From assembly GCF_001717585.1 (NCBI RefSeq), contig NZ_CP017042.1, forward strand, positions 1,139,001-1,203,000: a DNA stretch of 64,000 nucleotides, read 5' to 3'. The DNA comes from Selenomonas sp. oral taxon 920. Its GTDB lineage: Bacteria; Bacillota; Negativicutes; Selenomonadales; Selenomonadaceae. The notes under the pieces are model-generated. The model saw nothing but the letters and a program-made list of their open reading frames with translations, did no database searches and had not been told where the DNA came from. The position numbers and the translations under genes were made by a program. Shown piece by piece: positions 1-64,000 of this stretch; positions within the stretch are counted from its first letter, which is position 1, and each line of letters opens with the position of its first letter.

Positions 1-103
1 TCATGTGATGTGGGGCAGCGTATCATGTATACTGGTTTCTGATGCCGAGGTTTCTATATTTTTTCTTGATTTTATGCTATACTTACGCACACTCAAGTTC
101 TTG

Positions 104-266
104 GGAATCGCTGATAAAATGAAGTCCGTCAGATTGGTGTAGATTTTTTCGTCCGAACAAGGAGACAAACCGGACGCATAGCAGGGCTATGTGGAGGATT
201 TGTCGACACAGTGCGGGCAAAAAAGATGCGCTAAGATGGCGCGGCTGAATTTATCAGTGCTTCCCT
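104..266 (+). repeat. MITE-like repeat, copy 1
   Basis: About 163 bp that match 24332-24501 almost base for base: I see two substitutions, a one-base indel and divergent outermost bases. The ends are imperfect inverted repeats, GGAATCGCTGATAAA on the left and the complement of GGAAGCACTGATAAA on the right (13 of 15 match). Inside is a CATAGC/GCTATG hairpin. No ORF inside resembles a transposase. The outer TTAA seen in copies 2 and 3 is missing here. The element lies just upstream of alaS, so either the alaS leader includes it or the alaS promoter lies in or after it. Confidence 0.85.
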
Positions 267-297
267 TGATGAACATGATTTTAGGAGGGCGATTACG

Positions 298-2928
298 TTG
301 AAGTACATGACCGGAAATGAACTGCGAGAAGCGTATTTGCAGTTTTTCGCAGAAAAAAAGGGCCACCTTCGTTTGCCTAGTTACTCCCTTGTGCCGGAAA
401 ACGATCCTACACTTCTTTTGATTGGGGCCGGTATGGCACCCCTGAAGCCTTTTTTTACTGGTAAGGTGAAACCTCCACGTCCTCGTATTACCACCTGCCA
501 GCGTTCTGTTCGTACAGGAGATATCGAGAATGTCGGACGTACCGCACGTCATCAGACGTTTTTTGAGATGCTTGGAAACTTCTCCTTCGGTGATTACTTC
601 AAGAAGGAGGCGATTCCGTGGGCGTGGGAATTCCTGACAGAGGTTATTGAACTTCCAAAAGATAAACTCTGGGTTTCCATCTATCCAGAGGATGATGAGG
701 CACGCTCCATCTGGCTCTCAGAGACGGATGTGCTGCCGGAACATATCGTCGCGTTGGAGGACAATTTCTGGGAGATCGGTTCCGGTCCCTGCGGACCGGA
801 TTCTGAGATCTATATTGACCTCGGTGAGGAGCGTGGCTGCGGTGAACCAACCTGTGGGGTCGGCTGTGACTGTGACCGCTTCCTCGAGATCTGGAATCTC
901 GTGTTTACGCAGTATGATCGTACAGAGGCGGGGGAGTACAACCTCCTTGCTCACAAGAACATTGATACGGGCTGTGGCTTAGAGCGGCTTGCCTCGGTCG
1001 TTCAGAACAAGAGAACGAACTTTGAGACGGATCTCCTCTATCCGATCATCGAATATACGTCTAAAATTGCAGACGTGCCCTATGGAGCAGATCCGAAAAA
1101 GGATATTTCGCTCAAAGTCATTGCAGATCATGCGCGCTCTGTTGCTATTATGATTATGGATGGAATTCTGCCGTCGAACGAGGGCCGCGGCTACGTTCTG
1201 CGCCGTACGCTCCGCCGTGCGATTCGCCATGGACGTATGCTTGGGATCACAAAGCCATTCCTTGACGGCACTGTAGATGCCGTCATTGAGATTTTCCGTG
1301 ATGCAAAGGATTTCAGCGAACTTCTTGCGAAACAGGATTATATCAAACGCGTAATTCGCGTGGAAGAGGATCGGTTTGCCTCTACGCTGGCGCAGGGGAT
1401 TGAGCTTTTGAATGAAGAGGTCGCCCGTCTGAAGGATGCGCATGAGACGGTTCTGCACGGTGAGGTTGGTTTCAAGCTCTACGATACCTATGGATTCCCA
1501 CGGGAACTCACCGAGGAGATTCTTCACGAACATGGAATCACCTTGGATGATGAGGGGTTTCACTGTGAGATGGAGAAGCAGCGTACACGGGCACGCAGTG
1601 CACGCGGAGAAAATCAGGCGGTTGCTGTTCCGGATCTTTCGGGCATTGATACCGGAAGCCTCACGGAGGATGCCACGGCCACGAGTGCTGTGGTTGTTGC
1701 GATCTGGCGTGAGGGTGAACTTGTTGATTCGCTGCACGATGGTGAGAGTGCCGGTATTATCCTGAGCACGACATCGTTTCATGCAGAAGGCGGCGGACAG
1801 GTTGGCGATGAAGGTGTCCTTCGCAGTGATTTGGGGTATCTTTCGGTCAGCAATACAAAGAGACTCCCTGATGGAACGGTCTATCATCTTGCCTATGTCG
1901 AAGAAGGGCAGATACAGTGTGGTGACACCGTAAAGATCGGACTTGATACGAAGAAAAAACTCTCATCTGCGCGAAACCATACAGCGACACATCTCCTGCA
2001 GGCAGCACTTCGGCGCGTTGTCGGTGATCATGTTCAGCAGGCGGGCTCTCTTGTCACACCGGAACGACTGCGTTTTGATTTCACGAATTTTGAGCCTGTG
2101 AGCGAGCAGCAGCTGCGCGATGTTGAGGAGCTGGTCAACGAGGAAATTCTGCGGTCAACTGATCTTCATATCTCTATGATGCCGATTGATGAGGCGAAGG
2201 CACTGGGTGCTATGGCACTCTTTGGAGAGAAGTACGGCGATATCGTTCGTGTGGTTCGTGTGCCGGACTTCAGCATTGAGCTTTGCGGCGGTTCCCATGT
2301 GGCGAATACAGGACAGCTTGGTCTGTTCAAGATTGTCAGTGAGTCGGGGGTTGCGGCGGGTGTGCGCCGCATCGAGGCGATTACCGGTCGTGCCGCATGT
2401 GCATATGCGGCAGAGATGGCAAGGACTGTTCAGGAACTTTCGCATAAACTGAAGGCGAGACCAGAGGAGCTTTGTGCTCAGGTTGATAAGTTTATGAGTG
2501 AGCGAAAGAGCATGCAGGAACAGTTGCGCAGTTTTGCTGAGTTCCGTGATAAGGCAGATGCACAGAAGCTGCTTATGGGGGTTCAAGAGATTGGGAACTT
2601 CCATGTAGTCCTTGGAAAAGCCAATGTGGACGCGATGGATGAACTCCGTAACATTGCAGATTTGACGTGTGAGAAACTTGAGACAGGCATTGTCGTCCTT
2701 GGAGCTATTATTGACGATAAGGTCAGCCTTGTCGTCAAGGCGGATAAGGATGCTGTAAAACTTGGGGCTCATGCGGGCAACATCATTAAGGCGGCTGCAA
2801 AAGCGGTCGGCGGCGGGGGCGGCGGACGTCCCGATATGGCACAGGCGGGTGGCAAGAATCCCGAAAAACTCCCGCAGGCATTTGAAGAGGCGATTGCTGT
2901 GATCCGTCAGCAGGTCTCAGCCGAATAA
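298..2928 (+). CDS. alaS: Alanyl-tRNA synthetase
   Basis: Charges tRNA-Ala with alanine in the cytoplasm and clears mischarged Ser/Gly. At 876 aa it has the full family length. A class II catalytic core is followed by the editing domain with HTATH near residue 561 and CGGSH near 663-667 (the H..H..C..H metal site), then a C-Ala domain with a glycine-rich stretch near residue 837. The start is TTG at 298, because AGGAGGG (283-289) sits 8 nt upstream; an in-frame ATG at 307 is the alternative. A repeat element ends only 31 bp before the start. A -10-like TATACT lies at 78-83 without a convincing -35, so the promoter is unresolved. No T-box motif is seen. A hairpin terminator follows the gene. 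Confidence 0.97.
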   Translation: MKYMTGNELREAYLQFFAEKKGHLRLPSYSLVPENDPTLLLIGAGMAPLKPFFTGKVKPPRPRITTCQRSVRTGDIENVGRTARHQTFFEMLGNFSFGDYFKKEAIPWAWEFLTEVIELPKDKLWVSIYPEDDEARSIWLSETDVLPEHIVALEDNFWEIGSGPCGPDSEIYIDLGEERGCGEPTCGVGCDCDRFLEIWNLVFTQYDRTEAGEYNLLAHKNIDTGCGLERLASVVQNKRTNFETDLLYPIIEYTSKIADVPYGADPKKDISLKVIADHARSVAIMIMDGILPSNEGRGYVLRRTLRRAIRHGRMLGITKPFLDGTVDAVIEIFRDAKDFSELLAKQDYIKRVIRVEEDRFASTLAQGIELLNEEVARLKDAHETVLHGEVGFKLYDTYGFPRELTEEILHEHGITLDDEGFHCEMEKQRTRARSARGENQAVAVPDLSGIDTGSLTEDATATSAVVVAIWREGELVDSLHDGESAGIILSTTSFHAEGGGQVGDEGVLRSDLGYLSVSNTKRLPDGTVYHLAYVEEGQIQCGDTVKIGLDTKKKLSSARNHTATHLLQAALRRVVGDHVQQAGSLVTPERLRFDFTNFEPVSEQQLRDVEELVNEEILRSTDLHISMMPIDEAKALGAMALFGEKYGDIVRVVRVPDFSIELCGGSHVANTGQLGLFKIVSESGVAAGVRRIEAITGRAACAYAAEMARTVQELSHKLKARPEELCAQVDKFMSERKSMQEQLRSFAEFRDKADAQKLLMGVQEIGNFHVVLGKANVDAMDELRNIADLTCEKLETGIVVLGAIIDDKVSLVVKADKDAVKLGAHAGNIIKAAAKAVGGGGGGRPDMAQAGGKNPEKLPQAFEEAIAVIRQQVSAE

Positions 2929-2940
2929 AGAAATTGGTCT

Positions 2941-2972
2941 ATGGCTGTCACTGGTTGACAGCCATATTTTTT
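2941..2972 (+). terminator. Rho-independent terminator of alaS
   Basis: A perfect 10-bp stem, ATGGCTGTCA/TGACAGCCAT, with a 5-nt loop is followed by ATTTTTT. It starts 12 bp after the alaS stop codon and ends just before the ribosome binding site of the next gene. Confidence 0.9.
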
Positions 2973-2984
2973 AGAAGGGTTTTC

Positions 2985-3920
2985 ATGGAAAATGACATCA
3001 CCGAGCTGCTGAAAAAGAGAGTGTACCTATTCCTTATCGGTCTGCTGCTGATCGTCTTCTGTGCGTCGTTTATCCTGCTGCATCAACGGGGCGGATCGAA
3101 TGAGTTCATGCTGTCCAATGCGCGCCTCGTCTATGAACAAAGTGATTTGCAGGCGGCGAATACGTCCATCGTTCAAGAGCTTCATATTGCGGAGGGTGAC
3201 CATGTAACCGCGGGGATGCTCCTTGTCACGGTACAGAGTGTCTTTTCGGATGAAGAACTCGCACGCTTGCAAAAGAATGTCGAGCTTGCACAAAGGAATG
3301 TCGAACAGATTCGATACGGCGCAGCTGCGGTATCTCAGAATCCCCCCGCATCCTCCGAAGGGCTGGATGCCGCACGAATGCGTATGGAGCGTATGAACGA
3401 ACTCTATGAGATGGGGGCAGTCAGTGCAGCCAAAAGAAATGAGGCGGCTGCTGCATATGAGCAGGAAAAGAACGCGCTGACGATGGGAAGTGGACAAATG
3501 GCCGTACCAAATGCCGCAGCGCTCAAGGCAGCAGAGGAGCAGCTGAAAAAGGCGGAGGAGACCCTAGCAAAAGCGCGCGATCATGCGGGGACAACAGGGC
3601 TCTTTGCTGTGCGAGAAGGTGTGGTCTCGAAGATCCACGTAAAAAAAGGTGACCTTATCGACAGTGGAGCTTCGATTCTCACACTCGATCTTGTGGAGAA
3701 CTGCTGGATTGAAGCCGAGATTTCTGTAGAGGATATGAATAGGGTCTATCCGGGGCAGATTGTCCGATATGAACTGAGCGGTCTGCCTGCTGAGGCTACC
3801 GTTGAAGAAATTACAGATTCTGACACGGAGCCTGAAGACAAAAAAAATGTTCGCATATCTGTGCCGCATGATCGAATCACAGGGCATGAGGAAAACATTA
3901 CACTCCATTTTCTGCCTTGA
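2985..3920 (+). CDS. HlyD-like membrane fusion/adaptor protein
   Basis: A 311-aa protein with one N-terminal transmembrane segment (about residues 10-30) and an extracytoplasmic remainder. The layout is that of HlyD/RND-type adaptors: a first half of a lipoyl-like barrel (IAEGDHVTAGMLLVTV), a coiled-coil hairpin rich in Ala/Glu/Arg (about residues 75-195), a second lipoyl half (GVVSKIHVKKGDLIDSGASI) and a short beta-barrel region. Such adaptors bridge an inner-membrane exporter to the outer envelope, but no exporter or outer-membrane partner is next to it, so the substrate is unknown. ATG at 2985 is chosen because AGAAGGG lies just upstream; a longer reading from 2934 would run through the alaS terminator. 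It is shorter than typical secretion HlyD proteins. Confidence 0.75.
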   Translation: MENDITELLKKRVYLFLIGLLLIVFCASFILLHQRGGSNEFMLSNARLVYEQSDLQAANTSIVQELHIAEGDHVTAGMLLVTVQSVFSDEELARLQKNVELAQRNVEQIRYGAAAVSQNPPASSEGLDAARMRMERMNELYEMGAVSAAKRNEAAAAYEQEKNALTMGSGQMAVPNAAALKAAEEQLKKAEETLAKARDHAGTTGLFAVREGVVSKIHVKKGDLIDSGASILTLDLVENCWIEAEISVEDMNRVYPGQIVRYELSGLPAEATVEEITDSDTEPEDKKNVRISVPHDRITGHEENITLHFLP

Positions 3921-4020
3921 AAGAGCATGCGACTGAACTTTTCGGGCATCTTATTCTGTGCTATACTGTGAACGAATAGCAAGCAAGGCAAGATGGGGCA
4001 CTCATGAGAGGAATCTGCAT

Positions 4021-4347
4021 ATGGTAAATGAAAAATTGAGAGATGATCTGACCGATCAGCTGTGTCGTGCAATCCTTTCATTGGATACAATGGAGGAATG
4101 CTATCAATTCTTTGAAGACATCTGTACGATAGGAGAGCTTCGTGCCATGGCACAGCGTCTGGACGTTGCACGCATGCTGCACGAGGGAAACACTTACGAC
4201 GATATCGTTGCACATACCGGTGCCAGCACTGCGACCATCAGCCGTGTCAAACGCTGTCTGAACTACGGTGCGGATGGGTACACCCTCGTGCTGGAAAAAG
4301 GCATTTCTACGACGGATATTCATAAGGAGAAGAGCGATGAATTCTGA
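4021..4347 (+). CDS. yerC: TrpR-family regulator, YerC/YecD (HisR) type
   Basis: A 108-aa all-helical DNA-binding protein of the TrpR superfamily. The helix-turn-helix is in the second half (NTYDDIVAHTGASTATISRV). The first half carries the YerC-type dimer helices (CTIGELRAMAQRLDVARML). ATG at 4021 is chosen because GAGAGG precedes it; the frame is open back to 3958. Its 3' end overlaps hisZ by 11 nt, so the two are translationally coupled. Family members in Gram-positive bacteria have been linked to histidine genes, and hisG downstream has a palindrome at its promoter. I infer that it represses the his operon; the effector is not evident. Confidence 0.85.
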   Translation: MVNEKLRDDLTDQLCRAILSLDTMEECYQFFEDICTIGELRAMAQRLDVARMLHEGNTYDDIVAHTGASTATISRVKRCLNYGADGYTLVLEKGISTTDIHKEKSDEF

Positions 4348-5515
4348 ACAATTGATTTTAGAGACACCATATGGCACGCGCGATCTTCTTCCTGCAGATG
4401 CAGCGGCAATGCGCCATATGGAGAATATGTTGTCCTCTTTGTTCCTATGCTGGGGATATCATGAGGTTGTGACACCGACGATCGAACACTTGGAAACACT
4501 TGCTCCACGAATGCAGGATGAGAACTCTCTTTTCATGTTGCTTGGCAACAAAAATAAGCTTCTTGCGCTTCGCAACGAAATGACGACACCGATTGCACGC
4601 CTTGTCAGCAGCCGTCTGAAGGATGATCCAAGACCGTTGAAGTTATCCTATATTGGCAATGTGTTTCGTATGGAGCAGACCCAGATGGGGCGACAGTGCG
4701 AATTTCATCAGGCAGGAGTCGAAGTGATGGGGAGTGACAGTCCTGCTTCGGATGCAGAAATTATCGCGCTTGCAATCGAAGCAATTTTGAAGTCCGGAAT
4801 CAAGGACTTTCAGATTCATATGGGGCAGATTGCCTTTCTCGATGCTGTCTTGTCCTATTTTGAGATTGAGGATGTGCAAAGAAAGGCACTGAAGTCTGCA
4901 ATCGAATGTCATGATATTGTGCTCATGGATCGAATCGTTGATGCATTGCCGCTCTCTGAACAGGATAAGCTGGCGATCAAGCAGCTTCCTCTTCTGAACG
5001 GGAAAGAGGATCTCCTGCAAAAACTTTATGACTTCCCGCGCAGTGAGCAAAGTCACTCTGCCATTGACAATTTGGAAGAGATCTATCGAATTTTGAAATC
5101 CTACGGATTCTCGGACTATGTCCGTTTTGATTTGGGCATCATTCGGGATTTCAACTATTATACGGGGATGGTTTTTGAGGGATACGCACCCGGGTTGGGA
5201 TTCCCTCTCTGCGGAGGCGGACGATACGACCGCCTTTTGACGGAGTATGGGCATCCCATGCCGGCAACGGGATTTGCACTCGGGATCGAGCGGCTTTTAT
5301 TGACGCTTGAACGTCAGGGGGGGCGTGTACCGTCTCCATCCAAGAATTTCTATATTGGGTATGGGGAATCAGCCATCGGCAGCGCGATTCAGAGGGCATC
5401 TGAATTGCGTCATGCAGGCAATACCGTAGAGCTTGGTCTTCGCTCGCAGTCCTATGAGAAAGCGGAATCTTCGCGTGTGGAGCGCGGATGTGAGCAGCTT
5501 GAGTATTTTGAATGA
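4337..5515 (+). CDS. hisZ: ATP phosphoribosyltransferase regulatory subunit
   Basis: A 392-aa HisRS paralogue without tRNA-charging function. It forms the hetero-octamer with short-form HisG and carries histidine feedback control of the first pathway step. The class II synthetase-like fold is seen in TPYGTRDLLPADAAAM near the N-terminus, FRMEQTQMGRQCEFHQAG in the middle and GGGRYDRLLTEYG toward the end. The start is ATG at 4337, inside the yerC 3' end with GAGAAGAG upstream; an upstream in-frame extension from 4268 is out-of-frame yerC sequence. The stop overlaps the next ATG (ATGA at 5512). The match with the short HisG at 7169 supports the call. Confidence 0.95.
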   Translation: MNSEQLILETPYGTRDLLPADAAAMRHMENMLSSLFLCWGYHEVVTPTIEHLETLAPRMQDENSLFMLLGNKNKLLALRNEMTTPIARLVSSRLKDDPRPLKLSYIGNVFRMEQTQMGRQCEFHQAGVEVMGSDSPASDAEIIALAIEAILKSGIKDFQIHMGQIAFLDAVLSYFEIEDVQRKALKSAIECHDIVLMDRIVDALPLSEQDKLAIKQLPLLNGKEDLLQKLYDFPRSEQSHSAIDNLEEIYRILKSYGFSDYVRFDLGIIRDFNYYTGMVFEGYAPGLGFPLCGGGRYDRLLTEYGHPMPATGFALGIERLLLTLERQGGRVPSPSKNFYIGYGESAIGSAIQRASELRHAGNTVELGLRSQSYEKAESSRVERGCEQLEYFE

Positions 5516-6048
5516 AACAGCGTGTACGGCAGTTCCTGCGGGCATTGTTCGGTCGCTTGGATGCGGAAGGACATACGTTCATCAAATCCTATTTGAGTGC
5601 AGCAGAGCAAAAATTATTCTACGCAATGCACGAAGCGGACCAGTACCATGCCTTTCGTGTCGCTCTTACGGCAAAAAGAATCTATCTTCAGCAAGGATAT
5701 TCAGAATCAGATTCGTATATCCTGCTGATACGATGCGCATTGCTTCACGATATCGGTCGTATCAAAGGGACGGCGGATATCTGGGGCAAGGTATTTGCCG
5801 TTCTTGCAGATCGTTTTTTTCCTTTTGCAGCCCCTTATTTCCTACGGCACAAGGATTCCCGCGATTTGTGTGGACGTATAGGGATGGCACTCTATGTCCA
5901 TATTGCCCATCCCTATATCGGAGCAGCGGCACTGCGTGAGATCGGAGATATCCGTGAGGCAGCAATTGTTGAGCAGCATCAAAAAAAAGCAGCACCGGAG
6001 GATTCTCCGGTGCTGTCCATATTAAAGCTGGCGGATGCACAGAATTGA
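5512..6048 (+). CDS. HD-domain phosphohydrolase, unknown substrate
   Basis: A 178-aa protein with the HD metal-binding pattern: H46, then LLHDIGR (H79-D80), H133, H156 and D175 as likely further ligands. It has no membrane segment or second domain. It is translationally coupled to hisZ by ATGA. HD proteins hydrolyse nucleotides or related phosphate esters, so a role on a phosphoribosyl or nucleotide intermediate is possible but cannot be read from the sequence. Its last 22 codons contain a strong hairpin that serves as terminator for the convergent gene on the other strand. Confidence 0.75.
   Translation: MKQRVRQFLRALFGRLDAEGHTFIKSYLSAAEQKLFYAMHEADQYHAFRVALTAKRIYLQQGYSESDSYILLIRCALLHDIGRIKGTADIWGKVFAVLADRFFPFAAPYFLRHKDSRDLCGRIGMALYVHIAHPYIGAAALREIGDIREAAIVEQHQKKAAPEDSPVLSILKLADAQN
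5981..6015 (-). terminator. Minus-strand terminator inside the HD gene
   Basis: A perfect 11-bp stem, CAGCACCGGAG/CTCCGGTGCTG, with a GATT loop is flanked on the left by eight A residues (5981-5988), which read as a U-tract on the minus strand. It therefore terminates the hydroxyacid dehydrogenase transcript (stop at 6058), yet lies within the coding end of the convergent HD gene. Confidence 0.85.
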
Positions 6049-6057
6049 AGCAATGGC

Positions 6058-7014
6058 TCAGTAACCGCGCTGCTTGTCTACTACGTTGAGCATCCCAATT
6101 CGCTGCGGGAAGATCTGTAAGTTGTTGCGAAAGATCTTGAGCGAGCGATCCAGATACATCGGCGAGATTGCAGAGTAATGCGGTGTAATGAATAGATTCG
6201 GAACACCCCACAGCGGGGAATCCTCAGGAAGCGGCTCGGTGGCAAAGACATCCAGAGAAGCACCCCGTATGCATTTCGATCTGAGTGCCTCCACCAAATC
6301 GTCCTCCTCTACAACGTCACCGCGGGAGACATTGATGAAAAAGGCATTTCCTTTCATCATATGAAAGGTATGTGTGTTAAACAATTTTTTTGTCTGAGGT
6401 GTCAGCGGGAGCGTAACGATCACATAATCTGCGCAGGACAGAGCATCGGACAGATAATCAATGGTGAACAGCTGATCCACGAATGGTTCTGTGGACTCCT
6501 TTTGCTTTACGGCAACGATCCGCATTCCCATGTTTTTGAGGTGTTTTGCAACCTCTCTGCCAATGCTTCCCAAGCCGATGATGGCGGCAGTCTTACCAAA
6601 TAGCTCATCGGGATCGGTCAGCCGTTTCCAAACATGTGCCTTTTGATTTTCCCATGCCTCGATGAGACAGCGGCTGGACGCGAGCATTGTTCCGAGAACG
6701 TGTTCCGCCATGGGGATGCCGTGAATTCCGCGTGAATTTGTCAGCAATATATCAGACTGGCAGAAAACCTCATGCGAGAGTAGTTTTTCAACACCCGCAC
6801 TGTATGTGTGAATCCATTTTAGATGCGGCATTTGGGGGAGATACTTCTCCATCTCCATCTGCGCATCATATCCCAGTAGGATATCGACATCCGAGAGATC
6901 GTCTTTCAAGTCTTTTGGACGTATGCATCTGAGCGTGCAATCCGGATAGCTCTGATGGATCAGCTCCATTTGTTTGTCGCTTAATCGCACAAATGATAGT
7001 ATTTGAAGTGTCAT
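6058..7014 (-). CDS. D-2-hydroxyacid dehydrogenase (NAD-binding)
   Basis: A 318-aa member of the D-isomer 2-hydroxyacid dehydrogenase family, which reduces 2-oxo acids to D-2-hydroxy acids with NAD(P)H. The Rossmann motif is GLGSIGREV (near residue 147). The catalytic Arg lies in FINVSRGDVV, the Glu in ATEPLPEDSPLW and the His in FITPHYSAIS. The start is ATG at 7014 because AAGGAG is well spaced upstream; the longer frame from 7125 would cross the hisG promoter. It is transcribed against the his operon and separates hisZ from hisG. Closest in layout to glyoxylate/hydroxypyruvate reductase-like proteins; the real substrate is unknown. Confidence 0.88.
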   Translation of the reverse strand: MTLQILSFVRLSDKQMELIHQSYPDCTLRCIRPKDLKDDLSDVDILLGYDAQMEMEKYLPQMPHLKWIHTYSAGVEKLLSHEVFCQSDILLTNSRGIHGIPMAEHVLGTMLASSRCLIEAWENQKAHVWKRLTDPDELFGKTAAIIGLGSIGREVAKHLKNMGMRIVAVKQKESTEPFVDQLFTIDYLSDALSCADYVIVTLPLTPQTKKLFNTHTFHMMKGNAFFINVSRGDVVEEDDLVEALRSKCIRGASLDVFATEPLPEDSPLWGVPNLFITPHYSAISPMYLDRSLKIFRNNLQIFPQRIGMLNVVDKQRGY

Positions 7015-7092
7015 CTGCGACTCCTTTTCGTACGTATGGATGGATTTTCTAATATTATTCGCGATGATTGTTGAAAACCCTTTTTTGATGGA

Positions 7093-7134
7093 TTGACCTA
7101 CAGACAGCAACGTGGTACTATACACTAATATTAG
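7093..7134 (+). promoter_or_regulatory. hisG promoter with candidate operator palindrome
   Basis: The -35 TTGACC (7093-7098), a 17-bp spacer and the -10 TACTAT (7116-7121) form a good sigma-A promoter. CTAATATTAG (7125-7134), a perfect 10-bp palindrome, starts 3 bp after the -10 box and so covers the predicted transcription start, a normal repressor position. A 9-of-10 match, CTAATATTAT, lies at 7049-7058 in the same divergent region. Binding by the neighbouring TrpR-family regulator is inference. Confidence 0.7.
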
Positions 7135-7168
7135 CTCTTTAATTGACTAAAGGATGAGAAGGGATTAT

Positions 7169-7834
7169 ATGGCGAAATACGTTGACGATTATCTGACTAT
7201 AGCATTGCCAAAAGGAAAGCTGTTCTCTCTTTCTGCGAATTTGTTTGAGAAGGTCGGCGTTACGGCGGAGCACCTGAGTGAAAAATCCCGCAAACTCATT
7301 ATATCAAATGATGAATGCAAGGCTCGGTTCATTATCACAAAGACTTCCGACGTCCCGACCTATGTCGAATATGGTGCTGCGGATATTGGCGTGATTGGCA
7401 AGGATGTTTTGGTGGAGTCCGGGCAGGATGTTTATGAGCTGCTCGATCTAGGCTTTGGAAAATGTCGGCTGATGATGGCCGTTCCACGGGAAGAACGCCG
7501 CAGCCGCCTGTTGGACTATGCACATACGCGGGTGGCGACCAAGTATCCGCATATTGCAGAGCAATTCTTTGCACAGCAGGGAATGCAGATGGAGTATATA
7601 AAACTCAACGGATCGATTGAACTGGGACCGCTTGTGGGGCTTTCGGAGAGTATCGTCGATATCGTAGAAACAGGGACAACGCTGGTCGAAAACGATTTGG
7701 AGGAAATTGCCCACATCATGGATGTGAGTGCACGACTAATCGTCAACCGTGTGAGCTTCAAGCTGAAATTTGATCGTATTTATCGAATTGTAAATGATCT
7801 GAAGCAAGTTTTGGAAGGTGGGGAAGTACGGTGA
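7169..7834 (+). CDS. hisG: ATP phosphoribosyltransferase, short catalytic form
   Basis: First step of histidine synthesis: ATP + PRPP to phosphoribosyl-ATP. At 221 aa it is the short form that lacks the C-terminal regulatory domain and needs HisZ. IALPKGKLF near the N-terminus, AADIGVIGKDVL, and the PRPP-binding DIVETGTTLVENDL toward the end are family landmarks. ATG at 7169 is preferred because GAGAAGGG (7156-7163) lies 5 nt upstream; ATG at 7154 is possible. It is the first gene of an eight-gene operon with almost no gaps, and its stop overlaps the hisD GTG. Confidence 0.96.
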   Translation: MAKYVDDYLTIALPKGKLFSLSANLFEKVGVTAEHLSEKSRKLIISNDECKARFIITKTSDVPTYVEYGAADIGVIGKDVLVESGQDVYELLDLGFGKCRLMMAVPREERRSRLLDYAHTRVATKYPHIAEQFFAQQGMQMEYIKLNGSIELGPLVGLSESIVDIVETGTTLVENDLEEIAHIMDVSARLIVNRVSFKLKFDRIYRIVNDLKQVLEGGEVR

Positions 7835-9186
7835 ATATCGTATCTGTTGCAGATATTGGCATGGAAGAAGCGGGGCGACTGCTTCAGAAGAAGGCATTTG
7901 ATGAGGTTGTACTGAGTGACCGTATTCGCGCGCGCAATAAAGATCTTTTCGGCGCGGATCTTTCTGCGACAGAGCTGGTTCACCGTATTGTTCAGGAAGT
8001 ACGTCATAAGGGCGATCAGGCACTCTTCCACTATACGAAATTACTGGATTGCGTTGATTTGACATCGGATAATTTGATGGTGTCCGAGGAAGAATTTCAG
8101 GTGGCGGAACACAGTGCCGACCCAAAGGTTATTGCATCACTGAAAAAAGCGGCGGATAATATTTTTTCTTACCACGAGGAGCAAAAACCACGCTCGTGGA
8201 TGACCTACCGCGCACACGGTTCAATCCTTGGGCAGGAAATTCTTCCGCTCTCACGCGTTGGCATCTATGTCCCTGGGGGGACGGCGGCATATCCTTCGTC
8301 CGTTCTGATGAACGCAATTCCGGCACTGGTTGCGGGCGTCGAGGAAATTATCATGTCTGTCCCGACTAAGGACGGTGTGATCAACCCGTATGTTCTCGTT
8401 GCGGCACGTTTTCTTGGTATCCGCAAGATCTTCAAAATGGGGGGAGCGCAGGCCATTGCGGCGATGGCATATGGGACAGAGAGTGTTCCGCGTGTCGATA
8501 AGATTACAGGCCCCGGCAATATCTTCGTTACATTAGCGAAAAAAGAAGTATATGGTCATGTAGATATTGATATGCTTGCAGGGCCAAGCGAGATCCTGAT
8601 TCTTGCAGATGACAGTGCCTCTCCAAAGTACATTGCAGCCGACCTCCTCAGTCAGGCAGAGCATGATCCGCTTGCTTCAAGCATTCTTATCACGAATGAT
8701 CGAGCCTTGGCGGAGCACACTCTGAACGAAGTACAGCATCAGCTGGAACGTCTTCCGCGCAAAGATATTGCGCGTGCCTCGATTGAGGACAATGGACGCA
8801 TTATCGTGACGGAGAATATGGAGCAGGCAGTCGTTCTTGCAAATATATCGGGACCGGAGCATATGGAGCTTCTTGTCAAAGATCCTTTCCATATGCTGCC
8901 CCAGATTCGATGTGCTGGTGCGATCTTTGTCGGAGCGTATTCGCCGGAACCGCTCGGGGACTATTTTGCGGGTCCAAACCATGTGCTGCCAACGGGGGGG
9001 ACTGCACGCTTTTATTCTGTTCTGAACGTCGAGACCTTTATGAAGCGCACGAGTATCATCTCTTATACGCAAAAAGCTCTGGATGAGGTCAGCGATGATA
9101 TTATCCGTCTCGCTGAGACGGAAGGCCTTGATGCCCATGCGCGTGCAATTCAGATCAGGAGGGGAGAACATGCTGAACTATCGTGA
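7831..9186 (+). CDS. hisD: Histidinol dehydrogenase
   Basis: Oxidises L-histidinol to L-histidine in two NAD-dependent steps (last pathway step). At 451 aa it is slightly longer than usual because of its N-terminus. GPGNIFVTLAKKEVYG, the metal-ligand region DLLSQAEHDPLAS (Gln and His) and HVLPTGGTARF are seen in family order. The start is GTG at 7831, overlapping the hisG stop (GTGA). Its 3' end overlaps hisC by 17 nt, and the hisC ribosome binding site lies inside hisD. Confidence 0.97.
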   Translation: MNIVSVADIGMEEAGRLLQKKAFDEVVLSDRIRARNKDLFGADLSATELVHRIVQEVRHKGDQALFHYTKLLDCVDLTSDNLMVSEEEFQVAEHSADPKVIASLKKAADNIFSYHEEQKPRSWMTYRAHGSILGQEILPLSRVGIYVPGGTAAYPSSVLMNAIPALVAGVEEIIMSVPTKDGVINPYVLVAARFLGIRKIFKMGGAQAIAAMAYGTESVPRVDKITGPGNIFVTLAKKEVYGHVDIDMLAGPSEILILADDSASPKYIAADLLSQAEHDPLASSILITNDRALAEHTLNEVQHQLERLPRKDIARASIEDNGRIIVTENMEQAVVLANISGPEHMELLVKDPFHMLPQIRCAGAIFVGAYSPEPLGDYFAGPNHVLPTGGTARFYSVLNVETFMKRTSIISYTQKALDEVSDDIIRLAETEGLDAHARAIQIRRGEHAELS

Positions 9187-10234
9187 TGGATTGGCGTCCA
9201 TGCCAACGTATGACACGTGTGAGCTGGACTGGCGCATCAAAGTCAATGCAAATGAGTCCAATATCGGACAGCCTCCCTTGGTCGAGGAGCGTATCCTGTC
9301 GCGCTTGTCGCGCGTTGCTTTTGCACGCTATCCCAATGAGGAATACAATTTGCTCTGTGAACAGATCGGGGAGTCGTATGGATATCGTCGGGAAAACGTC
9401 ATCATAGGAAACGGCTCCAGTGAGATTATAGAGAAGGTATTTCATGCATTTGGCGGAAACAAAGCGCATAAGATTGTCTATCCAACGCCTTCGTTCTCCA
9501 TGTATGGAATCTATGCGGCGGCAGCAGATGCAGAGGGGATTCCTGTTCAGCTGCGGGATGATTTTACGCTGGATGTAGATGCGTTTATTCAGACGGTCAA
9601 TCAAAACAATGCTTCGCTTGCGGTTATCTGCAACCCGAATAATCCGACGGGGGGCGTGTTGCCGCTCGAAGCAATTGAGCACATTGCGGAGCATATCTCA
9701 TGTGCCTTTCTGATTGATGAAGCATATGTCGAGTTTTATGGAGACACGTCCATTCCGCTTCTGAAAAAATATCCGCATATGATGATTGCGCGCACCTTTT
9801 CAAAGGCGTATGCGCTTGCCTCATGCCGTGTTGGTTATATGTTGGCGCATGGGGATGTGATCGAGATGATTGCAAAGACCTATATGCCATATCATATGAA
9901 CGTGCTGTCCTTGGTGACAGCAGATACTGTGTTCCAAATGCGGTCGGAGTTTGAGCCGCAGATTCAGATGATCTGTGCAGAGCGTGAGCGTATGCGGGAA
10001 CAATATGAACGTCTCGCGGGGGTAACCGTCTATCCGTCTCATACCAATTTTATTCTGCTTCATTATCCTCATGCAGAGGAACTCAATGAAGAGTTCATCC
10101 AATACGGCATCGGGGTACGTAGTTTTGGAAAAGCACCGCAGCTGGCGAATACGCTGCGTATCTCCATCGGCCGACCGGATGAAAATGATGCGGTATATCG
10201 TGTTATGAAGTCTTTTGTGGAGGGAAATCCATGA
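9170..10234 (+). CDS. hisC: Histidinol-phosphate aminotransferase
   Basis: A PLP enzyme converting imidazole-acetol phosphate to histidinol phosphate with glutamate. 354 aa, fold-type I aminotransferase: NANESNIG near the N-terminus, CNPNNPTGG, FLIDEAYVEF (Asp contacting PLP), and the PLP-lysine segment RTFSKAYALASCRVGY. The start is ATG at 9170 with a strong AGGAGGGG at 9157-9164; an in-frame extension back to 9083 is hisD sequence in another frame. It ends in an ATGA overlap with hisB. Confidence 0.95.
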   Translation: MLNYRDGLASMPTYDTCELDWRIKVNANESNIGQPPLVEERILSRLSRVAFARYPNEEYNLLCEQIGESYGYRRENVIIGNGSSEIIEKVFHAFGGNKAHKIVYPTPSFSMYGIYAAAADAEGIPVQLRDDFTLDVDAFIQTVNQNNASLAVICNPNNPTGGVLPLEAIEHIAEHISCAFLIDEAYVEFYGDTSIPLLKKYPHMMIARTFSKAYALASCRVGYMLAHGDVIEMIAKTYMPYHMNVLSLVTADTVFQMRSEFEPQIQMICAERERMREQYERLAGVTVYPSHTNFILLHYPHAEELNEEFIQYGIGVRSFGKAPQLANTLRISIGRPDENDAVYRVMKSFVEGNP

Positions 10235-10830
10235 GTACACGCAATGCAGACATACATCGAAAGACAGGGGAAACCGATGTGCGTGTCTCCGTTGGACTGG
10301 ACGGAACGGGCATGTCTGAGATTGATACGGGCATCGGATTCTTCGATCATATGCTGACTCTCTTTGCATCTCACGGACTCTTTGATTTGACTGTAAAATG
10401 TGATGGCGATATTGAAGTCGATGGACATCATTCCGTTGAGGATATCGGCATTGCGATGGGACAGGCATTTCACGCCGCATTTGGGGAAAAGCGCGGTATT
10501 ACAAGGTATGGGGCGTTCTATCTGCCCATGGATGAGACACTTGTATTGGCGGCTCTGGATATCAGCGGGCGTCCCTTTCTCGTCTACGATCCAGGGGATA
10601 CGCCGATGACTCCGATGATTGGCGGCTATGATACGGAGCTCACGGAGGAGTTCCTGCGTGCATTTGCCTTTCATGCGGGACTCACACTTCATGTGAAGAT
10701 TCTCTACGGAAGGAACTCACATCACAAAGTGGAGGCAATATTTAAGGCAGTCGCACATGCACTTCGGATCGCCGCAGAGAAGGATGCGCGACTGGGGGAT
10801 ATGATTCCGTCGACCAAAGGTGTTCTGTAA
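10231..10830 (+). CDS. hisB: Imidazoleglycerol-phosphate dehydratase
   Basis: Removes water from imidazole-glycerol phosphate. This is the monofunctional 199-aa form without a histidinol-phosphatase domain, so the phosphatase must be elsewhere. Metal-binding histidines appear as two similar halves: FFDHMLTLFASHG and GHHSVEDIG in the first, FAFHAGLTLHV and SHHKVEAIFKA in the second. It is coupled to hisC through ATGA. Confidence 0.97.
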   Translation: MSTRNADIHRKTGETDVRVSVGLDGTGMSEIDTGIGFFDHMLTLFASHGLFDLTVKCDGDIEVDGHHSVEDIGIAMGQAFHAAFGEKRGITRYGAFYLPMDETLVLAALDISGRPFLVYDPGDTPMTPMIGGYDTELTEEFLRAFAFHAGLTLHVKILYGRNSHHKVEAIFKAVAHALRIAAEKDARLGDMIPSTKGVL

Positions 10831-10839
10831 GGAAACGCT

Positions 10840-11469
10840 ATGATTACAATTATAAACTACGGAGCCGGAAATTTATTCAGCGTTGAGAAGGCCTTTGCTG
10901 CATTGGGCGCGGATGTTCGCGTGAGCGGAAAAGCCGACGACATTCTTGCTTCGGACAAAATCGTCCTGCCAGGGGTGGGCGCTTTTGGCGACTGCATGAA
11001 GCAGCTCAAGGCATCCGGTTTGATCCCTGCCATTCGCGAATGTGTTGATCGTCAGACGCCATTGCTTGGCATCTGCGTCGGTCTTCAGATTCTTTTTGCA
11101 GGCAGTGAGGAATCCTCCGGTGTAGAGGGACTTGGTTTCCTGGATGGCTGTGTGCGAAAGATATCTGCACCGCATGAAAAGATTCCGCATATGGGTTGGA
11201 ATGCACTCGATATCGCGGAGGCACATAGGGATAATGGATTGTTTGTAGGGGTACCACAGGGTTCCTATGTATATTTTGTGCACAGCTATCATGCAGTACC
11301 GGAGGATAAGGATATTGTTTCATCGACCTGCTTCTATGGAGAGGAAATTACAGCATCCATATCTGCCGGAAATATCATGGCAACACAATTTCATCCCGAA
11401 AAATCGGGGGATATTGGACTAAACATCATTCAGAACTTTATTTGTCACGGACAGGAGGGAAGCAGATGA
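10840..11469 (+). CDS. hisH: Imidazole glycerol phosphate synthase, glutaminase subunit
   Basis: A class I glutamine amidotransferase that supplies ammonia to HisF. 209 aa. The nucleophile Cys is in LGICVGLQILF, and the His-Glu pair of the triad is in ATQFHPEKSG. The oxyanion-strand signature is VLPGVGAFGDCM. TAAGGA lies upstream of the ATG, 9 bp after hisB. The stop overlaps hisA (ATGA). Confidence 0.97.
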   Translation: MITIINYGAGNLFSVEKAFAALGADVRVSGKADDILASDKIVLPGVGAFGDCMKQLKASGLIPAIRECVDRQTPLLGICVGLQILFAGSEESSGVEGLGFLDGCVRKISAPHEKIPHMGWNALDIAEAHRDNGLFVGVPQGSYVYFVHSYHAVPEDKDIVSSTCFYGEEITASISAGNIMATQFHPEKSGDIGLNIIQNFICHGQEGSR

Positions 11470-12188
11470 TTATTTTCCCCGCTATTGATTTACACGACGG
11501 CAAATGTGTTCGTCTCCTCAGAGGTGACTTTGCACAGGAAACAATCTACAGCAGCGCACCCGAAGAGGTTGCACTGCGTTGGGAGCGGGAGGGTGCTGAG
11601 TACCTGCATGTGGTTGATCTTGATGGAGCACTTGCCGGCAAGCCGAAAAACACTGAGGTCATCAAGAAGATTCTCAGCAATGTTCAAATTCCCATTGAAC
11701 TTGGCGGAGGCATTCGCACTCTCGAAACGATAGAAAACACCTTAGCTCTTGGTGTGACACGTGTGATTCTTGGATCTGCTGCAGTACAGAACCGCGACCT
11801 TGTAAAAGAGGCTTGTCGACTCTATGGCGATCGCATCGCTGTTGGTATTGATGCGAAGGATGGCATTGCCGCCGTGGACGGGTGGGGCATATCGGGCGGT
11901 ATTTCTGCTGTCGACCTAGCGAAAGAGCTTGCTTCCTATGGTTTGAAGACAATTATATATACCGACATAGCACGGGATGGAACGCTCTCCGGTGTTAATA
12001 TTGAGGCAACTACAAAGCTGGCGGCAGCGTCCGGTATAGATATCATCGCTTCCGGTGGCGTAAAATCATTGGAAGATATTCATGCCTTAAAAGTCAGAGA
12101 GGAAGATGGTATTATCGGTGTAATTGCCGGAAAATCCATTTATGAAGGAACGCTTTCCTTACCTGAGGCGATTGCCGCAGCTCGTTGA
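11466..12188 (+). CDS. hisA: ProFAR isomerase
   Basis: A TIM-barrel isomerase acting on the ProFAR intermediate. 240 aa with the duplicated half-barrel pattern: [14 protein letters not shown] at the N-terminus holds the first catalytic Asp, and [14 protein letters not shown] the second; the phosphate loops are LGGGIRT and ASGGVKS. ATG at 11466 overlaps the hisH stop and follows AGGAGG. Confidence 0.97.
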
Positions 12189-12222
12189 GATGATCGCATC
12201 TTCTGAAAGGGGGAATTTCGTC

Positions 12223-12990
12223 TTGAGAAAAAAATTTGCAAAGCGTATTATTCCGTGTCTCGACGTCAAAGATGGACGCGTTGTCAAGGGGACGAATTTT
12301 GTCGGCTTAAGAGACGCGGGAAGTCCGACGGAATTAGCCGAACGCTATGACAAAGAACGTGCGGACGAGCTCGTATTTTTGGATATCACGGCGTCACATG
12401 AAGAACGCAACACAATGGTCGATGTCGTATCTGACTGCGCTTCAAAAGTTTTTATCCCACTTACGGTTGGCGGTGGAATCCGCACTTTAGAAGATATGCA
12501 TCGTATGCTGAACGCGGGGGCAGATAAAATCTCTATCAATACAGCGGCGGTGAAAAATCCGGAAATTGTACGTGAGGGAGCCTTGCGGTTCGGAAGTCAA
12601 TGTATTGTCGTTGCAATTGATGCACGACGTAATGGCATAGACTCCTGGGAGGTCTATGTCAACGGTGGCAGAACACCGACAGGGATGGACTGTATTTCTT
12701 GGGCAAAGGATGTTATTGCGCTTGGTGCGGGGGAAATCCTGTTGACTAGTATGGATGCTGATGGTACAAAGAATGGTTATGATATTGCACTCACGCGTGC
12801 GGTATCGGAAAATGTCAACGTACCCGTCATTGCTTCCGGAGGTGCCGGCAAATTGGAGCATTTCTATGATGTCCTTGCCGAAGGAAAAGCGGATGCCGTA
12901 TTGGCTGCGTCATTGTTCCACTATGGAGAACTTTCCATAAATGAAGTGAAGATGTATTTGAAGTCGCGCGGACTGGAGGTTCGATTCTGA
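12223..12990 (+). CDS. hisF: Imidazole glycerol phosphate synthase, cyclase subunit
   Basis: Partner of HisH; uses channelled ammonia to make imidazole glycerol phosphate and AICAR, which feeds purine synthesis. 255 aa. [19 protein letters not shown] at the N-terminus and [14 protein letters not shown] carry the two catalytic Asp residues. TTG at 12223 is chosen because AAAGGGGG lies 9 nt upstream and the family starts right before this motif; an ATG at 12190 would add 11 unusual residues. It overlaps hisIE by one base. Confidence 0.94.
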
Positions 12991-13694
12991 TGAGTGTTGA
13001 TATTTCAATGGTGAATTTTGACGAACACGGGCTTGTTCCTGTTGTTGTGCAGGAAGAAAACAATCAAGTCCTCATGCTTGCGTACATGAATCGTGAATCC
13101 CTTGAGAAAACAATGGAAACGGGATTCGCGTGGTACTACAGCCGCAGCCGCAAGAAGCTGTGGAAAAAGGGTGAAACCTCCGGAAACGTGCAGCGCGTGC
13201 AGGAACTTTCCTATGACTGTGATGGTGATACGATTCTGCTGCGTGTCAAACAGACGGGGGTAGCCTGTCATACGGGGACATATTCATGCTTTAATGGCAG
13301 AAAACTCTATCCTGCCAGTGAAAACAGTATTATTCCTGTTGATGCGAGAGATGAGATGCCGCTTGCAGAGGTTCTGTCCGATCTCTATCAGGTGATTCAG
13401 AGCCGCCGTCTGCACCCAGTCGAAGGTTCCTATACAAATTATCTCTTCGATAAAGGTCAAGACAAGATCTTGAAAAAGCTTGGCGAGGAAACAGCAGAGA
13501 CAATTATTGCGTCTAAAAATAACATCCGTGAGGATGTGCTCTATGAAATGGGAGATCTCTGGTATCATTGCCTGGTCTTGCTCGCGTATCACAATATGAC
13601 GCCGGAGGATTTGCTCGAAGAACTGAAGCGGAGACACAACGGCGGCAGCTATCATAAGTTTGCCGGAAAAACAGGAATGCGTCCGGATATGTAA
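12990..13694 (+). CDS. hisIE: Bifunctional PRA-CH/PRA-PH (HisIE fusion)
   Basis: Steps two and three of the pathway on one 234-aa chain. The N-terminal half (about 1-120) is phosphoribosyl-AMP cyclohydrolase, with [17 protein letters not shown] and CHTGTYSCF giving the metal-binding Asp and Cys residues. The C-terminal half (about 125-230) is phosphoribosyl-ATP pyrophosphatase, with [13 protein letters not shown] and [17 protein letters not shown]. It is the last his gene; a long palindrome lies 20 bp downstream. Confidence 0.96.
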
Positions 13695-13713
13695 TTTTTA
13701 CAGCGATTACTCC

Positions 13714-13751
13714 CTCCAACTATCCATAATGGTAATTATGGATAGTTGGAG
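13714..13751. repeat. 17-bp perfect inverted repeat after hisIE
   Basis: The stem begins CTCCAACTATCCATAAT and returns as its exact complement after a 4-nt GGTA loop (13731-13734). No U-tract follows directly; a TTTTT run begins at 13759. It probably ends or stabilises the his transcript, but its AT-rich perfect symmetry would also suit a protein binding site. Confidence 0.6.
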
Positions 13752-13809
13752 AAGCTAACGTTTTTATCGTGAGAGCTGTGTAAAAATATGTGAATTTTAT
13801 AACTTGTCA

Positions 13810-13838
13810 TTGACAATAACGCAATTTGAATCTATAAT
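13810..13838 (+). promoter_or_regulatory. Consensus sigma-A promoter
   Basis: TTGACA (13810-13815), exactly 17 bp, TATAAT (13833-13838): a full match to both consensus boxes. It stands 58 bp before the carboxyltransferase start codon and predicts high, largely unregulated expression. Confidence 0.9.
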
Positions 13839-13896
13839 TTAGATGTTGGGTTATATAATTTTTGATTATACTTTTAATCAAGGAGAGTGTTCTTTT

Positions 13897-15285
13897 ATGG
13901 CAAAGAATCCGGTCAAAATCACTGAGACTGTCCTCCGTGACGGCCACCAGTCACTGTTGGCAACCCGCATGAGAATCTCGGACATGCTTCCGCAGCTTGC
14001 GGCGCTTGACGCCATTGGCTACAACTCGCTTGAAGCATGGGGTGGTGCTACGTTTGATAGCTGCCTGCGCTTCCTTGATGAGGATCCGTGGGAGCGCTTG
14101 GATATCCTGAAGAAAAACCTCAAGACGCCAATTCAGATGCTTCTCCGCGGTCAGAACTTGCTCGGCTATAACCACTACTCCAACGACGTGGTAGAGAAGT
14201 TCGTTCAGAAGGCATCCGAGCATGGTATCGGCGTATTCCGCATCTTTGATGCACTCAATGATATTCGTAACCTCAAAGTCGCGATTGATGCAGCACTCAA
14301 GTGCCCTGAGAAACCGCATGTTCAGGGCTGTCTGGTCTATACGATCAGCCCTGTTCATACGAATGAGAGCTTTGTTGAGCTGGCAGTTGAGCTTGAAAAG
14401 ATGGGCTGCCATTCCGTCTGCATCAAGGATATGTCGGGACTTCTGAAGCCGTATGTGGCAGAGGATCTGGTCAAGAAGCTCAAGGCAGCTGTAAAGATTC
14501 CCATCGATCTGCACACGCACTGCACATCAGGATTTGGCCATGCAACCTATCTGAAGGCGGTTGAAGCCGGTGTTGATATCATTGATACTGCACTTGCCCC
14601 CTTCTCCAGTGATACTTCGCAGCCGTGCACGGAGACGATGGTTGCCATGCTCGAGGGTGAGGATCGCGATACAGGGCTGGATCGTCAGGCGATGACGCCG
14701 ATTTCCAAGTACTTCCTTGGTGTCAAACAGGATCTCATTAAGACCTTCAACCTCAAGGGATACTTCGATGTGAACCCGAATGTTCTCGACTTCCAGATTC
14801 CCGGTGGTATGCTTTCGAACCTTGCGAACCAGCTCAAGGAAGCGGGTATGGAGGACAAATATCAGGATCTGCTGGATGAGATGCCGCGTGTTCGCAAGGA
14901 TGTCGGCTATCCCCCGCTCGTTACGCCGTCCTCGCAGATTGTCGGTACGATGGCGACCTTCAATGTCATGACCGGTGAGCGCTACAAGATGGTACCGACC
15001 GAGTTCAAAGATCTCGCACGCGGCAAGTTCGGCAGGACACCGGTTGAAATTGATCGCAAGTTCCTGACTGACACGCTTGGTATTGCTCCTGAGGACATCA
15101 TTGATGACTGCTCCATCGAGGATGCAAAAGCAACGACGTTCGCGGAGTTCAAAGAGGAGCTCAAGAACAAGGGATATATCAACCCCTCGGATGAGGATGT
15201 TCTTTCCTATGCTCTCTTCCCGCAGGTTGCTGAGGAGTTCTTCCAGAAGCATTACAAGCCGATTACGGCATATGTCAAAGAGTAA
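13897..15285 (+). CDS. Biotin-dependent carboxyltransferase subunit (5S/PycB/OadA type)
   Basis: A 462-aa TIM-barrel carboxyltransferase that moves a carboxyl group between biotin and pyruvate/oxaloacetate. ITETVLRDGHQSLLATRMR at the N-terminus, the carbamylated-Lys region VCIKDMSGLL and the metal-binding DLHTHCTSGFGHA are family landmarks. The usual C-terminal biotinyl domain (with AMKM) is absent, so a separate biotin carrier must serve it. Candidates are the 5S subunit of methylmalonyl-CoA transcarboxylase, PycB, or oxaloacetate decarboxylase alpha; sequence alone does not separate them. ATG at 13897 follows AAGGAGAG. It is a single-gene unit with its own consensus promoter and terminator, in line with an abundant enzyme of propionate formation. 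Confidence 0.88.
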   Translation: MAKNPVKITETVLRDGHQSLLATRMRISDMLPQLAALDAIGYNSLEAWGGATFDSCLRFLDEDPWERLDILKKNLKTPIQMLLRGQNLLGYNHYSNDVVEKFVQKASEHGIGVFRIFDALNDIRNLKVAIDAALKCPEKPHVQGCLVYTISPVHTNESFVELAVELEKMGCHSVCIKDMSGLLKPYVAEDLVKKLKAAVKIPIDLHTHCTSGFGHATYLKAVEAGVDIIDTALAPFSSDTSQPCTETMVAMLEGEDRDTGLDRQAMTPISKYFLGVKQDLIKTFNLKGYFDVNPNVLDFQIPGGMLSNLANQLKEAGMEDKYQDLLDEMPRVRKDVGYPPLVTPSSQIVGTMATFNVMTGERYKMVPTEFKDLARGKFGRTPVEIDRKFLTDTLGIAPEDIIDDCSIEDAKATTFAEFKEELKNKGYINPSDEDVLSYALFPQVAEEFFQKHYKPITAYVKE

Positions 15286-15302
15286 TACGTAAATTCTTCT
15301 TT

Positions 15303-15342
15303 AAAAAAGCTAGGGCTCATTCAATAGAACCCTAGCTTTTTT
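15303..15342. terminator. Bidirectional terminator between convergent genes
   Basis: AAAAAAGCTAGGG (15303-15315) pairs with CCCTAGCTTTTTT (15330-15342). The A-run and T-run give a U-tract in both directions. It serves the carboxyltransferase gene on the plus strand and the nucleoside kinase on the minus strand, whose stop codon begins at its edge. Confidence 0.92.
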
Positions 15343-16958
15343 CATGGGAAGAATACCGATTTTCCGATGAATTCCCTTAGTATGGAGTTGTTAGGAATAT
15401 TGTCGATTGCGTTGATTTCATCGACGTATTGAAGGAAACGCAGAATCCAACGTGCTTCAGTATAACCTTCTTCCCCACGATTGATCTCTTCAAGAAGAGG
15501 GACAGCGTATTTCTTTAAGATCCCGATTTCATAAATCAGAGCTGAGTTGAATAAGACATCTGCATTCTCTTGAAATGGGAAGATGTACTTCTCCTCTCCT
15601 GCTCTGACATCCGGCCATTGACGAATACTTTTCAGCGCTTTTGCTCCGCGGAATTGATAATCCCGTACAAGACGGCGTAAGAATCTCACCTCTGTTGTGG
15701 GAATCCTGTTATGTGCATCAATATTTAGCTGTGTCAGTGCACTGATATATATTTTGTACTTGTTAATACATGGAATATCTTTTGTTAGATACTCGTTTAA
15801 TCCGTGGATTCCTTCGATGATAATTGGTTGATCTTCTTTGATTGAGAGAAATGTATCCTCCCTCCATTCTCTCATCCCAGAGATAAAATTATATCGTGGA
15901 ATCTGGACTTTGTGTCCTGCCAAAAGGCTGATCATATTTTGATTAAACAACTTTGTATCGAGTGCATCAAGAGCTTCGTAGTCATATTGACCCTTTTCAT
16001 TCAGTGGAGTGTCCTCTCGGTTAAGGAAGTAATCATCTAAGGAGATCATAACAGGACGAAGTCCATTGACGCGTAACTGAACTCTAAGTCTCTGCGCAAA
16101 GGATGTTTTCCCAGATGAGGATGGACCTGCGATCAGTATGAGTCGGATATCCTCTCTGTGTGCAGAAATATGGTCTGCAATTTGCGCAATTCGCTTTTCC
16201 TGCAACCCCTCTGAGATACGGATCAGTTCCCCAATGTCATTTTCTTTATTGATACGGTTCAGATCAGATATAAAGCGACATTCTAAGATATCAGCCCATG
16301 CTTTTGATTCAGCTAGGATTGAACCAAATTTTGGTTGGTTAACTCGTTCTCTTATGCGGCCTTTTGTCATTTCATCCGGTGTACGAATCAATACACCGTC
16401 AGATTCATGGTCTAACTCAAATCGACTGAGATCTTTTGTCTCATGAAGCATAGGACCGTATAGATAATCAACATAGTCCTCACATGTATATATGCTGATG
16501 ACTGGTTGTTGCAAAGCAGAGATCAGATTTACCTTTCCCTCACGACCTGGCTTTCGAAAGAGTTCAATGGCCTCTTGGCGTGGAATGCTCCGTTTAACAA
16601 TGGGAAGATTAGCGGCGATCATCTCCCTCATTTTGGAATCTACTTCCTGTATGAAATGATCGTTAACTACTCCGTTGGGGCGCTTAATTTCGCAGTAGAG
16701 GCCCTTATTTACCGTGAATTTTGCTGTTACCTCTGCATTCTTTTCCAGCTGATCTACTGCTGTGATCAAGAGGAAGAGTACAGAACGGCGATAGATACTC
16801 CATCCTACTGCTGAGTCCAATTCGATGAAACCAATCTCATCCGTATCCGTGTATGGTGTTTGAATATCCCGTATTTCACCATTGATTTTTGCAGCCACAA
16901 TTTGACTTCGATATGATGCTTGTGCTTCGGAAGCCATCTCAATCAAATTTTTTTCCAT
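15342..16958 (-). CDS. Nucleoside (uridine) kinase family protein with ThrRS-like N-terminus
   Basis: A 538-aa protein. Residues about 270-470 form a uridine kinase/phosphoribulokinase P-loop domain, with Walker A GPSSSGKTSFAQRL, then ISLDDYFLNREDTP and IIIEGIHGLN. The N-terminal 200 residues resemble the TGS and second additional domain of threonyl-tRNA synthetase (VAAKINGEIRDIQTP), a known architecture in clostridial and related nucleoside kinases. It probably phosphorylates a nucleoside; the substrate is unproven. It is transcribed after pit but separated from it by a terminator. This gene and the two upstream look more AT-rich than most of the window. Confidence 0.82.
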   Translation of the reverse strand: MEKNLIEMASEAQASYRSQIVAAKINGEIRDIQTPYTDTDEIGFIELDSAVGWSIYRRSVLFLLITAVDQLEKNAEVTAKFTVNKGLYCEIKRPNGVVNDHFIQEVDSKMREMIAANLPIVKRSIPRQEAIELFRKPGREGKVNLISALQQPVISIYTCEDYVDYLYGPMLHETKDLSRFELDHESDGVLIRTPDEMTKGRIRERVNQPKFGSILAESKAWADILECRFISDLNRINKENDIGELIRISEGLQEKRIAQIADHISAHREDIRLILIAGPSSSGKTSFAQRLRVQLRVNGLRPVMISLDDYFLNREDTPLNEKGQYDYEALDALDTKLFNQNMISLLAGHKVQIPRYNFISGMREWREDTFLSIKEDQPIIIEGIHGLNEYLTKDIPCINKYKIYISALTQLNIDAHNRIPTTEVRFLRRLVRDYQFRGAKALKSIRQWPDVRAGEEKYIFPFQENADVLFNSALIYEIGILKKYAVPLLEEINRGEEGYTEARWILRFLQYVDEINAIDNIPNNSILREFIGKSVFFP

Positions 16959-16986
16959 GGAAAACCCCTTCCCTTCTTCTCTATAT

Positions 16987-17019
16987 AAAAATCCTGCTCC
17001 AATTACGAGCAGGATTTTT
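16987..17019 (-). terminator. Terminator after pit
   Basis: A 13-bp perfect stem, AAAAATCCTGCTC/GAGCAGGATTTTT, with a 7-nt loop. It lies 11 bp past the pit stop codon and gives a U-tract on the minus strand. Confidence 0.92.
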
Positions 17020-17029
17020 CAAACTTATC

Positions 17030-18028
17030 TTAGATGAAGAGCATCACAACCTGATATGTAATAGCTCCCATGACAGCTGTGCAAGGGATTGTCATGACCC
17101 AAGCAACCACCATTTGCTGGGCGACCCCCCAGCGAACAGCATTGATGCGTTTTGCTGCACCAACGCCCATGATCGATCCAGAAACCACATGTGTTGTACT
17201 CACGGGAAGATGTAAGAGAGTTGCACCGAATATGATGATGGAGGAATTAAGATCTGCCGCAAATCCAGAAATCGGCTGAAGCTTGAATATTTTTCCACCG
17301 ATTGTCTTGATGATACGCCAGCCCCCTACGGCCGTTCCACAGGCCATAGCAGTCGCTGCGAGTACCTTGACATAGGTTGGAACCTCGAATGCGTCGATAT
17401 ATCCGCCGGCAAGCAACGCGAGTGTCATAATACCCATAGATTTTTGTGCATCATTGGAACCATGTGAAAATGCCATCGTTGCTGCTGTTAGAATTTGCAT
17501 CTTCTTGAATTTTCCGTTGATGGATGTGGGGCGGAAACGACCGAAGAAACGGAATAAGAACAACATAATGACACATCCCAATGCCATGCCCACAAGCGGT
17601 GAGAGGATCAGGGAAAGAATGATTTTTCCAATTCCATAGAAATTTAAGCCCTCCATACCAGAGGAAGACATGAGCACAGCACCGATCAAACCACCGATAA
17701 GTGCATGGGAACTACTGGACGGCATACCGAATCTCCACGTAATGATATTCCATATAATCGAGCCAAAGAGTGCCGCAATCAGCACGTGTTCATCTACGTG
17801 GGAGGCTGATTTGACAATATCCGATCCAATGGTCTTTGCAACCCCGGTACTGTACATGGCACCTAAAAAATTAAGTACGGCAGCCATGATAATTGCGTGT
17901 TGAGGGTGAATGGCTCTGGTCGAAACCGAGGTGGCAATCGCGTTTGCCGTATCGTGGAACCCGTTAATGAAATCGAATATAAGGGCTAACAGTATAACAA
18001 GAAAGATCAAAAGCTGGAAATCAGGCAT
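17030..18028 (-). CDS. pit: PiT-family inorganic phosphate transporter
   Basis: A 332-aa polytopic membrane protein with about ten hydrophobic segments. It has the duplicated PiT signature: FDFINGFHDTANAIATSVS at the N-terminus and SHGSNDAQKSMGIMTLALL in the second half. It imports phosphate as a metal-phosphate complex with protons or sodium. It overlaps the upstream DUF47 gene by 8 nt, the standard PiT partner arrangement. Confidence 0.95.
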   Translation of the reverse strand: MPDFQLLIFLVILLALIFDFINGFHDTANAIATSVSTRAIHPQHAIIMAAVLNFLGAMYSTGVAKTIGSDIVKSASHVDEHVLIAALFGSIIWNIITWRFGMPSSSSHALIGGLIGAVLMSSSGMEGLNFYGIGKIILSLILSPLVGMALGCVIMLFLFRFFGRFRPTSINGKFKKMQILTAATMAFSHGSNDAQKSMGIMTLALLAGGYIDAFEVPTYVKVLAATAMACGTAVGGWRIIKTIGGKIFKLQPISGFAADLNSSIIIFGATLLHLPVSTTHVVSGSIMGVGAAKRINAVRWGVAQQMVVAWVMTIPCTAVMGAITYQVVMLFI

Positions 18029-18647
18029 ATTTCATTACCACTCCCCGCAGCATATCCGCAATGAGTTCACAATGATCCAGCGTATCTTCCAGCTGTTCTA
18101 ACACGTCTTTCCATCGAATCAGTTCGATGGGATCTTTTTCATTATCGAAAAGATAGGCAACCTCACTTCGATAGATGAGATCTCCTTCGCTTTCATAGCG
18201 TTCGATTTTGTGCGATGCATCCAGTATCTGTACTTGGTTTTTTCGGATGTTTTCAAGATAAGAAACGGCCCGTACAACTTCTTCCGTAGCAGAGATTAGG
18301 AGGTTTGTCAGATTGATTGCACCTGCCATGGGCTTTCCCATGCGGTACATCTCGTAGCGCTGCAGTATTCCCTGTAAGAGATCGACTCCGTCATCAAGGT
18401 CATTTGCCAAGGCATAGATGTCTTCTCGATCAATGGGGGTGATAAAGGTAAGGTTTAATTTATCAATAATACGGTCATTGATAGCATCTGCTTCGTGTTC
18501 AATACGATTGATTTCCTCCACTTTTGTTCCTGTGGTCGTATAGTCCTTCATAACATCATCTAAAACCAATGCGCCTGTATGAAAGAACTTCGCGCTCTCA
18601 AGGAATAGGTCAAAGAATTCGTCATCTTTCTGCTTGAAATTAAACAT
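18021..18647 (-). CDS. DUF47 (PhoU-like) pit accessory protein
   Basis: A 208-aa all-helical cytoplasmic protein of the DUF47/PhoU-like family: KQKDDEFFDLFLESAKFF at the start, EINRIEHEADAINDRI and DREDIYALANDLDDGVDLL. These proteins accompany PiT transporters and are thought to control them. It is the first gene of the two-gene unit. The 230 bp upstream are AT-rich and hold its promoter, which I could not place firmly. Confidence 0.92.
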   Translation of the reverse strand: MFNFKQKDDEFFDLFLESAKFFHTGALVLDDVMKDYTTTGTKVEEINRIEHEADAINDRIIDKLNLTFITPIDREDIYALANDLDDGVDLLQGILQRYEMYRMGKPMAGAINLTNLLISATEEVVRAVSYLENIRKNQVQILDASHKIERYESEGDLIYRSEVAYLFDNEKDPIELIRWKDVLEQLEDTLDHCELIADMLRGVVMKYA

Positions 18648-18811
18648 ATATCCAGATCCTCCCTAAGAAGATGTAAAAGTTGGAGGCGTATACACAAAAC
18701 TTATAGACTAATAATATCATTATTTCAGATTGACAGCAAGACAAAAATTTGAAAACAGTCGACACTGTAATTCAATATTTATGCAACCTAATATTCATAA
18801 TAGCAATATAG

Positions 18812-18840
18812 CAAAAGAGCAGCATTGAGTTGCTGCCCTC
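18812..18840 (-). terminator. Terminator of the ABC importer operon
   Basis: On the minus strand GAGGGCAGCA, a 6-nt loop and TGCTGCTCTTTTGC form a stem with one mismatch followed by a short T-run. It lies 40 bp beyond the stop codon of the last ATPase gene. Confidence 0.7.
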
Positions 18841-18879
18841 TTACTATAATTTATCTATCTGATATTTGTATTGTATGCG

Positions 18880-19710
18880 TTACATAGGGACGTCTATCTC
18901 GGAGATGGTAATGCGCGGAGCTTTCCCTTTCGGCAGGAGTGTAAATACGGACGAGAGGAGTTTTTGGGTGTAGGGATGCTTTGCATGAGCAAGATCCTGT
19001 CCATCCAGCTGCTCCACAACCTTTCCAAAGTACATGACGACAACGCACGTGCATAAACGCGACACGAGTGCAAGGTCATGACAGATGAACAGGATTGTCA
19101 GATTTCGTTCCCGTTGAATACGGACAAGCAGTTCAACAATCGTCTCCTGCACAGAAACATCAAGCGCACTCGTTGCCTCGTCACAGACCAGAATCTCCGG
19201 CTCCAATGCCAGTGCGCGCGCAATTCCAACGCGCTGGCGCTGTCCCCCGCTCATATTTGCGGGGTAGCGTTCGGCAAAGTCCTCAGGAAGATCGACAAGA
19301 CGCAGCAGCTCGGCTGCCTTGTCATGTGCGCTCCCTTTGAGGAGTCCGAAGTTCCGCAGCGGTTCACAGATGATGTCCTTAATCTTCATCTTCGGATTGA
19401 AGGATGTTGTAGGATCCTGAAAGACCATCTGGATATTGCGCCGCATATTGCGGGCATCCTCGCCCTTCAGCCCCGTAATTTCCTTGTCTCTGAAGAAGAT
19501 TTGACCCTCAGATGGTGCATGAAGCTGCATCAGTGTGCGCACAAGCGTACTTTTTCCACAGCCGCTTTCACCGACAATGCCGAGGATTTCTCCACGATAT
19601 ACGGGAAATGTCACATCATTACATGCCGTAAGAACTTTGCCGCCCTCAAGGGGGAAGCGTTTGGTAATATGCTCGATGCGCAGGATGATCTCACGCTCCG
19701 ACTGCGTCAT
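18880..19710 (-). CDS. ABC importer ATPase 2 (OppF/DppF/NikE type)
   Basis: 276 aa. Walker A GESGCGKSTLVRT, Q-loop MVFQDPTTSFNP, signature MSGGQRQRVGIARALAL, Walker B LVCDEATSALDVS. One of two ATPases that power the importer. ATG at 19710 follows GGAGGAAAG and overlaps the partner ATPase gene by 20 nt; the open frame back to 19860 is the partner gene read out of frame. It is the last gene of the riboswitch operon. Confidence 0.93.
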   Translation of the reverse strand: MTQSEREIILRIEHITKRFPLEGGKVLTACNDVTFPVYRGEILGIVGESGCGKSTLVRTLMQLHAPSEGQIFFRDKEITGLKGEDARNMRRNIQMVFQDPTTSFNPKMKIKDIICEPLRNFGLLKGSAHDKAAELLRLVDLPEDFAERYPANMSGGQRQRVGIARALALEPEILVCDEATSALDVSVQETIVELLVRIQRERNLTILFICHDLALVSRLCTCVVVMYFGKVVEQLDGQDLAHAKHPYTQKLLSSVFTLLPKGKAPRITISEIDVPM

Positions 19711-20488
19711 AACGCTTTCCTCCAATCTGTGGTACGGCACGCAGGAGTTCCTTGGTGTAGTCCTTCTGCGCGTGTTCAATAATTTCTTCGGCAGTGCCAT
19801 GCTCGATGACATTGCCGTTCTGCATGACCATGATCTGATCCGACATATAGGCTGCGACACCGAGGTTGTGTGTCACAAGGACAATGGATGTGCCATCCTT
19901 CTGGCAGATGTCCATCATCTCATTGACGACCTGTGCCTGCGTGGTCACGTCCAACGCAGACGTTGGTTCGTCAGCCAGCAGGAGTGCCGGCTTGAAGAAC
20001 ATCGCCATTGCAACGCCAACACGCTGACGCATGCCGCCTGAAAGTTCAAACGGAAAGCTCTTCATTACATTCGCGGGATTGGACAGATGCATACGTGCAA
20101 GCATATCCTGTGCCTGCGCAGCTGCCTCCTTCGCACCGATGGACTCATGAGTCTGAATATACTCCACAAACTGCTCACCGATGGTACGAATCGGATCCAT
20201 CATGCTGCCGCTGTCCTGGAAGATCATCGCAGCTGTCTTTCCGCTTACGTGACGCCACTCCTCAGCGCTGCACTTCGTCATATCCTTCCCGTCATAGAGG
20301 ATCTCGCCCGCCGTTACTCTGCCGACATGCGGCAGGCAGCCGAGCATCGCCCGAATGACGGTGGTCTTCCCGCTGCCGCTTTCGCCGACAATGGTCAGCA
20401 CTTCCCCGTCCTTGAGGGTGAAGTCCACACCGTGCACCATTTCTGTGCCTTCGTATGCGATTTTTAGCCCTCGCACCTCAATCAACAT
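19691..20488 (-). CDS. ABC importer ATPase 1 (OppD/DppD/NikD type)
   Basis: 265 aa. Walker A GESGSGKTTVIRAM, signature ELSGGMRQRVGVAMAM, Walker B LLLADEPTSALDVT, switch His in LVTHNLGVAA. It lacks most of the extended C-terminal oligopeptide-binding motif of long OppD proteins, as in NikD-like ATPases. GGAGGAGAAG precedes ATG at 20488. The position after the binding protein follows an order permease-permease-binding protein-ATPase-ATPase. Confidence 0.93.
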   Translation of the reverse strand: MLIEVRGLKIAYEGTEMVHGVDFTLKDGEVLTIVGESGSGKTTVIRAMLGCLPHVGRVTAGEILYDGKDMTKCSAEEWRHVSGKTAAMIFQDSGSMMDPIRTIGEQFVEYIQTHESIGAKEAAAQAQDMLARMHLSNPANVMKSFPFELSGGMRQRVGVAMAMFFKPALLLADEPTSALDVTTQAQVVNEMMDICQKDGTSIVLVTHNLGVAAYMSDQIMVMQNGNVIEHGTAEEIIEHAQKDYTKELLRAVPQIGGKRYDAVGA

Positions 20489-20506
20489 TCGGGCTTCTCC
20501 TCCTTA

Positions 20507-22069
20507 TTACTTCGCAGGTTTGATCTTGCTCGTGATCCAGTAGTAATCCGCAGGATGCATAATCGCACCCGTGATCTTGGTCGAGCTGACGATGTTTGTC
20601 TCGGGGTAGCCGAGGAACAATGCAGCTCCATCATTCAGCAGAATCTGCTGCATGTCGATCATCAGCTGACGGCGTTTTGCACGATCAAACTCAACGGCAA
20701 GCTGTGCGCAGAGTGCATCATATTCGGGGTTGCTGTAACCGGAGCCGTTTTGCGGGTTGTTGCCGTTCACGTTCGTGCGCCAGTACCAGTTGAGGTAGAT
20801 CTCGGGATCACCCGTATTTGCCGTGGTAATATTGGAAATCAGAAGATCGTACTCTCCGTTGATTCCAATTTTGTCGAGCAAATTGTAATCGACAGACTTT
20901 ACCTTTACGTCAATACCGACCTTCTTGGCATCTGCCTGTACTGCCTCTGCATAGATCGGCAGCTCTGCGCGGCTGTTGTAGATAATAAAGTCAACGGAAA
21001 GCGGTTTGCCGTCCTTGTCACGGATGCCATCACCATCCGTATCCTTCCAGCCTGCCTCGTCGAGGAGCTTATTCGCGCGATCGACATTGTAGGCATTCGG
21101 GTCGGTGAGCTGATCGAAGCCATAGTCGAGAGAGGGCGGGACAGGAGCCTTGCCCGGGATGAAGGTTCCCTTCAGGATGACCTCATTGTACGACTTACGA
21201 TCTGTCATTGAGATAAACGCAGCGCGTACCTTCGGATCGCCGAGAATCCCCTTCTGATTAATGCGTGCGAGAACCGTACGCAGCGATGCGATACGATCTA
21301 CATGGAACTTCGACGTATCATTAAAGAGGCCAAGATCACCTGCGGCGATGTTGACCGCCATATCGACTTCTCCCGACTGGAGTGCCATTGCGCGCGTGTT
21401 CGGATCGTCGATCGACGGGATCTCGACCGTCTCATACGGCACTTCGCCGCCCCAATAGTTCGGGTTCTTCTTCATGACGGCCTTTTCCTTCACGAAGGAT
21501 TCGCAGACGTAGGGACCTGTGCAGATGGGACCCTGCGTTGCGAAGTTGCGCTCCTTCTCACTCTCAACATCGACAATGAGAAAAAGCGGATCTGCAAGGT
21601 AGCCGAGCATGCTCGGTGCAGGTTTATCCGTTGTAATCTTGAGTATCTGCCCGTCTGCAGTCATATTTGTATACGTGAAGAATGTTGCTGCGCGTGTATT
21701 CTTTGCAAACGCACGCTCAAGTGATGCCTTGACCGCCTCTGCCGTAAGTGGGCGCCCGTTCGAGAATTTGACATCACGAATCTTAAATGTCCACGTCAGC
21801 TTATCATCGCTGATTTCCCAGCTCTCAGCAAGCCACGGTTGGATATTCATTTTCTCATCAAACTGAGTTAGTGTTTCGCCCATGCCGTAGCGCATGACGA
21901 CCCATCCGAAGGCATTTTCCGTCGGTTCGAGCGAGTCTGCAAAGTTCGTTACGCCAACCTTCAGCGTCGTCTTGTCCCCTGCAGACTGACCGCCGCCGCA
22001 GCCCGTCAGCAGTGCAGCTGCCATGCAGCCTGTCAGCAGTGCTGTCAGCCATCGTTTTTTCTTTCCCAT
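20507..22069 (-). CDS. Substrate-binding lipoprotein, family 5 (Opp/Nik type)
   Basis: A 520-aa extracytoplasmic solute-binding protein anchored by lipid. The signal peptide ends in a lipobox AALLTGC (Cys near residue 24). Family 5 landmarks are LAESWEISDDKLTWTFKIRD, VKFSNGRPLTAEAV, ICTGPYVCESF and KNPNYWGGEVPYETV. This family binds peptides, nickel or metal-chelator complexes. The cobalamin riboswitch in front of the operon argues for cobalt, a cobalt complex or a corrinoid precursor rather than peptides (inference). AAAGGAGGAA precedes ATG at 22069. Confidence 0.9.
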   Translation of the reverse strand: MGKKKRWLTALLTGCMAAALLTGCGGGQSAGDKTTLKVGVTNFADSLEPTENAFGWVVMRYGMGETLTQFDEKMNIQPWLAESWEISDDKLTWTFKIRDVKFSNGRPLTAEAVKASLERAFAKNTRAATFFTYTNMTADGQILKITTDKPAPSMLGYLADPLFLIVDVESEKERNFATQGPICTGPYVCESFVKEKAVMKKNPNYWGGEVPYETVEIPSIDDPNTRAMALQSGEVDMAVNIAAGDLGLFNDTSKFHVDRIASLRTVLARINQKGILGDPKVRAAFISMTDRKSYNEVILKGTFIPGKAPVPPSLDYGFDQLTDPNAYNVDRANKLLDEAGWKDTDGDGIRDKDGKPLSVDFIIYNSRAELPIYAEAVQADAKKVGIDVKVKSVDYNLLDKIGINGEYDLLISNITTANTGDPEIYLNWYWRTNVNGNNPQNGSGYSNPEYDALCAQLAVEFDRAKRRQLMIDMQQILLNDGAALFLGYPETNIVSSTKITGAIMHPADYYWITSKIKPAK

Positions 22070-22080
22070 ATGTTCCTCCT

Positions 22081-22893
22081 TTAATTTGCCTTGCGCGGGT
22101 CCATAATATCCCGCAGACTATCTCCCCAAAGATTAAATACCGCGACGACGAATACGATCGCCAGTCCGGGGAAGATCATAAGCCAGGGTGCCGTCTGGAT
22201 CAGCTGACGCCCCTCATTCAGCATGAGCCCCCACTCCGGTGTCGGCGGCTGTGCGCCAAATCCGAGGAAGGAGAGCCCCGCAAGCTCCATCATGAGTGCG
22301 CCGATGTCGAGTGCGGCGGTCACAATGATAATCGGTATGATATTCGGCAGGATATGCCGACGAATCATCGCAAGCGGTCGTGTACCATTTGTAATTGCAG
22401 CAGCTAGGAAATCCTGCTGCTTAACCTTCAACGTCATACTGCGTGCAAGACGTGCATACTTTGTCCAGCCTACAATAACAACGGCGAGCACTGCGTTGAC
22501 TGCACTCCCGCCGAGCACGCCGGCAATCGCAATGGCAAGCACGATGCCCGGAAATGCAAGGAACACGTCGGTCAGACGCATGATGGCATTGTCCACCTTA
22601 CCGCCCACATAGGCAGAGATCACACCGATCAATGTGCCAAGTCCTGACGAGATGATGACAACTGTGAGCGCCATCGTAATCGAGATGCGTGCACCGTAGA
22701 GAATACGCGTAAAGATATCGCGCCCGAGCTTATCTGTGCCAAAGTAATGCTCAGCGGATGGCGGCAGGAGAGAATTCTGAATCTGCGACTCATATGGATC
22801 GTATGACGAGATCAGCGGTGCACAGATGGCGACAAGCACAATCAGCAGGATGATGCCTGTATAGATACGAAACAGCAGTTGATCCCGCGTCAT
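22081..22893 (-). CDS. ABC importer permease 2 (OppC/NikC type)
   Basis: A 270-aa inner-membrane permease with about six hydrophobic segments. It has the OppC N-terminal soluble stretch HYFGTDKLGRDIFTRILYG and the ATPase-contact loop TNGTRPLAMIRRHILPNI. It overlaps permease 1 by ATGA (22890-22893). The ten bases before the binding-protein gene leave no room for a separate promoter. Confidence 0.93.
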   Translation of the reverse strand: MTRDQLLFRIYTGIILLIVLVAICAPLISSYDPYESQIQNSLLPPSAEHYFGTDKLGRDIFTRILYGARISITMALTVVIISSGLGTLIGVISAYVGGKVDNAIMRLTDVFLAFPGIVLAIAIAGVLGGSAVNAVLAVVIVGWTKYARLARSMTLKVKQQDFLAAAITNGTRPLAMIRRHILPNIIPIIIVTAALDIGALMMELAGLSFLGFGAQPPTPEWGLMLNEGRQLIQTAPWLMIFPGLAIVFVVAVFNLWGDSLRDIMDPRKAN

Positions 22894-23834
22894 GCTTTCG
22901 CCCCCTTCCTGAGTCTCGGATCAAGGTACGCATAGGATATATCAACAATGAGGTTCACAAACATATAGAGTGTTGCAATCCAGAGGACAAAGCCCTGGAG
23001 GAGCGGATAGTCGCGTGCTTCGATCGCACGCACCGCAACGCGTCCGATGCCCGGCCACGAAAAGACAATCTCAATGACGGCAACCCCGCCGAGCAGCCAG
23101 CCAATGGAAAGCCCAAGCAGTGTGATGAGCGGCAGGAAGGCATTCGGCAGAACGTGACGAATGAGGATGCGTGTCATCGACATGCCGCGTGCCTTGAGAC
23201 CCGTGACGTAGTCCTGCCCGAGCTCCTCAAGCACCGCCGTACGCACCTGACGCGTATACTTCGATGACAGCAGGATGGCAAGTGTAAAGGCAGGGAGAAT
23301 CATACGATCAAGGCTGACCTCGCCGCCTGCAATCGGGAAAAGTCCAAGCTTCAGACCGAATACATAGAGCAGAATAAGGCCCACCCAGAAGCTCGGCATG
23401 GAGACACCGAGAAAGGTGAAGAATCGTATGACTTGATCCGGCCACCGATTACGATAGAGTGCTGAGATAACTCCTGCCGGAATGGAGATCGAGAGCATCA
23501 TCACCACCGCTGTCCCCGCAAGCAACAGTGTTCCCGGCAGATTCTGCAAGAGTTTATCCTGTACCGGAATTTTTGCCGAGTAGGAACGCCCCATATCCCC
23601 GTGTACCACACCGTTCAGCCAACTGAGATACTGTTCGTGGAACGGTCGATCCAGCCCCAACTCGTGACGTGTACGCTCGATGGTCTCTTGTGATACAATC
23701 GTATCGCCGGTTTCGAGAATCGCATCCACAGGATCGCCCGGCGCAATGAATGTCAGACTGAACGTCAGAAAACTGACCCCCAGCAGGGTAATGATCATCT
23801 GCCCCAGACGCATCAGGATCGCTTTTGCACTCAA
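22890..23834 (-). CDS. ABC importer permease 1 (OppB/NikB type)
   Basis: A 314-aa inner-membrane permease. ITLLGVSFLTFSLTFIAPGD at the N-terminus, LSWLNGVVHGDMGRSY and the contact loop GLKARGMSMTRILIRHVLPN are OppB landmarks. I choose TTG at 23834: AAAGGAG lies 8 nt before it, and any longer version would read through the riboswitch terminator hairpin at 23871-23896. An internal ATG at 23813 has no good ribosome binding site. It is the first gene after the riboswitch. Confidence 0.9.
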   Translation of the reverse strand: MSAKAILMRLGQMIITLLGVSFLTFSLTFIAPGDPVDAILETGDTIVSQETIERTRHELGLDRPFHEQYLSWLNGVVHGDMGRSYSAKIPVQDKLLQNLPGTLLLAGTAVVMMLSISIPAGVISALYRNRWPDQVIRFFTFLGVSMPSFWVGLILLYVFGLKLGLFPIAGGEVSLDRMILPAFTLAILLSSKYTRQVRTAVLEELGQDYVTGLKARGMSMTRILIRHVLPNAFLPLITLLGLSIGWLLGGVAVIEIVFSWPGIGRVAVRAIEARDYPLLQGFVLWIATLYMFVNLIVDISYAYLDPRLRKGAKA

Positions 23835-23860
23835 CTCCCCAACTCCTTTGTTGTCGTGTA

Positions 23861-23896
23861 GAAAATAAAACCGCCTGTCTCTTTTAAGACAGGCGG
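23861..23896 (-). terminator. Riboswitch-controlled terminator
   Basis: In transcript order: CCGCCTGTCT (23896 to 23887), a 6-nt loop, AGACAGGCGG (23880 to 23871), then TTTTATTTTC. This perfect 10-bp hairpin with a U-rich tail lies 27 bp before the permease start. Its first arm is also part of a 15-nt stretch complementary to the riboswitch core, so it is a conditional terminator. Confidence 0.92.
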
Positions 23897-23989
23897 AAGA
23901 ATGCACACAAAAAACAACGATCTTACGGCACTCCCTAGTGCTGTAAATCGCACATCCATCTTCCCATCTCTCGTGAGTCCATCAATGAA

Positions 23990-24190
23990 TCTTATTGCGA
24001 GCAGGCTTTCCGGCTCATAGATCGCTGCATTCTTCCGCCTTCCCAGGATTATCCCAGTGACTTTACAGGCACAGGCTCTGCGCCTGTGGAAGAACACTCC
24101 CTATTTACGGCTGCGGGACAGCATGGGAATTTCACCCATTTTCCTCTCATCGCTCAACGGAATGCGCACAAAGCAATATTCATCCGTCGA
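23990..24190 (-). promoter_or_regulatory. Cobalamin riboswitch
   Basis: Read on the minus strand, the conserved blocks appear in order: GGGTGAAATTCCCATGC, GTCCCGCAGCCGTAA, GTCACTGGGA, CTGGGAAGGCGG, ATGAGCCGGAAAGCCTGC. This is the B12-box layout of adenosylcobalamin-type riboswitches. GGCGGAAGAATGCA within the core is complementary to the region just ahead of the terminator, which gives a clear OFF switch when ligand binds. It controls the ABC importer operon downstream. Outer boundaries are approximate. Confidence 0.93.
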
Positions 24191-24235
24191 CACTCGCAAC
24201 GTCATTTATTTGGTTTTCAACATAAGTTCAAACGT

Positions 24236-24264
24236 AGTATATCCATATTAGATATGCTTGTCAA
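24236..24264 (-). promoter_or_regulatory. Promoter of the riboswitch/importer operon
   Basis: On the minus strand TTGACA (24264-24259), 17 bp, TATACT (24241-24236). Transcription would start about 40 bp before the riboswitch core. Confidence 0.88.
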
Positions 24265-24331
24265 GCCATTTATTTCAGATTATTGTATTGGGATAGTCAA
24301 AAAGTCCCTTGTATTTCATCTTGATTCTTTC

Positions 24332-24501
24332 TTAAGGAATCGCTGATAAAATGAAGTCCGTCAGATTGGCGTAGATTTTTTCGTCCGAACAAGGAGACAA
24401 ACCGGACGCATAGCAAGGGCTATGTGGAGGATTTGTCGACACAGTGCGGGCAAAAAAGATGCGCCAAGATGGCGCGGCTGAATTTATCAGTGCTTCCTTA
24501 A
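24332..24501 (+). repeat. MITE-like repeat, copy 2 (complete)
   Basis: 170 bp from TTAAGGAATCGCTGATAAA to TTTATCAGTGCTTCCTTAA, so the outer ends form a palindrome and the subterminal 15 bp an imperfect inverted repeat. Inside are a GACAAA..CATAGC/GCTATG..TTTGTC hairpin and a second small one, GCGCCA/TGGCGC. Its right end, TTAA at 24498-24501, contains the stop codon of the MATE gene on the minus strand. No coding content is seen. Confidence 0.92.
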
Positions 24502-25835
24502 CATAGATTCAATGCATGCGTGGAATTTCTTTCATGATATACCTTACGCAGGAGTATGGCTGCACAGATGGCGCGTATACTCTGATCGAGTGCTAGTGAA
24601 AGCCATGCACCCTCAAGTCCCATATTGCACTCATAGAGGAAAATATAGGTGATAATCGGCCGCAGTACCGTTATACTGATAAAGGAATAGGCTGCTACCT
24701 GTGATGTCTTTCCGCTTGCGCGCAGAATACCGGCACAGACCATCTGGTACGCCTCTGGAAAACTGACCGCTGCGACGTATGCGATAATCAGGCTGCCAAG
24801 AGGTAGGAGAGCTGCATCACGCGCATAGACGGCAAAGATTTCCTCGCGCAGTAAGAAGGTTATGAGGAATACAATGACGGAGAAAATCAAACTCCAGCGC
24901 ATCCCCGTCCAGAGATAGCGGCGCCATTCATTCTGCTTATGGCTGTCTCGGTTGTGTCCGGCGAGAACCGTGCTTGCTTTTCCCATCCCATTGCAGAAGC
25001 TGTAATAGAAATCACAGAAGTTCATTGCTATTGCATGGATGGCATACGGAATCGTCCCCAGTTCCGCGACCATGCGGGTGTAGACGACCATGCCGATGCG
25101 TTCAAATCCCTGCTCACTGAAGATACCGCCGAATACGCTGAGGAATTCACGCAGATAGGTGCGCGTCAGACGATAATTTCCCTGTGCAAAGATCCCCCAT
25201 GCATAGAGTACGCGCAGGGTGAGATAGGTTGACCAAAGTGTTCCGCCGATTGTTCCAAGCGCAGCACCAAGAACGCCGAGCTGTGGGAATGGCCCAAGTC
25301 CAAAGATCAGGAGAGCATTGAGGATGACGTTGACGACGTTCCCCTGTATGTTGATCGAGAGAACACGCATGGACTCCCCGCGTCCAAACATGACCGCCTG
25401 CATGAGCGTCGTCACGGAGGTGATGAAGACAGCGGGCAGCGTCCAGAGCCCGTAGATCATCGCATCGGAGAGATAGTCTTGCTGTGCACCCATCCACAGG
25501 AGAATTGCATCGAGATAGATGAAGAATCCGATATGTGCGAGTCCAAGGACAACAAAAACAAGAACGATTGTTTTTTTGAGAATATCACCATAGGCGTCGT
25601 GCTGATCGCGGCCAAATCGCTCCGCAATCAGTATGGTGACGGCCGACGCGACTGAACGTGCAACCGTCAGGAGCATCATACGTGGCTGTGAAAAGATGCT
25701 GACGGCAGCAATGGCACCCGTTCCCAGACTGCCAACCATAATGATGTCCGCATTGCTCAGAAAGATCATCAGGACACCTTCCAGTGCGGCAGGAAGGCCT
25801 ATTCTCAGATAATTTTTGTCATAGGATGTCAGCAC
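24498..25835 (-). CDS. MATE-family efflux transporter
   Basis: About 445 aa with roughly twelve hydrophobic segments in two similar halves; GLPAALEGVLMIFLSNADII and MVGSLGTGAIAAVSIFSQPR near the N-terminus are typical of NorM/DinF-like MATE proteins, which export cationic drugs or metabolites by Na+ or H+ antiport. The start is uncertain: GTG at 25835 has GGGAG 8 nt upstream, whereas TTG at 25868 has no ribosome binding site. The stop codon TAA is formed by the end of repeat copy 2, so the C-terminus may have been trimmed by the insertion. It is a single-gene unit. Confidence 0.85.
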   Translation of the reverse strand: MLTSYDKNYLRIGLPAALEGVLMIFLSNADIIMVGSLGTGAIAAVSIFSQPRMMLLTVARSVASAVTILIAERFGRDQHDAYGDILKKTIVLVFVVLGLAHIGFFIYLDAILLWMGAQQDYLSDAMIYGLWTLPAVFITSVTTLMQAVMFGRGESMRVLSINIQGNVVNVILNALLIFGLGPFPQLGVLGAALGTIGGTLWSTYLTLRVLYAWGIFAQGNYRLTRTYLREFLSVFGGIFSEQGFERIGMVVYTRMVAELGTIPYAIHAIAMNFCDFYYSFCNGMGKASTVLAGHNRDSHKQNEWRRYLWTGMRWSLIFSVIVFLITFLLREEIFAVYARDAALLPLGSLIIAYVAAVSFPEAYQMVCAGILRASGKTSQVAAYSFISITVLRPIITYIFLYECNMGLEGAWLSLALDQSIRAICAAILLRKVYHERNSTHALNLC

Positions 25836-25877
25836 GCTACCATCTCCCTGTTTATCCCCATATTCCAATTCAACAAA

Positions 25878-25905
25878 ACTATCACAGAATGATAATACTT
25901 GTCAA
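25878..25905 (-). promoter_or_regulatory. Possible promoter of the MATE gene
   Basis: On the minus strand TTGACA (25905-25900), 16 bp, GATAGT (25883-25878). The -35 hexamer sits in the outer edge of a decayed repeat copy, whose intact relatives read TCGACA there. The -10 match is weak. Confidence 0.4.
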
Positions 25906-25981
25906 CACAGACAGGGCGAAAAGATGCGCTAAGATGGTGGTGCAGAATTTATCAGTGCCGCCCTAGGAAGGGCTGATAAAT
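25899..25981 (+). repeat. Decayed partial copy of the MITE-like repeat
   Basis: 25899-25958 matches the right third of the element (TTGTC.ACACAG, GATGCGCTAAGATGG, GAATTTATCAGTGC) with several substitutions. It is followed by CCCTAGGAAGGGCTGATAAATT, in which AATTTATCAG and CTGATAAATT form an inverted repeat, as if two element ends had been joined. The left two thirds are missing. Confidence 0.7.
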
Positions 25982-25990
25982 TTTGCATAA

Positions 25991-26032
25991 AAATAAGGGG
26001 CACCGAAAGATAACGGCGACCCCAACTTTTTT
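25991..26032 (-). terminator. Probable terminator of the pur operon
   Basis: On the minus strand GGGGTCGCCG, loop TTATCTTT, CGGTGCCCC, then TTATTTTTATG. The stem is interrupted (GGGG/CCCC plus CCG/CGG). It lies about 160 bp past the purD stop, beyond repeat copy 3. The plus strand also ends in a T-run, so it may act both ways. Confidence 0.6.
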
Positions 26033-26041
26033 ACTAGCGAT

Positions 26042-26210
26042 TTAAGGAAGCACTGATAAATTCAGCCATGTCATCTTGGCGCATCTTTTTCGCCCTCTCT
26101 TCGTCGACAAATCCTCCACATAGCTTCGGCTATGCGTCCGGTTTGTCTCCTTGATCGAACAAAAAATCTACACCAATCTGACAGACTTCATTTTATCAGC
26201 GATTCCTTAA
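26042..26210 (-). repeat. MITE-like repeat, copy 3 (complete, inverted)
   Basis: 169 bp, opposite in orientation to copies 1 and 2 and more diverged, again bounded by TTAAGGAA and TTCCTTAA. The central hairpin keeps CATAGC/GCTATG but with loop CGAA instead of AAGG, so the stem is conserved while the loop varies. Its left end (minus strand) is read as the final codons of purD: TTA AGG AAT CGC TGA. Confidence 0.9.
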
Positions 26211-27458
26211 TGCACGATGTGCAATGTCCTTACGATAATAGGCATCCTTAAAGGATATTTTCTCGACCGCAGCGTAGGATTTTTTCACCGCAGATGCGAT
26301 GTCTTCCCCCATACCGACAACTCCAAGTACGCGCCCACCGTTCGTGATGATTTTTCCGTTCTGCTTCGCCGTTCCTGCATGGAACACAAGCGCGCCCGTG
26401 TCCTCCGCATCTCTGATCCCACGAATCTCATGCCCCTTTTCATAGGATGCAGGATATCCGCCTGCCGCCAAGACAACACAGACGGCTGCCCCGCTTTTCC
26501 AATGTATAGGCACATCCGCGAGTGTTCCATCAGAACAGGCGCACATGATCTGGACGAGATCACCATCGAGTAAAGGCAGAACCACTTGTGTCTCGGGATC
26601 ACCAAAGCGTGCGTTGAACTCGACGACCTTTGGTCCGTCCTTTGTAATCATTAGGCCGAGATAAAGACAGCCGCGATAGACTCTGCCCTCTTTTGCCATG
26701 GCGGCAATTGTCGGTTTCAGAATCTCCTCTGTTGCACGTTCTGTCATCTCCGGTGTCATGACAGGGGCTGGAGCATAGGTGCCCATTCCGCCCGTGTTCG
26801 GACCCTTGTCTCCGTCCAGAGCACGCTTATGATCCTGCGCGCTGATCATGGGACGGATGATCTTCCCATCGGTGAAGGCAAGCAGCGACGCTTCCTCCCC
26901 CTCCATAAACTCTTCGATAACGACGCGTGTTCCAGCCTTGCCGAAGGTATTATCCTCCATGATTGTATCTATGGCATCGAGTGCCTCCTGCTCCGACATG
27001 GCAACAATGACGCCCTTGCCTGCGGCAAGTCCGTCTGCCTTGACAACGATTGGCGCGCCCTCTTTGCGAATATATGCGCGCGCAGGTTCTGCCTCAGTAA
27101 AGACTTCGTAATGTGCCGTTGGAATCCCATACTTCTTCATGAGATCCTTTGCGAAGGATTTTGAACCCTCAAGCTCTGCCGCATTTGCGCGCGGACCAAA
27201 TGCACGAATCCCTGCACTCTCGAGATCGTCCACAAGCCCATTTGTGAGAGGAATCTCGGGACCGACGACCACAAGCCCGATTTCTTTCTCCTTGGCAAAT
27301 TTCAGGATGGCTTCGTTGTCCGTTGCAGAGATGTCGATCTGCTCCCCCATCCCTGGGTTTCCTGGCAGGGCGTAGATGCTGTCCGTCAACGGACTCTCTT
27401 TGAGTTTCCAGAAAAGCGCGTGCTCGCGACCGCCTGATCCGATTACAAGAATGTTCAC
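26196..27458 (-). CDS. purD: Phosphoribosylamine-glycine ligase
   Basis: Second step of purine synthesis: joins glycine to phosphoribosylamine using ATP. 420 aa, ATP-grasp fold: VIGSGGREHALFWKL at the N-terminus, VVKADGLAAGKGVIVA (ATP site), NTGGMGTYAPAP and VVEFNARFGDPETQ near the end. GTG at 27458 is preferred (GAGGAAG upstream; the family begins right before VIGSGGREHA); the frame is open to 27548 only because of the upstream gene. The last four residues, LRNR, and the stop codon are encoded by repeat copy 3, so the native C-terminus has been replaced by a few residues. Confidence 0.95.
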   Translation of the reverse strand: MNILVIGSGGREHALFWKLKESPLTDSIYALPGNPGMGEQIDISATDNEAILKFAKEKEIGLVVVGPEIPLTNGLVDDLESAGIRAFGPRANAAELEGSKSFAKDLMKKYGIPTAHYEVFTEAEPARAYIRKEGAPIVVKADGLAAGKGVIVAMSEQEALDAIDTIMEDNTFGKAGTRVVIEEFMEGEEASLLAFTDGKIIRPMISAQDHKRALDGDKGPNTGGMGTYAPAPVMTPEMTERATEEILKPTIAAMAKEGRVYRGCLYLGLMITKDGPKVVEFNARFGDPETQVVLPLLDGDLVQIMCACSDGTLADVPIHWKSGAAVCVVLAAGGYPASYEKGHEIRGIRDAEDTGALVFHAGTAKQNGKIITNGGRVLGVVGMGEDIASAVKKSYAAVEKISFKDAYYRKDIAHRALRNR

Positions 27459-27468
27459 GTCGTCTTCC

Positions 27469-28062
27469 TCATTTTTCCAACTGCCCGGCAAGATATGCGT
27501 TGATTGCGCTGTCATAGTCAGCGGTATGGGCAAATGCCTCATGTGCAAGCCGCATCCGTGTCATGCCGTCGACCGCGCCGTCCTTCTCGATCTTCTCCGC
27601 AATCTCCGCATAGCGCGCGGGATTTGTAATCACGGTGACAAATTTGAAGTTTTTCGCTGCAGCGCGAATCATTGCAGGACCGCCGATGTCAATCTGCTCA
27701 ACAGCCTCAGCAAGCGTAACATTCGGATTTGCAACCGTTTCCTTAAAGGGATAGAGATTGACCGCAACGAGATCGATCGGTGTAATTTTTAGCTCGCGCA
27801 ATGCCTTCTCATGTGTCTGATTGCCGCGCACGGCAAGAATGCCACCATGCACGAAGGGGTGCAGCGTCTTGACGCGTCCGTCCATGATCTCGGGGAAGCC
27901 TGTCACATCGCTGACATAGATGACAGGGATACCCGCCTCACGGAGTGTCTTCATTGTTCCGCCCGTGGAGACAATCTCGACTCCTGCTTTATGCAGTACG
28001 CGTGCAAATTCCACCACACCTGTCTTGTCGGATACACTGATCAGAGCACGTTTTATCTTCAT
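27469..28062 (-). CDS. purH: IMP cyclohydrolase, PurH N-terminal domain only
   Basis: 197 aa covering just the MGS-like IMP cyclohydrolase domain (closes FAICAR to IMP): [57 protein letters not shown] and [14 protein letters not shown]. Bifunctional PurH is roughly 500-520 aa; the AICAR transformylase domain is absent and purD begins 11 bp after the stop. The protein ends cleanly at the domain border, so a split gene is likelier than a recent frameshift. The formyl transfer must be done by another protein. The start overlaps purN (ATGA). Confidence 0.92.
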
Positions 28063-28691
28063 AATGATCCTCCTTCAGCGACGGGCAGGATGTGAACCCT
28101 TCGCCCATCCGTACGCAGTCTATCTTCCACATAGAGTTTGATTGCCTCCGGGAATATCCGATGTTCCTGTTCCAGAACGCGCGCTGCAAGTGTTTCCTCG
28201 GTATCGTCCTCCATCACAGGAACAGACGCCTGTAGAATGATGGGGCCGGAGTCCATTCCTTCATCCACGAAGTGAACGGTGCAGCCGCTGACCTTCACAC
28301 CGTAAGCAAGTGCGTCACGATGGGCATGTGCTCCCGGAAAGCTCGGCAGGAGTGCAGGGTGGATGTTCAAGATACGACCCGTATACGCATGGACGAAAAC
28401 GGGAGAGAGAATCCGCATGAATCCTGCAAGAACTACGAGGGTTACACCGTGGGCATGCAGCTCATCCAGCATGGCGCGCTCGAAGTCTGCACGCTCCGCA
28501 AAGTCCCGATGGACGACGGCAACGGCGGGAATCCCCTTCGCCCGCGCGCGTTCGAGTGCATAGGCATCGCGCTTGTCTGCGATGACGACGGCAATTTCAG
28601 CAGGGATCTCTCCACGCTCAATTGCCTCGATAATCGATGCCAGATTGGAACCGCGTCCTGAGCAAAGTATGCCAAGCTTTTCCTCACGCAT
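28059..28691 (-). CDS. purN: Phosphoribosylglycinamide formyltransferase
   Basis: Transfers formyl from 10-formyl-THF to GAR. 210 aa; [16 protein letters not shown] at the N-terminus, [12 protein letters not shown], the catalytic [12 protein letters not shown] and the [20 protein letters not shown] block with the catalytic Asp region after it. ATG at 28691 overlaps purM by 8 nt; a longer frame from 28721 lies within purM. Confidence 0.96.
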
Positions 28692-29733
28692 CAAAGACAC
28701 CGCCCTTGATAACGACCTCATGCGCCCCTTCTGTTACATGACCGATGTGGTACACTGTCTCATTCTGCGCATTCAACTGAGCCTTGATACGATCCGCTTC
28801 GTCCGATGAAACAATGAGTACCATACCGATGCCCATGTTGAATGTGCGGTACATCTCCGTCCAGTCAACATTCCCCCACTCCTGCAGCAGGCGGAAGACC
28901 GGCGGGATCGTCCATGCCGCACCGTTTACCTCTGCCCCCATATGCTCTGGCAGAGCGCGTGGAATATTTTCGTAGAAACCGCCGCCTGTGATATGCACCA
29001 TGCCGTGAATATCAAACGCCCGAATGAGCGGCAGACAGGTGCGCGGATAGAGACGTGTCGGCGTCAGCAGTTCCTCGCCAATGGTTTGGCCGAGTTCCTC
29101 TATATACTCATCGCCTTTGAAGCCCTTGCGCTCAAAGACAATTTTGCGTACGAGAGAGTATCCGTTTGAGTGTACCCCTGACGACGGCAAACCGAGCAGG
29201 ATATCGCCTGCTTTTACACGGGCGGGGGTAATGAGCTTGGAGCGTTCTGCGACGCCCACGGAGAACCCTGCAATATCGTATTCTCCTATGGGATAAAACC
29301 CCGCCATCTCCGCTGTTTCGCCGCCGATCAGGGCACAGCCGGACTCCTTGCAGGCACGCGCAACACCTGTAACGACCTCGGCGACCTGCATCGGCTCGAG
29401 CTTGCCGACGGCAAGATAGTCGAGGAAGAAAAGAGGTTCTGCCCCCTGTACGAGAATATCGTTGACGCACATCGCGACTGCGTCCTGCCCAATCGTATCG
29501 TGTTTGTTCAGTAGGAAAGCGAGACGCAGCTTCGTTCCGACACCATCCGTTCCCGATACAAGAACCGGCTCTTTATAGTCCTTGGTATTCAGGGCAAACA
29601 GCCCGCCAAAGCCGCCGAGATCCCCCATCACCTCCGAGCGATAGGTCGCACGGACGGCATCCTTAATCAGAGATACAGACTCGTTTCCTGCATCGATATC
29701 AACACCCGCATCACGGTAGGTCATTCTCTCCAT
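28684..29733 (-). CDS. purM: AIR synthetase (FGAM cyclo-ligase)
   Basis: Closes FGAM to AIR with ATP. 349 aa: TYRDAGVDIDAGNESVSLIK at the N-terminus, LVSGTDGVGTKLRLAFLL, CALIGGETAEMAGFY and LPSSGVHSNGYSLVRK. It starts at ATG 29733, with a second ATG three codons later. It lies 6 bp after purF. Confidence 0.96.
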   Translation of the reverse strand: MERMTYRDAGVDIDAGNESVSLIKDAVRATYRSEVMGDLGGFGGLFALNTKDYKEPVLVSGTDGVGTKLRLAFLLNKHDTIGQDAVAMCVNDILVQGAEPLFFLDYLAVGKLEPMQVAEVVTGVARACKESGCALIGGETAEMAGFYPIGEYDIAGFSVGVAERSKLITPARVKAGDILLGLPSSGVHSNGYSLVRKIVFERKGFKGDEYIEELGQTIGEELLTPTRLYPRTCLPLIRAFDIHGMVHITGGGFYENIPRALPEHMGAEVNGAAWTIPPVFRLLQEWGNVDWTEMYRTFNMGIGMVLIVSSDEADRIKAQLNAQNETVYHIGHVTEGAHEVVIKGGVFDA

Positions 29734-29739
29734 CGGCTC

Positions 29740-31191
29740 TCAAAGCCCCCTTTCACGCTGTGCAATCCTTCTCCGTTCGAGAATGATCTTATCGTCCTCA
29801 TCGAGGGTAGCATCTTCCTCTGGCACAGGATAATTGTTGTTGAAGCAGGCATAGCACATATGATTTGGGTTTAGTGCCGGAACACATTGTTGCAGCCCTT
29901 CGATTGAGATGAAATGGAGTGAATCAGCCCCGATGAAGTCGCAGATCTCCTCCACGCTCTTGGTCGCGGAGATCAGTTCTTTGCGGATGGATGTATCAAT
30001 GCCATAGTAGCACGGATCGGTAATCGGTGGACTGCTGATGCAGACGTGAATTTCACGCGCTCCGGCGTTTCGCAGCAGCCGCACGATCTTTCCGCTCGTC
30101 GTACCGCGTACGATGGAGTCGTCTACCATGATGACCGACTTCCCCGCTACAACGGAATGTACGGGGCTCAGTTTCAGCTTGACTGCCGCATCGCGCTGCT
30201 TCTGCGTCGGCTGGATGAATGTGCGTCCAATGTAGCGGTTCTTGATCAGCCCTTCGGCAAATGGAATGCCTGTCTCATAGGCGAAACCGGTCGCTGCAGT
30301 TGTGCCGGAGTCCGGGACAGAGATGACGACATCGCCGCGAAAACCGGACTCGCGTGCGAGAACGCGTCCCATCTCAAAGCGCGCCGCATGGACGGACTGC
30401 CCATCAATGATGGAATCCGGGCGCGCAAAATAAATGTATTCGAAGATGCAGGAAGCGACATCTTCCCCATTGGAAAAGCGATAGGACTTGAGCCCGTTGC
30501 TGTCGATGACGACCATTTCACCCGGCAATACATCGCGCACGAATACAGCACCGTTGACATCAAGGGCGCAGGTCTCTGAGGACAGAACCCATCCGCCCTC
30601 CGATGTCCGTCCGATGCAGAGTGGTCGGAATCCCTGTGGGTCACGCACGCCGATCAGCTTATCCTCTGTCATGATCGAAAGACAGAAAGCACCGCGTACC
30701 ACACTGACTGCCTCGAGGATGCGCTCCTCGATGGAAGTCTTCTGTGAGCGTGCGATGAGATGAACAAACACCTCGGAATCAATTGTTGTCTGAAAGACCG
30801 TCCCTTTGCTTTCAAGATCGCGGCGAATCAGCGCAGCATTCGTAAGGTCGCCGTTGTGGGCAAGGGCAAGGGCTCCACCTGCGTAGTTGACACGCAGAGG
30901 TTGCGCGTTTGCAGCAAGACTGAAGCCTGTTGTCGCGTAGCGGACGTGCCCGATGGCAATCTTGGCATTATCAAGATGCGGAAGCTGTTCGCGAAATACC
31001 TCGCTGACCAGCCCCATACCTTTTTTCACATCAATCCAATACCCATCCGTGAGTGCAATGCCTGCACTCTCTTGTCCGCGGTGCTGGAGTGCAAAGAGTC
31101 CAAGATACGTCATCTCGGAAACGTCCTCTGCATGGGAATAGACCCCGTAGATGCCGCACTCTTCTTTCCACTTTGGCACTTTTTCGTACAT
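29740..31191 (-). CDS. purF: Amidophosphoribosyltransferase
   Basis: Committed step of purine synthesis: PRPP + glutamine to phosphoribosylamine. 483 aa. A short propeptide precedes Cys12 (EECGIYGVYS), the glutaminase nucleophile after processing, as in the B. subtilis type. ALQHRGQESAGIAL follows, and the PRPP loop VIMVDDSIVRGTTSG. Cys residues near the C-terminus (HMCYACF) fit the [4Fe-4S] form. It is 5 bp downstream of purC. Confidence 0.96.
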   Translation of the reverse strand: MYEKVPKWKEECGIYGVYSHAEDVSEMTYLGLFALQHRGQESAGIALTDGYWIDVKKGMGLVSEVFREQLPHLDNAKIAIGHVRYATTGFSLAANAQPLRVNYAGGALALAHNGDLTNAALIRRDLESKGTVFQTTIDSEVFVHLIARSQKTSIEERILEAVSVVRGAFCLSIMTEDKLIGVRDPQGFRPLCIGRTSEGGWVLSSETCALDVNGAVFVRDVLPGEMVVIDSNGLKSYRFSNGEDVASCIFEYIYFARPDSIIDGQSVHAARFEMGRVLARESGFRGDVVISVPDSGTTAATGFAYETGIPFAEGLIKNRYIGRTFIQPTQKQRDAAVKLKLSPVHSVVAGKSVIMVDDSIVRGTTSGKIVRLLRNAGAREIHVCISSPPITDPCYYGIDTSIRKELISATKSVEEICDFIGADSLHFISIEGLQQCVPALNPNHMCYACFNNNYPVPEEDATLDEDDKIILERRRIAQRERGL

Positions 31192-31196
31192 GTCTC

Positions 31197-31913
31197 TTAC
31201 GATTCTCCCGTCAGCCTGTGGAGCATTTCCTTGTAGGCATCCTCTACATTGCCAAGGTCACGGCGGAAACGATCCTTATCCAATTTTTCTTTCGTGTCAC
31301 TGTCCCAGAAGCGGCAGTTATCCGGAGAGATCTCATCAGCAAGAATGATATTTCCATTGGTATCTTTGCCAAATTCAAGTTTGAAGTCAATAAGGTCAAC
31401 GCGTTTTGTCTTTAGGAATTTGGTCAGTACATCGTTGATCTTCAGGGACATCCGCTCAATCTCATCCAGTTCCGTATCCGTTGCTATTTTCATCGCGCGA
31501 ATATGATAGCGGTTGAGCATGGGATCACCGAGATCATCATTCTTGTAGCAGTACTCAATGACAGGGAACGGCATTGGTATCCCCTCTTCGAGTCCCAAAC
31601 GCTGGGCAAGTGAGCCCGCCGCAACATTGCGAATGATGACCTCGAGCGGAATAATCGTCAGTTTTTTGACAAGCATTTCACGGTCACTTGGCATGGAAAT
31701 ATAGTGATGTGGAATTCCCTCCTTGGCAAGAAGGTCGAAGAAGAATGCCGTCATCTTGTTATTCATGACACCCTTGTCCGCAATTGTCCCTTTTTTCGCT
31801 CCGTTCCCTGCCGTTGCGTCGTCCTTGTAATAGACCAGATATTCATCCGGACGATCCGTTGCATAGATAATCTTTGCCTTTCCCTCGTAAAGAGCTTCTT
31901 TACGCTCCATCAT
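31197..31913 (-). CDS. purC: SAICAR synthetase
   Basis: Joins aspartate to CAIR with ATP. 238 aa, the common bacterial length: EALYEGKAKIIYATDRPDEY at the N-terminus, VVYYK-like substrate region, IIPLEVIIRNVAAGSLAQRL and DFKLEFGKDTNGNIILADE. Start at the first of two adjacent ATG codons (31913). Confidence 0.97.
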   Translation of the reverse strand: MMERKEALYEGKAKIIYATDRPDEYLVYYKDDATAGNGAKKGTIADKGVMNNKMTAFFFDLLAKEGIPHHYISMPSDREMLVKKLTIIPLEVIIRNVAAGSLAQRLGLEEGIPMPFPVIEYCYKNDDLGDPMLNRYHIRAMKIATDTELDEIERMSLKINDVLTKFLKTKRVDLIDFKLEFGKDTNGNIILADEISPDNCRFWDSDTKEKLDKDRFRRDLGNVEDAYKEMLHRLTGES

Positions 31914-31971
31914 AGGCCTGCCTTTCCTTTTTATCCAATCACTGGAAATCTATCATATACCGCAGTACAGA

Positions 31972-32460
31972 TTAAAGCTGAGCCGCAACCCGATCTGCTT
32001 TCGCTTCGACTTCAAGTACCATCTTTTCTCGATAGTCCATCAGGGCTTCTGCAATGGAAGAATCATGGACAGCGAGAATTTCAGCCGCAAAGATGGCGGC
32101 ATTCTTTGCTCCGTTGATTGCCATAGAGGCAACCGGAACGCCGGACGGCATCTGCACCGTACTGAGAAGGGCATCCATACCGTTTAATGGGGTTGCATTG
32201 ACCGGTATGCCAATGACAGGCTTGATCGTATAGCTTGCCACGACTCCTGCAAGATGCGCCGCAGCTCCTGCTGCAACAATGAATGCTGCAAACTCTTTGC
32301 GGTGATCTGCTTCCATGACAAAATCACGCACGTTTGACGGGGTGCGATGTGCTGAAGCAACCTTGACTACAGGCTCAATGCCGAATTGCTTAAGGAGCTC
32401 CACTGCAGGCTTTAAGATTGGCCAGTCAGAGTCGCTTCCCATGAGGACTGCTACCTTCAT
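31972..32460 (-). CDS. purE: N5-CAIR mutase, class I
   Basis: Converts N5-CAIR to CAIR. 162 aa: VAVLMGSDSDWPILKPA at the N-terminus, VASAHRTPSNV and IVAAGAAAHLAGVVA. It is class I, so a PurK would be expected, but no purK is present here. ATG at 32460 follows AAGGAGATGG; a longer frame to 32562 runs through the promoter. It is the first gene of the pur operon. Confidence 0.96.
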   Translation of the reverse strand: MKVAVLMGSDSDWPILKPAVELLKQFGIEPVVKVASAHRTPSNVRDFVMEADHRKEFAAFIVAAGAAAHLAGVVASYTIKPVIGIPVNATPLNGMDALLSTVQMPSGVPVASMAINGAKNAAIFAAEILAVHDSSIAEALMDYREKMVLEVEAKADRVAAQL

Positions 32461-32481
32461 TTTACCATCTCCTTGATCTCT

Positions 32482-32510
32482 ATGATAACGAGATTTTAGA
32501 GTCATGTCAA
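32482..32510 (-). promoter_or_regulatory. pur operon promoter
   Basis: On the minus strand TTGACA (32510-32505), 17 bp, TATCAT (32487-32482). The leader would be only about 15 nt, so no purine riboswitch or attenuator fits between promoter and purE. Confidence 0.85.
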
Positions 32511-32519
32511 TAGAACGAA

Positions 32520-32552
32520 AAGGACTGCCGTACAGAAGTACAGCAGTCCTTA
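32520..32552 (-). terminator. cheV terminator
   Basis: AAGGACTGC-GTAC and GTAC-GCAGTCCTT pair with one mismatch around an AGAA loop; on the minus strand TTTTCGTTC follows. It lies between the cheV stop (32565) and the pur promoter. Confidence 0.85.
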
Positions 32553-32564
32553 TATTATCCAAAC

Positions 32565-33515
32565 TTAGTGTTCGTCGGTGGTATCATGAAGCGGCTCGCC
32601 GAAGATGAGCGTATCCAGCAGATCGATGAGCTGATTGATCTCCGGCTTCGACACCTGTCCGGATGCGCCGAGGCTTTCACCCTTGCGCTTCATTTCCTCA
32701 CTGATGAGGGAGGAGAAAAGAACGAGCGGAACCTCGCCCAGACGGTTATCTTCGCGCACGAGCTTGAGCAGACGATGTCCATCCATTTTCGGCATCTCAA
32801 CATCGGAGATAATGATGCGCACATGGTTTTCGATCGGACCATTCTTGCGTGCAAGATCCTGCAAGTAATCCCATGCATCCTGCCCATTGCCGAAGTCGCG
32901 GATGAACTTGTACCCCGCCTCGTGTAATGTGTTCACAAGGAGGTCACGCAGCATCTTGGAGTCCTCTGCGACCACGATATGCGCTGTTCCGCGGCGGGTC
33001 TTGGCATCCTGTGTTGCCTCTGTGACCGTTGTGAGCTTCTGGTTGATCTCCGGGTTGATCTCGGCAATGATGGTTTCAAAGTCAAGCAGGAGAACGATGC
33101 GATCCTCCATCTTGATGATACCGACAACGCGCGATCCCTCACCGACGTTCGGTGCCGGCTCCATGTTCTTCCACGAGATACGGTGAATGCGGTAGACACT
33201 CCCGACAAGGAAGCCGATATCGTAGTTATTGATCTCCGTAACAATGATGTTCTGGAGCTCATCTGCCGTCTGGAGATTCAGGCAGCGTGCCATATTGACG
33301 AGCGGGATTGCCTTGCCGCGGAGCGTAAACAGTCCGTCGACATAGGGATGTGCTTCGGGCATTGCTGTGACCGGGGTGCGTGTAATGACCTCACGGACCT
33401 TTGCGACGTTGATGCCGTAGTTCACCTTCCCAATGCTGAACTCGACAATCTCAAATTCGTTTGTTCCTGTCTCAAGCAGGATACCTTTTCTCTCTTCTGC
33501 AACCGTCTCTGCCAT
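32565..33515 (-). CDS. cheV: Chemotaxis coupling protein CheV
   Basis: 316 aa: an N-terminal CheW domain (about 15-160; EIVEFSIGKVNYGINVAKV, LFTLRGKAIPLVNMARCL) joined to a C-terminal response-regulator receiver (about 170-300; IVVAEDSKMLRDLLV, phospho-acceptor Asp in IIISDVEMPKMDGH). It links chemoreceptors to CheA and tunes adaptation. It shows that the organism is chemotactic; no other chemotaxis or flagellar gene lies in the window. Confidence 0.94.
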   Translation of the reverse strand: MAETVAEERKGILLETGTNEFEIVEFSIGKVNYGINVAKVREVITRTPVTAMPEAHPYVDGLFTLRGKAIPLVNMARCLNLQTADELQNIIVTEINNYDIGFLVGSVYRIHRISWKNMEPAPNVGEGSRVVGIIKMEDRIVLLLDFETIIAEINPEINQKLTTVTEATQDAKTRRGTAHIVVAEDSKMLRDLLVNTLHEAGYKFIRDFGNGQDAWDYLQDLARKNGPIENHVRIIISDVEMPKMDGHRLLKLVREDNRLGEVPLVLFSSLISEEMKRKGESLGASGQVSKPEINQLIDLLDTLIFGEPLHDTTDEH

Positions 33516-33603
33516 TTATCTCTCTCCCCCATGCTTGTAAACATTGTTTGCTATGCTCTCTATTCGCCCTTCAGAAAAAAAATCCTGCCTGTTTAAAAAA
33601 AAA

Positions 33604-34512
33604 CTAGGACTTTTTGTTGCCTGTGGATAAATATGTCCATCCATCACGCTGCTCAATGAGCCCTTCCTTCAGCAAGCGACCAAGCGCACGCTTGAATGCA
33701 GCCTTACTGATGTGAAAGCGATCCTGAATGACCTCCGGCGATGTTGCATCGGTGTATGGCATCCTGCCGTTATGGTCGTTCAGGAGAGCGAGGAGCCGAT
33801 CTGCGTCCTCCTGTTGTGCCGTTTCCTTTGGTGATCGCAGGGAGGCATTCAGTCGCCCGTCCTCACGCAGGTAGGTCACGCGCATTTCGACGGTTTCGCC
33901 GACACGCGGCCGTTTGGGAATCTCGCGGTGGTCGATAAAGACAATATAGCGTTCTTCGGTAAAGAGAAATACACCGCGTTCCGTAATATTGTAGACGGAA
34001 CCTCTCAGGCGGTCTCCTACGCGTACGCCTTCGGCAGGACGTGAGGCGCGGCGCAGCTCGTCCTCGACCTCCATGGTTACGGCAAGGCGTCCGGATTTGT
34101 CGGTATAGAGCTTTGCCCAGACAGTCTCACCGACCTGGGGGCGGCCTCGCATCCCTGCGTAGGGTAGAAAGATACCGCGCTCAGCCCCGACATCGAGAAA
34201 CGCGCCTTCCTTTGTGACGTTGATGATGCGCAGACGAGCGACCTGCCCCTCCTTCATGCGGGGCGTCCGCATGCTCGCAGTGAGGCGGCGTTTTGGATCG
34301 AGGTAAAGAAAGACGCGAACGCGATCACCAATCTTGACGGGGGCTGTCTGCTGAACATGGTGCAGCAGGATGTCGTCACTGGTGTTCCCGGTCTCTGCAT
34401 CCAAAAATACGCCAAGTTCACTCTCGCGTACGGCGGTGAGTTCGGCGACCTGACTCGGACCGTATTTGGATGGGCGTTGGTTATGCCCCGTTTTTCGCGT
34501 TCTTTCCTGCAT
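33604..34512 (-). CDS. cvfB: S1-like RNA-binding protein, CvfB family
   Basis: 302 aa. Three consecutive S1-type beta-barrels are visible (about 15-75; 80-150 with RIINVTKEGAFLDVGAERG; 165-230 with GSVYNITERGVFLFTEERY), followed by a C-terminal winged helix (FHISKAAFKRALGRLLKEGL). The CvfB/YitL family affects virulence gene expression and probably translation in Firmicutes. ATG at 34512 follows GAGGAATAGGAAAG inside the 3' part of rsfS's flank. Last gene of the long rplU-cvfB run. Confidence 0.9.
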   Translation of the reverse strand: MQERTRKTGHNQRPSKYGPSQVAELTAVRESELGVFLDAETGNTSDDILLHHVQQTAPVKIGDRVRVFLYLDPKRRLTASMRTPRMKEGQVARLRIINVTKEGAFLDVGAERGIFLPYAGMRGRPQVGETVWAKLYTDKSGRLAVTMEVEDELRRASRPAEGVRVGDRLRGSVYNITERGVFLFTEERYIVFIDHREIPKRPRVGETVEMRVTYLREDGRLNASLRSPKETAQQEDADRLLALLNDHNGRMPYTDATSPEVIQDRFHISKAAFKRALGRLLKEGLIEQRDGWTYLSTGNKKS

Positions 34513-34517
34513 CTTTC

Positions 34518-34862
34518 CTATTCCTCGTATGGCGTCAGCTTGGCATCGCCCCACAGGCGTTCCAGCGCGTAGTATTCGCGTGCGTCCTGCTGGAAGATGT
34601 GCGCGACGGTATCACCGTAGTCGAGCAGAACCCACTCTCCTTCACGATAGCCTTCCTTGTGGAGAAATGAAATCCCCGCTTCCTCCATTTTTTCCTCAAT
34701 GTTATCTGTAATTGCGCGCACCTGTGTTGCGGTATTCGCCGAGCAGATGACAAAATAGTCATTCGTTGACATCAGACCGATCATGTCCATCTGCACGATA
34801 TCGCGTGCTTTTTTTTCATCCGCCGCCGCGCAAATCACACGGCATTTTTCCTGCTCTGTCAA
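34518..34862 (-). CDS. rsfS: Ribosomal silencing factor
   Basis: 114 aa, RsfS/Iojap family. It binds L14 on the large subunit and blocks subunit joining in slow growth. Landmarks are KKARDIVQMDMIGLMSTNDYF and EGYREGEWVLLDYGDTVAHIF. It starts with TTG (34862) after GGAGGGA. Its place after nadD, yqeK and the LCP gene is typical of this lineage. Confidence 0.95.
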   Translation of the reverse strand: MTEQEKCRVICAAADEKKARDIVQMDMIGLMSTNDYFVICSANTATQVRAITDNIEEKMEEAGISFLHKEGYREGEWVLLDYGDTVAHIFQQDAREYYALERLWGDAKLTPYEE

Positions 34863-34876
34863 GCTGTTCCCTCCTG

Positions 34877-35926
34877 TTACTCCGTACCCGCTGTCTCCGG
34901 CGGGAAAAGTTCATGAATAATTTCATCCGTTGCCGCACGATCCATGATCCAGATGGTATCATCGCTCCGTGAGAAATCACCGGGCAGCATGATTGTGCGC
35001 GGCGGATCGCTGCTCAGTTTCCGAATGACATTGCCAATGTGCACGGAGTCAAAGAGCTCAGCACTGGTTGTGACATTTTGTTTCAGGATATCTGCGATGG
35101 TCGGGATCTTTGGCAGTGTATCGACGCGCAGGAGCTTGGCATAGAATGCCTTGACAAATTTCTGCTGCCGCTGTGTCCGCCCGAGATCGCCGAGGTCGTC
35201 GCTCCGATAGCGCAGATAGTGCTCTGCGCTCTTTCCGTCCAGATGGCGATACCCCTGCCGCATATGGATCGAAAGCTGCGCCTCGGGATCGTCATAGTCC
35301 ATGTTCTGCTCGATATAGAGGTCGATACCGCCGACCGTGTCCACAATCTGTGCAAATGTCGCAAGATCGATGATAACGTACTGATGAATGGAGATGTCAA
35401 ACATTTGGTTGATCGTCCGCACCATCAGGGGAGCTCCGCCGACGGCGTAGACATTGGATAGTCTGGTTTCGCCTTTGTCCTGCGCCATGACCACCCATGT
35501 ATCGCGCGGGATGTTGAGGATACGCACTTTGCCCGTTGCATTTTCCATGCTGATGAGGAGAATGGCATCGGCTCGTTTTTCCTCGTCGTTATCCATATTG
35601 ACCGCATCATCCAGACCGAGTACCAGTACATTCGTATAGCCGTCAAAGCGAACGTCAACCTCTCCGCGATTTGCTTCCTGACGGATCAGGTATGCCTCAT
35701 ACATATCTCGCACATCACGGTACGCCTGTACGCCCCATCCGATGACATAGTATCCTCCGATACTGAGTGCTGCAAGGAGGATAATGGTGCAGATGAGGCG
35801 AATGATGCCGCGCAGAAATGCCATACGGCGTTTGCGTTTTCGCTGACTGCGGCGCTTGTTGATATTTTCACGTGAGTTTTCACTTTGTAATTGAGCAGCA
35901 AGTTCCTCTGCGTCGTATTCCGACAT
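34877..35926 (-). CDS. LytR-CpsA-Psr (LCP) family protein
   Basis: About 349 aa: a basic cytoplasmic N-terminus (NKRRSQRKRKRR), one transmembrane helix and an extracytoplasmic LCP domain (VLVLGLDDA.., ADAILLISME, ILNIPRDTWV, LYIEQNMDYDD, GYRHLDGKSAEHYLRYR). LCP proteins transfer glycopolymers to the cell wall from undecaprenyl carriers; in an organism with an outer membrane the acceptor is unclear. The start is uncertain: ATG 35926 or 35929 lies just after a G-rich Shine-Dalgarno, while ATG 35947 has none. Confidence 0.9.
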   Translation of the reverse strand: MSEYDAEELAAQLQSENSRENINKRRSQRKRKRRMAFLRGIIRLICTIILLAALSIGGYYVIGWGVQAYRDVRDMYEAYLIRQEANRGEVDVRFDGYTNVLVLGLDDAVNMDNDEEKRADAILLISMENATGKVRILNIPRDTWVVMAQDKGETRLSNVYAVGGAPLMVRTINQMFDISIHQYVIIDLATFAQIVDTVGGIDLYIEQNMDYDDPEAQLSIHMRQGYRHLDGKSAEHYLRYRSDDLGDLGRTQRQQKFVKAFYAKLLRVDTLPKIPTIADILKQNVTTSAELFDSVHIGNVIRKLSSDPPRTIMLPGDFSRSDDTIWIMDRAATDEIIHELFPPETAGTE

Positions 35927-35960
35927 CATCCCCCCCTCTCTGTCCATGCAATAGAATCAT

Positions 35961-36542
35961 TCAGCGTCGATCAAGAAGAAGTTCATTTCGTGCCGTAACG
36001 GTATCCGGATGAATGAGCCCACCCTTCTGTGCAACAAAGAGAATGGACTCCGTCAGTCCGACCAGCATCATTTCATCCAGCGAGGCCGTACGCGCGAGTT
36101 CGCGCAAATGCTCCACTTTGGGATAGGCGCGCGATGGCTCGATCATATCGGCATAGTAGATGATCTTATCCAGTGCCGTCATGTTCGTGCCGCCGACGGT
36201 ATGTCGCCAGACCGCTTGTGCAATCACGGCATCGTTAATGCCGTAGACCTCGTAAATCAGATAAGCCCCCACATAGGCGTGGAGCAAAAGCGGCATGGCA
36301 GATTCGATTTTCCCGATGGGAATCCCGCGACGACGTGCCTCTTTTGGCAGATCGGCCGTCTCATAGACACGACCGCAGTCATGCAGGAGGCCTGCCACAC
36401 GTGCGCGTTCTTCGTTCATGCCAAAACGGCGCGCCATTGTCGCCGCTGTCTCGGCAACCCCCAGAGAGTGCTTGTAACGGCTTGGGGTGAGCTGCTGCTC
36501 AAGAATAGCACGCATCTCCTCATAGCTCTTTGTCATGCTCAC
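35961..36542 (-). CDS. yqeK: YqeK, symmetrical Ap4A hydrolase
   Basis: 193 aa HD-domain protein: SRYKHSLGVAETAATMARRF, VAGLLHDCGRVYE, VWRHTVGGTNMTALDKIIYYADM. The Gram-positive YqeK family splits diadenosine tetraphosphate into two ADP. GTG at 36542 with AGGGGG 7 nt upstream is preferred to ATG at 36536. It overlaps nadD by 23 nt, a conserved pair. Confidence 0.93.
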   Translation of the reverse strand: MSMTKSYEEMRAILEQQLTPSRYKHSLGVAETAATMARRFGMNEERARVAGLLHDCGRVYETADLPKEARRRGIPIGKIESAMPLLLHAYVGAYLIYEVYGINDAVIAQAVWRHTVGGTNMTALDKIIYYADMIEPSRAYPKVEHLRELARTASLDEMMLVGLTESILFVAQKGGLIHPDTVTARNELLLDRR

Positions 36543-37140
36543 GATACAGCCCCCTGTCTTCCATATATTCCTCTACCGCACGCGGCACCAGATGCCGAAT
36601 GGAAAGCCCTGCACGGATGCGTGCGCGAATCGCACTTGAGGAGATTTCCAAATGCGGCGTTGGCAGCACTTGAATGTGACTGCGTTCCTCTGCCGTAAAT
36701 TTTTCTGCGAGCAGGAGCTCATCGAGTGGAACACCCTGCCGCGTCGCAACGATGAACTGGCAGGAACACAGCAGGCGTTTCGGCTCATGCCAACGATAGA
36801 GATCGTTCATTGCGTCGGCTCCGGTGATAAAGAAGAGCTCCGCTCCGTCCAGTCGATGTTGGAGCTCCGCAATGGTATCCACCGTATAGGAAGGCCCTTC
36901 ACGGCGCAGTTCGATATCCGATACCGAAAAATGCGGATTTTCCTGTATGGCACACTCTGTCATGGCAAGCCGATCTTCGGGGGATGCCGCACGCGTTCCA
37001 TCCTTATGCGGCGGACGCGCAGACGGGATAAAGAGAACCCTGTCCAGGCAGACTGCCGAGCGCACCATCTCTGCTGTGATGAGATGTCCCATATGAATGG
37101 GGTCAAATGTTCCGCCCATAATTCCAATGCGGCTTCCCAT
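36520..37140 (-). CDS. nadD: Nicotinate-nucleotide adenylyltransferase
   Basis: Adenylates NaMN to NaAD in NAD synthesis. 206 aa, nucleotidyltransferase fold: IGIMGGTFDPIHMGHLITAE (HxGH), FIPSARPPHK, FFITGADAMNDL and the C-terminal ISSSAIRARIRAG (ISSTxIR). GAGGTGAG precedes the ATG. Confidence 0.97.
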   Translation of the reverse strand: MGSRIGIMGGTFDPIHMGHLITAEMVRSAVCLDRVLFIPSARPPHKDGTRAASPEDRLAMTECAIQENPHFSVSDIELRREGPSYTVDTIAELQHRLDGAELFFITGADAMNDLYRWHEPKRLLCSCQFIVATRQGVPLDELLLAEKFTAEERSHIQVLPTPHLEISSSAIRARIRAGLSIRHLVPRAVEEYMEDRGLYREHDKEL

Positions 37141-37146
37141 CTCTGC

Positions 37147-37296
37147 TCACCTCACAAATTGAAGAATCACGAGTACCAAAGCGGTGATGATGAAAAACGT
37201 GACAACCGCATACAGATAGTCGAGAATATCATGTCGTCCCTTTTCCGTTGCCGTATACTGACATAGTGTCCGAAGATATCCAATCAGGCGGTACAT
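37147..37296 (-). CDS. Small single-pass membrane protein, unknown
   Basis: 49 aa if it starts at ATG 37296, with GAGGA about 10 nt upstream. Basic first half (YRLIGYLRTLCQYTATEKGR), then one hydrophobic helix close to the C-terminus (AVVTFFIITALVLVILQF). It fills the gap between proA (stop 37331) and nadD (6 bp on) in the same direction. A frame open to 37359 would enter proA. I do not recognise a family. Confidence 0.5.
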   Translation of the reverse strand: MYRLIGYLRTLCQYTATEKGRHDILDYLYAVVTFFIITALVLVILQFVR

Positions 37297-37330
37297 TTGT
37301 GGCACGTCCTCGTTGTCGCAGCAAACATCG

Positions 37331-38584
37331 TCAGCGTACCTGTCCCTCACCGTAGACAAGATACTTTGTACTAGTCAGGGCTTCAAGTCCCATCGGACCC
37401 CGTACATGGAGTTTCTGCGTGCTGATGCCGATCTCTGCGCCAAAGCCGAACTCAAAGCCATCCGTAAAGCGTGTGGAGGCATTCACATAGACCGTCGAAG
37501 CGTCGACGCGCTGCTGGAAATCATGTGCCGCACGAATGTCATTGGTAACGATGGTCTCGGAGTGCCCCGTATTGTATTGATTGATATGTGCGATTGCCGC
37601 CTCCATATCTGTGACCATGCGAATTGACAGGATGAGGTCGCCGTATTCCGTAGACCAATCCTCCTCACTTGCCGCCGCAATGCCCGAGAGAATTGCACAC
37701 GTTTTCGGGCAGCCGCGCAGTTCTACACCATTCGCATGGAGGAGCTGCGCCATTTGCGGAAGGAAATCCTCCGCAATCTTTTCGTGTACCAGAAGGGTCT
37801 CTGCGGCATTGCAGACAGAGGGACGCGAAACCTTTGCGTTTTCCACAATGCGGAGTGCCATCGGGATATCTGACGCACAATCCACATAGATATGACAGAC
37901 GCCGGCTCCCGTCTCTATGACAGGGACGGTGCTGCTCTCGACAATGCGGCGAATCAGACCCGCCCCGCCGCGCGGAATGATGACATCGAGCAGTCCTGTC
38001 AGATGTGTCATGACATCGACGGCGGCGCGGTCCTTCATTGCAAGCAGCTGGATTGCTCCCTGCGGAATATCCGCCGCATAGGCGGCGCGCGAAAGCACCT
38101 CTGCGATGGCAAGATTCGAGCGCAGCGCATCGGAACCGCCGCGCAGGAGAACCGCGTTCCCGGATTTCAGACAGAGACCGATCGCATCTGCCGTCACGTT
38201 CGGACGAGCTTCGTAGATTATACCGACGACACCAAGCGGCACGCGCATACGACGAATTTCAAGCCCGTTCGGACGGCGCACCGAATAGTCCTCTCTCCCC
38301 AGCGGGTCAGGGAGGGCGGCGGTCAAACGAAGCCCTTCTGCCATAGAGGCGATACGCGCCTCGTCAAGACGCAGACGATCCAGATAGGAAGCACGCATCC
38401 CGGATGTTTTGGCATCCTCCACATCTGCTGCGTTTTCATGGAGGATTTTGTCTCTGTGTGCCATCAGGGCATCTGCCATTGCACAGAGTGCTTTGTCGCG
38501 TGCGTCCGTCCGAAGTGCTGCGAGGTGATAAGATGCTGCCTTTGCTGCCTCTGCCTGCGCACGAATCTCCTGCTCCATCACCAT
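37331..38584 (-). CDS. proA: Gamma-glutamyl phosphate reductase
   Basis: Second step of proline synthesis: NADPH reduction of glutamyl phosphate to the semialdehyde. About 417 aa, aldehyde-dehydrogenase fold: PLGVVGIIYEARPNVTADA, LRGGSDALRSN, IPRGGAGLI, the catalytic Cys in RPSVCNAAETLLVH. ATG at 38584 is preferred (AAGGAG 5 nt before); a GTG two codons earlier and an ATG two codons later are alternatives. It lies 9 bp after proB. Confidence 0.96.
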   Translation of the reverse strand: MVMEQEIRAQAEAAKAASYHLAALRTDARDKALCAMADALMAHRDKILHENAADVEDAKTSGMRASYLDRLRLDEARIASMAEGLRLTAALPDPLGREDYSVRRPNGLEIRRMRVPLGVVGIIYEARPNVTADAIGLCLKSGNAVLLRGGSDALRSNLAIAEVLSRAAYAADIPQGAIQLLAMKDRAAVDVMTHLTGLLDVIIPRGGAGLIRRIVESSTVPVIETGAGVCHIYVDCASDIPMALRIVENAKVSRPSVCNAAETLLVHEKIAEDFLPQMAQLLHANGVELRGCPKTCAILSGIAAASEEDWSTEYGDLILSIRMVTDMEAAIAHINQYNTGHSETIVTNDIRAAHDFQQRVDASTVYVNASTRFTDGFEFGFGAEIGISTQKLHVRGPMGLEALTSTKYLVYGEGQVR

Positions 38585-38593
38585 GAACACTCC

Positions 38594-39718
38594 TTATACC
38601 ATCAGAACCATATTGTCCCGATGAATGATCTCCTCATGTGCACCATCTGTCACAAGTTCATGAAAGTCCGTTGTTCTGTGTCCCATCAGACGCATCACAT
38701 CTGCGGCATCATATGCTGCAATGCCGCGTGCGATCTCCTGTCCTGCGGGACTGAGGACGCGCACTGTCTCACCTGCTGAGAAGTCACCGTATACCGCTGT
38801 CACACCGACCGCCAGCAGGCTTGCCCCGCGCCGCATGGCGGCAATACAGCCTTCATCCACGAGAATCTCACCTGTGAGACGCTTTCCGAATGCGAGCCAG
38901 CTCTTGCGGGTCTTGAGGTGCGCTTCGCGTGCGGGAAACAGTGTGCCAATTTCTTCCCCGCGCAGGATGGAACGGATGATACCGTCCTCATCGCCGCGTG
39001 CAATCACCATTGTCACACCGGCATTCTGGGCAATCTTTGCGGCTTCAATCTTGGTCTGCATACCGCCCGTTCCCTGCGCAGAGCCGGCACCGCCGGCAAT
39101 CCGCTCGATCTCCGGCGTGATCTCCGGAATCTCGGAGATGAGTCGTGCTGACGCATCTGTGCGCGGGTTCGCCGTATAGACACCGTCAATATCCGAAAGG
39201 ATGATGAGCGCATCCGCATCAACAAGTGCGGCAACAACAGCCGACAGATTATCATTGTCCCCGATCTTGATCTCGTCGACGGCAACAGCATCGTTTTCGT
39301 TGATGACGGGGATGACATTCATCCCGAGGAGTGCGAGGAGCGCATTGCGTGAGTTCATATACTGGTGATGGCGTGCGGCATTCTCCTTTGTGAGGAGGAT
39401 CTGTGCCATTGTCCGTCCGTACTCGTGGAAGAATTTTTCATAGATGTGCAGAAGTGCGCCCTGCCCAATTGCAGCAAGCGCCTGCCGCGCAGGAATGTTT
39501 GCAGGACGCTCCTTGAGCCCGAGTGTGTTCATTCCTGCGGCAATCGCGCCGGAGGAAACGAGCAGGATATCCTTCCCTTGATTTGCCTCGTCAATGAGTT
39601 CGCGTACGAGATGCTCCATGCGATGAAGATTCATCCCGCCCGATGGATGTGTGAGGGTACTCGTCCCCACCTTGACAACAATGCGTTTTGCCTCACGCAG
39701 ACGCGCTCTTACATTCAT
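38594..39718 (-). CDS. proB: Glutamate 5-kinase with PUA domain
   Basis: First step of proline synthesis. 374 aa: an amino-acid kinase domain (about 1-260; IVVKVGTSTLTHP, LLVSSGAIAAGMNTLG, VINENDAVAVDEIKIGDND, GGMQTKIEAAKIA) plus a C-terminal PUA domain (about 280-365). The domain form fits a proline-feedback-inhibited enzyme. ATGA overlap with yhbY. Confidence 0.97.
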   Translation of the reverse strand: MNVRARLREAKRIVVKVGTSTLTHPSGGMNLHRMEHLVRELIDEANQGKDILLVSSGAIAAGMNTLGLKERPANIPARQALAAIGQGALLHIYEKFFHEYGRTMAQILLTKENAARHHQYMNSRNALLALLGMNVIPVINENDAVAVDEIKIGDNDNLSAVVAALVDADALIILSDIDGVYTANPRTDASARLISEIPEITPEIERIAGGAGSAQGTGGMQTKIEAAKIAQNAGVTMVIARGDEDGIIRSILRGEEIGTLFPAREAHLKTRKSWLAFGKRLTGEILVDEGCIAAMRRGASLLAVGVTAVYGDFSAGETVRVLSPAGQEIARGIAAYDAADVMRLMGHRTTDFHELVTDGAHEEIIHRDNMVLMV

Positions 39719-40014
39719 AGTTCGATCCTTGGTTTATCAAAGTTGCGTCGGAAGAGGAGACCATTTCTGCCGATGACCTGCACGAGGTTTGCGTCTGCCC
39801 GCTCTGCGAGCATGGTGATCGCTTCCTCCGGCTCGTCCGGTGCATTTTGCAGGACACGAACCTTGATGAGCTCGCGTTTCTTGATGGCCTCACGCGCCGA
39901 GGCGACGACCGTCGGTGTCACACCTTCCTTGCCGATCATGACGATAGCTTCCTCCGCCATGCCGAGTGAGCGCAATTTCCGAATCTGCTTGCTGGTCAGC
40001 GTGTTTCGCAGCAA
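39715..40014 (-). CDS. yhbY: CRM-domain RNA-binding protein YhbY
   Basis: 99 aa, one CRM domain: LTSKQIRKLRSLGMAEEAI, VMIGKEGVTPTVV, ELIKVRVLQNAPDEP and QVIGRNGLLFRR (GxxG loop). It associates with pre-50S particles. The start is TTG at 40014 with GGAGGAAA upstream, 17 bp after obgE, next to another ribosome-assembly factor. Confidence 0.94.
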   Translation of the reverse strand: MLRNTLTSKQIRKLRSLGMAEEAIVMIGKEGVTPTVVASAREAIKKRELIKVRVLQNAPDEPEEAITMLAERADANLVQVIGRNGLLFRRNFDKPRIEL

Positions 40015-40031
40015 ATCTTTTCCTCCATTTC

Positions 40032-41315
40032 TCAGTCTTGATAGTCGAATTCCATATCCCCGATACGAACAGTCATGCCCTCTTTGATACCGCGTGCGCG
40101 CAGTTTTTCGTCCAACCCTTTGAGACGCCAGATATACTGAAAGCGACGAACAGCTTCATCGTTGTTGAAGTTTGTCATAGCAACGAGCTTTTCAAGTGCC
40201 CTGCCGGATACGATGAAGTCTCCCGCATCATTGCGTGAAATCGTTACCTTCTCGTCATCTTCGGCATTTTGATTGAATACGGCAACATCATCTTCCTCTG
40301 CTTCGGGTTCGGGCACATAGGCATCCAGCCATGTACCAACGTGATCAATGAGTTCCTGCACTCCTGTGCGTGTTGCGGCGGAAATTGCAAAGAACTCTAT
40401 CCCCTCGCGCTCGGCAAGATCCTTCAGACGAGGCAAATGCTCCTCGGCAGACGGAAGGTCAATCTTATTCGCGACAAGGATCTGTGTACGTTTTGCAATC
40501 TTCTCACTATAGCGCGCGAGTTCCTTGTTGATCTTGTAATAATCCTCGACGGGATCGCGCCCCTCGATGCCGGAGGCATCCACGATATGCAGAATGAGAC
40601 GCGTGCGTTCCACATGGCGGAGGAAGTCATGCCCGAGCCCTACGCCATCGGCAGCACCCTCAATGAGCCCTGGTATGTCTGCCATGACGAAACTCTTTTC
40701 ATAGTCCGTCTGTACAACGCCGAGCACGGGCGTCAATGTCGTAAAATGGTAGTCTGCAATCTCAGGGCGTGCTGCAGAGCAGGATGCAACGAGGCTCGAC
40801 TTGCCGACGCTCGGATAGCCGACAAGACCGACATCGGCGAGCAGTTTCAGTTCCAGCCGCAGCTTGCGGCTTTCGCCCGGCTCGCCGAACTCGGCAAAGG
40901 ACGGTGCACGGTTTGCAGAATTTGCAAACTTTGCATTGCCGCGTCCACCGCGTCCACCACGTGCAATTACAGCCTCCATGCCGACCTCGATGAGATCGGC
41001 AAGTACCTCCCCCGTCGTTTCATCCATCACAATCGTACCAGGCGGGACATCGACATAGAGATTCTGTGCGTTTCTGCCAAACTGGTTCTTATGTTCGCCA
41101 TTCTCACCGTTCTTCGCGTTAAACTTACGATGAAAACGAAACGAGAGCAGTGTATTCAAATTGCGGTCGGCGCGGAAGATGACATCTCCACCGCGTCCGC
41201 CGTCTCCGCCCGACGGACCACCTTTTGGCATAAACTTTTCATGCCGGAACGCGGATTTTCCATGTCCGCCGTCTCCTGCCTTTACCGTGACCTGTGCGCG
41301 GTCTATGAACTGCAT
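40032..41315 (-). CDS. obgE: GTPase Obg
   Basis: 427 aa. The glycine-rich Obg fold (1-158; VTVKAGDGGHGKSAFRHEKF, GGDGGRGGDVIF), the G domain (159-330; P-loop GYPSVGKSSLV, FVMADIPGLIEGAADG, LVANKIDLPSA) and a C-terminal OCT domain (about 345-427), which is missing in Proteobacteria. It is a 50S assembly GTPase linked to ppGpp. ATG at 41315 has GGGGG upstream; the frame open to 41366 is not needed. Confidence 0.97.
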   Translation of the reverse strand: MQFIDRAQVTVKAGDGGHGKSAFRHEKFMPKGGPSGGDGGRGGDVIFRADRNLNTLLSFRFHRKFNAKNGENGEHKNQFGRNAQNLYVDVPPGTIVMDETTGEVLADLIEVGMEAVIARGGRGGRGNAKFANSANRAPSFAEFGEPGESRKLRLELKLLADVGLVGYPSVGKSSLVASCSAARPEIADYHFTTLTPVLGVVQTDYEKSFVMADIPGLIEGAADGVGLGHDFLRHVERTRLILHIVDASGIEGRDPVEDYYKINKELARYSEKIAKRTQILVANKIDLPSAEEHLPRLKDLAEREGIEFFAISAATRTGVQELIDHVGTWLDAYVPEPEAEEDDVAVFNQNAEDDEKVTISRNDAGDFIVSGRALEKLVAMTNFNNDEAVRRFQYIWRLKGLDEKLRARGIKEGMTVRIGDMEFDYQD

Positions 41316-41375
41316 ACGTCCCCCTATAGAAAAGAGCCTGCACCACCAAGGTACAGGCATCCGCATAGAACAAAA

Positions 41376-41678
41376 TTAAACAGCGGCCTCCGCAAGCGGA
41401 TACACACTGATCTGGCGCTGATGACGCCCCTTGCGCTCAAAGGCAACCTTGCCGTCAATCTTCGCAAAGATCGTGTCATCTTTGCCAATACCGACATTGT
41501 GCCCCGGATGGAAATGCGTGCCGCGCTGACGGACAATGATGCTGCCTGCCGTCACGTGCGTGCCTGCCTGCTCCTTCACGCCAAGACGCTTGGAATGGCT
41601 GTCGCGGCCATTGCGGGTAGAGCTGACACCCTTCTTATGTGCAAAAAGCTGCAAATCAAACGAAAACAATCTGTTCAC
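41376..41678 (-). CDS. rpmA: Ribosomal protein L27 with cleavable N-terminal extension
   Basis: 100 aa. The sequence begins [17 protein letters not shown]; mature L27 starts at the Ala after LQLF, so a 12-residue extension must be removed, as in Firmicutes. [17 protein letters not shown] and [18 protein letters not shown] are core L27 motifs. GTG start at 41678 overlaps the prp stop (GTGA), tying it to its protease. Confidence 0.96.
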
Positions 41679-41995
41679 CCCTTTACTTCCTGGATTTGAA
41701 TGCCCTTTGGGCTGATTTTCTCAATTTCTGCGAGTCCAATATACATAGTGCGCAGAATCGCTTCGGTACGATCATCCGGCGGCTCGGAGAGCCACATTTC
41801 GAGATTCCCGCTCGCAATGTCATAGTCGACGGTACGATGCAGGTGCTCTATGATCCCAAGCAGTGCGGACTGAGTCAGAGCCGATACACCTGCACAGACA
41901 ATATCCTGTCCTCGTTTTGCTGTACCGCTGTGTCCTTTGACACAATACCCTGCAATCATCCCGTCCGCATTGGTGAAAATCTCAACCGAGATCAC
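41675..41995 (-). CDS. prp: Prp, L27 N-terminal processing protease
   Basis: 106-aa cysteine protease of the YsxB/Prp family. The catalytic His is in [18 protein letters not shown] (GHSG) and the Cys 12 residues later in the same stretch. It cuts the L27 extension, an essential step in Firmicutes. GTG start at 41995 lies 4 bp after rplU; the rplU-prp-rpmA order is the classic Firmicutes arrangement. Confidence 0.95.
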
Positions 41996-41998
41996 GAA

Positions 41999-42310
41999 TT
42001 ATGCCTCAATCTTCTCGATGACGACCTTCGTGAACGGCTGACGATGACCCTGACGTTTGCGGTAATTGGACTTCGCCTTGTACTTGAAGACCAGGATCTT
42101 CTTGCCCTTGCCGTGCGCCATAACCTTGCCAGTCACCTTCGCGCCGTCCACCATTGGACGACCGACTTTGACGCTGGCATCGTTGACTACGGTCAGAACC
42201 TGATCGAATACGACGGTCTCACCCTCGCCCGCCTCGAGCTTCTCCACGAAGATGGTATCGCCCTCAGCGACCTTGTACTGTTTGCCGCCCGTCTTTACGA
42301 TTGCATACAT
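41999..42310 (-). CDS. rplU: Ribosomal protein L21
   Basis: 103 aa: [20 protein letters not shown] at the start and [20 protein letters not shown] at the end, both diagnostic. First gene of the 13-gene run to cvfB. GGGAGGTG lies 7 nt upstream. Confidence 0.98.
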
Positions 42311-42429
42311 GAAAACACCTCCCTATATCGTTACTCGCCGACTACGGTTCGGCAGAGCCGATTCGATGACCTCGTCGTGCGGTTGGGGATGGGCTTACGC
42401 CCAAACAGGCTATACGCCTACGCTACAGG
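42311..42429 (-). promoter_or_regulatory. rplU leader, probable L21 leader RNA
   Basis: About 115 nt of untranslated leader lie between the promoter and the L21 start. A TGGGC-GTAA-GCCCA hairpin (42391-42404) and further G/C-rich half-stems are visible. An autoregulatory L21 leader is known at this place in Firmicutes; I match it by position and structure, not by a conserved consensus. Confidence 0.55.
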
Positions 42430-42458
42430 ATGATAGCATATTCGTGTGGTGCTGTCAA
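42430..42458 (-). promoter_or_regulatory. rplU operon promoter
   Basis: On the minus strand TTGACA (42458-42453), 17 bp, TATCAT (42435-42430). The same pair of hexamers with the same spacing is found at the pur operon. Confidence 0.88.
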
Positions 42459-42556
42459 CCCTTGATCCATGGTGGTTTCATGCGAATTGATTAATATGAG
42501 ATCACCGCGCGTTAACTCGTGCAGTAGCCCCTTTCATTTACGTCAATGAATTGATT

Positions 42557-43270
42557 CTATCCGCGTACGGCCTTTATAACCACTGAGAGCAGTTTGTCCT
42601 CTGAGGGAACTTCGAAAAAGGAAAGGCCTGCCCCAGTTTGCGGCACACTCCGACTGCGTCGGTTGAACCAGACCGCGTTCCATCCGGCTTCTACAGCACC
42701 TGCGACATCAAGATCAAAAGCGTCGCCGACATGGAGAAGCTGTCCTCCATCCAACTCCAGACGCTCCGCCATCAGCTGAAAAATACGCTGGTCCGGCTTG
42801 TGGAATTTATGATCTCCTGAGATAATGATCGCCTCCTCCTTCATCCATTTGGAGATGCCGAGGGATTCGATTTTTTTTCGCTGATGGACAGACTCGCCAT
42901 TCGTGATGATGCCGAGCTTCACACGTGTACGGAGATCATTCAACAGCCGCACCATGGTTGGTGACAATTTAATCTGATACTGAAGCCCCATGTAGACACG
43001 TTGAAATGCCAGTGCCTGTGCATCCGTTGCCTGAACGCCGGCCTCCTTGAGTGTCATACGGATGCGATAGATGTAGAACTCATCCATACTGATTTTTCCG
43101 GTCTGCGACTCTTCAAACCGCTCATCACTGTATTTGCGAAACGCCAGAAAAAGTGCAGGCAGGTCGAACTCGGCGCGCTCCCCAAAAAGCTTTCTCAAAG
43201 CCGCATAGAAAGGCTGCGCCATATCGTACAGCGTGTCGTCAACATCAAATACTACACCTCGTATGCTCAT
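42557..43270 (-). CDS. HAD-superfamily hydrolase (YjjG-like)
   Basis: 237 aa. Motif I VVFDVDDTLYD, motif II LGIITNGES, motif III Lys region SGDHKFHKPDQRIF and motif IV LHVGDAFDLDVAGAVEAGW, with a helical C1 cap between I and II. Likely a nucleotidase or other phosphate-monoester hydrolase; it follows guaA in the same direction by 62 bp, so a role in nucleotide balance is possible. Confidence 0.85.
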   Translation of the reverse strand: MSIRGVVFDVDDTLYDMAQPFYAALRKLFGERAEFDLPALFLAFRKYSDERFEESQTGKISMDEFYIYRIRMTLKEAGVQATDAQALAFQRVYMGLQYQIKLSPTMVRLLNDLRTRVKLGIITNGESVHQRKKIESLGISKWMKEEAIIISGDHKFHKPDQRIFQLMAERLELDGGQLLHVGDAFDLDVAGAVEAGWNAVWFNRRSRSVPQTGAGLSFFEVPSEDKLLSVVIKAVRG

Positions 43271-43332
43271 AATACCCTCGTTTCATAATACATATAAGAT
43301 TCATAACGATGGAGGTGAGACAGGCTTCTAAG

Positions 43333-44892
43333 TTATTCGAGTTCTATGGTTGCAGGAGGTTTTCCTGTGCAGTCATAGAGGACGCGGTTGACTCCATGTA
43401 CCTCGTTAACAATGCGCGTAGTCACCTTTGACAGAACTTCCCACGGAAGCTGTGCTGCCTCTGCTGTCATAAAATCACTGGTTTCGACTGCACGCAGAAC
43501 AACAGCGTAGTCATAGGTTCTCCCATCGCCCATGACACCGACAGAGCGCATATTGGTGAGGGCGGCAAAATACTGCCCGAGATTTTTTTGGATGCCCGCC
43601 TTCGCAATCTCCTCACGGTAGATGGCATCCGCGTCCTGCACGATCTGAACCTTCTCTGCTGTCACCTCGCCGATAATGCGGATGCCGAGACCGGGGCCGG
43701 GGAACGGCTGACGATCAACGAGATAGTTCGGAATCCCAAGCTCACGCCCGGCAGCACGCACCTCGTCCTTGAAGAGCAGGCGGAGCGGCTCAACAATCTC
43801 CCTGAAGTCAACGTGGTCCGGAAGCCCGCCGACATTGTGATGCGACTTTATGACGGCAGATTTTCCAAGTCCGCTCTCAATGACATCGGGGTAAATCGTT
43901 CCCTGCACGAGAAAGTCCACAGCACCGATCTCATGTGCTGCCTCCTCGAATACACGGATAAACTCCTTACCGATGATCTTGCGTTTCTGCTCTGGCTCCG
44001 TCACGCCCTTGAGCTTTGCATAGAAGCGGTCACGTGCGTTAATACGGATGAAGTTGACATCGTAGGTTCCGGATGTTCCGAAAACCGCTTCGACTTCATC
44101 CCCCTCGTTCTTTCGAAGAAGACCATGATCGACAAATACACAGGTGAGCTGGCTGCCGATTGCCTTGGAGAGCAGTACGGCGGCAACGGAAGAGTCAACA
44201 CCACCAGAGAGTGCGCAGAGGGCACGTCCTACGCCGATTTTTTCGCGCAGTTCATCTATCGTCTTTTGTACAAAGGAATCCATGCGCCACGTGCCCGTGC
44301 ATTTGCAGACGTGATAGACAAAGTTTCTCAGAATCTCAGTCCCGTGCTCCGTGTGCATGACCTCGGGATGGAACTGCACAGCATAGAGCCGTTCCTCAGG
44401 ATTCTCTATCGCCGCAATCGGACAGACGGGGGTGCTTGCCGTTGTATGGAAGCCTGCAGGGAGCTCGCTGATATAGTCCGTGTGGCTCATCCAGCAGATG
44501 TTTTTTTCGGGAATTCCGTCAAACAAAAGGGAGGTTCTGTCAGTGACATCGACCTCAGTCTTTCCATATTCGCTTGTGGGAGCAGTCTCGACACGTCCAC
44601 CACAGAGATGCGCTATGAGCTGGGCACCGTAGCAGATGCCAAGCACTGGGATTCCGAGTGAAAACAGCTCCTTCGGTGCGGTAATCGCTTCCTCTCCATA
44701 GACGCTGTTCGGACCACCCGTCAGAATGATACCGCTTGGAGCAAGATCTTGAATGCGATCAAGTGACAACGTATGCGGATGCACCTCACAATAGACGTGG
44801 TTTTCCCGCACACGGCGTGCAATGAGCTGGTTGTACTGTCCACCGAAATCCAGTACCAAAATCATTTCCGAGGGCTCGGGTCTGTTCATCAT
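43333..44892 (-). CDS. guaA: GMP synthase (glutamine-hydrolysing)
   Basis: Converts XMP to GMP. 519 aa: glutaminase domain (about 10-200; Cys in [13 protein letters not shown], His-Glu in [13 protein letters not shown]), ATP pyrophosphatase domain ([15 protein letters not shown]) and C-terminal dimer domain ending [12 protein letters not shown] 44892 or 44889. It lies 17 bp after recX; no purine riboswitch is in front of it. Confidence 0.98.
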
Positions 44893-44908
44893 GGATGTCC
44901 CTTTCTCT

Positions 44909-45397
44909 CTAGTCTCCTGCTTCTGTAAAATTTTGCACGGCTGCGTGTGATACGTCGACGGAAAACCCTTTCTGATAGAGATTTGCCATCATCTTTTGAT
45001 ACTTGTCCGTTGGCTTGAATTTCATTGCAAGCACGCGCTCGGCGGCTGCTGTTTCCCGTTCGTAGGTATTCTCGGGGACAACGCTCCATACAAGGTCGTG
45101 ATCAAACCCGCGCTGCATGAGTTTTGCACAGATTTGACGAACGGAACTCTGAGTTTCGTTATAGAGATACATAAACTGCTGCATACAGAGATCGGCATCG
45201 TCGAGATAGCGACATGCGATGAGATGCGCGATGGCTGTGTCGATTTCATCTGACGGAAACCCTTTGCGCTCCAGTTTCTCGCGCAGCTTCTTTTCACTGT
45301 GTGCCTGTCGTGCAAGGTAGTCAACAGCGGTCATGAGAGCAGTTTTATCCGCTGCTTTTCGGGAGTGCTTAGACACGTCATCGTTGGTATCGATCAT
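44909..45397 (-). CDS. recX: RecX, RecA modulator
   Basis: 162 aa of tandem three-helix repeats: [56 protein letters not shown]. RecX binds RecA filaments and limits their activity. Coupled to recA by ATGA (45394-45397). Confidence 0.92.
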
Positions 45398-46527
45398 TCA
45401 TACATCTCCGGGACAATATCCTCATCTGGTGTATCTGGTGCATCCTGATCAGAATCCGCAGAAGCTTTTTTTGAGGATGATTTCTTTGGGGAGGTTACCC
45501 CCTCCACGAGAAGTTTGGTACGAATCTTTTCTTCGATCTCAGCGATCAGTTCAGGTTTTTCTTCCAATGTTGCCTTGGCGTTTTCTTTGCCCTGGCCGAG
45601 ACGCGCACCCTCATAGGCATACCACGCCCCGCTTTTGTTCACAATGTCTAGTTCTACAGCCATATCAATAATACTGCCCAAACGTGAGACGCCTTCGCCG
45701 TATATAATGTCGAATTCAGCCGTTTTAAAAGGGGGGGCGACCTTGTTTTTGACAATTTTTGCACGTGTGCGGTTGCCAAGAGATTCAGTTCCCTGTTTGA
45801 TCGAATCTGCACGACGTACATCGATGCGTACAGACGCATAGAATTTCAGCGCCCGACCGCCTGTCGTTGTTTCGGGGTTGCCATAGGTCACACCGATCTT
45901 CTCGCGCAGCTGATTGATGAAGACTGCTACAGTGCGCGTCTTGCTGATAATACCGGTAAGTTTTCGCATTGCCTGGCTCATAAGCCGCGCTTGAAGTCCG
46001 ACAACGGAAGATCCCATATCTCCATCTATTTCGGATTTCGGCACAAGAGCTGCAACAGAGTCCACAACGATGATATCAATAGCACCACTGTGTACAAGCG
46101 CGTCCACAATTTCAAGTGCCTGTTCTCCCGTGTCTGGTTGAGAGATCAGAAGCTCCTCGGTATTGACTCCGAGTTTACGTGCATATTCAGGATCGAGCGC
46201 GTGCTCTGCATCGATGAATGCAGCGAGCCCTCCTGCCTTTTGCGCTTCAGCAATCATGTGGAGGGTGACGGTTGTCTTACCGGAGGATTCGGGACCATAT
46301 ACCTCGATGATACGCCCTCGTGGGATACCGCCGACACCGAGAGCAATGTCAAGGGGCAGAATGCCAGTCGAAATGACCTCAATATTCATATTTGCCTTAG
46401 CTTCGCCGAGGCGCATGATAGCACCCTTGCCATGTGCCTTTTCAATTTGCCTGAGTGCATTCTCCAATGCTTCTTTGCGTGTCATCACTTTATCCCGCTT
46501 GTTATCCTTTTTATCCTTCTCTGCCAT
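45394..46527 (-). CDS. recA: RecA recombinase
   Basis: 377 aa. Walker [18 protein letters not shown]-binding loop L1/L2 region [37 protein letters not shown]. The N-terminus has a Lys/Asp-rich leader and the C-terminus the usual acidic tail. Strand exchange in recombination and activation of the SOS response. ATG at 46527 has AAGGAG 8 nt upstream. Confidence 0.98.
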
Positions 46528-46562
46528 ATCATGTACTCCTTTGATGTTCTATTCTCTTTCCA

Positions 46563-46592
46563 ATTATACGAAAATCCCCACACTTTTGTCAA
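46563..46592 (-). promoter_or_regulatory. recA promoter
   Basis: On the minus strand TTGACA (46592-46587), 18 bp, TATAAT (46568-46563). The -35 box is in the loop of the yqeY terminator and the spacer holds its second arm. I see no GAAC-N4-GTTC LexA box between the promoter and recA. Confidence 0.85.
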
Positions 46593-46612
46593 AAGGAATG
46601 TGTGGGGATTTT
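46571..46612 (-). terminator. yqeY terminator
   Basis: AAAATCCCCACA (46612 to 46601 on the minus strand) pairs with TGTGGGGATTTT (46582 to 46571) around an 18-nt loop; the 3' arm itself ends in TTTT. It begins 16 bp after the yqeY stop codon. Confidence 0.85.
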
Positions 46613-46628
46613 GATATGATTCGAACAC

Positions 46629-47072
46629 CTATTTCAGAAGAGAGCGAACAATTTCATTCACGAGTTTCCCATCTGCACGCCCTTTTAAACGCGGCATAAG
46701 AATACCCATGACCTTGCCCATATCCTTCGCTGTCGTTGCACCGACCTCGGCAACGGCGTTTTCGACAATCTTTTTGACCTCATCAGCGCTGAGCTGTTCT
46801 GGGAGATATGGAATCAGAATAGCGATCTCTGATTTAGTCTTATCTACAAGATCAGTACGACCGCCCCGTTCGAACTCCTTAATTGAGTCTCGGCGCATCT
46901 TTACTTCCTTTGTGAGAACATCAATAATTTCATCGTCACTTAGTGTCTTTTTTCCGTCAATTTCTGCCTGGCGAATGGCGCCGCGCACCAAACGGATCAC
47001 AGAGAGCCGCTCCTTCTCGCCTTGTTTCATAGCATCCTTCATATCCGCAGTAAGTTGTTCCATCAACGGCAT
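46629..47072 (-). CDS. yqeY: GatB/YqeY domain protein
   Basis: 147 aa, YqeY family (domain also found at the end of GatB): LTADMKDAMKQGEKERLSVI, VKMRRDSIKEFERGGRTDLV, ILIPYLPEQLSADEV and VMGILMPRLKGRADGKLVNE. It probably binds tRNA; its role is not settled. ATG at 47072 is chosen (AGAAAGG upstream); the frame is open far beyond but crosses rpsU. It follows rpsU, a conserved order. Confidence 0.92.
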   Translation of the reverse strand: MPLMEQLTADMKDAMKQGEKERLSVIRLVRGAIRQAEIDGKKTLSDDEIIDVLTKEVKMRRDSIKEFERGGRTDLVDKTKSEIAILIPYLPEQLSADEVKKIVENAVAEVGATTAKDMGKVMGILMPRLKGRADGKLVNEIVRSLLK

Positions 47073-47103
47073 GTGTTTCATCCTTTCTGGTAAGACATAA
47101 TAG

Positions 47104-47135
47104 AAAAAACATCCGTGGCACAGCGTCCACGGATG
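47104..47135 (-). terminator. Terminator/attenuator between rpsU and yqeY
   Basis: CATCCGTGG (47135 to 47127, minus strand) pairs with CCACGGATG (47118 to 47110), followed by GTTTTTTC. It lies 10 bp after rpsU and probably reduces transcription into yqeY so that S21 is made in excess. Confidence 0.85.
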
Positions 47136-47145
47136 CCTTTTGCAA

Positions 47146-47328
47146 TCAGCCCCTGTATTTGCGTTTACGCGCTGCCTCAGACTTCTTTTTACGGCGAACG
47201 CTCGGTTTCTCGTAATGTTCACGCTTTCGAACTTCGGCAAGAGTGCCGGCCTTCTGTGACATACGCTTAAAGCGGCGGAGAGCACTATCGATCGACTCAT
47301 TCTTGCCGACCTTGATTTCATTTGCCAT
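47146..47328 (-). CDS. rpsU: Ribosomal protein S21
   Basis: 60 aa, highly basic: [20 protein letters not shown] at the start and [18 protein letters not shown] at the end. ATG at 47328 follows GGAGGGAGGGG; the frame open to 47415 includes its promoter. Confidence 0.97.
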
Positions 47329-47385
47329 GCATTTCCCCTCCCTCCACGCGCGGAGTAATTTGGCACCGATAAATGATGCAAGCAC

Positions 47386-47415
47386 ATTATAACCTATGGG
47401 GATAATCTGTGTCAA
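47386..47415 (-). promoter_or_regulatory. rpsU promoter
   Basis: On the minus strand TTGACA (47415-47410), 18 bp, TATAAT (47391-47386): both boxes are perfect, as expected for a ribosomal protein gene. Confidence 0.88.
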
Positions 47416-47520
47416 TCGCGTAATGAAATTTTCACAAAACAGAGGCTGATATAATCATTTAATCGCTTGAACATCTATTTATACATAGTATGCAATAATA
47501 AAAATTTTTTATGTTTTATA

Positions 47521-47550
47521 TTGACAATCCATCTCATTTTGGGATATGAT
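47521..47550 (+). promoter_or_regulatory. Promoter of the metal-binding lipoprotein gene
   Basis: TTGACA (47521-47526), 18 bp, TATGAT (47545-47550). Between it and the start codon, CTTAAC and GTTAAG form a 6-bp inverted repeat 13 bp apart that overlaps the ribosome binding site; whether a metal regulator uses it is unknown. Confidence 0.75.
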
Positions 47551-47602
47551 TTTATTTGTGAGACTTAACCCAATATTCAACTGTTAAGGAGATCTGTTAC
47601 CC

Positions 47603-48508
47603 ATGCGTACAACAACTAAAATGCTGTCTCTCCTGCTGCTTGTCCTTTCCATTGCCCTCGTCGGCTGTGGCGGAGCAAATCAGACGGCAGAAAAGAAAAC
47701 GGCAGAGCCGTTCCGTATCGTGACATCATTCTATCCCATGTACGTTGCGACCATCAACATCACCGACGGTGTGGACGGCGTTGAAGTCTATAATATGACG
47801 AAACCTCAGACCGGCTGTCTGCATGATTATCAGCTGATGACCGATGATATGAAGACGCTTGAGAAAGCGGATGCCTTTGTTATCAATGGTGCCGGTATGG
47901 AAGACTTTATGGATAAAGTGACCGAGCAGCAAAAGAAGCTGAAGGTCATAGACGCTTCACGCGGCATTGAGCTCATACATGATGAGGAGGGAGATAACCC
48001 CCACGTCTGGCTGAGTGTTACGGATGCAATTGCGCAGACACGAAACATTGCAGATCAGCTGAAGGAGGCTGATCCCGCTCATGCGGCACAGTATGAGAAG
48101 AATGCTGCAGCATACATCGAAAAACTCACGTCGCTCAAGAGCGAAATGCATGCGGCACTCGACAATGTTCCGCACAAGGATATTGTCACATTCCACGAGG
48201 CATTCCCCTACTTTGCAAAGGAATTCAACCTAAACATCATTGGTGTAGTGGAGCGTGAGCCTGGCACAGAGCCAACGCCGACAGAATTACAGGAGACGAT
48301 TGAACAGGTCAATGCTCTCCCCTCGAAGGTGCTTTTTACAGAGCCGCAGTACTCTCCTGCTGCTGCTGAGACCATCGCACGTGAGACGGGCGCAAAGATC
48401 TACACGCTCGATCCAGTTGTGACAGGTGAGGCAACACCGCAGGCAAAGAACGCCTATATCGATACCATGAAAAAGAATATGAAGATACTGCAGGAAGCTC
48501 TGCAATAA
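47603..48508 (+). CDS. Metal-binding lipoprotein, ZnuA-like (cluster A-I)
   Basis: A 301-aa extracytoplasmic binding protein with lipobox SIALVGC (Cys near residue 22). Cluster A-I features: FRIVTSFYPMYVATINITDG, metal-ligand histidines in GCLHDYQLMTDD, DNPHVWLSVTDA and VTFHEAFPYFAKEF, and an acidic ligand near the end (YTLDPVVTGE). The usual His-rich loop of ZnuA is very short. It should bind Zn or Mn, but no permease or ATPase lies next to it; the gene stands alone with promoter and terminator, so the transporter must be elsewhere. Confidence 0.88.
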   Translation: MRTTTKMLSLLLLVLSIALVGCGGANQTAEKKTAEPFRIVTSFYPMYVATINITDGVDGVEVYNMTKPQTGCLHDYQLMTDDMKTLEKADAFVINGAGMEDFMDKVTEQQKKLKVIDASRGIELIHDEEGDNPHVWLSVTDAIAQTRNIADQLKEADPAHAAQYEKNAAAYIEKLTSLKSEMHAALDNVPHKDIVTFHEAFPYFAKEFNLNIIGVVEREPGTEPTPTELQETIEQVNALPSKVLFTEPQYSPAAAETIARETGAKIYTLDPVVTGEATPQAKNAYIDTMKKNMKILQEALQ

Positions 48509-48522
48509 TCTTCGTATACGGG

Positions 48523-48557
48523 AAAGACCTTCACTGCTTTTGCGGTGAAGGTCTTTT
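48523..48557 (+). terminator. Terminator of the metal-binding lipoprotein gene
   Basis: AAAGACCTTCAC pairs with GTGAAGGTCTTTT around a 10-nt loop, 15 bp after the stop codon. It also separates the gene from convergent tadA. Confidence 0.9.
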
Positions 48558-48598
48558 GTCATACAATGGGACATACCTCATATTATGGAGGATTCTGG

Positions 48599-49072
48599 TT
48601 ATGTTGAAGCGAATTTATCTTTTCTTCGTTCGCGGAAAAAGCGCTTGATGATCTCTGAACACTCGTCTGCCAATACACCCGCACGCATTTCCGGCTGATG
48701 ATTTAGGGCTGGGCAATTTGTGATGTTAAATAGTGACTCACAGGCACCCGCTTTTGCATCCGTACTGCCATAGACAACACGACTAATGCGGCTCATGACA
48801 ATTGCACCGGCACACATTGGACATGGCTCAATCGTAACATAGAGTGTCATCCCCGTGAGACGCCACCGTCCAAGCTCTTGACAAGCACGTTGAATTGCAA
48901 TCAGTTCTGCGTGTGCCGTTGCATCATGCCGTGTTTCACGAAGATTATATCCGCTGGCAATGAGTTCACCGGCATCACTTAGGATAACCGCGCCAATTGG
49001 AACTTCTCCCAATGCATATGCATACTCTGCTTCTCTTAGTGCAAGCCGCATTCCATGGTCATCATCCTGCAT
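48599..49072 (-). CDS. tadA: tRNA adenosine(34) deaminase
   Basis: 157 aa. Makes inosine at the wobble base of tRNA-Arg. Zinc deaminase motif: HAELIAIQRAC (His and catalytic Glu) and TIEPCPMCAGAIVMSRI (two Cys). VVYGSTDAKAGACESLF follows, as in TadA. It overlaps the upstream small gene by 11 nt. Confidence 0.95.
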   Translation of the reverse strand: MQDDDHGMRLALREAEYAYALGEVPIGAVILSDAGELIASGYNLRETRHDATAHAELIAIQRACQELGRWRLTGMTLYVTIEPCPMCAGAIVMSRISRVVYGSTDAKAGACESLFNITNCPALNHQPEMRAGVLADECSEIIKRFFRERRKDKFAST

Positions 49073-49340
49073 GGGGCAGTTTCCCTTTTACGTCTGAGAT
49101 ATCAGCTTTTCCCTGATAAAAGAGGGATTGCGTCGGACGACCAACTTCGAGTTGATATGCTCGATTCGAAGAGGATTCTTCTGCCTGGCGCTTTTTCTTC
49201 TTCTCTATCTCATCTTCGAAAATAGAGGCAAAGGTTTCACCTTGCTCCCTCTCTTCAAAGCCTTTCCTGCGCTCAAAAAGTTCGTCGTTGTTGAACCGCA
49301 GCCGCTTGATTCGCATGACTCGTTCAATACGCTCTACCAT
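49062..49340 (-). CDS. Small charged protein of unknown function
   Basis: 92 aa from ATG 49340, with GGGAGGT 8 nt before it; a GTG at 49349 overlaps that ribosome binding site and is unlikely. Very rich in Glu, Lys and Arg in the first 60 residues (FEEREQGE, EIEKKKKRQAEE), probably helical, and with no membrane segment. It overlaps tadA by 11 nt, which supports real translation. No family recognised. Confidence 0.6.
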   Translation of the reverse strand: MVERIERVMRIKRLRFNNDELFERRKGFEEREQGETFASIFEDEIEKKKKRQAEESSSNRAYQLEVGRPTQSLFYQGKADISDVKGKLPHAG

Positions 49341-49419
49341 CGCTGACACCTCCCATCAATATTGACACACTATTCTATCTTATATTAATAATATCGTTTG
49401 CTTGTGATGGAACTTAAAC

Positions 49420-49463
49420 AAAAAAAGCAGTATTTATCACAATATAACGTGACATAACACTGC
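49420..49463 (-). terminator. Terminator of the HIT gene
   Basis: On the minus strand GCAGTGTTATGTCAC and GTGATAAATACTGC pair with mismatches around an 8-nt loop, followed by TTTTTTTG. It starts 25 bp past the HIT gene stop. Confidence 0.82.
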
Positions 49464-49487
49464 CCTAATGAGATGTAATATTATCCT

Positions 49488-49835
49488 TTAGCCGGGCGGC
49501 CATGTAAGTGAGCGCCCCCCAAGAAGGTGAAAGTGCAGATGTTCGACGGTCTGCCCACCGTCTGCTCCTGTGTTTGTCACAAGACGGAAGCCCCCGACAT
49601 CAACGCCGAGACTGTGGGCAATCCCCGGTACAACCTCCGTAAGGATATGTGCGGCCAGTTCCCGATCATCTCTTCCTAATGCCATAATACTCGCAAGATG
49701 CTTCTTTGGGATGATAAGAACGTGTTCGGGTGCTTGTGGATCAAGGTCACGAAATGCAAGCACTTGATCATCCTCATAGACCTTTGTTGATGGGATTTCT
49801 CCCTGTGCAATCTTGCAAAAGATACAATCTCCCAT
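49488..49835 (-). CDS. HIT-family protein (HinT-like purine nucleoside phosphoramidase)
   Basis: 115 aa. HIT motif HLHFHLLGG near the C-terminus, N-terminal GDCIFCKIAQGEIPSTKVYED and PEHVLIIPKKHL, the HinT pattern. It hydrolyses AMP-linked phosphoramidates. ATG at 49835 is chosen (AAAGGAA upstream) over GTG at 49844. Confidence 0.93.
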   Translation of the reverse strand: MGDCIFCKIAQGEIPSTKVYEDDQVLAFRDLDPQAPEHVLIIPKKHLASIMALGRDDRELAAHILTEVVPGIAHSLGVDVGGFRLVTNTGADGGQTVEHLHFHLLGGRSLTWPPG

Positions 49836-49865
49836 GTAATTCACTTCCTTTATATTATATTTATT

Positions 49866-49895
49866 GGAATAATTCGACGAGAAGAAAATTATTCC
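49866..49895 (-). terminator. Possible weak terminator after addA
   Basis: GGAATAATT/AATTATTCC, a 9-bp AT-rich stem with a 12-nt loop, about 45 bp past the addA stop; an AT-rich tail but no continuous U-tract. It also lies just upstream of the HIT gene's start and could belong to its promoter region. Confidence 0.35.
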
Positions 49896-49939
49896 TGCTT
49901 ACATCGAATCAATTCGATTTTTCATGTGTACAGTGTTCT

Positions 49940-52900
49940 TCACATCTTTACCTCCATGCCTGTATCAAGCAGGAAGAGATAGGATTCTTTTACTGATTTT
50001 CCAAGGATGGTCTCCACGGCATCGCAGTAAAGATCAATCTGGAACTGATAGCGGGCTCGCGCAGTTGCCGCGGAGATTTTACGGTCGGTCTTGTAGTCGA
50101 GCAGGATGTAGTCACCGTTTTCCTCCTCAAAAAGAACGTCGATGATGCCCTGCAAAAAAATCTGATCGTCCTCATCCGTTGCCTCTTTGTAGTAGGTATG
50201 TGCCGGAAGGAGACGTCCGAAGGGGAGTTCGCGATAGATCGCCTTTGCCGCACGCATACGCCGCCCCAGTTTTGAAGAGACAAATGTCCATATGTTCCCA
50301 ATGTCGATGATGCCGCGCTCCGCCTCCGTGAGAATCCCCTTTTCGGCGAGTTGTTCGAGCTGACGCTCGATGGCGGAGATATTTGGGATATCCGACAGGT
50401 CGAGCTGCTGCATGACGGTATGCATTGCCGTGCCGCGCTCCATTGGCGTTAGATGCTCTCGTTCCGATGAGCGCAGGAAGCGCGGAACTTCCCATTCCTG
50501 GGGCGTATCTACTGAATCAGCAACAGCCGGCAGGAATGGAGCGATCAACTCCTCCTCAGCTGCCTGTTGCCGCTTGAGCTCTGTGACACTGGTCTTTGCG
50601 TGGATCTGCGCTGTTCCGCGCAAATCATAGACCCAGCCCAGAACCGCCGCGACACGGTCGGCATCCTTGCCCGCCGGGAGGGGGTCATCGGCACGGACGG
50701 CAGAAAGGACGTTGTCTTCCCTTTCCTCTGACAGATCCTGCGGAACGTGCACATCCTCATGCGGGAGACGCAGATCAAAACGTGCCTTTTCATTGGTTGG
50801 CGGGCGGTGAACAATCTCGTCCACCTCGTCGAAGAGAGCAGCTCCGTCGGAATGGCGCATCAGCGCAAGTGCAATCCAGTCGAGATAGCATTTCGCACTG
50901 AGAACGGCCTCCTTTGGAAATACAGTGTCTTCTGTCTGTGCATATTTGAGACAGCTCTCACGCAGCTGTTCCAATGCGTCCTTGCCCGTACGTGTGATGT
51001 TCAGTGTGCCCGTCAGGATGAGCTTTTCCTGTGCGCGCGTCATGGCGACGTAGAGAATGCGCATCTCCTCCGCCATCGTCTCGCGCTGAATGACGGCTTT
51101 GATCTTCCTGCGCGACATGGTATCGTATTTCTGACGTCCGGTCATGCTGTTCTCATAGACACGCAGACCGATCCCCTCGTGTGCATGGTAGAGCAAATCG
51201 CCCCTTGTATCCTGCGTATTGAATGCACCTGAGATGTTCGCAAGAAAGACGATGGGAAACTCCAGCCCCTTGCTGCGGTGAATCGTCATGATGCGCACGA
51301 CATCCTCGCTTTCACCGAGGGTACGCGCGACAGAGAGATCTGTGCTGCGCCGCTTCAGTGCATCGATGTAACGCAGAAAGCGAAATAGTCCGCGCTCGTT
51401 TGTTCGCTCGAAATCGGCAGCGCGGTCGATGAGCATACGCAGATTTGCCTGCCGCAGGATGCCGCCGGGGAGTCCACCGACGTAGTCATAGTAGCCCGTC
51501 TCACGATAGAGCAGGCGGAGCAGTTCGGGAACGCTCTGCACGAGGGCACAGCGTCGCCAACGTCGGATGCGCTCCAGTGCATTTGCCGCCTTTGCTGTGA
51601 GACTGTCTGAAAGTCCTTCCCCTGTTGCACCTGTCAGGATGTCATAGATACCGCCAAGCGGTGTATGTATGCGCAGTGCCGCCATGTCCTCCATTGTCAT
51701 GCCAATCATGGGGGATACGAGTACGGCGGCGAGCGGCGTATCCTGACGGGCGTTGTCCAGTACGGCAAGCAGGGAGAGCATCATGCGAATCTCGCTCGCC
51801 TCAAAATAGCCGGAAGTATCGTCCGCATATGCGGGGATGTTTTCTTTTCGCAGCGCATCGAGCAGAATCCCCGCACGCTCCTTCGCGCCACGCAGGAGAA
51901 TGACAATATCCTTGTTTTGGACGGCATCCCCGTTGTGCAGAACGTACCCCTCGGATTTGAGTTGCTGAATACGGCGTGCAATAAAATGCGCCTCAATTTC
52001 AAACGCTTTTCGCTCTTCCCCCCCCTGCTCCTCCGCGTCAGCGGAATAGTCTGCACGCAGGAGGTTGATCTCAAGCGGCCCTGCAAGTGACGTTCCCTTT
52101 GTCGGCTCTGCAAATACGCGTCCCGGATTGAGACGCGCATGAACATCATAGGAAATGTCGACCGCTTCTTTGCTCATGATCTGTGAGAAGATCTCGTTGA
52201 TGGGCTCAAGCACCTCGGCGCGGCTGCGGAAGTTCTCGGACATCGTCACGAGTTCGCCCTCTGCGCTGTCACCACGGTATGCCTCATAGGTATGCTGAAA
52301 GAGCGACGGATCAGCAAGGCGAAACCGATAGATGCTCTGCTTCACATCACCGACAATGAAGCGGTTGTTTTCGCGTGCAATCTGCCGCAGAATCCCCTCC
52401 TGCAGTCCGTTTGTATCCTGGTACTCGTCCACCATGATTGCGTCGTAATGGGTGCGCAGCTCATCGGCAATCTCGGTTGGTGCGGCAATGGCCGGATCCT
52501 CCTGCAGCTGCTTCGGGTCGCGACAGAGCAGTTCGAGTGCCGTATGTTCAAGGTCGCTGAAATCGAGGATGCCGCGCTCGATTTTTTTTTGCTGAAACGC
52601 ATTGTGAAATGCTGTTGTCAGGCGAACGTACTGACGGATGGCGGCATTTGCAGCATTCTCGGTGTCGCATAGCTCCTCTGCTGTCGCGGGGAGACGAGCA
52701 ATGCAGCCGTCCCACGGGGCATGGATCTTTTCCGTCAGCTTCTTGAGCTGTGCTCCGATCTCGGGATCACAGTCCTCTACCGCTTTGCGCGGTATATTTT
52801 TTTTCGCCTTTTTCGCCGCAGCCGCTTGCGCCAGAAAAGCTTCCCATGCGCTGTCCTGTTTCGCATTCACAAAGCCATTGAGTTCTGCCTTCAAATCTTC

Positions 52901-53716
52901 ATAGATTCCCTTGTTATGTGCAAGTGCTTCAAGACATTTGGCGGCTGCCGTACGCAGGTCATTGCTGCCGCTCTTGAGAAGCTCGATTGCCGCCGCATAG
53001 TTCGTGCAGACCTGTGAAAGACTGTGCTCCAACTCATCCGCAAGTGTCTGAAACCCGTTGCGCGCCCAATGCGGCGCATCGCTGCGCTCGTTTCCCTGTG
53101 CCGCAAGCCATGTCACGGGCGAGGGCTGACTGAGCGAAAAGGCGTGCAGTGCGAGGATTTCTCCCTGCAGTTTTTCGTCGTCCCCCTTCACGCCTCCATA
53201 GGCATCGGAAAAGGGAAGAAAGCCCTCGGGATCGTCCACTGCAGCTTTCTCATATTCGCTCTCAATCATCTGTTCAAACACGTCGTTTTTCAGCAGCCGA
53301 ATCTCCTGATCGCTTGCAATGCGAAAGGTCGGTGGGATCTCTGTCGCATCGATATGTGACTGGATCAGACGCTGACAAAAGGAGTGAAATGTCGAGATGT
53401 CCGCCCCCGTAAGGAAGACGCGCTGCCGTTCGAGCGCAGCGACCTCTTCGAGTGCCCCACCGGTCTCGACAATGACATCAATCTCGGCATTGAGTGCCGC
53501 CTCAATGCGCTCACGCATCTCCGATGCAGCAGCCTTGGTAAAGGTGAGAACGAGGACACGGTCGAGCGACAGTGTTCCTGCACGCACCTGCGAGATGATG
53601 CGCTCAACCAGCACGCGTGTCTTTCCCGACCCTGCCGCCGCAGCGACGAGGATGTTCTGTCCACGCGTCTCAATCGCTTTTTGTTGATCGGCGGTAAACT
53701 GCATCCGTTCAGCCAT
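49940..53716 (-). CDS. addA: AddA, helicase-nuclease subunit A
   Basis: 1258 aa. UvrD/Rep-like helicase in the N-terminal two thirds (Walker A VAAAAGSGKTRVLVERI, Walker B region AIMVDEYQDTN, QSIYRFRLADP, TIHRSKGLEFPIVF) and a C-terminal RecB-type nuclease (QGIIDVLFEEEN, YILLDYKTDR with the catalytic Asp and Lys). With AddB it resects double-strand breaks until it meets Chi. Overlaps addB by 8 nt; last gene of the repair operon. Confidence 0.97.
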   Translation of the reverse strand: MAERMQFTADQQKAIETRGQNILVAAAAGSGKTRVLVERIISQVRAGTLSLDRVLVLTFTKAAASEMRERIEAALNAEIDVIVETGGALEEVAALERQRVFLTGADISTFHSFCQRLIQSHIDATEIPPTFRIASDQEIRLLKNDVFEQMIESEYEKAAVDDPEGFLPFSDAYGGVKGDDEKLQGEILALHAFSLSQPSPVTWLAAQGNERSDAPHWARNGFQTLADELEHSLSQVCTNYAAAIELLKSGSNDLRTAAAKCLEALAHNKGIYEDLKAELNGFVNAKQDSAWEAFLAQAAAAKKAKKNIPRKAVEDCDPEIGAQLKKLTEKIHAPWDGCIARLPATAEELCDTENAANAAIRQYVRLTTAFHNAFQQKKIERGILDFSDLEHTALELLCRDPKQLQEDPAIAAPTEIADELRTHYDAIMVDEYQDTNGLQEGILRQIARENNRFIVGDVKQSIYRFRLADPSLFQHTYEAYRGDSAEGELVTMSENFRSRAEVLEPINEIFSQIMSKEAVDISYDVHARLNPGRVFAEPTKGTSLAGPLEINLLRADYSADAEEQGGEERKAFEIEAHFIARRIQQLKSEGYVLHNGDAVQNKDIVILLRGAKERAGILLDALRKENIPAYADDTSGYFEASEIRMMLSLLAVLDNARQDTPLAAVLVSPMIGMTMEDMAALRIHTPLGGIYDILTGATGEGLSDSLTAKAANALERIRRWRRCALVQSVPELLRLLYRETGYYDYVGGLPGGILRQANLRMLIDRAADFERTNERGLFRFLRYIDALKRRSTDLSVARTLGESEDVVRIMTIHRSKGLEFPIVFLANISGAFNTQDTRGDLLYHAHEGIGLRVYENSMTGRQKYDTMSRRKIKAVIQRETMAEEMRILYVAMTRAQEKLILTGTLNITRTGKDALEQLRESCLKYAQTEDTVFPKEAVLSAKCYLDWIALALMRHSDGAALFDEVDEIVHRPPTNEKARFDLRLPHEDVHVPQDLSEEREDNVLSAVRADDPLPAGKDADRVAAVLGWVYDLRGTAQIHAKTSVTELKRQQAAEEELIAPFLPAVADSVDTPQEWEVPRFLRSSEREHLTPMERGTAMHTVMQQLDLSDIPNISAIERQLEQLAEKGILTEAERGIIDIGNIWTFVSSKLGRRMRAAKAIYRELPFGRLLPAHTYYKEATDEDDQIFLQGIIDVLFEEENGDYILLDYKTDRKISAATARARYQFQIDLYCDAVETILGKSVKESYLFLLDTGMEVKM

Positions 53717-56700
53717 CGGACTTCACCTCCCCGCACACCATCTGTGCAATCTCCTCCATCGCTGCCTGTGCATTGTCTGCAATCTCACGATAACGATCCC
53801 CCTGCCCAAGCTCAGGATCGAACGAGCAGATGGAGCGATAGGTACAGAAGGTACAGGCATTGCGATCCCGAAAACGATAGGGCGCAACCTGTATGTTGCC
53901 CCGCAGGATCTCCTCGGCAGTCGTGCGGATCAGCTGCGGCAGATAGGCAAGCAGCTGTTCAAACTCCTCGCGTGAACGAATATGCCTTGCCGATGCCTTG
54001 GAAATGCTTTTGTCCTTGTTAAAGGTGATGCAGAGATGCTCCCCCATCGCGTCAATGCTCTGTGTGATCTCCGGATCATCGATCAGCATCCCCGTGAGTA
54101 CCATGTCCTTTACAACCATCTTGTGAAGGTCGCTGTCATCCAGACGCACATCGCTCTTGATGATGGGATTCACGACAGGGGCATAGAGCATCCCCGCCGG
54201 AAAACTGTCTGTGTCATGGAGGAGGCTGCGTATGACAAAGAGATAGAGCAGCAGCTGCATCTTCAGCCCGTGGCGAATCTCGGGCAGGAGCAGGGATGTT
54301 CCCCCCGTCTTGTAGTCGAGGACGAGATAGTAGTCACGCGCCTTTGTCACATCAAAGCGATCAATCTGCCCGCGCAGGGAGAGTGTTGCCCCGCCCGCAA
54401 GCTGAAACTCCTCCAAACGGACATCATCCATGCCGCGTCCAAAACTGATCTCAAATCCAAGCGGATGAAATGACGATGCCTTTGCCCACGATGTTAGGTG
54501 ACGGATGACCTGCTGCGCAGTGCGCCGAATGCGTTCGATCCGATGGCGGTAACTGGCGCGGCTCATCAGAACGGAGCTGCGGATGCGCGGGATGACCTCG
54601 TGCATCAGCTCATCAATCTTTGCCGCGCTGTCCGGCTCTGCCGCGCACCAGTCGTTCGCGTGTTTCGTACGCACCCATTCACCGTATCCGTGCAGGATCT
54701 CATGCAGGAGCGTGCCAAAGTCATTGCTTTGAAACTCATAGACATCGCGTTCCTTGAGACCGAGACCGTACATTGCAAAGTGGCGGAACGGACATTGACG
54801 AAAGGTCTCAAGACGTGTCGTGCTGCCGCTGATCCGCCCGTCACGCGCAAACAGCTGCTTTGCCGTCGGCAAAGACAGCTGCTCCTCCTCGCGCGGCGAT
54901 GAAACCAGACCGCCCACCATTAGACGAAGCAGCGGATGCATCACAGCATTGCTGCGCATCCAGTTGTAGACATCGCCCCAGAGAGGGAGCATTTTCCCGC
55001 GCTCCTTCTGTCCGAGCAGAGCCCCTGCCAGTGATGAGAGTACGGGATACGGAGCGGAGAGCACAAGATCATCCGTACGCTCTACCATGGCGAGCGGGAT
55101 GGAGAGCACCGTCGGACAAATCGTGCGCAGACGAGCGATCAGGGGCGACGGTGCGAGTGCCGCTCCATCGACAGAGGAGAGTGCATAGGAGACCCACAGA
55201 TACTCCCGTGCCTCGGTAAAACCACGATAGAGCTGATAGCGTTCCAGAAAACTCTGCTCATGGCTGCCACCGAAGATCGTATGATTCGTATGTGCGAGCG
55301 ACTCGCGGATGGAAAGTCGATCTGCATCCGACAGCACGCCCTGCTGCGCCCCCACACGCGGCATCGTCCCTGCATTTGCACCGACAATATAGGCGGCACG
55401 AGTGCCCGCGAGACTGTTCTCATCGAAGGCGGCAATCGTGACATGGTCGAGCCCCGGCGGGATCAGGGCAATCTCGAGTGCATCCAGACCGTCCTCCAGC
55501 AGCTCCTCAAAGTCACGGGCAGAGAGATTCTCGTCGCCGCTGACCTCGACCAACTGCTCTAGGAGTGTCATACAGGAAGCCCAGATCTGTCGGTGTGCCG
55601 CCGCATCCGCAAGACGCCCTTCGGCATCTGCTTCCGCTCTCCACATCTCCAGCGTCTGTGGTGCTTCCAGTTTAGTGAGGAATCTGTAGAGTGCATGGGC
55701 ACGCTCTTGCGCTGAGCATCCCTCCCGACGAAGATTCTGTGTCAGCAGTGAGAGCGGTGCCGCAATGCGCCGACGAATGTCATCGAGGGCAATCTCCTCG
55801 GAAATGCGCATGGCATTTTGCTCAGTCTCCCGCGCATCCTCAGGGATCGTACGGCGGACAAAATCCCAGTCCTCCGTTGCCGTCCACTGATTCTCGCTGC
55901 GGATGCCGAACGCCAGACAGTAGTTTTCCAGTCGGTCGACCGCTTCCTGCCAATCGCCGCAGGAAAAGCCGCCATCCTCTGCCGACTCTGCCACAACAGG
56001 AAAAAATCCCGTGCGCAGGGCACGGAATACAGTATCGTATCCCCAGCCGCGCCATGCCGTCTGTGCGGCGGCGCGTAGAAGCTCTGCGAGAGGATGATGG
56101 GTGCTCGGACGCTTTGCATCCAGATGGCATGGGATGCCGCAGTCGGCAAATGCCGGCAGCAGGAGATCCGCATAGGTATCCATATCGCGTACGAGAATGG
56201 CAATCTCACGATAGCGATATCCCTCCTCGCGTGCCAGGCGCAGTATATCTGACGCGACCGCCTCCGCCTCAAGGCGCGGGTTTGCCGCTTCGACGAGCTT
56301 GAGTGCATTGTCCGCGATGGGAGCAAGACGTGCGTGTCCGAACAGATGTCGTTCAATCGCTGCAAGCGATGGCTTTTGTGCACGCTGCTGCTCCTCCGTA
56401 AGATGTATTTCCGGCGCAGCAGTTGGATCCATCTCGACAAGAAGGTTCGTCAGTGCCTGCATGGTCTGATAAGAACGCGCGAACAGCCCCGTATCCCTTG
56501 TGTTCTCGGGGAGATTGACCCGCACGCGGCTCCCCTCGCGCTGTCCGTCCATCGTCAGACTGATATGAATTGTATCCGCAGTGTGAAAGAGTTCCACGAA
56601 AACTGCCATTTCCTGCGGATTGAAAAAATCGAACCCGTCCACCCAGATCTCAGCCCCGCGCAAAAACGGTGCGTCCTTCAACTGGGCGGCGAGGCGTTCC

Positions 56701-57257
56701 ATGCGATCGGTCTGATCGGTCAGCCGTCCCTCCATGCGTGCGGAGAGATCATCCATGATGAGGGCGAGCTCCCTGAGTTTTTGAGAGAGCCGCCCCTGCG
56801 TATGTGCATCATCATCGGCGGCAGCACGGAGGACATCGGTGCTCAGGCGGTAGCGTTTGAGTTCGGCGATGGTATGTCCCAATGTCTCGGTAAATCCGCG
56901 CTTTCCGACGGAGCGTGCAAAGACCGATAGTTCCTTTTCGTGCTTGAGCAGGATGTCTTTTAGGAGGATGCGTCTGCCGATGTCGCTGATGCGCGGCAGG
57001 TGCGCACCGCCGGTCTCAAGAAGTACCTGCCGTGCGAGACGGCGGAAGCCGAATACATAGGCCTGTAAAAATCCCGCGCTGTGCGTCAGCGTCTTTGCCA
57101 GTGCGCGCTCTGCGGCATAGGTCATATGCTCCGGAACGAGGAGGATGCGCTGTCTGCCGAGCGGCTCACGCTCCAGTGCCTGTCTCATCGCGGCAAGGCA
57201 GGTGTGGGTCTTGCCCGTTCCTGCGCGTCCAATGATGAACTCGAGTTTTGCCGTCAT
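53709..57257 (-). CDS. addB: AddB, helicase-nuclease subunit B
   Basis: 1182 aa. N-terminal P-loop FIIGRAGTGKTHTC, an inactivated helicase core expected to recognise Chi, and a C-terminal nuclease (LRGQIDRFDV, YLVLDYKTGG). The four Cys of the [4Fe-4S] staple are present: one in FRQCPFRHFAMYGLG and three in NACTFCTYRSICSFD near the C-terminus. ATGA overlap with sbcC, 8-nt overlap with addA. Confidence 0.96.
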   Translation of the reverse strand: MTAKLEFIIGRAGTGKTHTCLAAMRQALEREPLGRQRILLVPEHMTYAAERALAKTLTHSAGFLQAYVFGFRRLARQVLLETGGAHLPRISDIGRRILLKDILLKHEKELSVFARSVGKRGFTETLGHTIAELKRYRLSTDVLRAAADDDAHTQGRLSQKLRELALIMDDLSARMEGRLTDQTDRMERLAAQLKDAPFLRGAEIWVDGFDFFNPQEMAVFVELFHTADTIHISLTMDGQREGSRVRVNLPENTRDTGLFARSYQTMQALTNLLVEMDPTAAPEIHLTEEQQRAQKPSLAAIERHLFGHARLAPIADNALKLVEAANPRLEAEAVASDILRLAREEGYRYREIAILVRDMDTYADLLLPAFADCGIPCHLDAKRPSTHHPLAELLRAAAQTAWRGWGYDTVFRALRTGFFPVVAESAEDGGFSCGDWQEAVDRLENYCLAFGIRSENQWTATEDWDFVRRTIPEDARETEQNAMRISEEIALDDIRRRIAAPLSLLTQNLRREGCSAQERAHALYRFLTKLEAPQTLEMWRAEADAEGRLADAAAHRQIWASCMTLLEQLVEVSGDENLSARDFEELLEDGLDALEIALIPPGLDHVTIAAFDENSLAGTRAAYIVGANAGTMPRVGAQQGVLSDADRLSIRESLAHTNHTIFGGSHEQSFLERYQLYRGFTEAREYLWVSYALSSVDGAALAPSPLIARLRTICPTVLSIPLAMVERTDDLVLSAPYPVLSSLAGALLGQKERGKMLPLWGDVYNWMRSNAVMHPLLRLMVGGLVSSPREEEQLSLPTAKQLFARDGRISGSTTRLETFRQCPFRHFAMYGLGLKERDVYEFQSNDFGTLLHEILHGYGEWVRTKHANDWCAAEPDSAAKIDELMHEVIPRIRSSVLMSRASYRHRIERIRRTAQQVIRHLTSWAKASSFHPLGFEISFGRGMDDVRLEEFQLAGGATLSLRGQIDRFDVTKARDYYLVLDYKTGGTSLLLPEIRHGLKMQLLLYLFVIRSLLHDTDSFPAGMLYAPVVNPIIKSDVRLDDSDLHKMVVKDMVLTGMLIDDPEITQSIDAMGEHLCITFNKDKSISKASARHIRSREEFEQLLAYLPQLIRTTAEEILRGNIQVAPYRFRDRNACTFCTYRSICSFDPELGQGDRYREIADNAQAAMEEIAQMVCGEVKSDG

Positions 57258-60200
57258 AATGCCTCCAAGCCGCCCTGTGTGAAGCGAGCCCTGCTGCCGT
57301 TTGCCGTACGTAATACCTCCAGATGGACGGGAATGCGCGCGCGCAGTTCCTCCACATGGGAGATGATGCCGACAAGACGCCCGCCCTCCTGCTGTACCTC
57401 AAGCAGCGCACGGATTGCAATGTCGAGGGTCTCGCTGTCGAGCGAACCAAAGCCCTCGTCGATGAAGATCATGTCAAGGTGCATCCCGCCCGCATAGTGC
57501 TGCACCACATCCGACAGTCCAAGTGCAAGGGCAAGGGACGCGAGGAAGGTCTCGCCGCCGGACAGCGTGCGTGAGACGCGCGGCAGCCCCGTGTACTCAT
57601 CGAATACGTCAATTTCGAGCCCCCACCATTTGTTTTTGTGTCCGCCCTCCCCGTGGATGAGGCGATAGCGTCCACGGCTCATCACGATGAGACGCGCATT
57701 CGCCGCCTCGATGACATCGCTCAAAATTGAGCGCAGTACGTAGGTCTGAAAATGCACCTGATAGGGTGCTTTTGCCGCCGCAACAGAAGCGAGTTTGCCG
57801 ATGATGCGGTAACGCTGTGCACGCGCTGCGCCGGATTGTTCGAGTGCAACGATGCTCTGCATCATACGGTTTAGCGTATGCCAACGCTCCGTACGCTTGC
57901 CCTGCTCCTGCGCCGCATCCTGCACCGCCTGATCAGCGGCCGCCTCTGCGGCCTTCAGTGCTTCCATATCGGGCGCGACGTACCCGTCAGCGGCATCTTT
58001 TGCCTTTTGGAATACCTCCTCTGCGGCTTTGCGCTCGCTGTCATACAGTGTCAGTCGTTCACGCACTGCGTCCAGATGCTTGCTGTCTGCCCATTTCCCC
58101 TCGACAGCCGCATGGTATTCCTCCTCCGAGGAAAATCCGGCAGATGTACGTGCATCTGCATACGCTGTCTGTGCGTTCTGCGCGTTCTGCGATGCTTCTT
58201 CTGCAACGCTCTGAGCGGTACTCTTTCCATTTTCCGCGCGTGCATATTCTGCGGATGTCTCGTTTGCTCTTTGAAGTGCGTCCGCATATGCTTTTTTCTC
58301 CCGCTCCACTTCCTCTTTCAGACGAGAAATGTGTGCATCAAGGAGCGCGCGGTCACGGTATTCCTCGGGGAGTTGTGCCTCCAGCGCACTCTGCTCTCCC
58401 TCGCGCACGCGCAGGAGGTCACGTTTTTTCTGTGCTTCTGCATCCTGCCTCTGTTGATCGGTCAGCAATTTTTCCAAGCGCGTCTTCTGCGCGGTACACT
58501 GCGCTGCACGTTCCTGATGCTCCCGTGCGGTGTTTTTCAATTCCGTCCCGCGCTGCTCAACGCGCTGTGAGAGTTCTTCCAATGTATCAGCAGCAAGATA
58601 CTCGTGCAGCAGCTCCTGTTCACGGGTGCGGCTCTGCAATGCGTTCGCATGAGCCGCTTTGGCATCTTCCAGCTTCCGGGCGGATTCCTGCACGACCTTC
58701 TCTGCGAGATCGACGGATTTTGTGCACTCCTCCAAGACCTGCTCGGATGGGATATCCTCTGTGTGGATGGCGGGAGTCGGGTGTGAAAGCGCACCGCAGA
58801 CGGGACAGGGCGCACCATCCGCAAGCATCTCGGCGAGACGTGCGGCACTGCCGAGGTCATAGAGTGTCTGCATCTGCCGCAGCTTCGTCTTTGCGGCGGT
58901 CAATGTCTCGGCGGCAGTCTGCCATTTCTGCTGTGCCGATTCTTCCCTCTTGCCCAGTTCTGCTATTTGCACATTCCATTCTGCAATGCGGGCAGCGGTA
59001 TTCTGGCAGCGTTTCAGAAGATCTTGTTCGTGCTGAAACGCCTCGCGTGTCGCCAAAATTTTTTCAAGCGCAGCGATGCGCTCCGCATTCTCGGCTTGTT
59101 CCGTACGCAGATTCTCAATTGTGTGCGCGTTGCTTTTTGCCGTCTCTTCGGCGCGTGCATTGGAGGAGCGAAGCTCCTCTACGACCTTTCGACAGTCTTG
59201 GAGCTGTGCTGCACGCTCTGCGTATTCCGCAAGCTGCTGCATCCGATGTACCTTCTTCGCGCGTTCCGGCTCCTGTTCCTCTGCCGCCTTCCGTGCTTCC
59301 TGCGCTGTTTGAAACGCTGTTTTTGCAGCGATAAAACGAGCCTCTGCCGCATTGAGCACATCCGTCCGACGCTTTTTTAGCTCCTCTGCCTGTATTGCTT
59401 CGCGTTCCGCATAGAGGACAGGATGGGCGCGCTGTGCACGCTCCAAACGTACGCGAAAATCCCGCACATCCTCTTCCTGCGCCTGTTTTTCTGCGAGGTG
59501 TTTCTGTGCAGCTGCAAGCTCCTGTAATTTTTGTTCTGCCGACGCACCGAGCTCACGCGCACGACGTGCTTCCTTTTGACGCGCCTCAAAGCTCTTGAGT
59601 TCTTCGGAATGGCGGTCGATCGCTTCTTTCAGCTCGGAAATACGCGCACGAAGTTCATCGCTCGTATTCAGATTTTCTGTATGCAGCATCTGATCGATTT
59701 GGGCGCGTTCCTCTTTTGCCGCATTTTCCAGACGTATGGATTCCTGCAGCAGTGCCTCCTCAAGTCGCTGATACCGTTCCGTGCGAAAAATGCGCTGCAT
59801 GATGGCACTGCGGTCCTTGACTTCGGCAAGCAAAAAACGCTGAAACTGCCCCTGCGGCAGCAAGACGACCTGACGAAACTGATCTGCATCAAAGCCGATG
59901 AGCTGACCGATGCGCTTCGACACCTCGGTCACATTTGAATCGAGCAGAGTCTCCTCTCCATCTTCTCCCTCATCGGGAAGCCGATAGAGCTGTCCCGTTG
60001 CCGCACGCCGTGTCATTTTGCCGCGCGACATGCGTTCGTATGCAGGGGAGCGCAGGACACGAAAGCGACGGCGACCGAGCGCAAAGACATACTCTACTTC
60101 CGTGACCCGCTCCGGAGGGGCGGTGGAGGAACGCAGTGTTGCCCCCTCGCGAATGTTGCCGCTGGATTCGCCATACAGTGCAAATACAATTGCATCCAAT

Positions 60201-60334
60201 ATGGTTGTTTTTCCCGTCCCCGTTGCGCCATGAATGAGAACGAACGGCGCGTTTGCCAGTGCCGTCTCGAAGTCCAGTACCTGCTCCTCGACATAGGAGC
60301 CGAATGCCTGTAAGCGAAGTTTCAGAGGTCTCAT
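57254..60334 (-). CDS. sbcC: SbcC, SMC-like nuclease subunit
   Basis: 1026 aa. Rad50-like: N-terminal Walker A HGATGTGKTTILDAIVFAL, long Ala/Glu/Gln-rich coiled coil, a zinc hook GAPCPVCGALSH near the middle, and C-terminal signature SRTLSGGETFLASLALALG with Walker B MIFIDEGFGSLD. With SbcD it opens hairpins and protein-blocked ends. A long antisense frame lies opposite and is a shadow of the high third-position GC. Confidence 0.97.
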   Translation of the reverse strand: MRPLKLRLQAFGSYVEEQVLDFETALANAPFVLIHGATGTGKTTILDAIVFALYGESSGNIREGATLRSSTAPPERVTEVEYVFALGRRRFRVLRSPAYERMSRGKMTRRAATGQLYRLPDEGEDGEETLLDSNVTEVSKRIGQLIGFDADQFRQVVLLPQGQFQRFLLAEVKDRSAIMQRIFRTERYQRLEEALLQESIRLENAAKEERAQIDQMLHTENLNTSDELRARISELKEAIDRHSEELKSFEARQKEARRARELGASAEQKLQELAAAQKHLAEKQAQEEDVRDFRVRLERAQRAHPVLYAEREAIQAEELKKRRTDVLNAAEARFIAAKTAFQTAQEARKAAEEQEPERAKKVHRMQQLAEYAERAAQLQDCRKVVEELRSSNARAEETAKSNAHTIENLRTEQAENAERIAALEKILATREAFQHEQDLLKRCQNTAARIAEWNVQIAELGKREESAQQKWQTAAETLTAAKTKLRQMQTLYDLGSAARLAEMLADGAPCPVCGALSHPTPAIHTEDIPSEQVLEECTKSVDLAEKVVQESARKLEDAKAAHANALQSRTREQELLHEYLAADTLEELSQRVEQRGTELKNTAREHQERAAQCTAQKTRLEKLLTDQQRQDAEAQKKRDLLRVREGEQSALEAQLPEEYRDRALLDAHISRLKEEVEREKKAYADALQRANETSAEYARAENGKSTAQSVAEEASQNAQNAQTAYADARTSAGFSSEEEYHAAVEGKWADSKHLDAVRERLTLYDSERKAAEEVFQKAKDAADGYVAPDMEALKAAEAAADQAVQDAAQEQGKRTERWHTLNRMMQSIVALEQSGAARAQRYRIIGKLASVAAAKAPYQVHFQTYVLRSILSDVIEAANARLIVMSRGRYRLIHGEGGHKNKWWGLEIDVFDEYTGLPRVSRTLSGGETFLASLALALGLSDVVQHYAGGMHLDMIFIDEGFGSLDSETLDIAIRALLEVQQEGGRLVGIISHVEELRARIPVHLEVLRTANGSRARFTQGGLEAL

Positions 60335-61476
60335 TCTGCACGCTCCCCCTGCTCCATCGAATCAATGATACGAACGAGTTCGTCCTGTTCTGTCTCTGTC
60401 ATCTGCACGGCTGTTACTTCTGCAAAGAAATCGGAAAAGAGATGCAGGTCGGATTTCCCGCGTTCATAGCTGCGCTCGGTGGAGGAAAGTCGGTTGACGT
60501 TGATGTTCGGGCGTGTGATGGTAAAGAGATTCGGATAGATTCGCCGCAGTTTCTCATGTGCGGCGAGCACCGCATCCGTATCGAGCAGTTCCACACAGAT
60601 GTAGTCATCATGCGGAAGCGAATCGAACGTATCCGTCATGATCTCATCCATCATGCCGCGTACAATGCGTACATCATGGCGCGGTGTCAGCGGGTAGAAC
60701 GTGTGAGATGCTGCACCCGCGGCATCGAGTTCGACGAGCTCAATGCCCTTTTTCTGGTGCGCTTCATCAAAGGAGTACTTCAGCAATGAGCCGGAGTAAC
60801 GTATGTTCTCCGCACCCGCCCGCTGGGGTGCGTGGAGGTGTCCAAGTGCCGTATAGGAATATGCAGTGAAGTGCTCCGCGCTGACCTGATCGCTGCCGCC
60901 GACGGACAGCGCGTGCTCGGACTCCGAGGTCTGACCGCCGATGACAAAAGCGTGCGCGATTGCCACACTGCGCGTCGACGATGGAATCTGTGCACGTGCC
61001 GCCGCAATCTGTACGGCAAGAGCACCATCGAAGGATACGTTTTCATCGAGCGCAAATGCCTCGCGTACATGTGGGGGATCTCCATAGGGAATGAGCGAGA
61101 AATAGACATCCCCGTGTTCATCTGAGAGAACGACGGGCGGCTCCTTGGCATGCACAACACCTGCCGGATAGATGCCGGACGCACGAAGAAGCTGTGCGCA
61201 AAAGCCAAGGCGCACAGCACTGTCATGATTTCCGGCAATAAAGAGCACGCGGATTCCCTGCGCAGCAAGCCGTGTCAATATTTCGTTGAAGAGTTCAACC
61301 GCCTCAGGAGGAGGAATGGCGCGGTCATAGACATCACCGGCAATGACGAGGGCATCGGGGCGCAGATCCCTGCACAGTGCAAGCAGCTCCTCCAATACAT
61401 ACGCCTGATCCTCTGTCATATGCCGCTGTCCGAAGAGTTTTCCCAAATGCCAGTCTGCCGTATGGATGAACCGCAT
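60331..61476 (-). CDS. sbcD: SbcD, Mre11-type nuclease subunit
   Basis: 381 aa. Metallophosphoesterase motifs: RFIHTADWHLGK, DALVIAGDVYDRA, VLFIAGNHDSAVR, YTALGHLHAPQ. The C-terminal part binds SbcC. Coupled to sbcC through ATGA. Confidence 0.97.
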   Translation of the reverse strand: MRFIHTADWHLGKLFGQRHMTEDQAYVLEELLALCRDLRPDALVIAGDVYDRAIPPPEAVELFNEILTRLAAQGIRVLFIAGNHDSAVRLGFCAQLLRASGIYPAGVVHAKEPPVVLSDEHGDVYFSLIPYGDPPHVREAFALDENVSFDGALAVQIAAARAQIPSSTRSVAIAHAFVIGGQTSESEHALSVGGSDQVSAEHFTAYSYTALGHLHAPQRAGAENIRYSGSLLKYSFDEAHQKKGIELVELDAAGAASHTFYPLTPRHDVRIVRGMMDEIMTDTFDSLPHDDYICVELLDTDAVLAAHEKLRRIYPNLFTITRPNINVNRLSSTERSYERGKSDLHLFSDFFAEVTAVQMTETEQDELVRIIDSMEQGERAE

Positions 61477-61490
61477 GACATCCCCTCATC

Positions 61491-62153
61491 TCATGAATCT
61501 GCTTCAGCCAGAATTTTTGCGACAGACGAACTGCCGATGCCCAGACGATGCACACCCATGTCCAAAAATTTCTTTGCGGTAGCATAGTCTCGAATGCCGC
61601 CGGATGCCTTGACCTTGCATCGCCCGTGCGACGTATCCAGCATGATACGCAGCTGCTCCTCCGTCGCTCCCGTGCCGAGGAATCCCGTCGCCGTCTTGAC
61701 GAAGTCTGCTCCCGCTGCAATGCTGACCTCCGTTGCCCGTGCAATCTCCTCCGATGTCAGCTGGCTTGCCTCGAAAATGACCTTGACGAGAACGTTACGC
61801 GCATGGGCAGCGTTGACAACGGCGCGTATTTCCGCCTCGACCTCGTCCCATTTCCCGGAGCGGGCAAGCCCATAGTTCATCACCATGTCAAGCTCCTCCG
61901 CGCCGTATTCCATATAATAGCGTGCCTCAAGTTCCTTGACTGCGGCGGGGGCTTTCCCGTGCGGAAAGTCGAGCACCGTACACACACGTGTATCGGTACC
62001 CTGACAAAGCTGAACGGCAAGCGGGATATCAGCCGGCTGGACACAGACCGAACAGCACTCCTGTCGTACCGCCTCCGTAATCGCCGCACGCACCTCATCG
62101 GAGGTCATCGCAGGATTCAGAGGAGAAGAATCGATATATCTGCTGAGTTTCAT
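61491..62153 (-). CDS. deoC: Deoxyribose-phosphate aldolase
   Basis: 220 aa, class I aldolase: KLSRYIDSSPLNPAMTSDEV, SVCVQPADIPLA, VCTVLDFPHG, LVKVIFEASQLT, the Schiff-base Lys in ADFVKTATGFLG and KVKASGGIRDYATA. It cleaves deoxyribose-5-phosphate to glyceraldehyde-3-phosphate and acetaldehyde. ATG at 62153 with AAAGGAT upstream. It sits inside a DNA repair operon, so it may salvage deoxyribose from degraded DNA (inference). Confidence 0.96.
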   Translation of the reverse strand: MKLSRYIDSSPLNPAMTSDEVRAAITEAVRQECCSVCVQPADIPLAVQLCQGTDTRVCTVLDFPHGKAPAAVKELEARYYMEYGAEELDMVMNYGLARSGKWDEVEAEIRAVVNAAHARNVLVKVIFEASQLTSEEIARATEVSIAAGADFVKTATGFLGTGATEEQLRIMLDTSHGRCKVKASGGIRDYATAKKFLDMGVHRLGIGSSSVAKILAEADS

Positions 62154-62164
62154 CGTTGATCCTT

Positions 62165-64000
<1,836 letters not shown>

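Follow-up and report, generated by a model that had tools for sequence, protein, structure and literature searches.

As set out by Barrick and Breaker (PMC2258182), most riboswitches switch through their P1 helix, whereas cobalamin riboswitches usually rely on a pseudoknot that involves a C-rich loop, and the classification given in PMC10907184 places them with the interdomain docking riboswitches (group 2) rather than with those using strand exchange (group 3). The relay from corrinoid binding to the terminator is described as unknown by Procknow et al. 2023 (PMC10653944), where it is solved for two riboswitches and antitermination based on P13 is established for one repressing riboswitch; the nikA riboswitch of S. 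ovata deviated from the prediction of the model, by a mechanism that the account in that paper leaves unidentified.

The locus described here is the leader of a nik-type operon in Selenomonas sp. oral taxon 920, lying in a window (the whole stretch of DNA that was analysed) of 64,000 nucleotides. Its architecture suggests a cobalamin riboswitch of the transcriptional OFF type in which the P6-accessory helix would give up one of its strands to the antiterminator (strand exchange), a reading to which we give slightly better than even odds (a probability of about 0.53). The leader shares with the RF00174 family the match of its aptamer to the full model, a C-rich L5, an L13-type loop and a site before a predicted metal-uptake operon, and differs from it by its B12 box, GCCGGAAAGCCUGCU. 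The metE riboswitch of Priestia megaterium, as described in PMC10653944, is likewise a transcriptional OFF switch with a terminator and an antiterminator; however, its antiterminator draws on the 3' side of P13, whereas in the window the 3' strand of the P6-accessory helix makes the strongest partner and the P13 side comes second. As in the strand-exchange riboswitches of group 3 outlined in PMC10907184, an aptamer segment appears to be used as a switching sequence, but in terms of the classes given there the window would join docking loops to a strand exchange that takes place in an accessory helix and not in P1. No description of an accessory helix as an antiterminator arm was found in the literature searched, which was not exhaustive and from which no absence is claimed. 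The leader offers a concrete and testable alternative route, in which a wobble-free copy of one strand would invade the accessory helix.

Comparison was made at two levels. The nik set comprises leaders from 12 of the 14 genomes of the genus, the window included, and one from another genus (G031), giving 13 leaders, 12 of them distinct; those of G001 and G009, identical over 351 bases, were merged in the alignment (G001_G009), and no leader match was found in G010 and G011 of the genus. A divergent 14th leader (G035) was kept outside the alignment. The class-wide set comprises 243 Negativicutes cobalamin riboswitches, 231 with a usable terminator and 12 without a usable terminator or landmark; four weak RF00174 matches (33.6-38.8 bits, of 114) were left out, and from 129 matches 110 (30 + 80) were used, one of the 19 left out, the nik leader of G031, being already included.

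Elements of the leader

The first-pass annotation had read a cobalamin riboswitch at this position, and the RF00174 covariance model bears it out (Table 1). P1 is poorly placed by the Rfam alignment, with non-standard pairs; the natural P1, read directly from the bases, is UUGCGAG/CUCGCAA (24199-24193 with 24001-23995). Promoter-like sites of the kind found upstream occur at 3 per 1 kb vs 1.2 in shuffles, the site at 24264-24236 being the best, and the transcript is expected to start near 24229. An intrinsic terminator is present between the aptamer and the nikB-like first gene, its hairpin being followed by UUUUAUUUU (also given as TTTTATTTTC). Judging by their spacing and common strand, the five genes from 18880 to 23834 probably form one co-transcribed Nik/Opp-type ABC operon.

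Table 1. Features of the leader and the operon, in window positions
Feature	Position	Strand	Evidence
Promoter-like site TTGACA-17-TATACT	24236-24264	minus	11/12 consensus matches
Cobalamin riboswitch aptamer, RF00174	23983-24182	minus	76.1 bits, gathering score 31.5, E 5.7e-17
P5-L5 hairpin CUGUCCCGCAG, C-rich UCCCG loop, putative kissing-loop partner	24111-24121	minus	sequence; role as described in PMC2258182 and PMC10907184
P6-accessory 5' strand GUGUUCUUCC, partner of arm 1 in the aptamer	24088-24097	minus	paired in 98.3% of cells over the 12 distinct leaders; -15.6 kcal/mol
Arm 1 AGGCGGAAGAAUGCA (GGC + GGAAGAAUGC), antiterminator 5' arm	24026-24040	minus	sequence, alignment
Variant B12 box AGCCGGAAAGCCUGC, GAAAGC form	24001-24015	minus	sequence comparison of 243 riboswitches
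L13-type loop ACGAGAGA	23967-23974	minus	motif level; in 13/13 nik-set leaders
Arm 2 UGCAUUCUUCCGCCU, antiterminator 3' arm	23891-23905	minus	sequence
Intrinsic terminator hairpin CCGCCUGUCUUAAAAGAGACAGGCGG	23871-23896	minus	11 bp, -19.5 kcal/mol
nikB-like permease (Opp2B/NikB family), TTG start, operon gene 1	22890-23834	minus	NF045470 401.6 bits, cut-off 350
nikC-like gene	22081-22893	minus	sequence similarity
NikA/SBP_bac_5-like binding protein	20507-22069	minus	sequence similarity, below NikA-specific cut-offs
nikD/nikE-like ATPases	19691-20488 + 18880-19716	minus	sequence similarity

Competing helices of the accessory strand

The two 15-nt arms form the perfect inverted repeat that had first been noticed here, 100% complementary and 120 nt apart. 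When the 397-nt leader was shuffled 300 times with its dinucleotides preserved, perfect inverted repeats had a maximum length of 6-11 nt, and the chance expectation for a 15-nt repeat in the leader is about 7e-5; the match is not due to chance. Arm 2 does contain the first arm of the terminator, CCGCCU, the six shared bases lying at 23896-23891. Arm 1 had been taken for a segment of the conserved ligand-binding core, and this identification is ruled out, as it sits in the P6-accessory helix and consists of the 3' strand of that helix and a conserved GGC. To call such a use of the aptamer 'unusually direct', as the first-pass annotation did, is also too strong, earlier models having used aptamer bases according to the account in Procknow et al. 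2023 (PMC10653944).

Within the aptamer, the GGAAGAAUGC part of arm 1 pairs with GUGUUCUUCC (24097-24088) and its GGC, invariant in the 12 distinct leaders, with GUC at 24061-24059, leaving only the A residues at both ends of the arm without a base-pair. The GGC/GUC and accessory helices, together with a small inner hairpin, are 98.1% paired across the 12 distinct nik-set leaders, and the accessory helices are nearly devoid of covariation because their sequences hardly vary; the P6-accessory region is called highly variable in the description by Kennedy et al. (PMC9600662). Arm 2 is a copy of the GUGUUCUUCC strand with which the two wobble (G-U) pairs become Watson-Crick pairs. Over the same ten bases the competitor is computed at -18.6 kcal/mol vs -15.6 for the native helix, and the complete 15-bp antiterminator reaches -31.9 kcal/mol.

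The proposed strand exchange would proceed as follows. When no ligand is bound, nascent UGCAUUCUUCCGCCU would oust the wobble-containing GUGUUCUUCC and pair with AGGCGGAAGAAUGCA, withdrawing CCGCCU from the terminator and allowing RNA polymerase to continue into the nik-type operon. Binding of the ligand, probably aided by docking of L5 to L13, would lock the accessory helix, which in turn would block invasion by arm 2 and let the terminator form. We infer the ligand to be a cobalamin; its locking of the accessory helix, the timing of the exchange and the repression of a cobalt (or cobalt/nickel) importer would be expected on the same model. If true, a variable appendage of the aptamer would act as the switching helix.

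Folding, which was done by thermodynamics without pseudoknots, ligand or kinetics, gives an antiterminator pairing probability of 0.97-0.98 in transcripts ending at 23891, 23886, 23881 and 23876. The mutual exclusion that had been read from the arms is upheld by these computations, in which pairing of the arms competes with the aptamer on one side and with the terminator on the other, and the RNA is antiterminated before the terminator is complete. When the accessory helix is held, as a stand-in for the ligand, the terminator-base probability in transcripts starting at 24212 rises from 0.12-0.29 to 0.98-0.99; with a start at 24229 it rises from 0.37 to 0.95 if the transcript ends at the hairpin, and from 0.50 to 0.67 or 0.73 if it runs on into the U tract, partly or to its end. 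The folding thus yields more terminator with the aptamer helix held, but the size of the effect on the window terminator varies with the transcript ends chosen. Given this dependence on the ends, the RNA is best modelled as poised, stabilisation of the aptamer probably tipping it toward termination either strongly or mildly. Strand exchange with P1 was also considered as a candidate and rejected, the best helix in the region from the B12 box to the end of the aptamer reaching only -6.8.

The terminator strand has a second potential partner, which brings in the scheme of P. megaterium metE: docking of L5 to L13 would fix P13, and in the unbound RNA the 3' side of P13/L13 would pair with the terminator 5' strand, the 15-nt match being secondary to this pairing or cooperating with it. 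The window indeed offers an interrupted duplex of this type (-21.3), formed with arm 2 and the terminator 5' strand, in which GAGAUGGG (23970-23963, overlapping L13) pairs with CCUGUCUU inside the terminator stem and which extends to GGAUGUGC-side bases with GUGUGCAU, and at the motif level both L5 and L13 are present in 13/13 nik-set leaders, the L13-type loop being missing from the divergent G035. However, the duplex with arm 1 is the stronger one (-29.4 vs -21.3; best contiguous helix -31.9 vs -11.8), and its pairing holds 0.97 of the ensemble before the terminator is complete. We therefore consider a P13 platform less probable here, though a serious contender in view of the comparisons described below.

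The pairing in close relatives and across the class

Only three of the 13 nik-set leaders, those of the window (G000), G001 and G009, carry the long match; they amount to two distinct sequences, with 15 bp or, counting a G-U pair, 16. G001_G009 keep 16 bp, a substitution there leaving the bases paired as G-U. In the ten remaining leaders the contiguous helix is at best 5-10 bp long, namely 5 bp in G005 and G006, 6 bp in G003, G013 and G031, 7 bp in G007, where it is prolonged by a second block, and 10 bp in the shifted register GGGAAGGCGG in G002, G004, G008 and G012. All 13 leaders nevertheless have at least 5 contiguous bp between the terminator 5' strand and an AGGCG-containing segment. The arm 1 segment outranks the other three regions in 9 of 14 leaders; this count includes the divergent G035, which in this segment reaches no more than 5 bp (-8.3). 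The cells are paired at 76.4% vs 35-56% in slid controls.

The finer expectations of the first-pass annotation fared less well at this level. The covariation of the two 15-nt arms that it proposed to look for is absent from the nik-set alignment, where compensatory changes in the arms show no excess over shuffles, and a leader's own arm 2 pairs no better than a relative's arm 2 in the nik set (permutation p = 0.17). Conservation of the arms in close relatives holds for G001 and G009 but not for G005 and G006, which at 88-89% leader identity have only 5 contiguous pairs and a broken block; arm 1 is unchanged in these two and the loss is confined to arm 2. Predicted switching upon holding the accessory helix is clear in three of the 12 distinct leaders, the window, G007 (terminator-base probability 0.30 to 0.96) and G031 (0.43 to 0.95), and in the other nine the holding hardly shifts the terminator probability (e.g. 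0.86 to 0.88 in G001_G009). In G001_G009, before the terminator 3' strand is made, pairing between the terminator 5' strand and the aptamer strand has a probability of 0.95. Taken together, the helix lengths, slid controls, covariation, own-versus-relative and folding tests suggest that pairing to the accessory strand is a recurring habit of this group and that the perfect 15-mer is local. If the strand-exchange model is true, the platform could be quickly rewired among close species while the aptamer stays unchanged.

These patterns also bear on the view that the terminator is essentially constitutive or weakly regulated and that one Selenomonas branch came by the 15-nt match through a recent, lineage-specific accident. 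Such an accident would fit the confinement of the long match to two distinct sequences in three genomes, the absent covariation and the slight switching predicted for nine leaders; it would, however, have to overcome a chance expectation of about 7e-5 and have fallen precisely on the overlap of aptamer and terminator, and the 16 bp retained in G001_G009 through a G-U-preserving substitution also speak against it. We hold it to be very unlikely. The element is real and probably functions as a cobalamin OFF switch, known in kind and variant in wiring, and for strand exchange with the accessory helix the lack of covariation support for the antiterminator in relatives lowers our confidence.

Across the 231 riboswitches with a usable terminator, the window helix is the strongest between the terminator 5' strand and the accessory segment (-31.9 kcal/mol). 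The next after G001 and G009 belongs to another family (G047_L260; contig C19, near 62449), where GGGAAGGUUUGGGUGA can pair over 16 bp (-25.8) with UCAUCUAAACCUUCUU at the terminator; the same wiring may have arisen there independently. Arms swapped between clusters (7832 pairs) reach -28.3 at the extreme, with 1% at -18.1 and 5% at -14.7, and single cases beyond the window's own group are inconclusive for this reason. The accessory segment is the best of four regions in 39/231 and shows no excess over swapped arms (p = 0.35, 89 cluster representatives); these two results rule out the accessory-strand platform as a general feature of cobalamin riboswitches. Only the P13/linker region exceeds swapped arms, both among the same 89 cluster representatives (p = 0.009) and among 28 clusters drawn from the genus, the rumen and two other leaders and compared by duplex energies (p = 0.0001); a value of p = 0.016, obtained in these 28 clusters for the accessory segment when cut three bases later, is not relied on. 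The nik set gives the same picture (p = 0.006 for P13/linker), and since it is the P13 side and not arm 1 that beats swapped arms there, an antiterminator of the P13 type, or one with two partners, is a real alternative to strand exchange with the accessory helix alone.

Both types of pairing recur within the genus. In a group of 12 paralogues the accessory strand resembles GCAGGGGAGC and the terminator strand GCUUUCUUGC, and the two pair at -14 or better in nine of the 12. In 13 of the 14 members of the L122 group the best partner for the terminator 5' strand, UGCCUUUUUG, is CAGGAAGGCG on the P13 3' side, which matches the scheme published for P. megaterium metE in PMC10653944. The accessory-strand and P13 solutions thus seem to coexist, P13 being the more general. 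The accessory-strand pairing is weak or absent in the nik riboswitches of other genera in G059, G040 and G033, with G032 falling outside the landmark filter, and the nik riboswitches of rumen Selenomonadaceae have usual B12 boxes and terminator partners that lie mostly elsewhere.

The variant B12 box, the ligand and the operon

The B12 box of the window reads GAAAGCC instead of GAGAAC/GAGACC, and the RF00174 model still aligns it. Boxes of the GAAAGC form are found in 16/243 riboswitches, 15 of the 16 lying before a nikB-like gene, while the commonest form, GAGAA, accounts for 147/243. The variant box GAAAGCCUGC marks a subset of riboswitches located mostly upstream of nikB-like genes. The usual box is nonetheless found at the 17 of 21 rumen riboswitch loci that lie directly before nikB, and also in G033, G040 and G059. 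A wider pattern, AGYCNGAAAGCCTGC, occurs in 53/300 genomes of the class vs 10 genomes for the backwards control, and is not always part of a riboswitch, with RF00174 matching at 5 of 18 such loci outside the genus. Of 16 genomes checked, 13 have the variant box upstream of their best nikB relative at a distance of at most 300 bases, the exceptions being G063, G066 and G072.

These 13 loci, with seven more taken from the pattern list regardless of nikB, make up 20 variant-box loci (L369-L388), all of which have an RF00174 match (56.6-97.9 bits); among the 18 with a called terminator (none being called in G111 and G165) the best accessory-strand helix in these other genera is only -8.9. All 16 loci of family f25 (L373-L388) lack the L5 motif CCCGC as well as the L13 motif, yet match RF00174 at 56.6-80.2 bits; the four variant-box loci of other families have both motifs. 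Among the 243 other riboswitches, 201 and 218 contain the same simple loop patterns, and by this control a single missing motif is not rare, but the absence of both in 16/16 is. With both motifs missing and the RF00174 match retained, family f25 looks, at the motif level, like a sub-type that may be able to dispense with the kissing loop.

The rewritten box raises the question of whether the ligand could be something other than adenosylcobalamin, such as another corrinoid or a biosynthetic intermediate, which would be compatible with either platform. The occurrence of the variant box before a nikB-like gene in 15 of 16 cases and the altered sequence from the accessory helix to the B12 box are consistent with this; however, the RF00174 match is still strong, many other riboswitches before nikB-like genes have the usual box, and the S. 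ovata nikA riboswitch is promiscuous as reported by Kennedy et al. 2022 (PMC9600662), which makes a new ligand unnecessary. A different ligand is thus quite unlikely in our estimate. A broader and more speculative scenario, which we consider rather unlikely, is that of a nik-linked Negativicutes sub-type with a rewritten B12 box that is drifting away from kissing-loop docking, having lost it in one family and, in Selenomonas, having kept it alongside strand exchange in the accessory helix; such a sub-type may sense a corrinoid state that bears on cobalt demand and not adenosylcobalamin itself. If true, it could explain the departure of S. ovata nikA from the P13 model.

As to the operon itself, NikABCDE systems behind B12 riboswitches were earlier separated from nickel-specific ones in the comparison reported in PMC2667541. 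The window likewise has a Nik-type ABC importer behind a B12 riboswitch, and is therefore not counted as nickel-specific but taken as a probable cobalt uptake system; it differs from the systems described there in having nikB first in the gene order and a binding protein that scores under the NikA-specific cut-offs (316 vs 600; 203 vs 393). The host genome has six RF00174 matches in total, and four of the other five lie each before a gene, one for a CbiK protein and the rest for methylmalonyl-CoA mutase, a TonB receptor and a periplasmic binding protein. In view of these genes, import of cobalt (or cobalt/nickel) by the operon is likely. Its permease has 98% identity to that of Selenomonas sp. 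FOBRC6, the nearest among the named records returned, from which nearer genomes may be absent. The nik-type operon is followed on the same strand by a DUF47/PhoU-like gene and a PHO4-family phosphate transporter gene (17030-18647). A MATE transporter gene lies upstream, and the interval between it and the leader (24359-24475) contains two more terminator-like hairpins, one on each strand.
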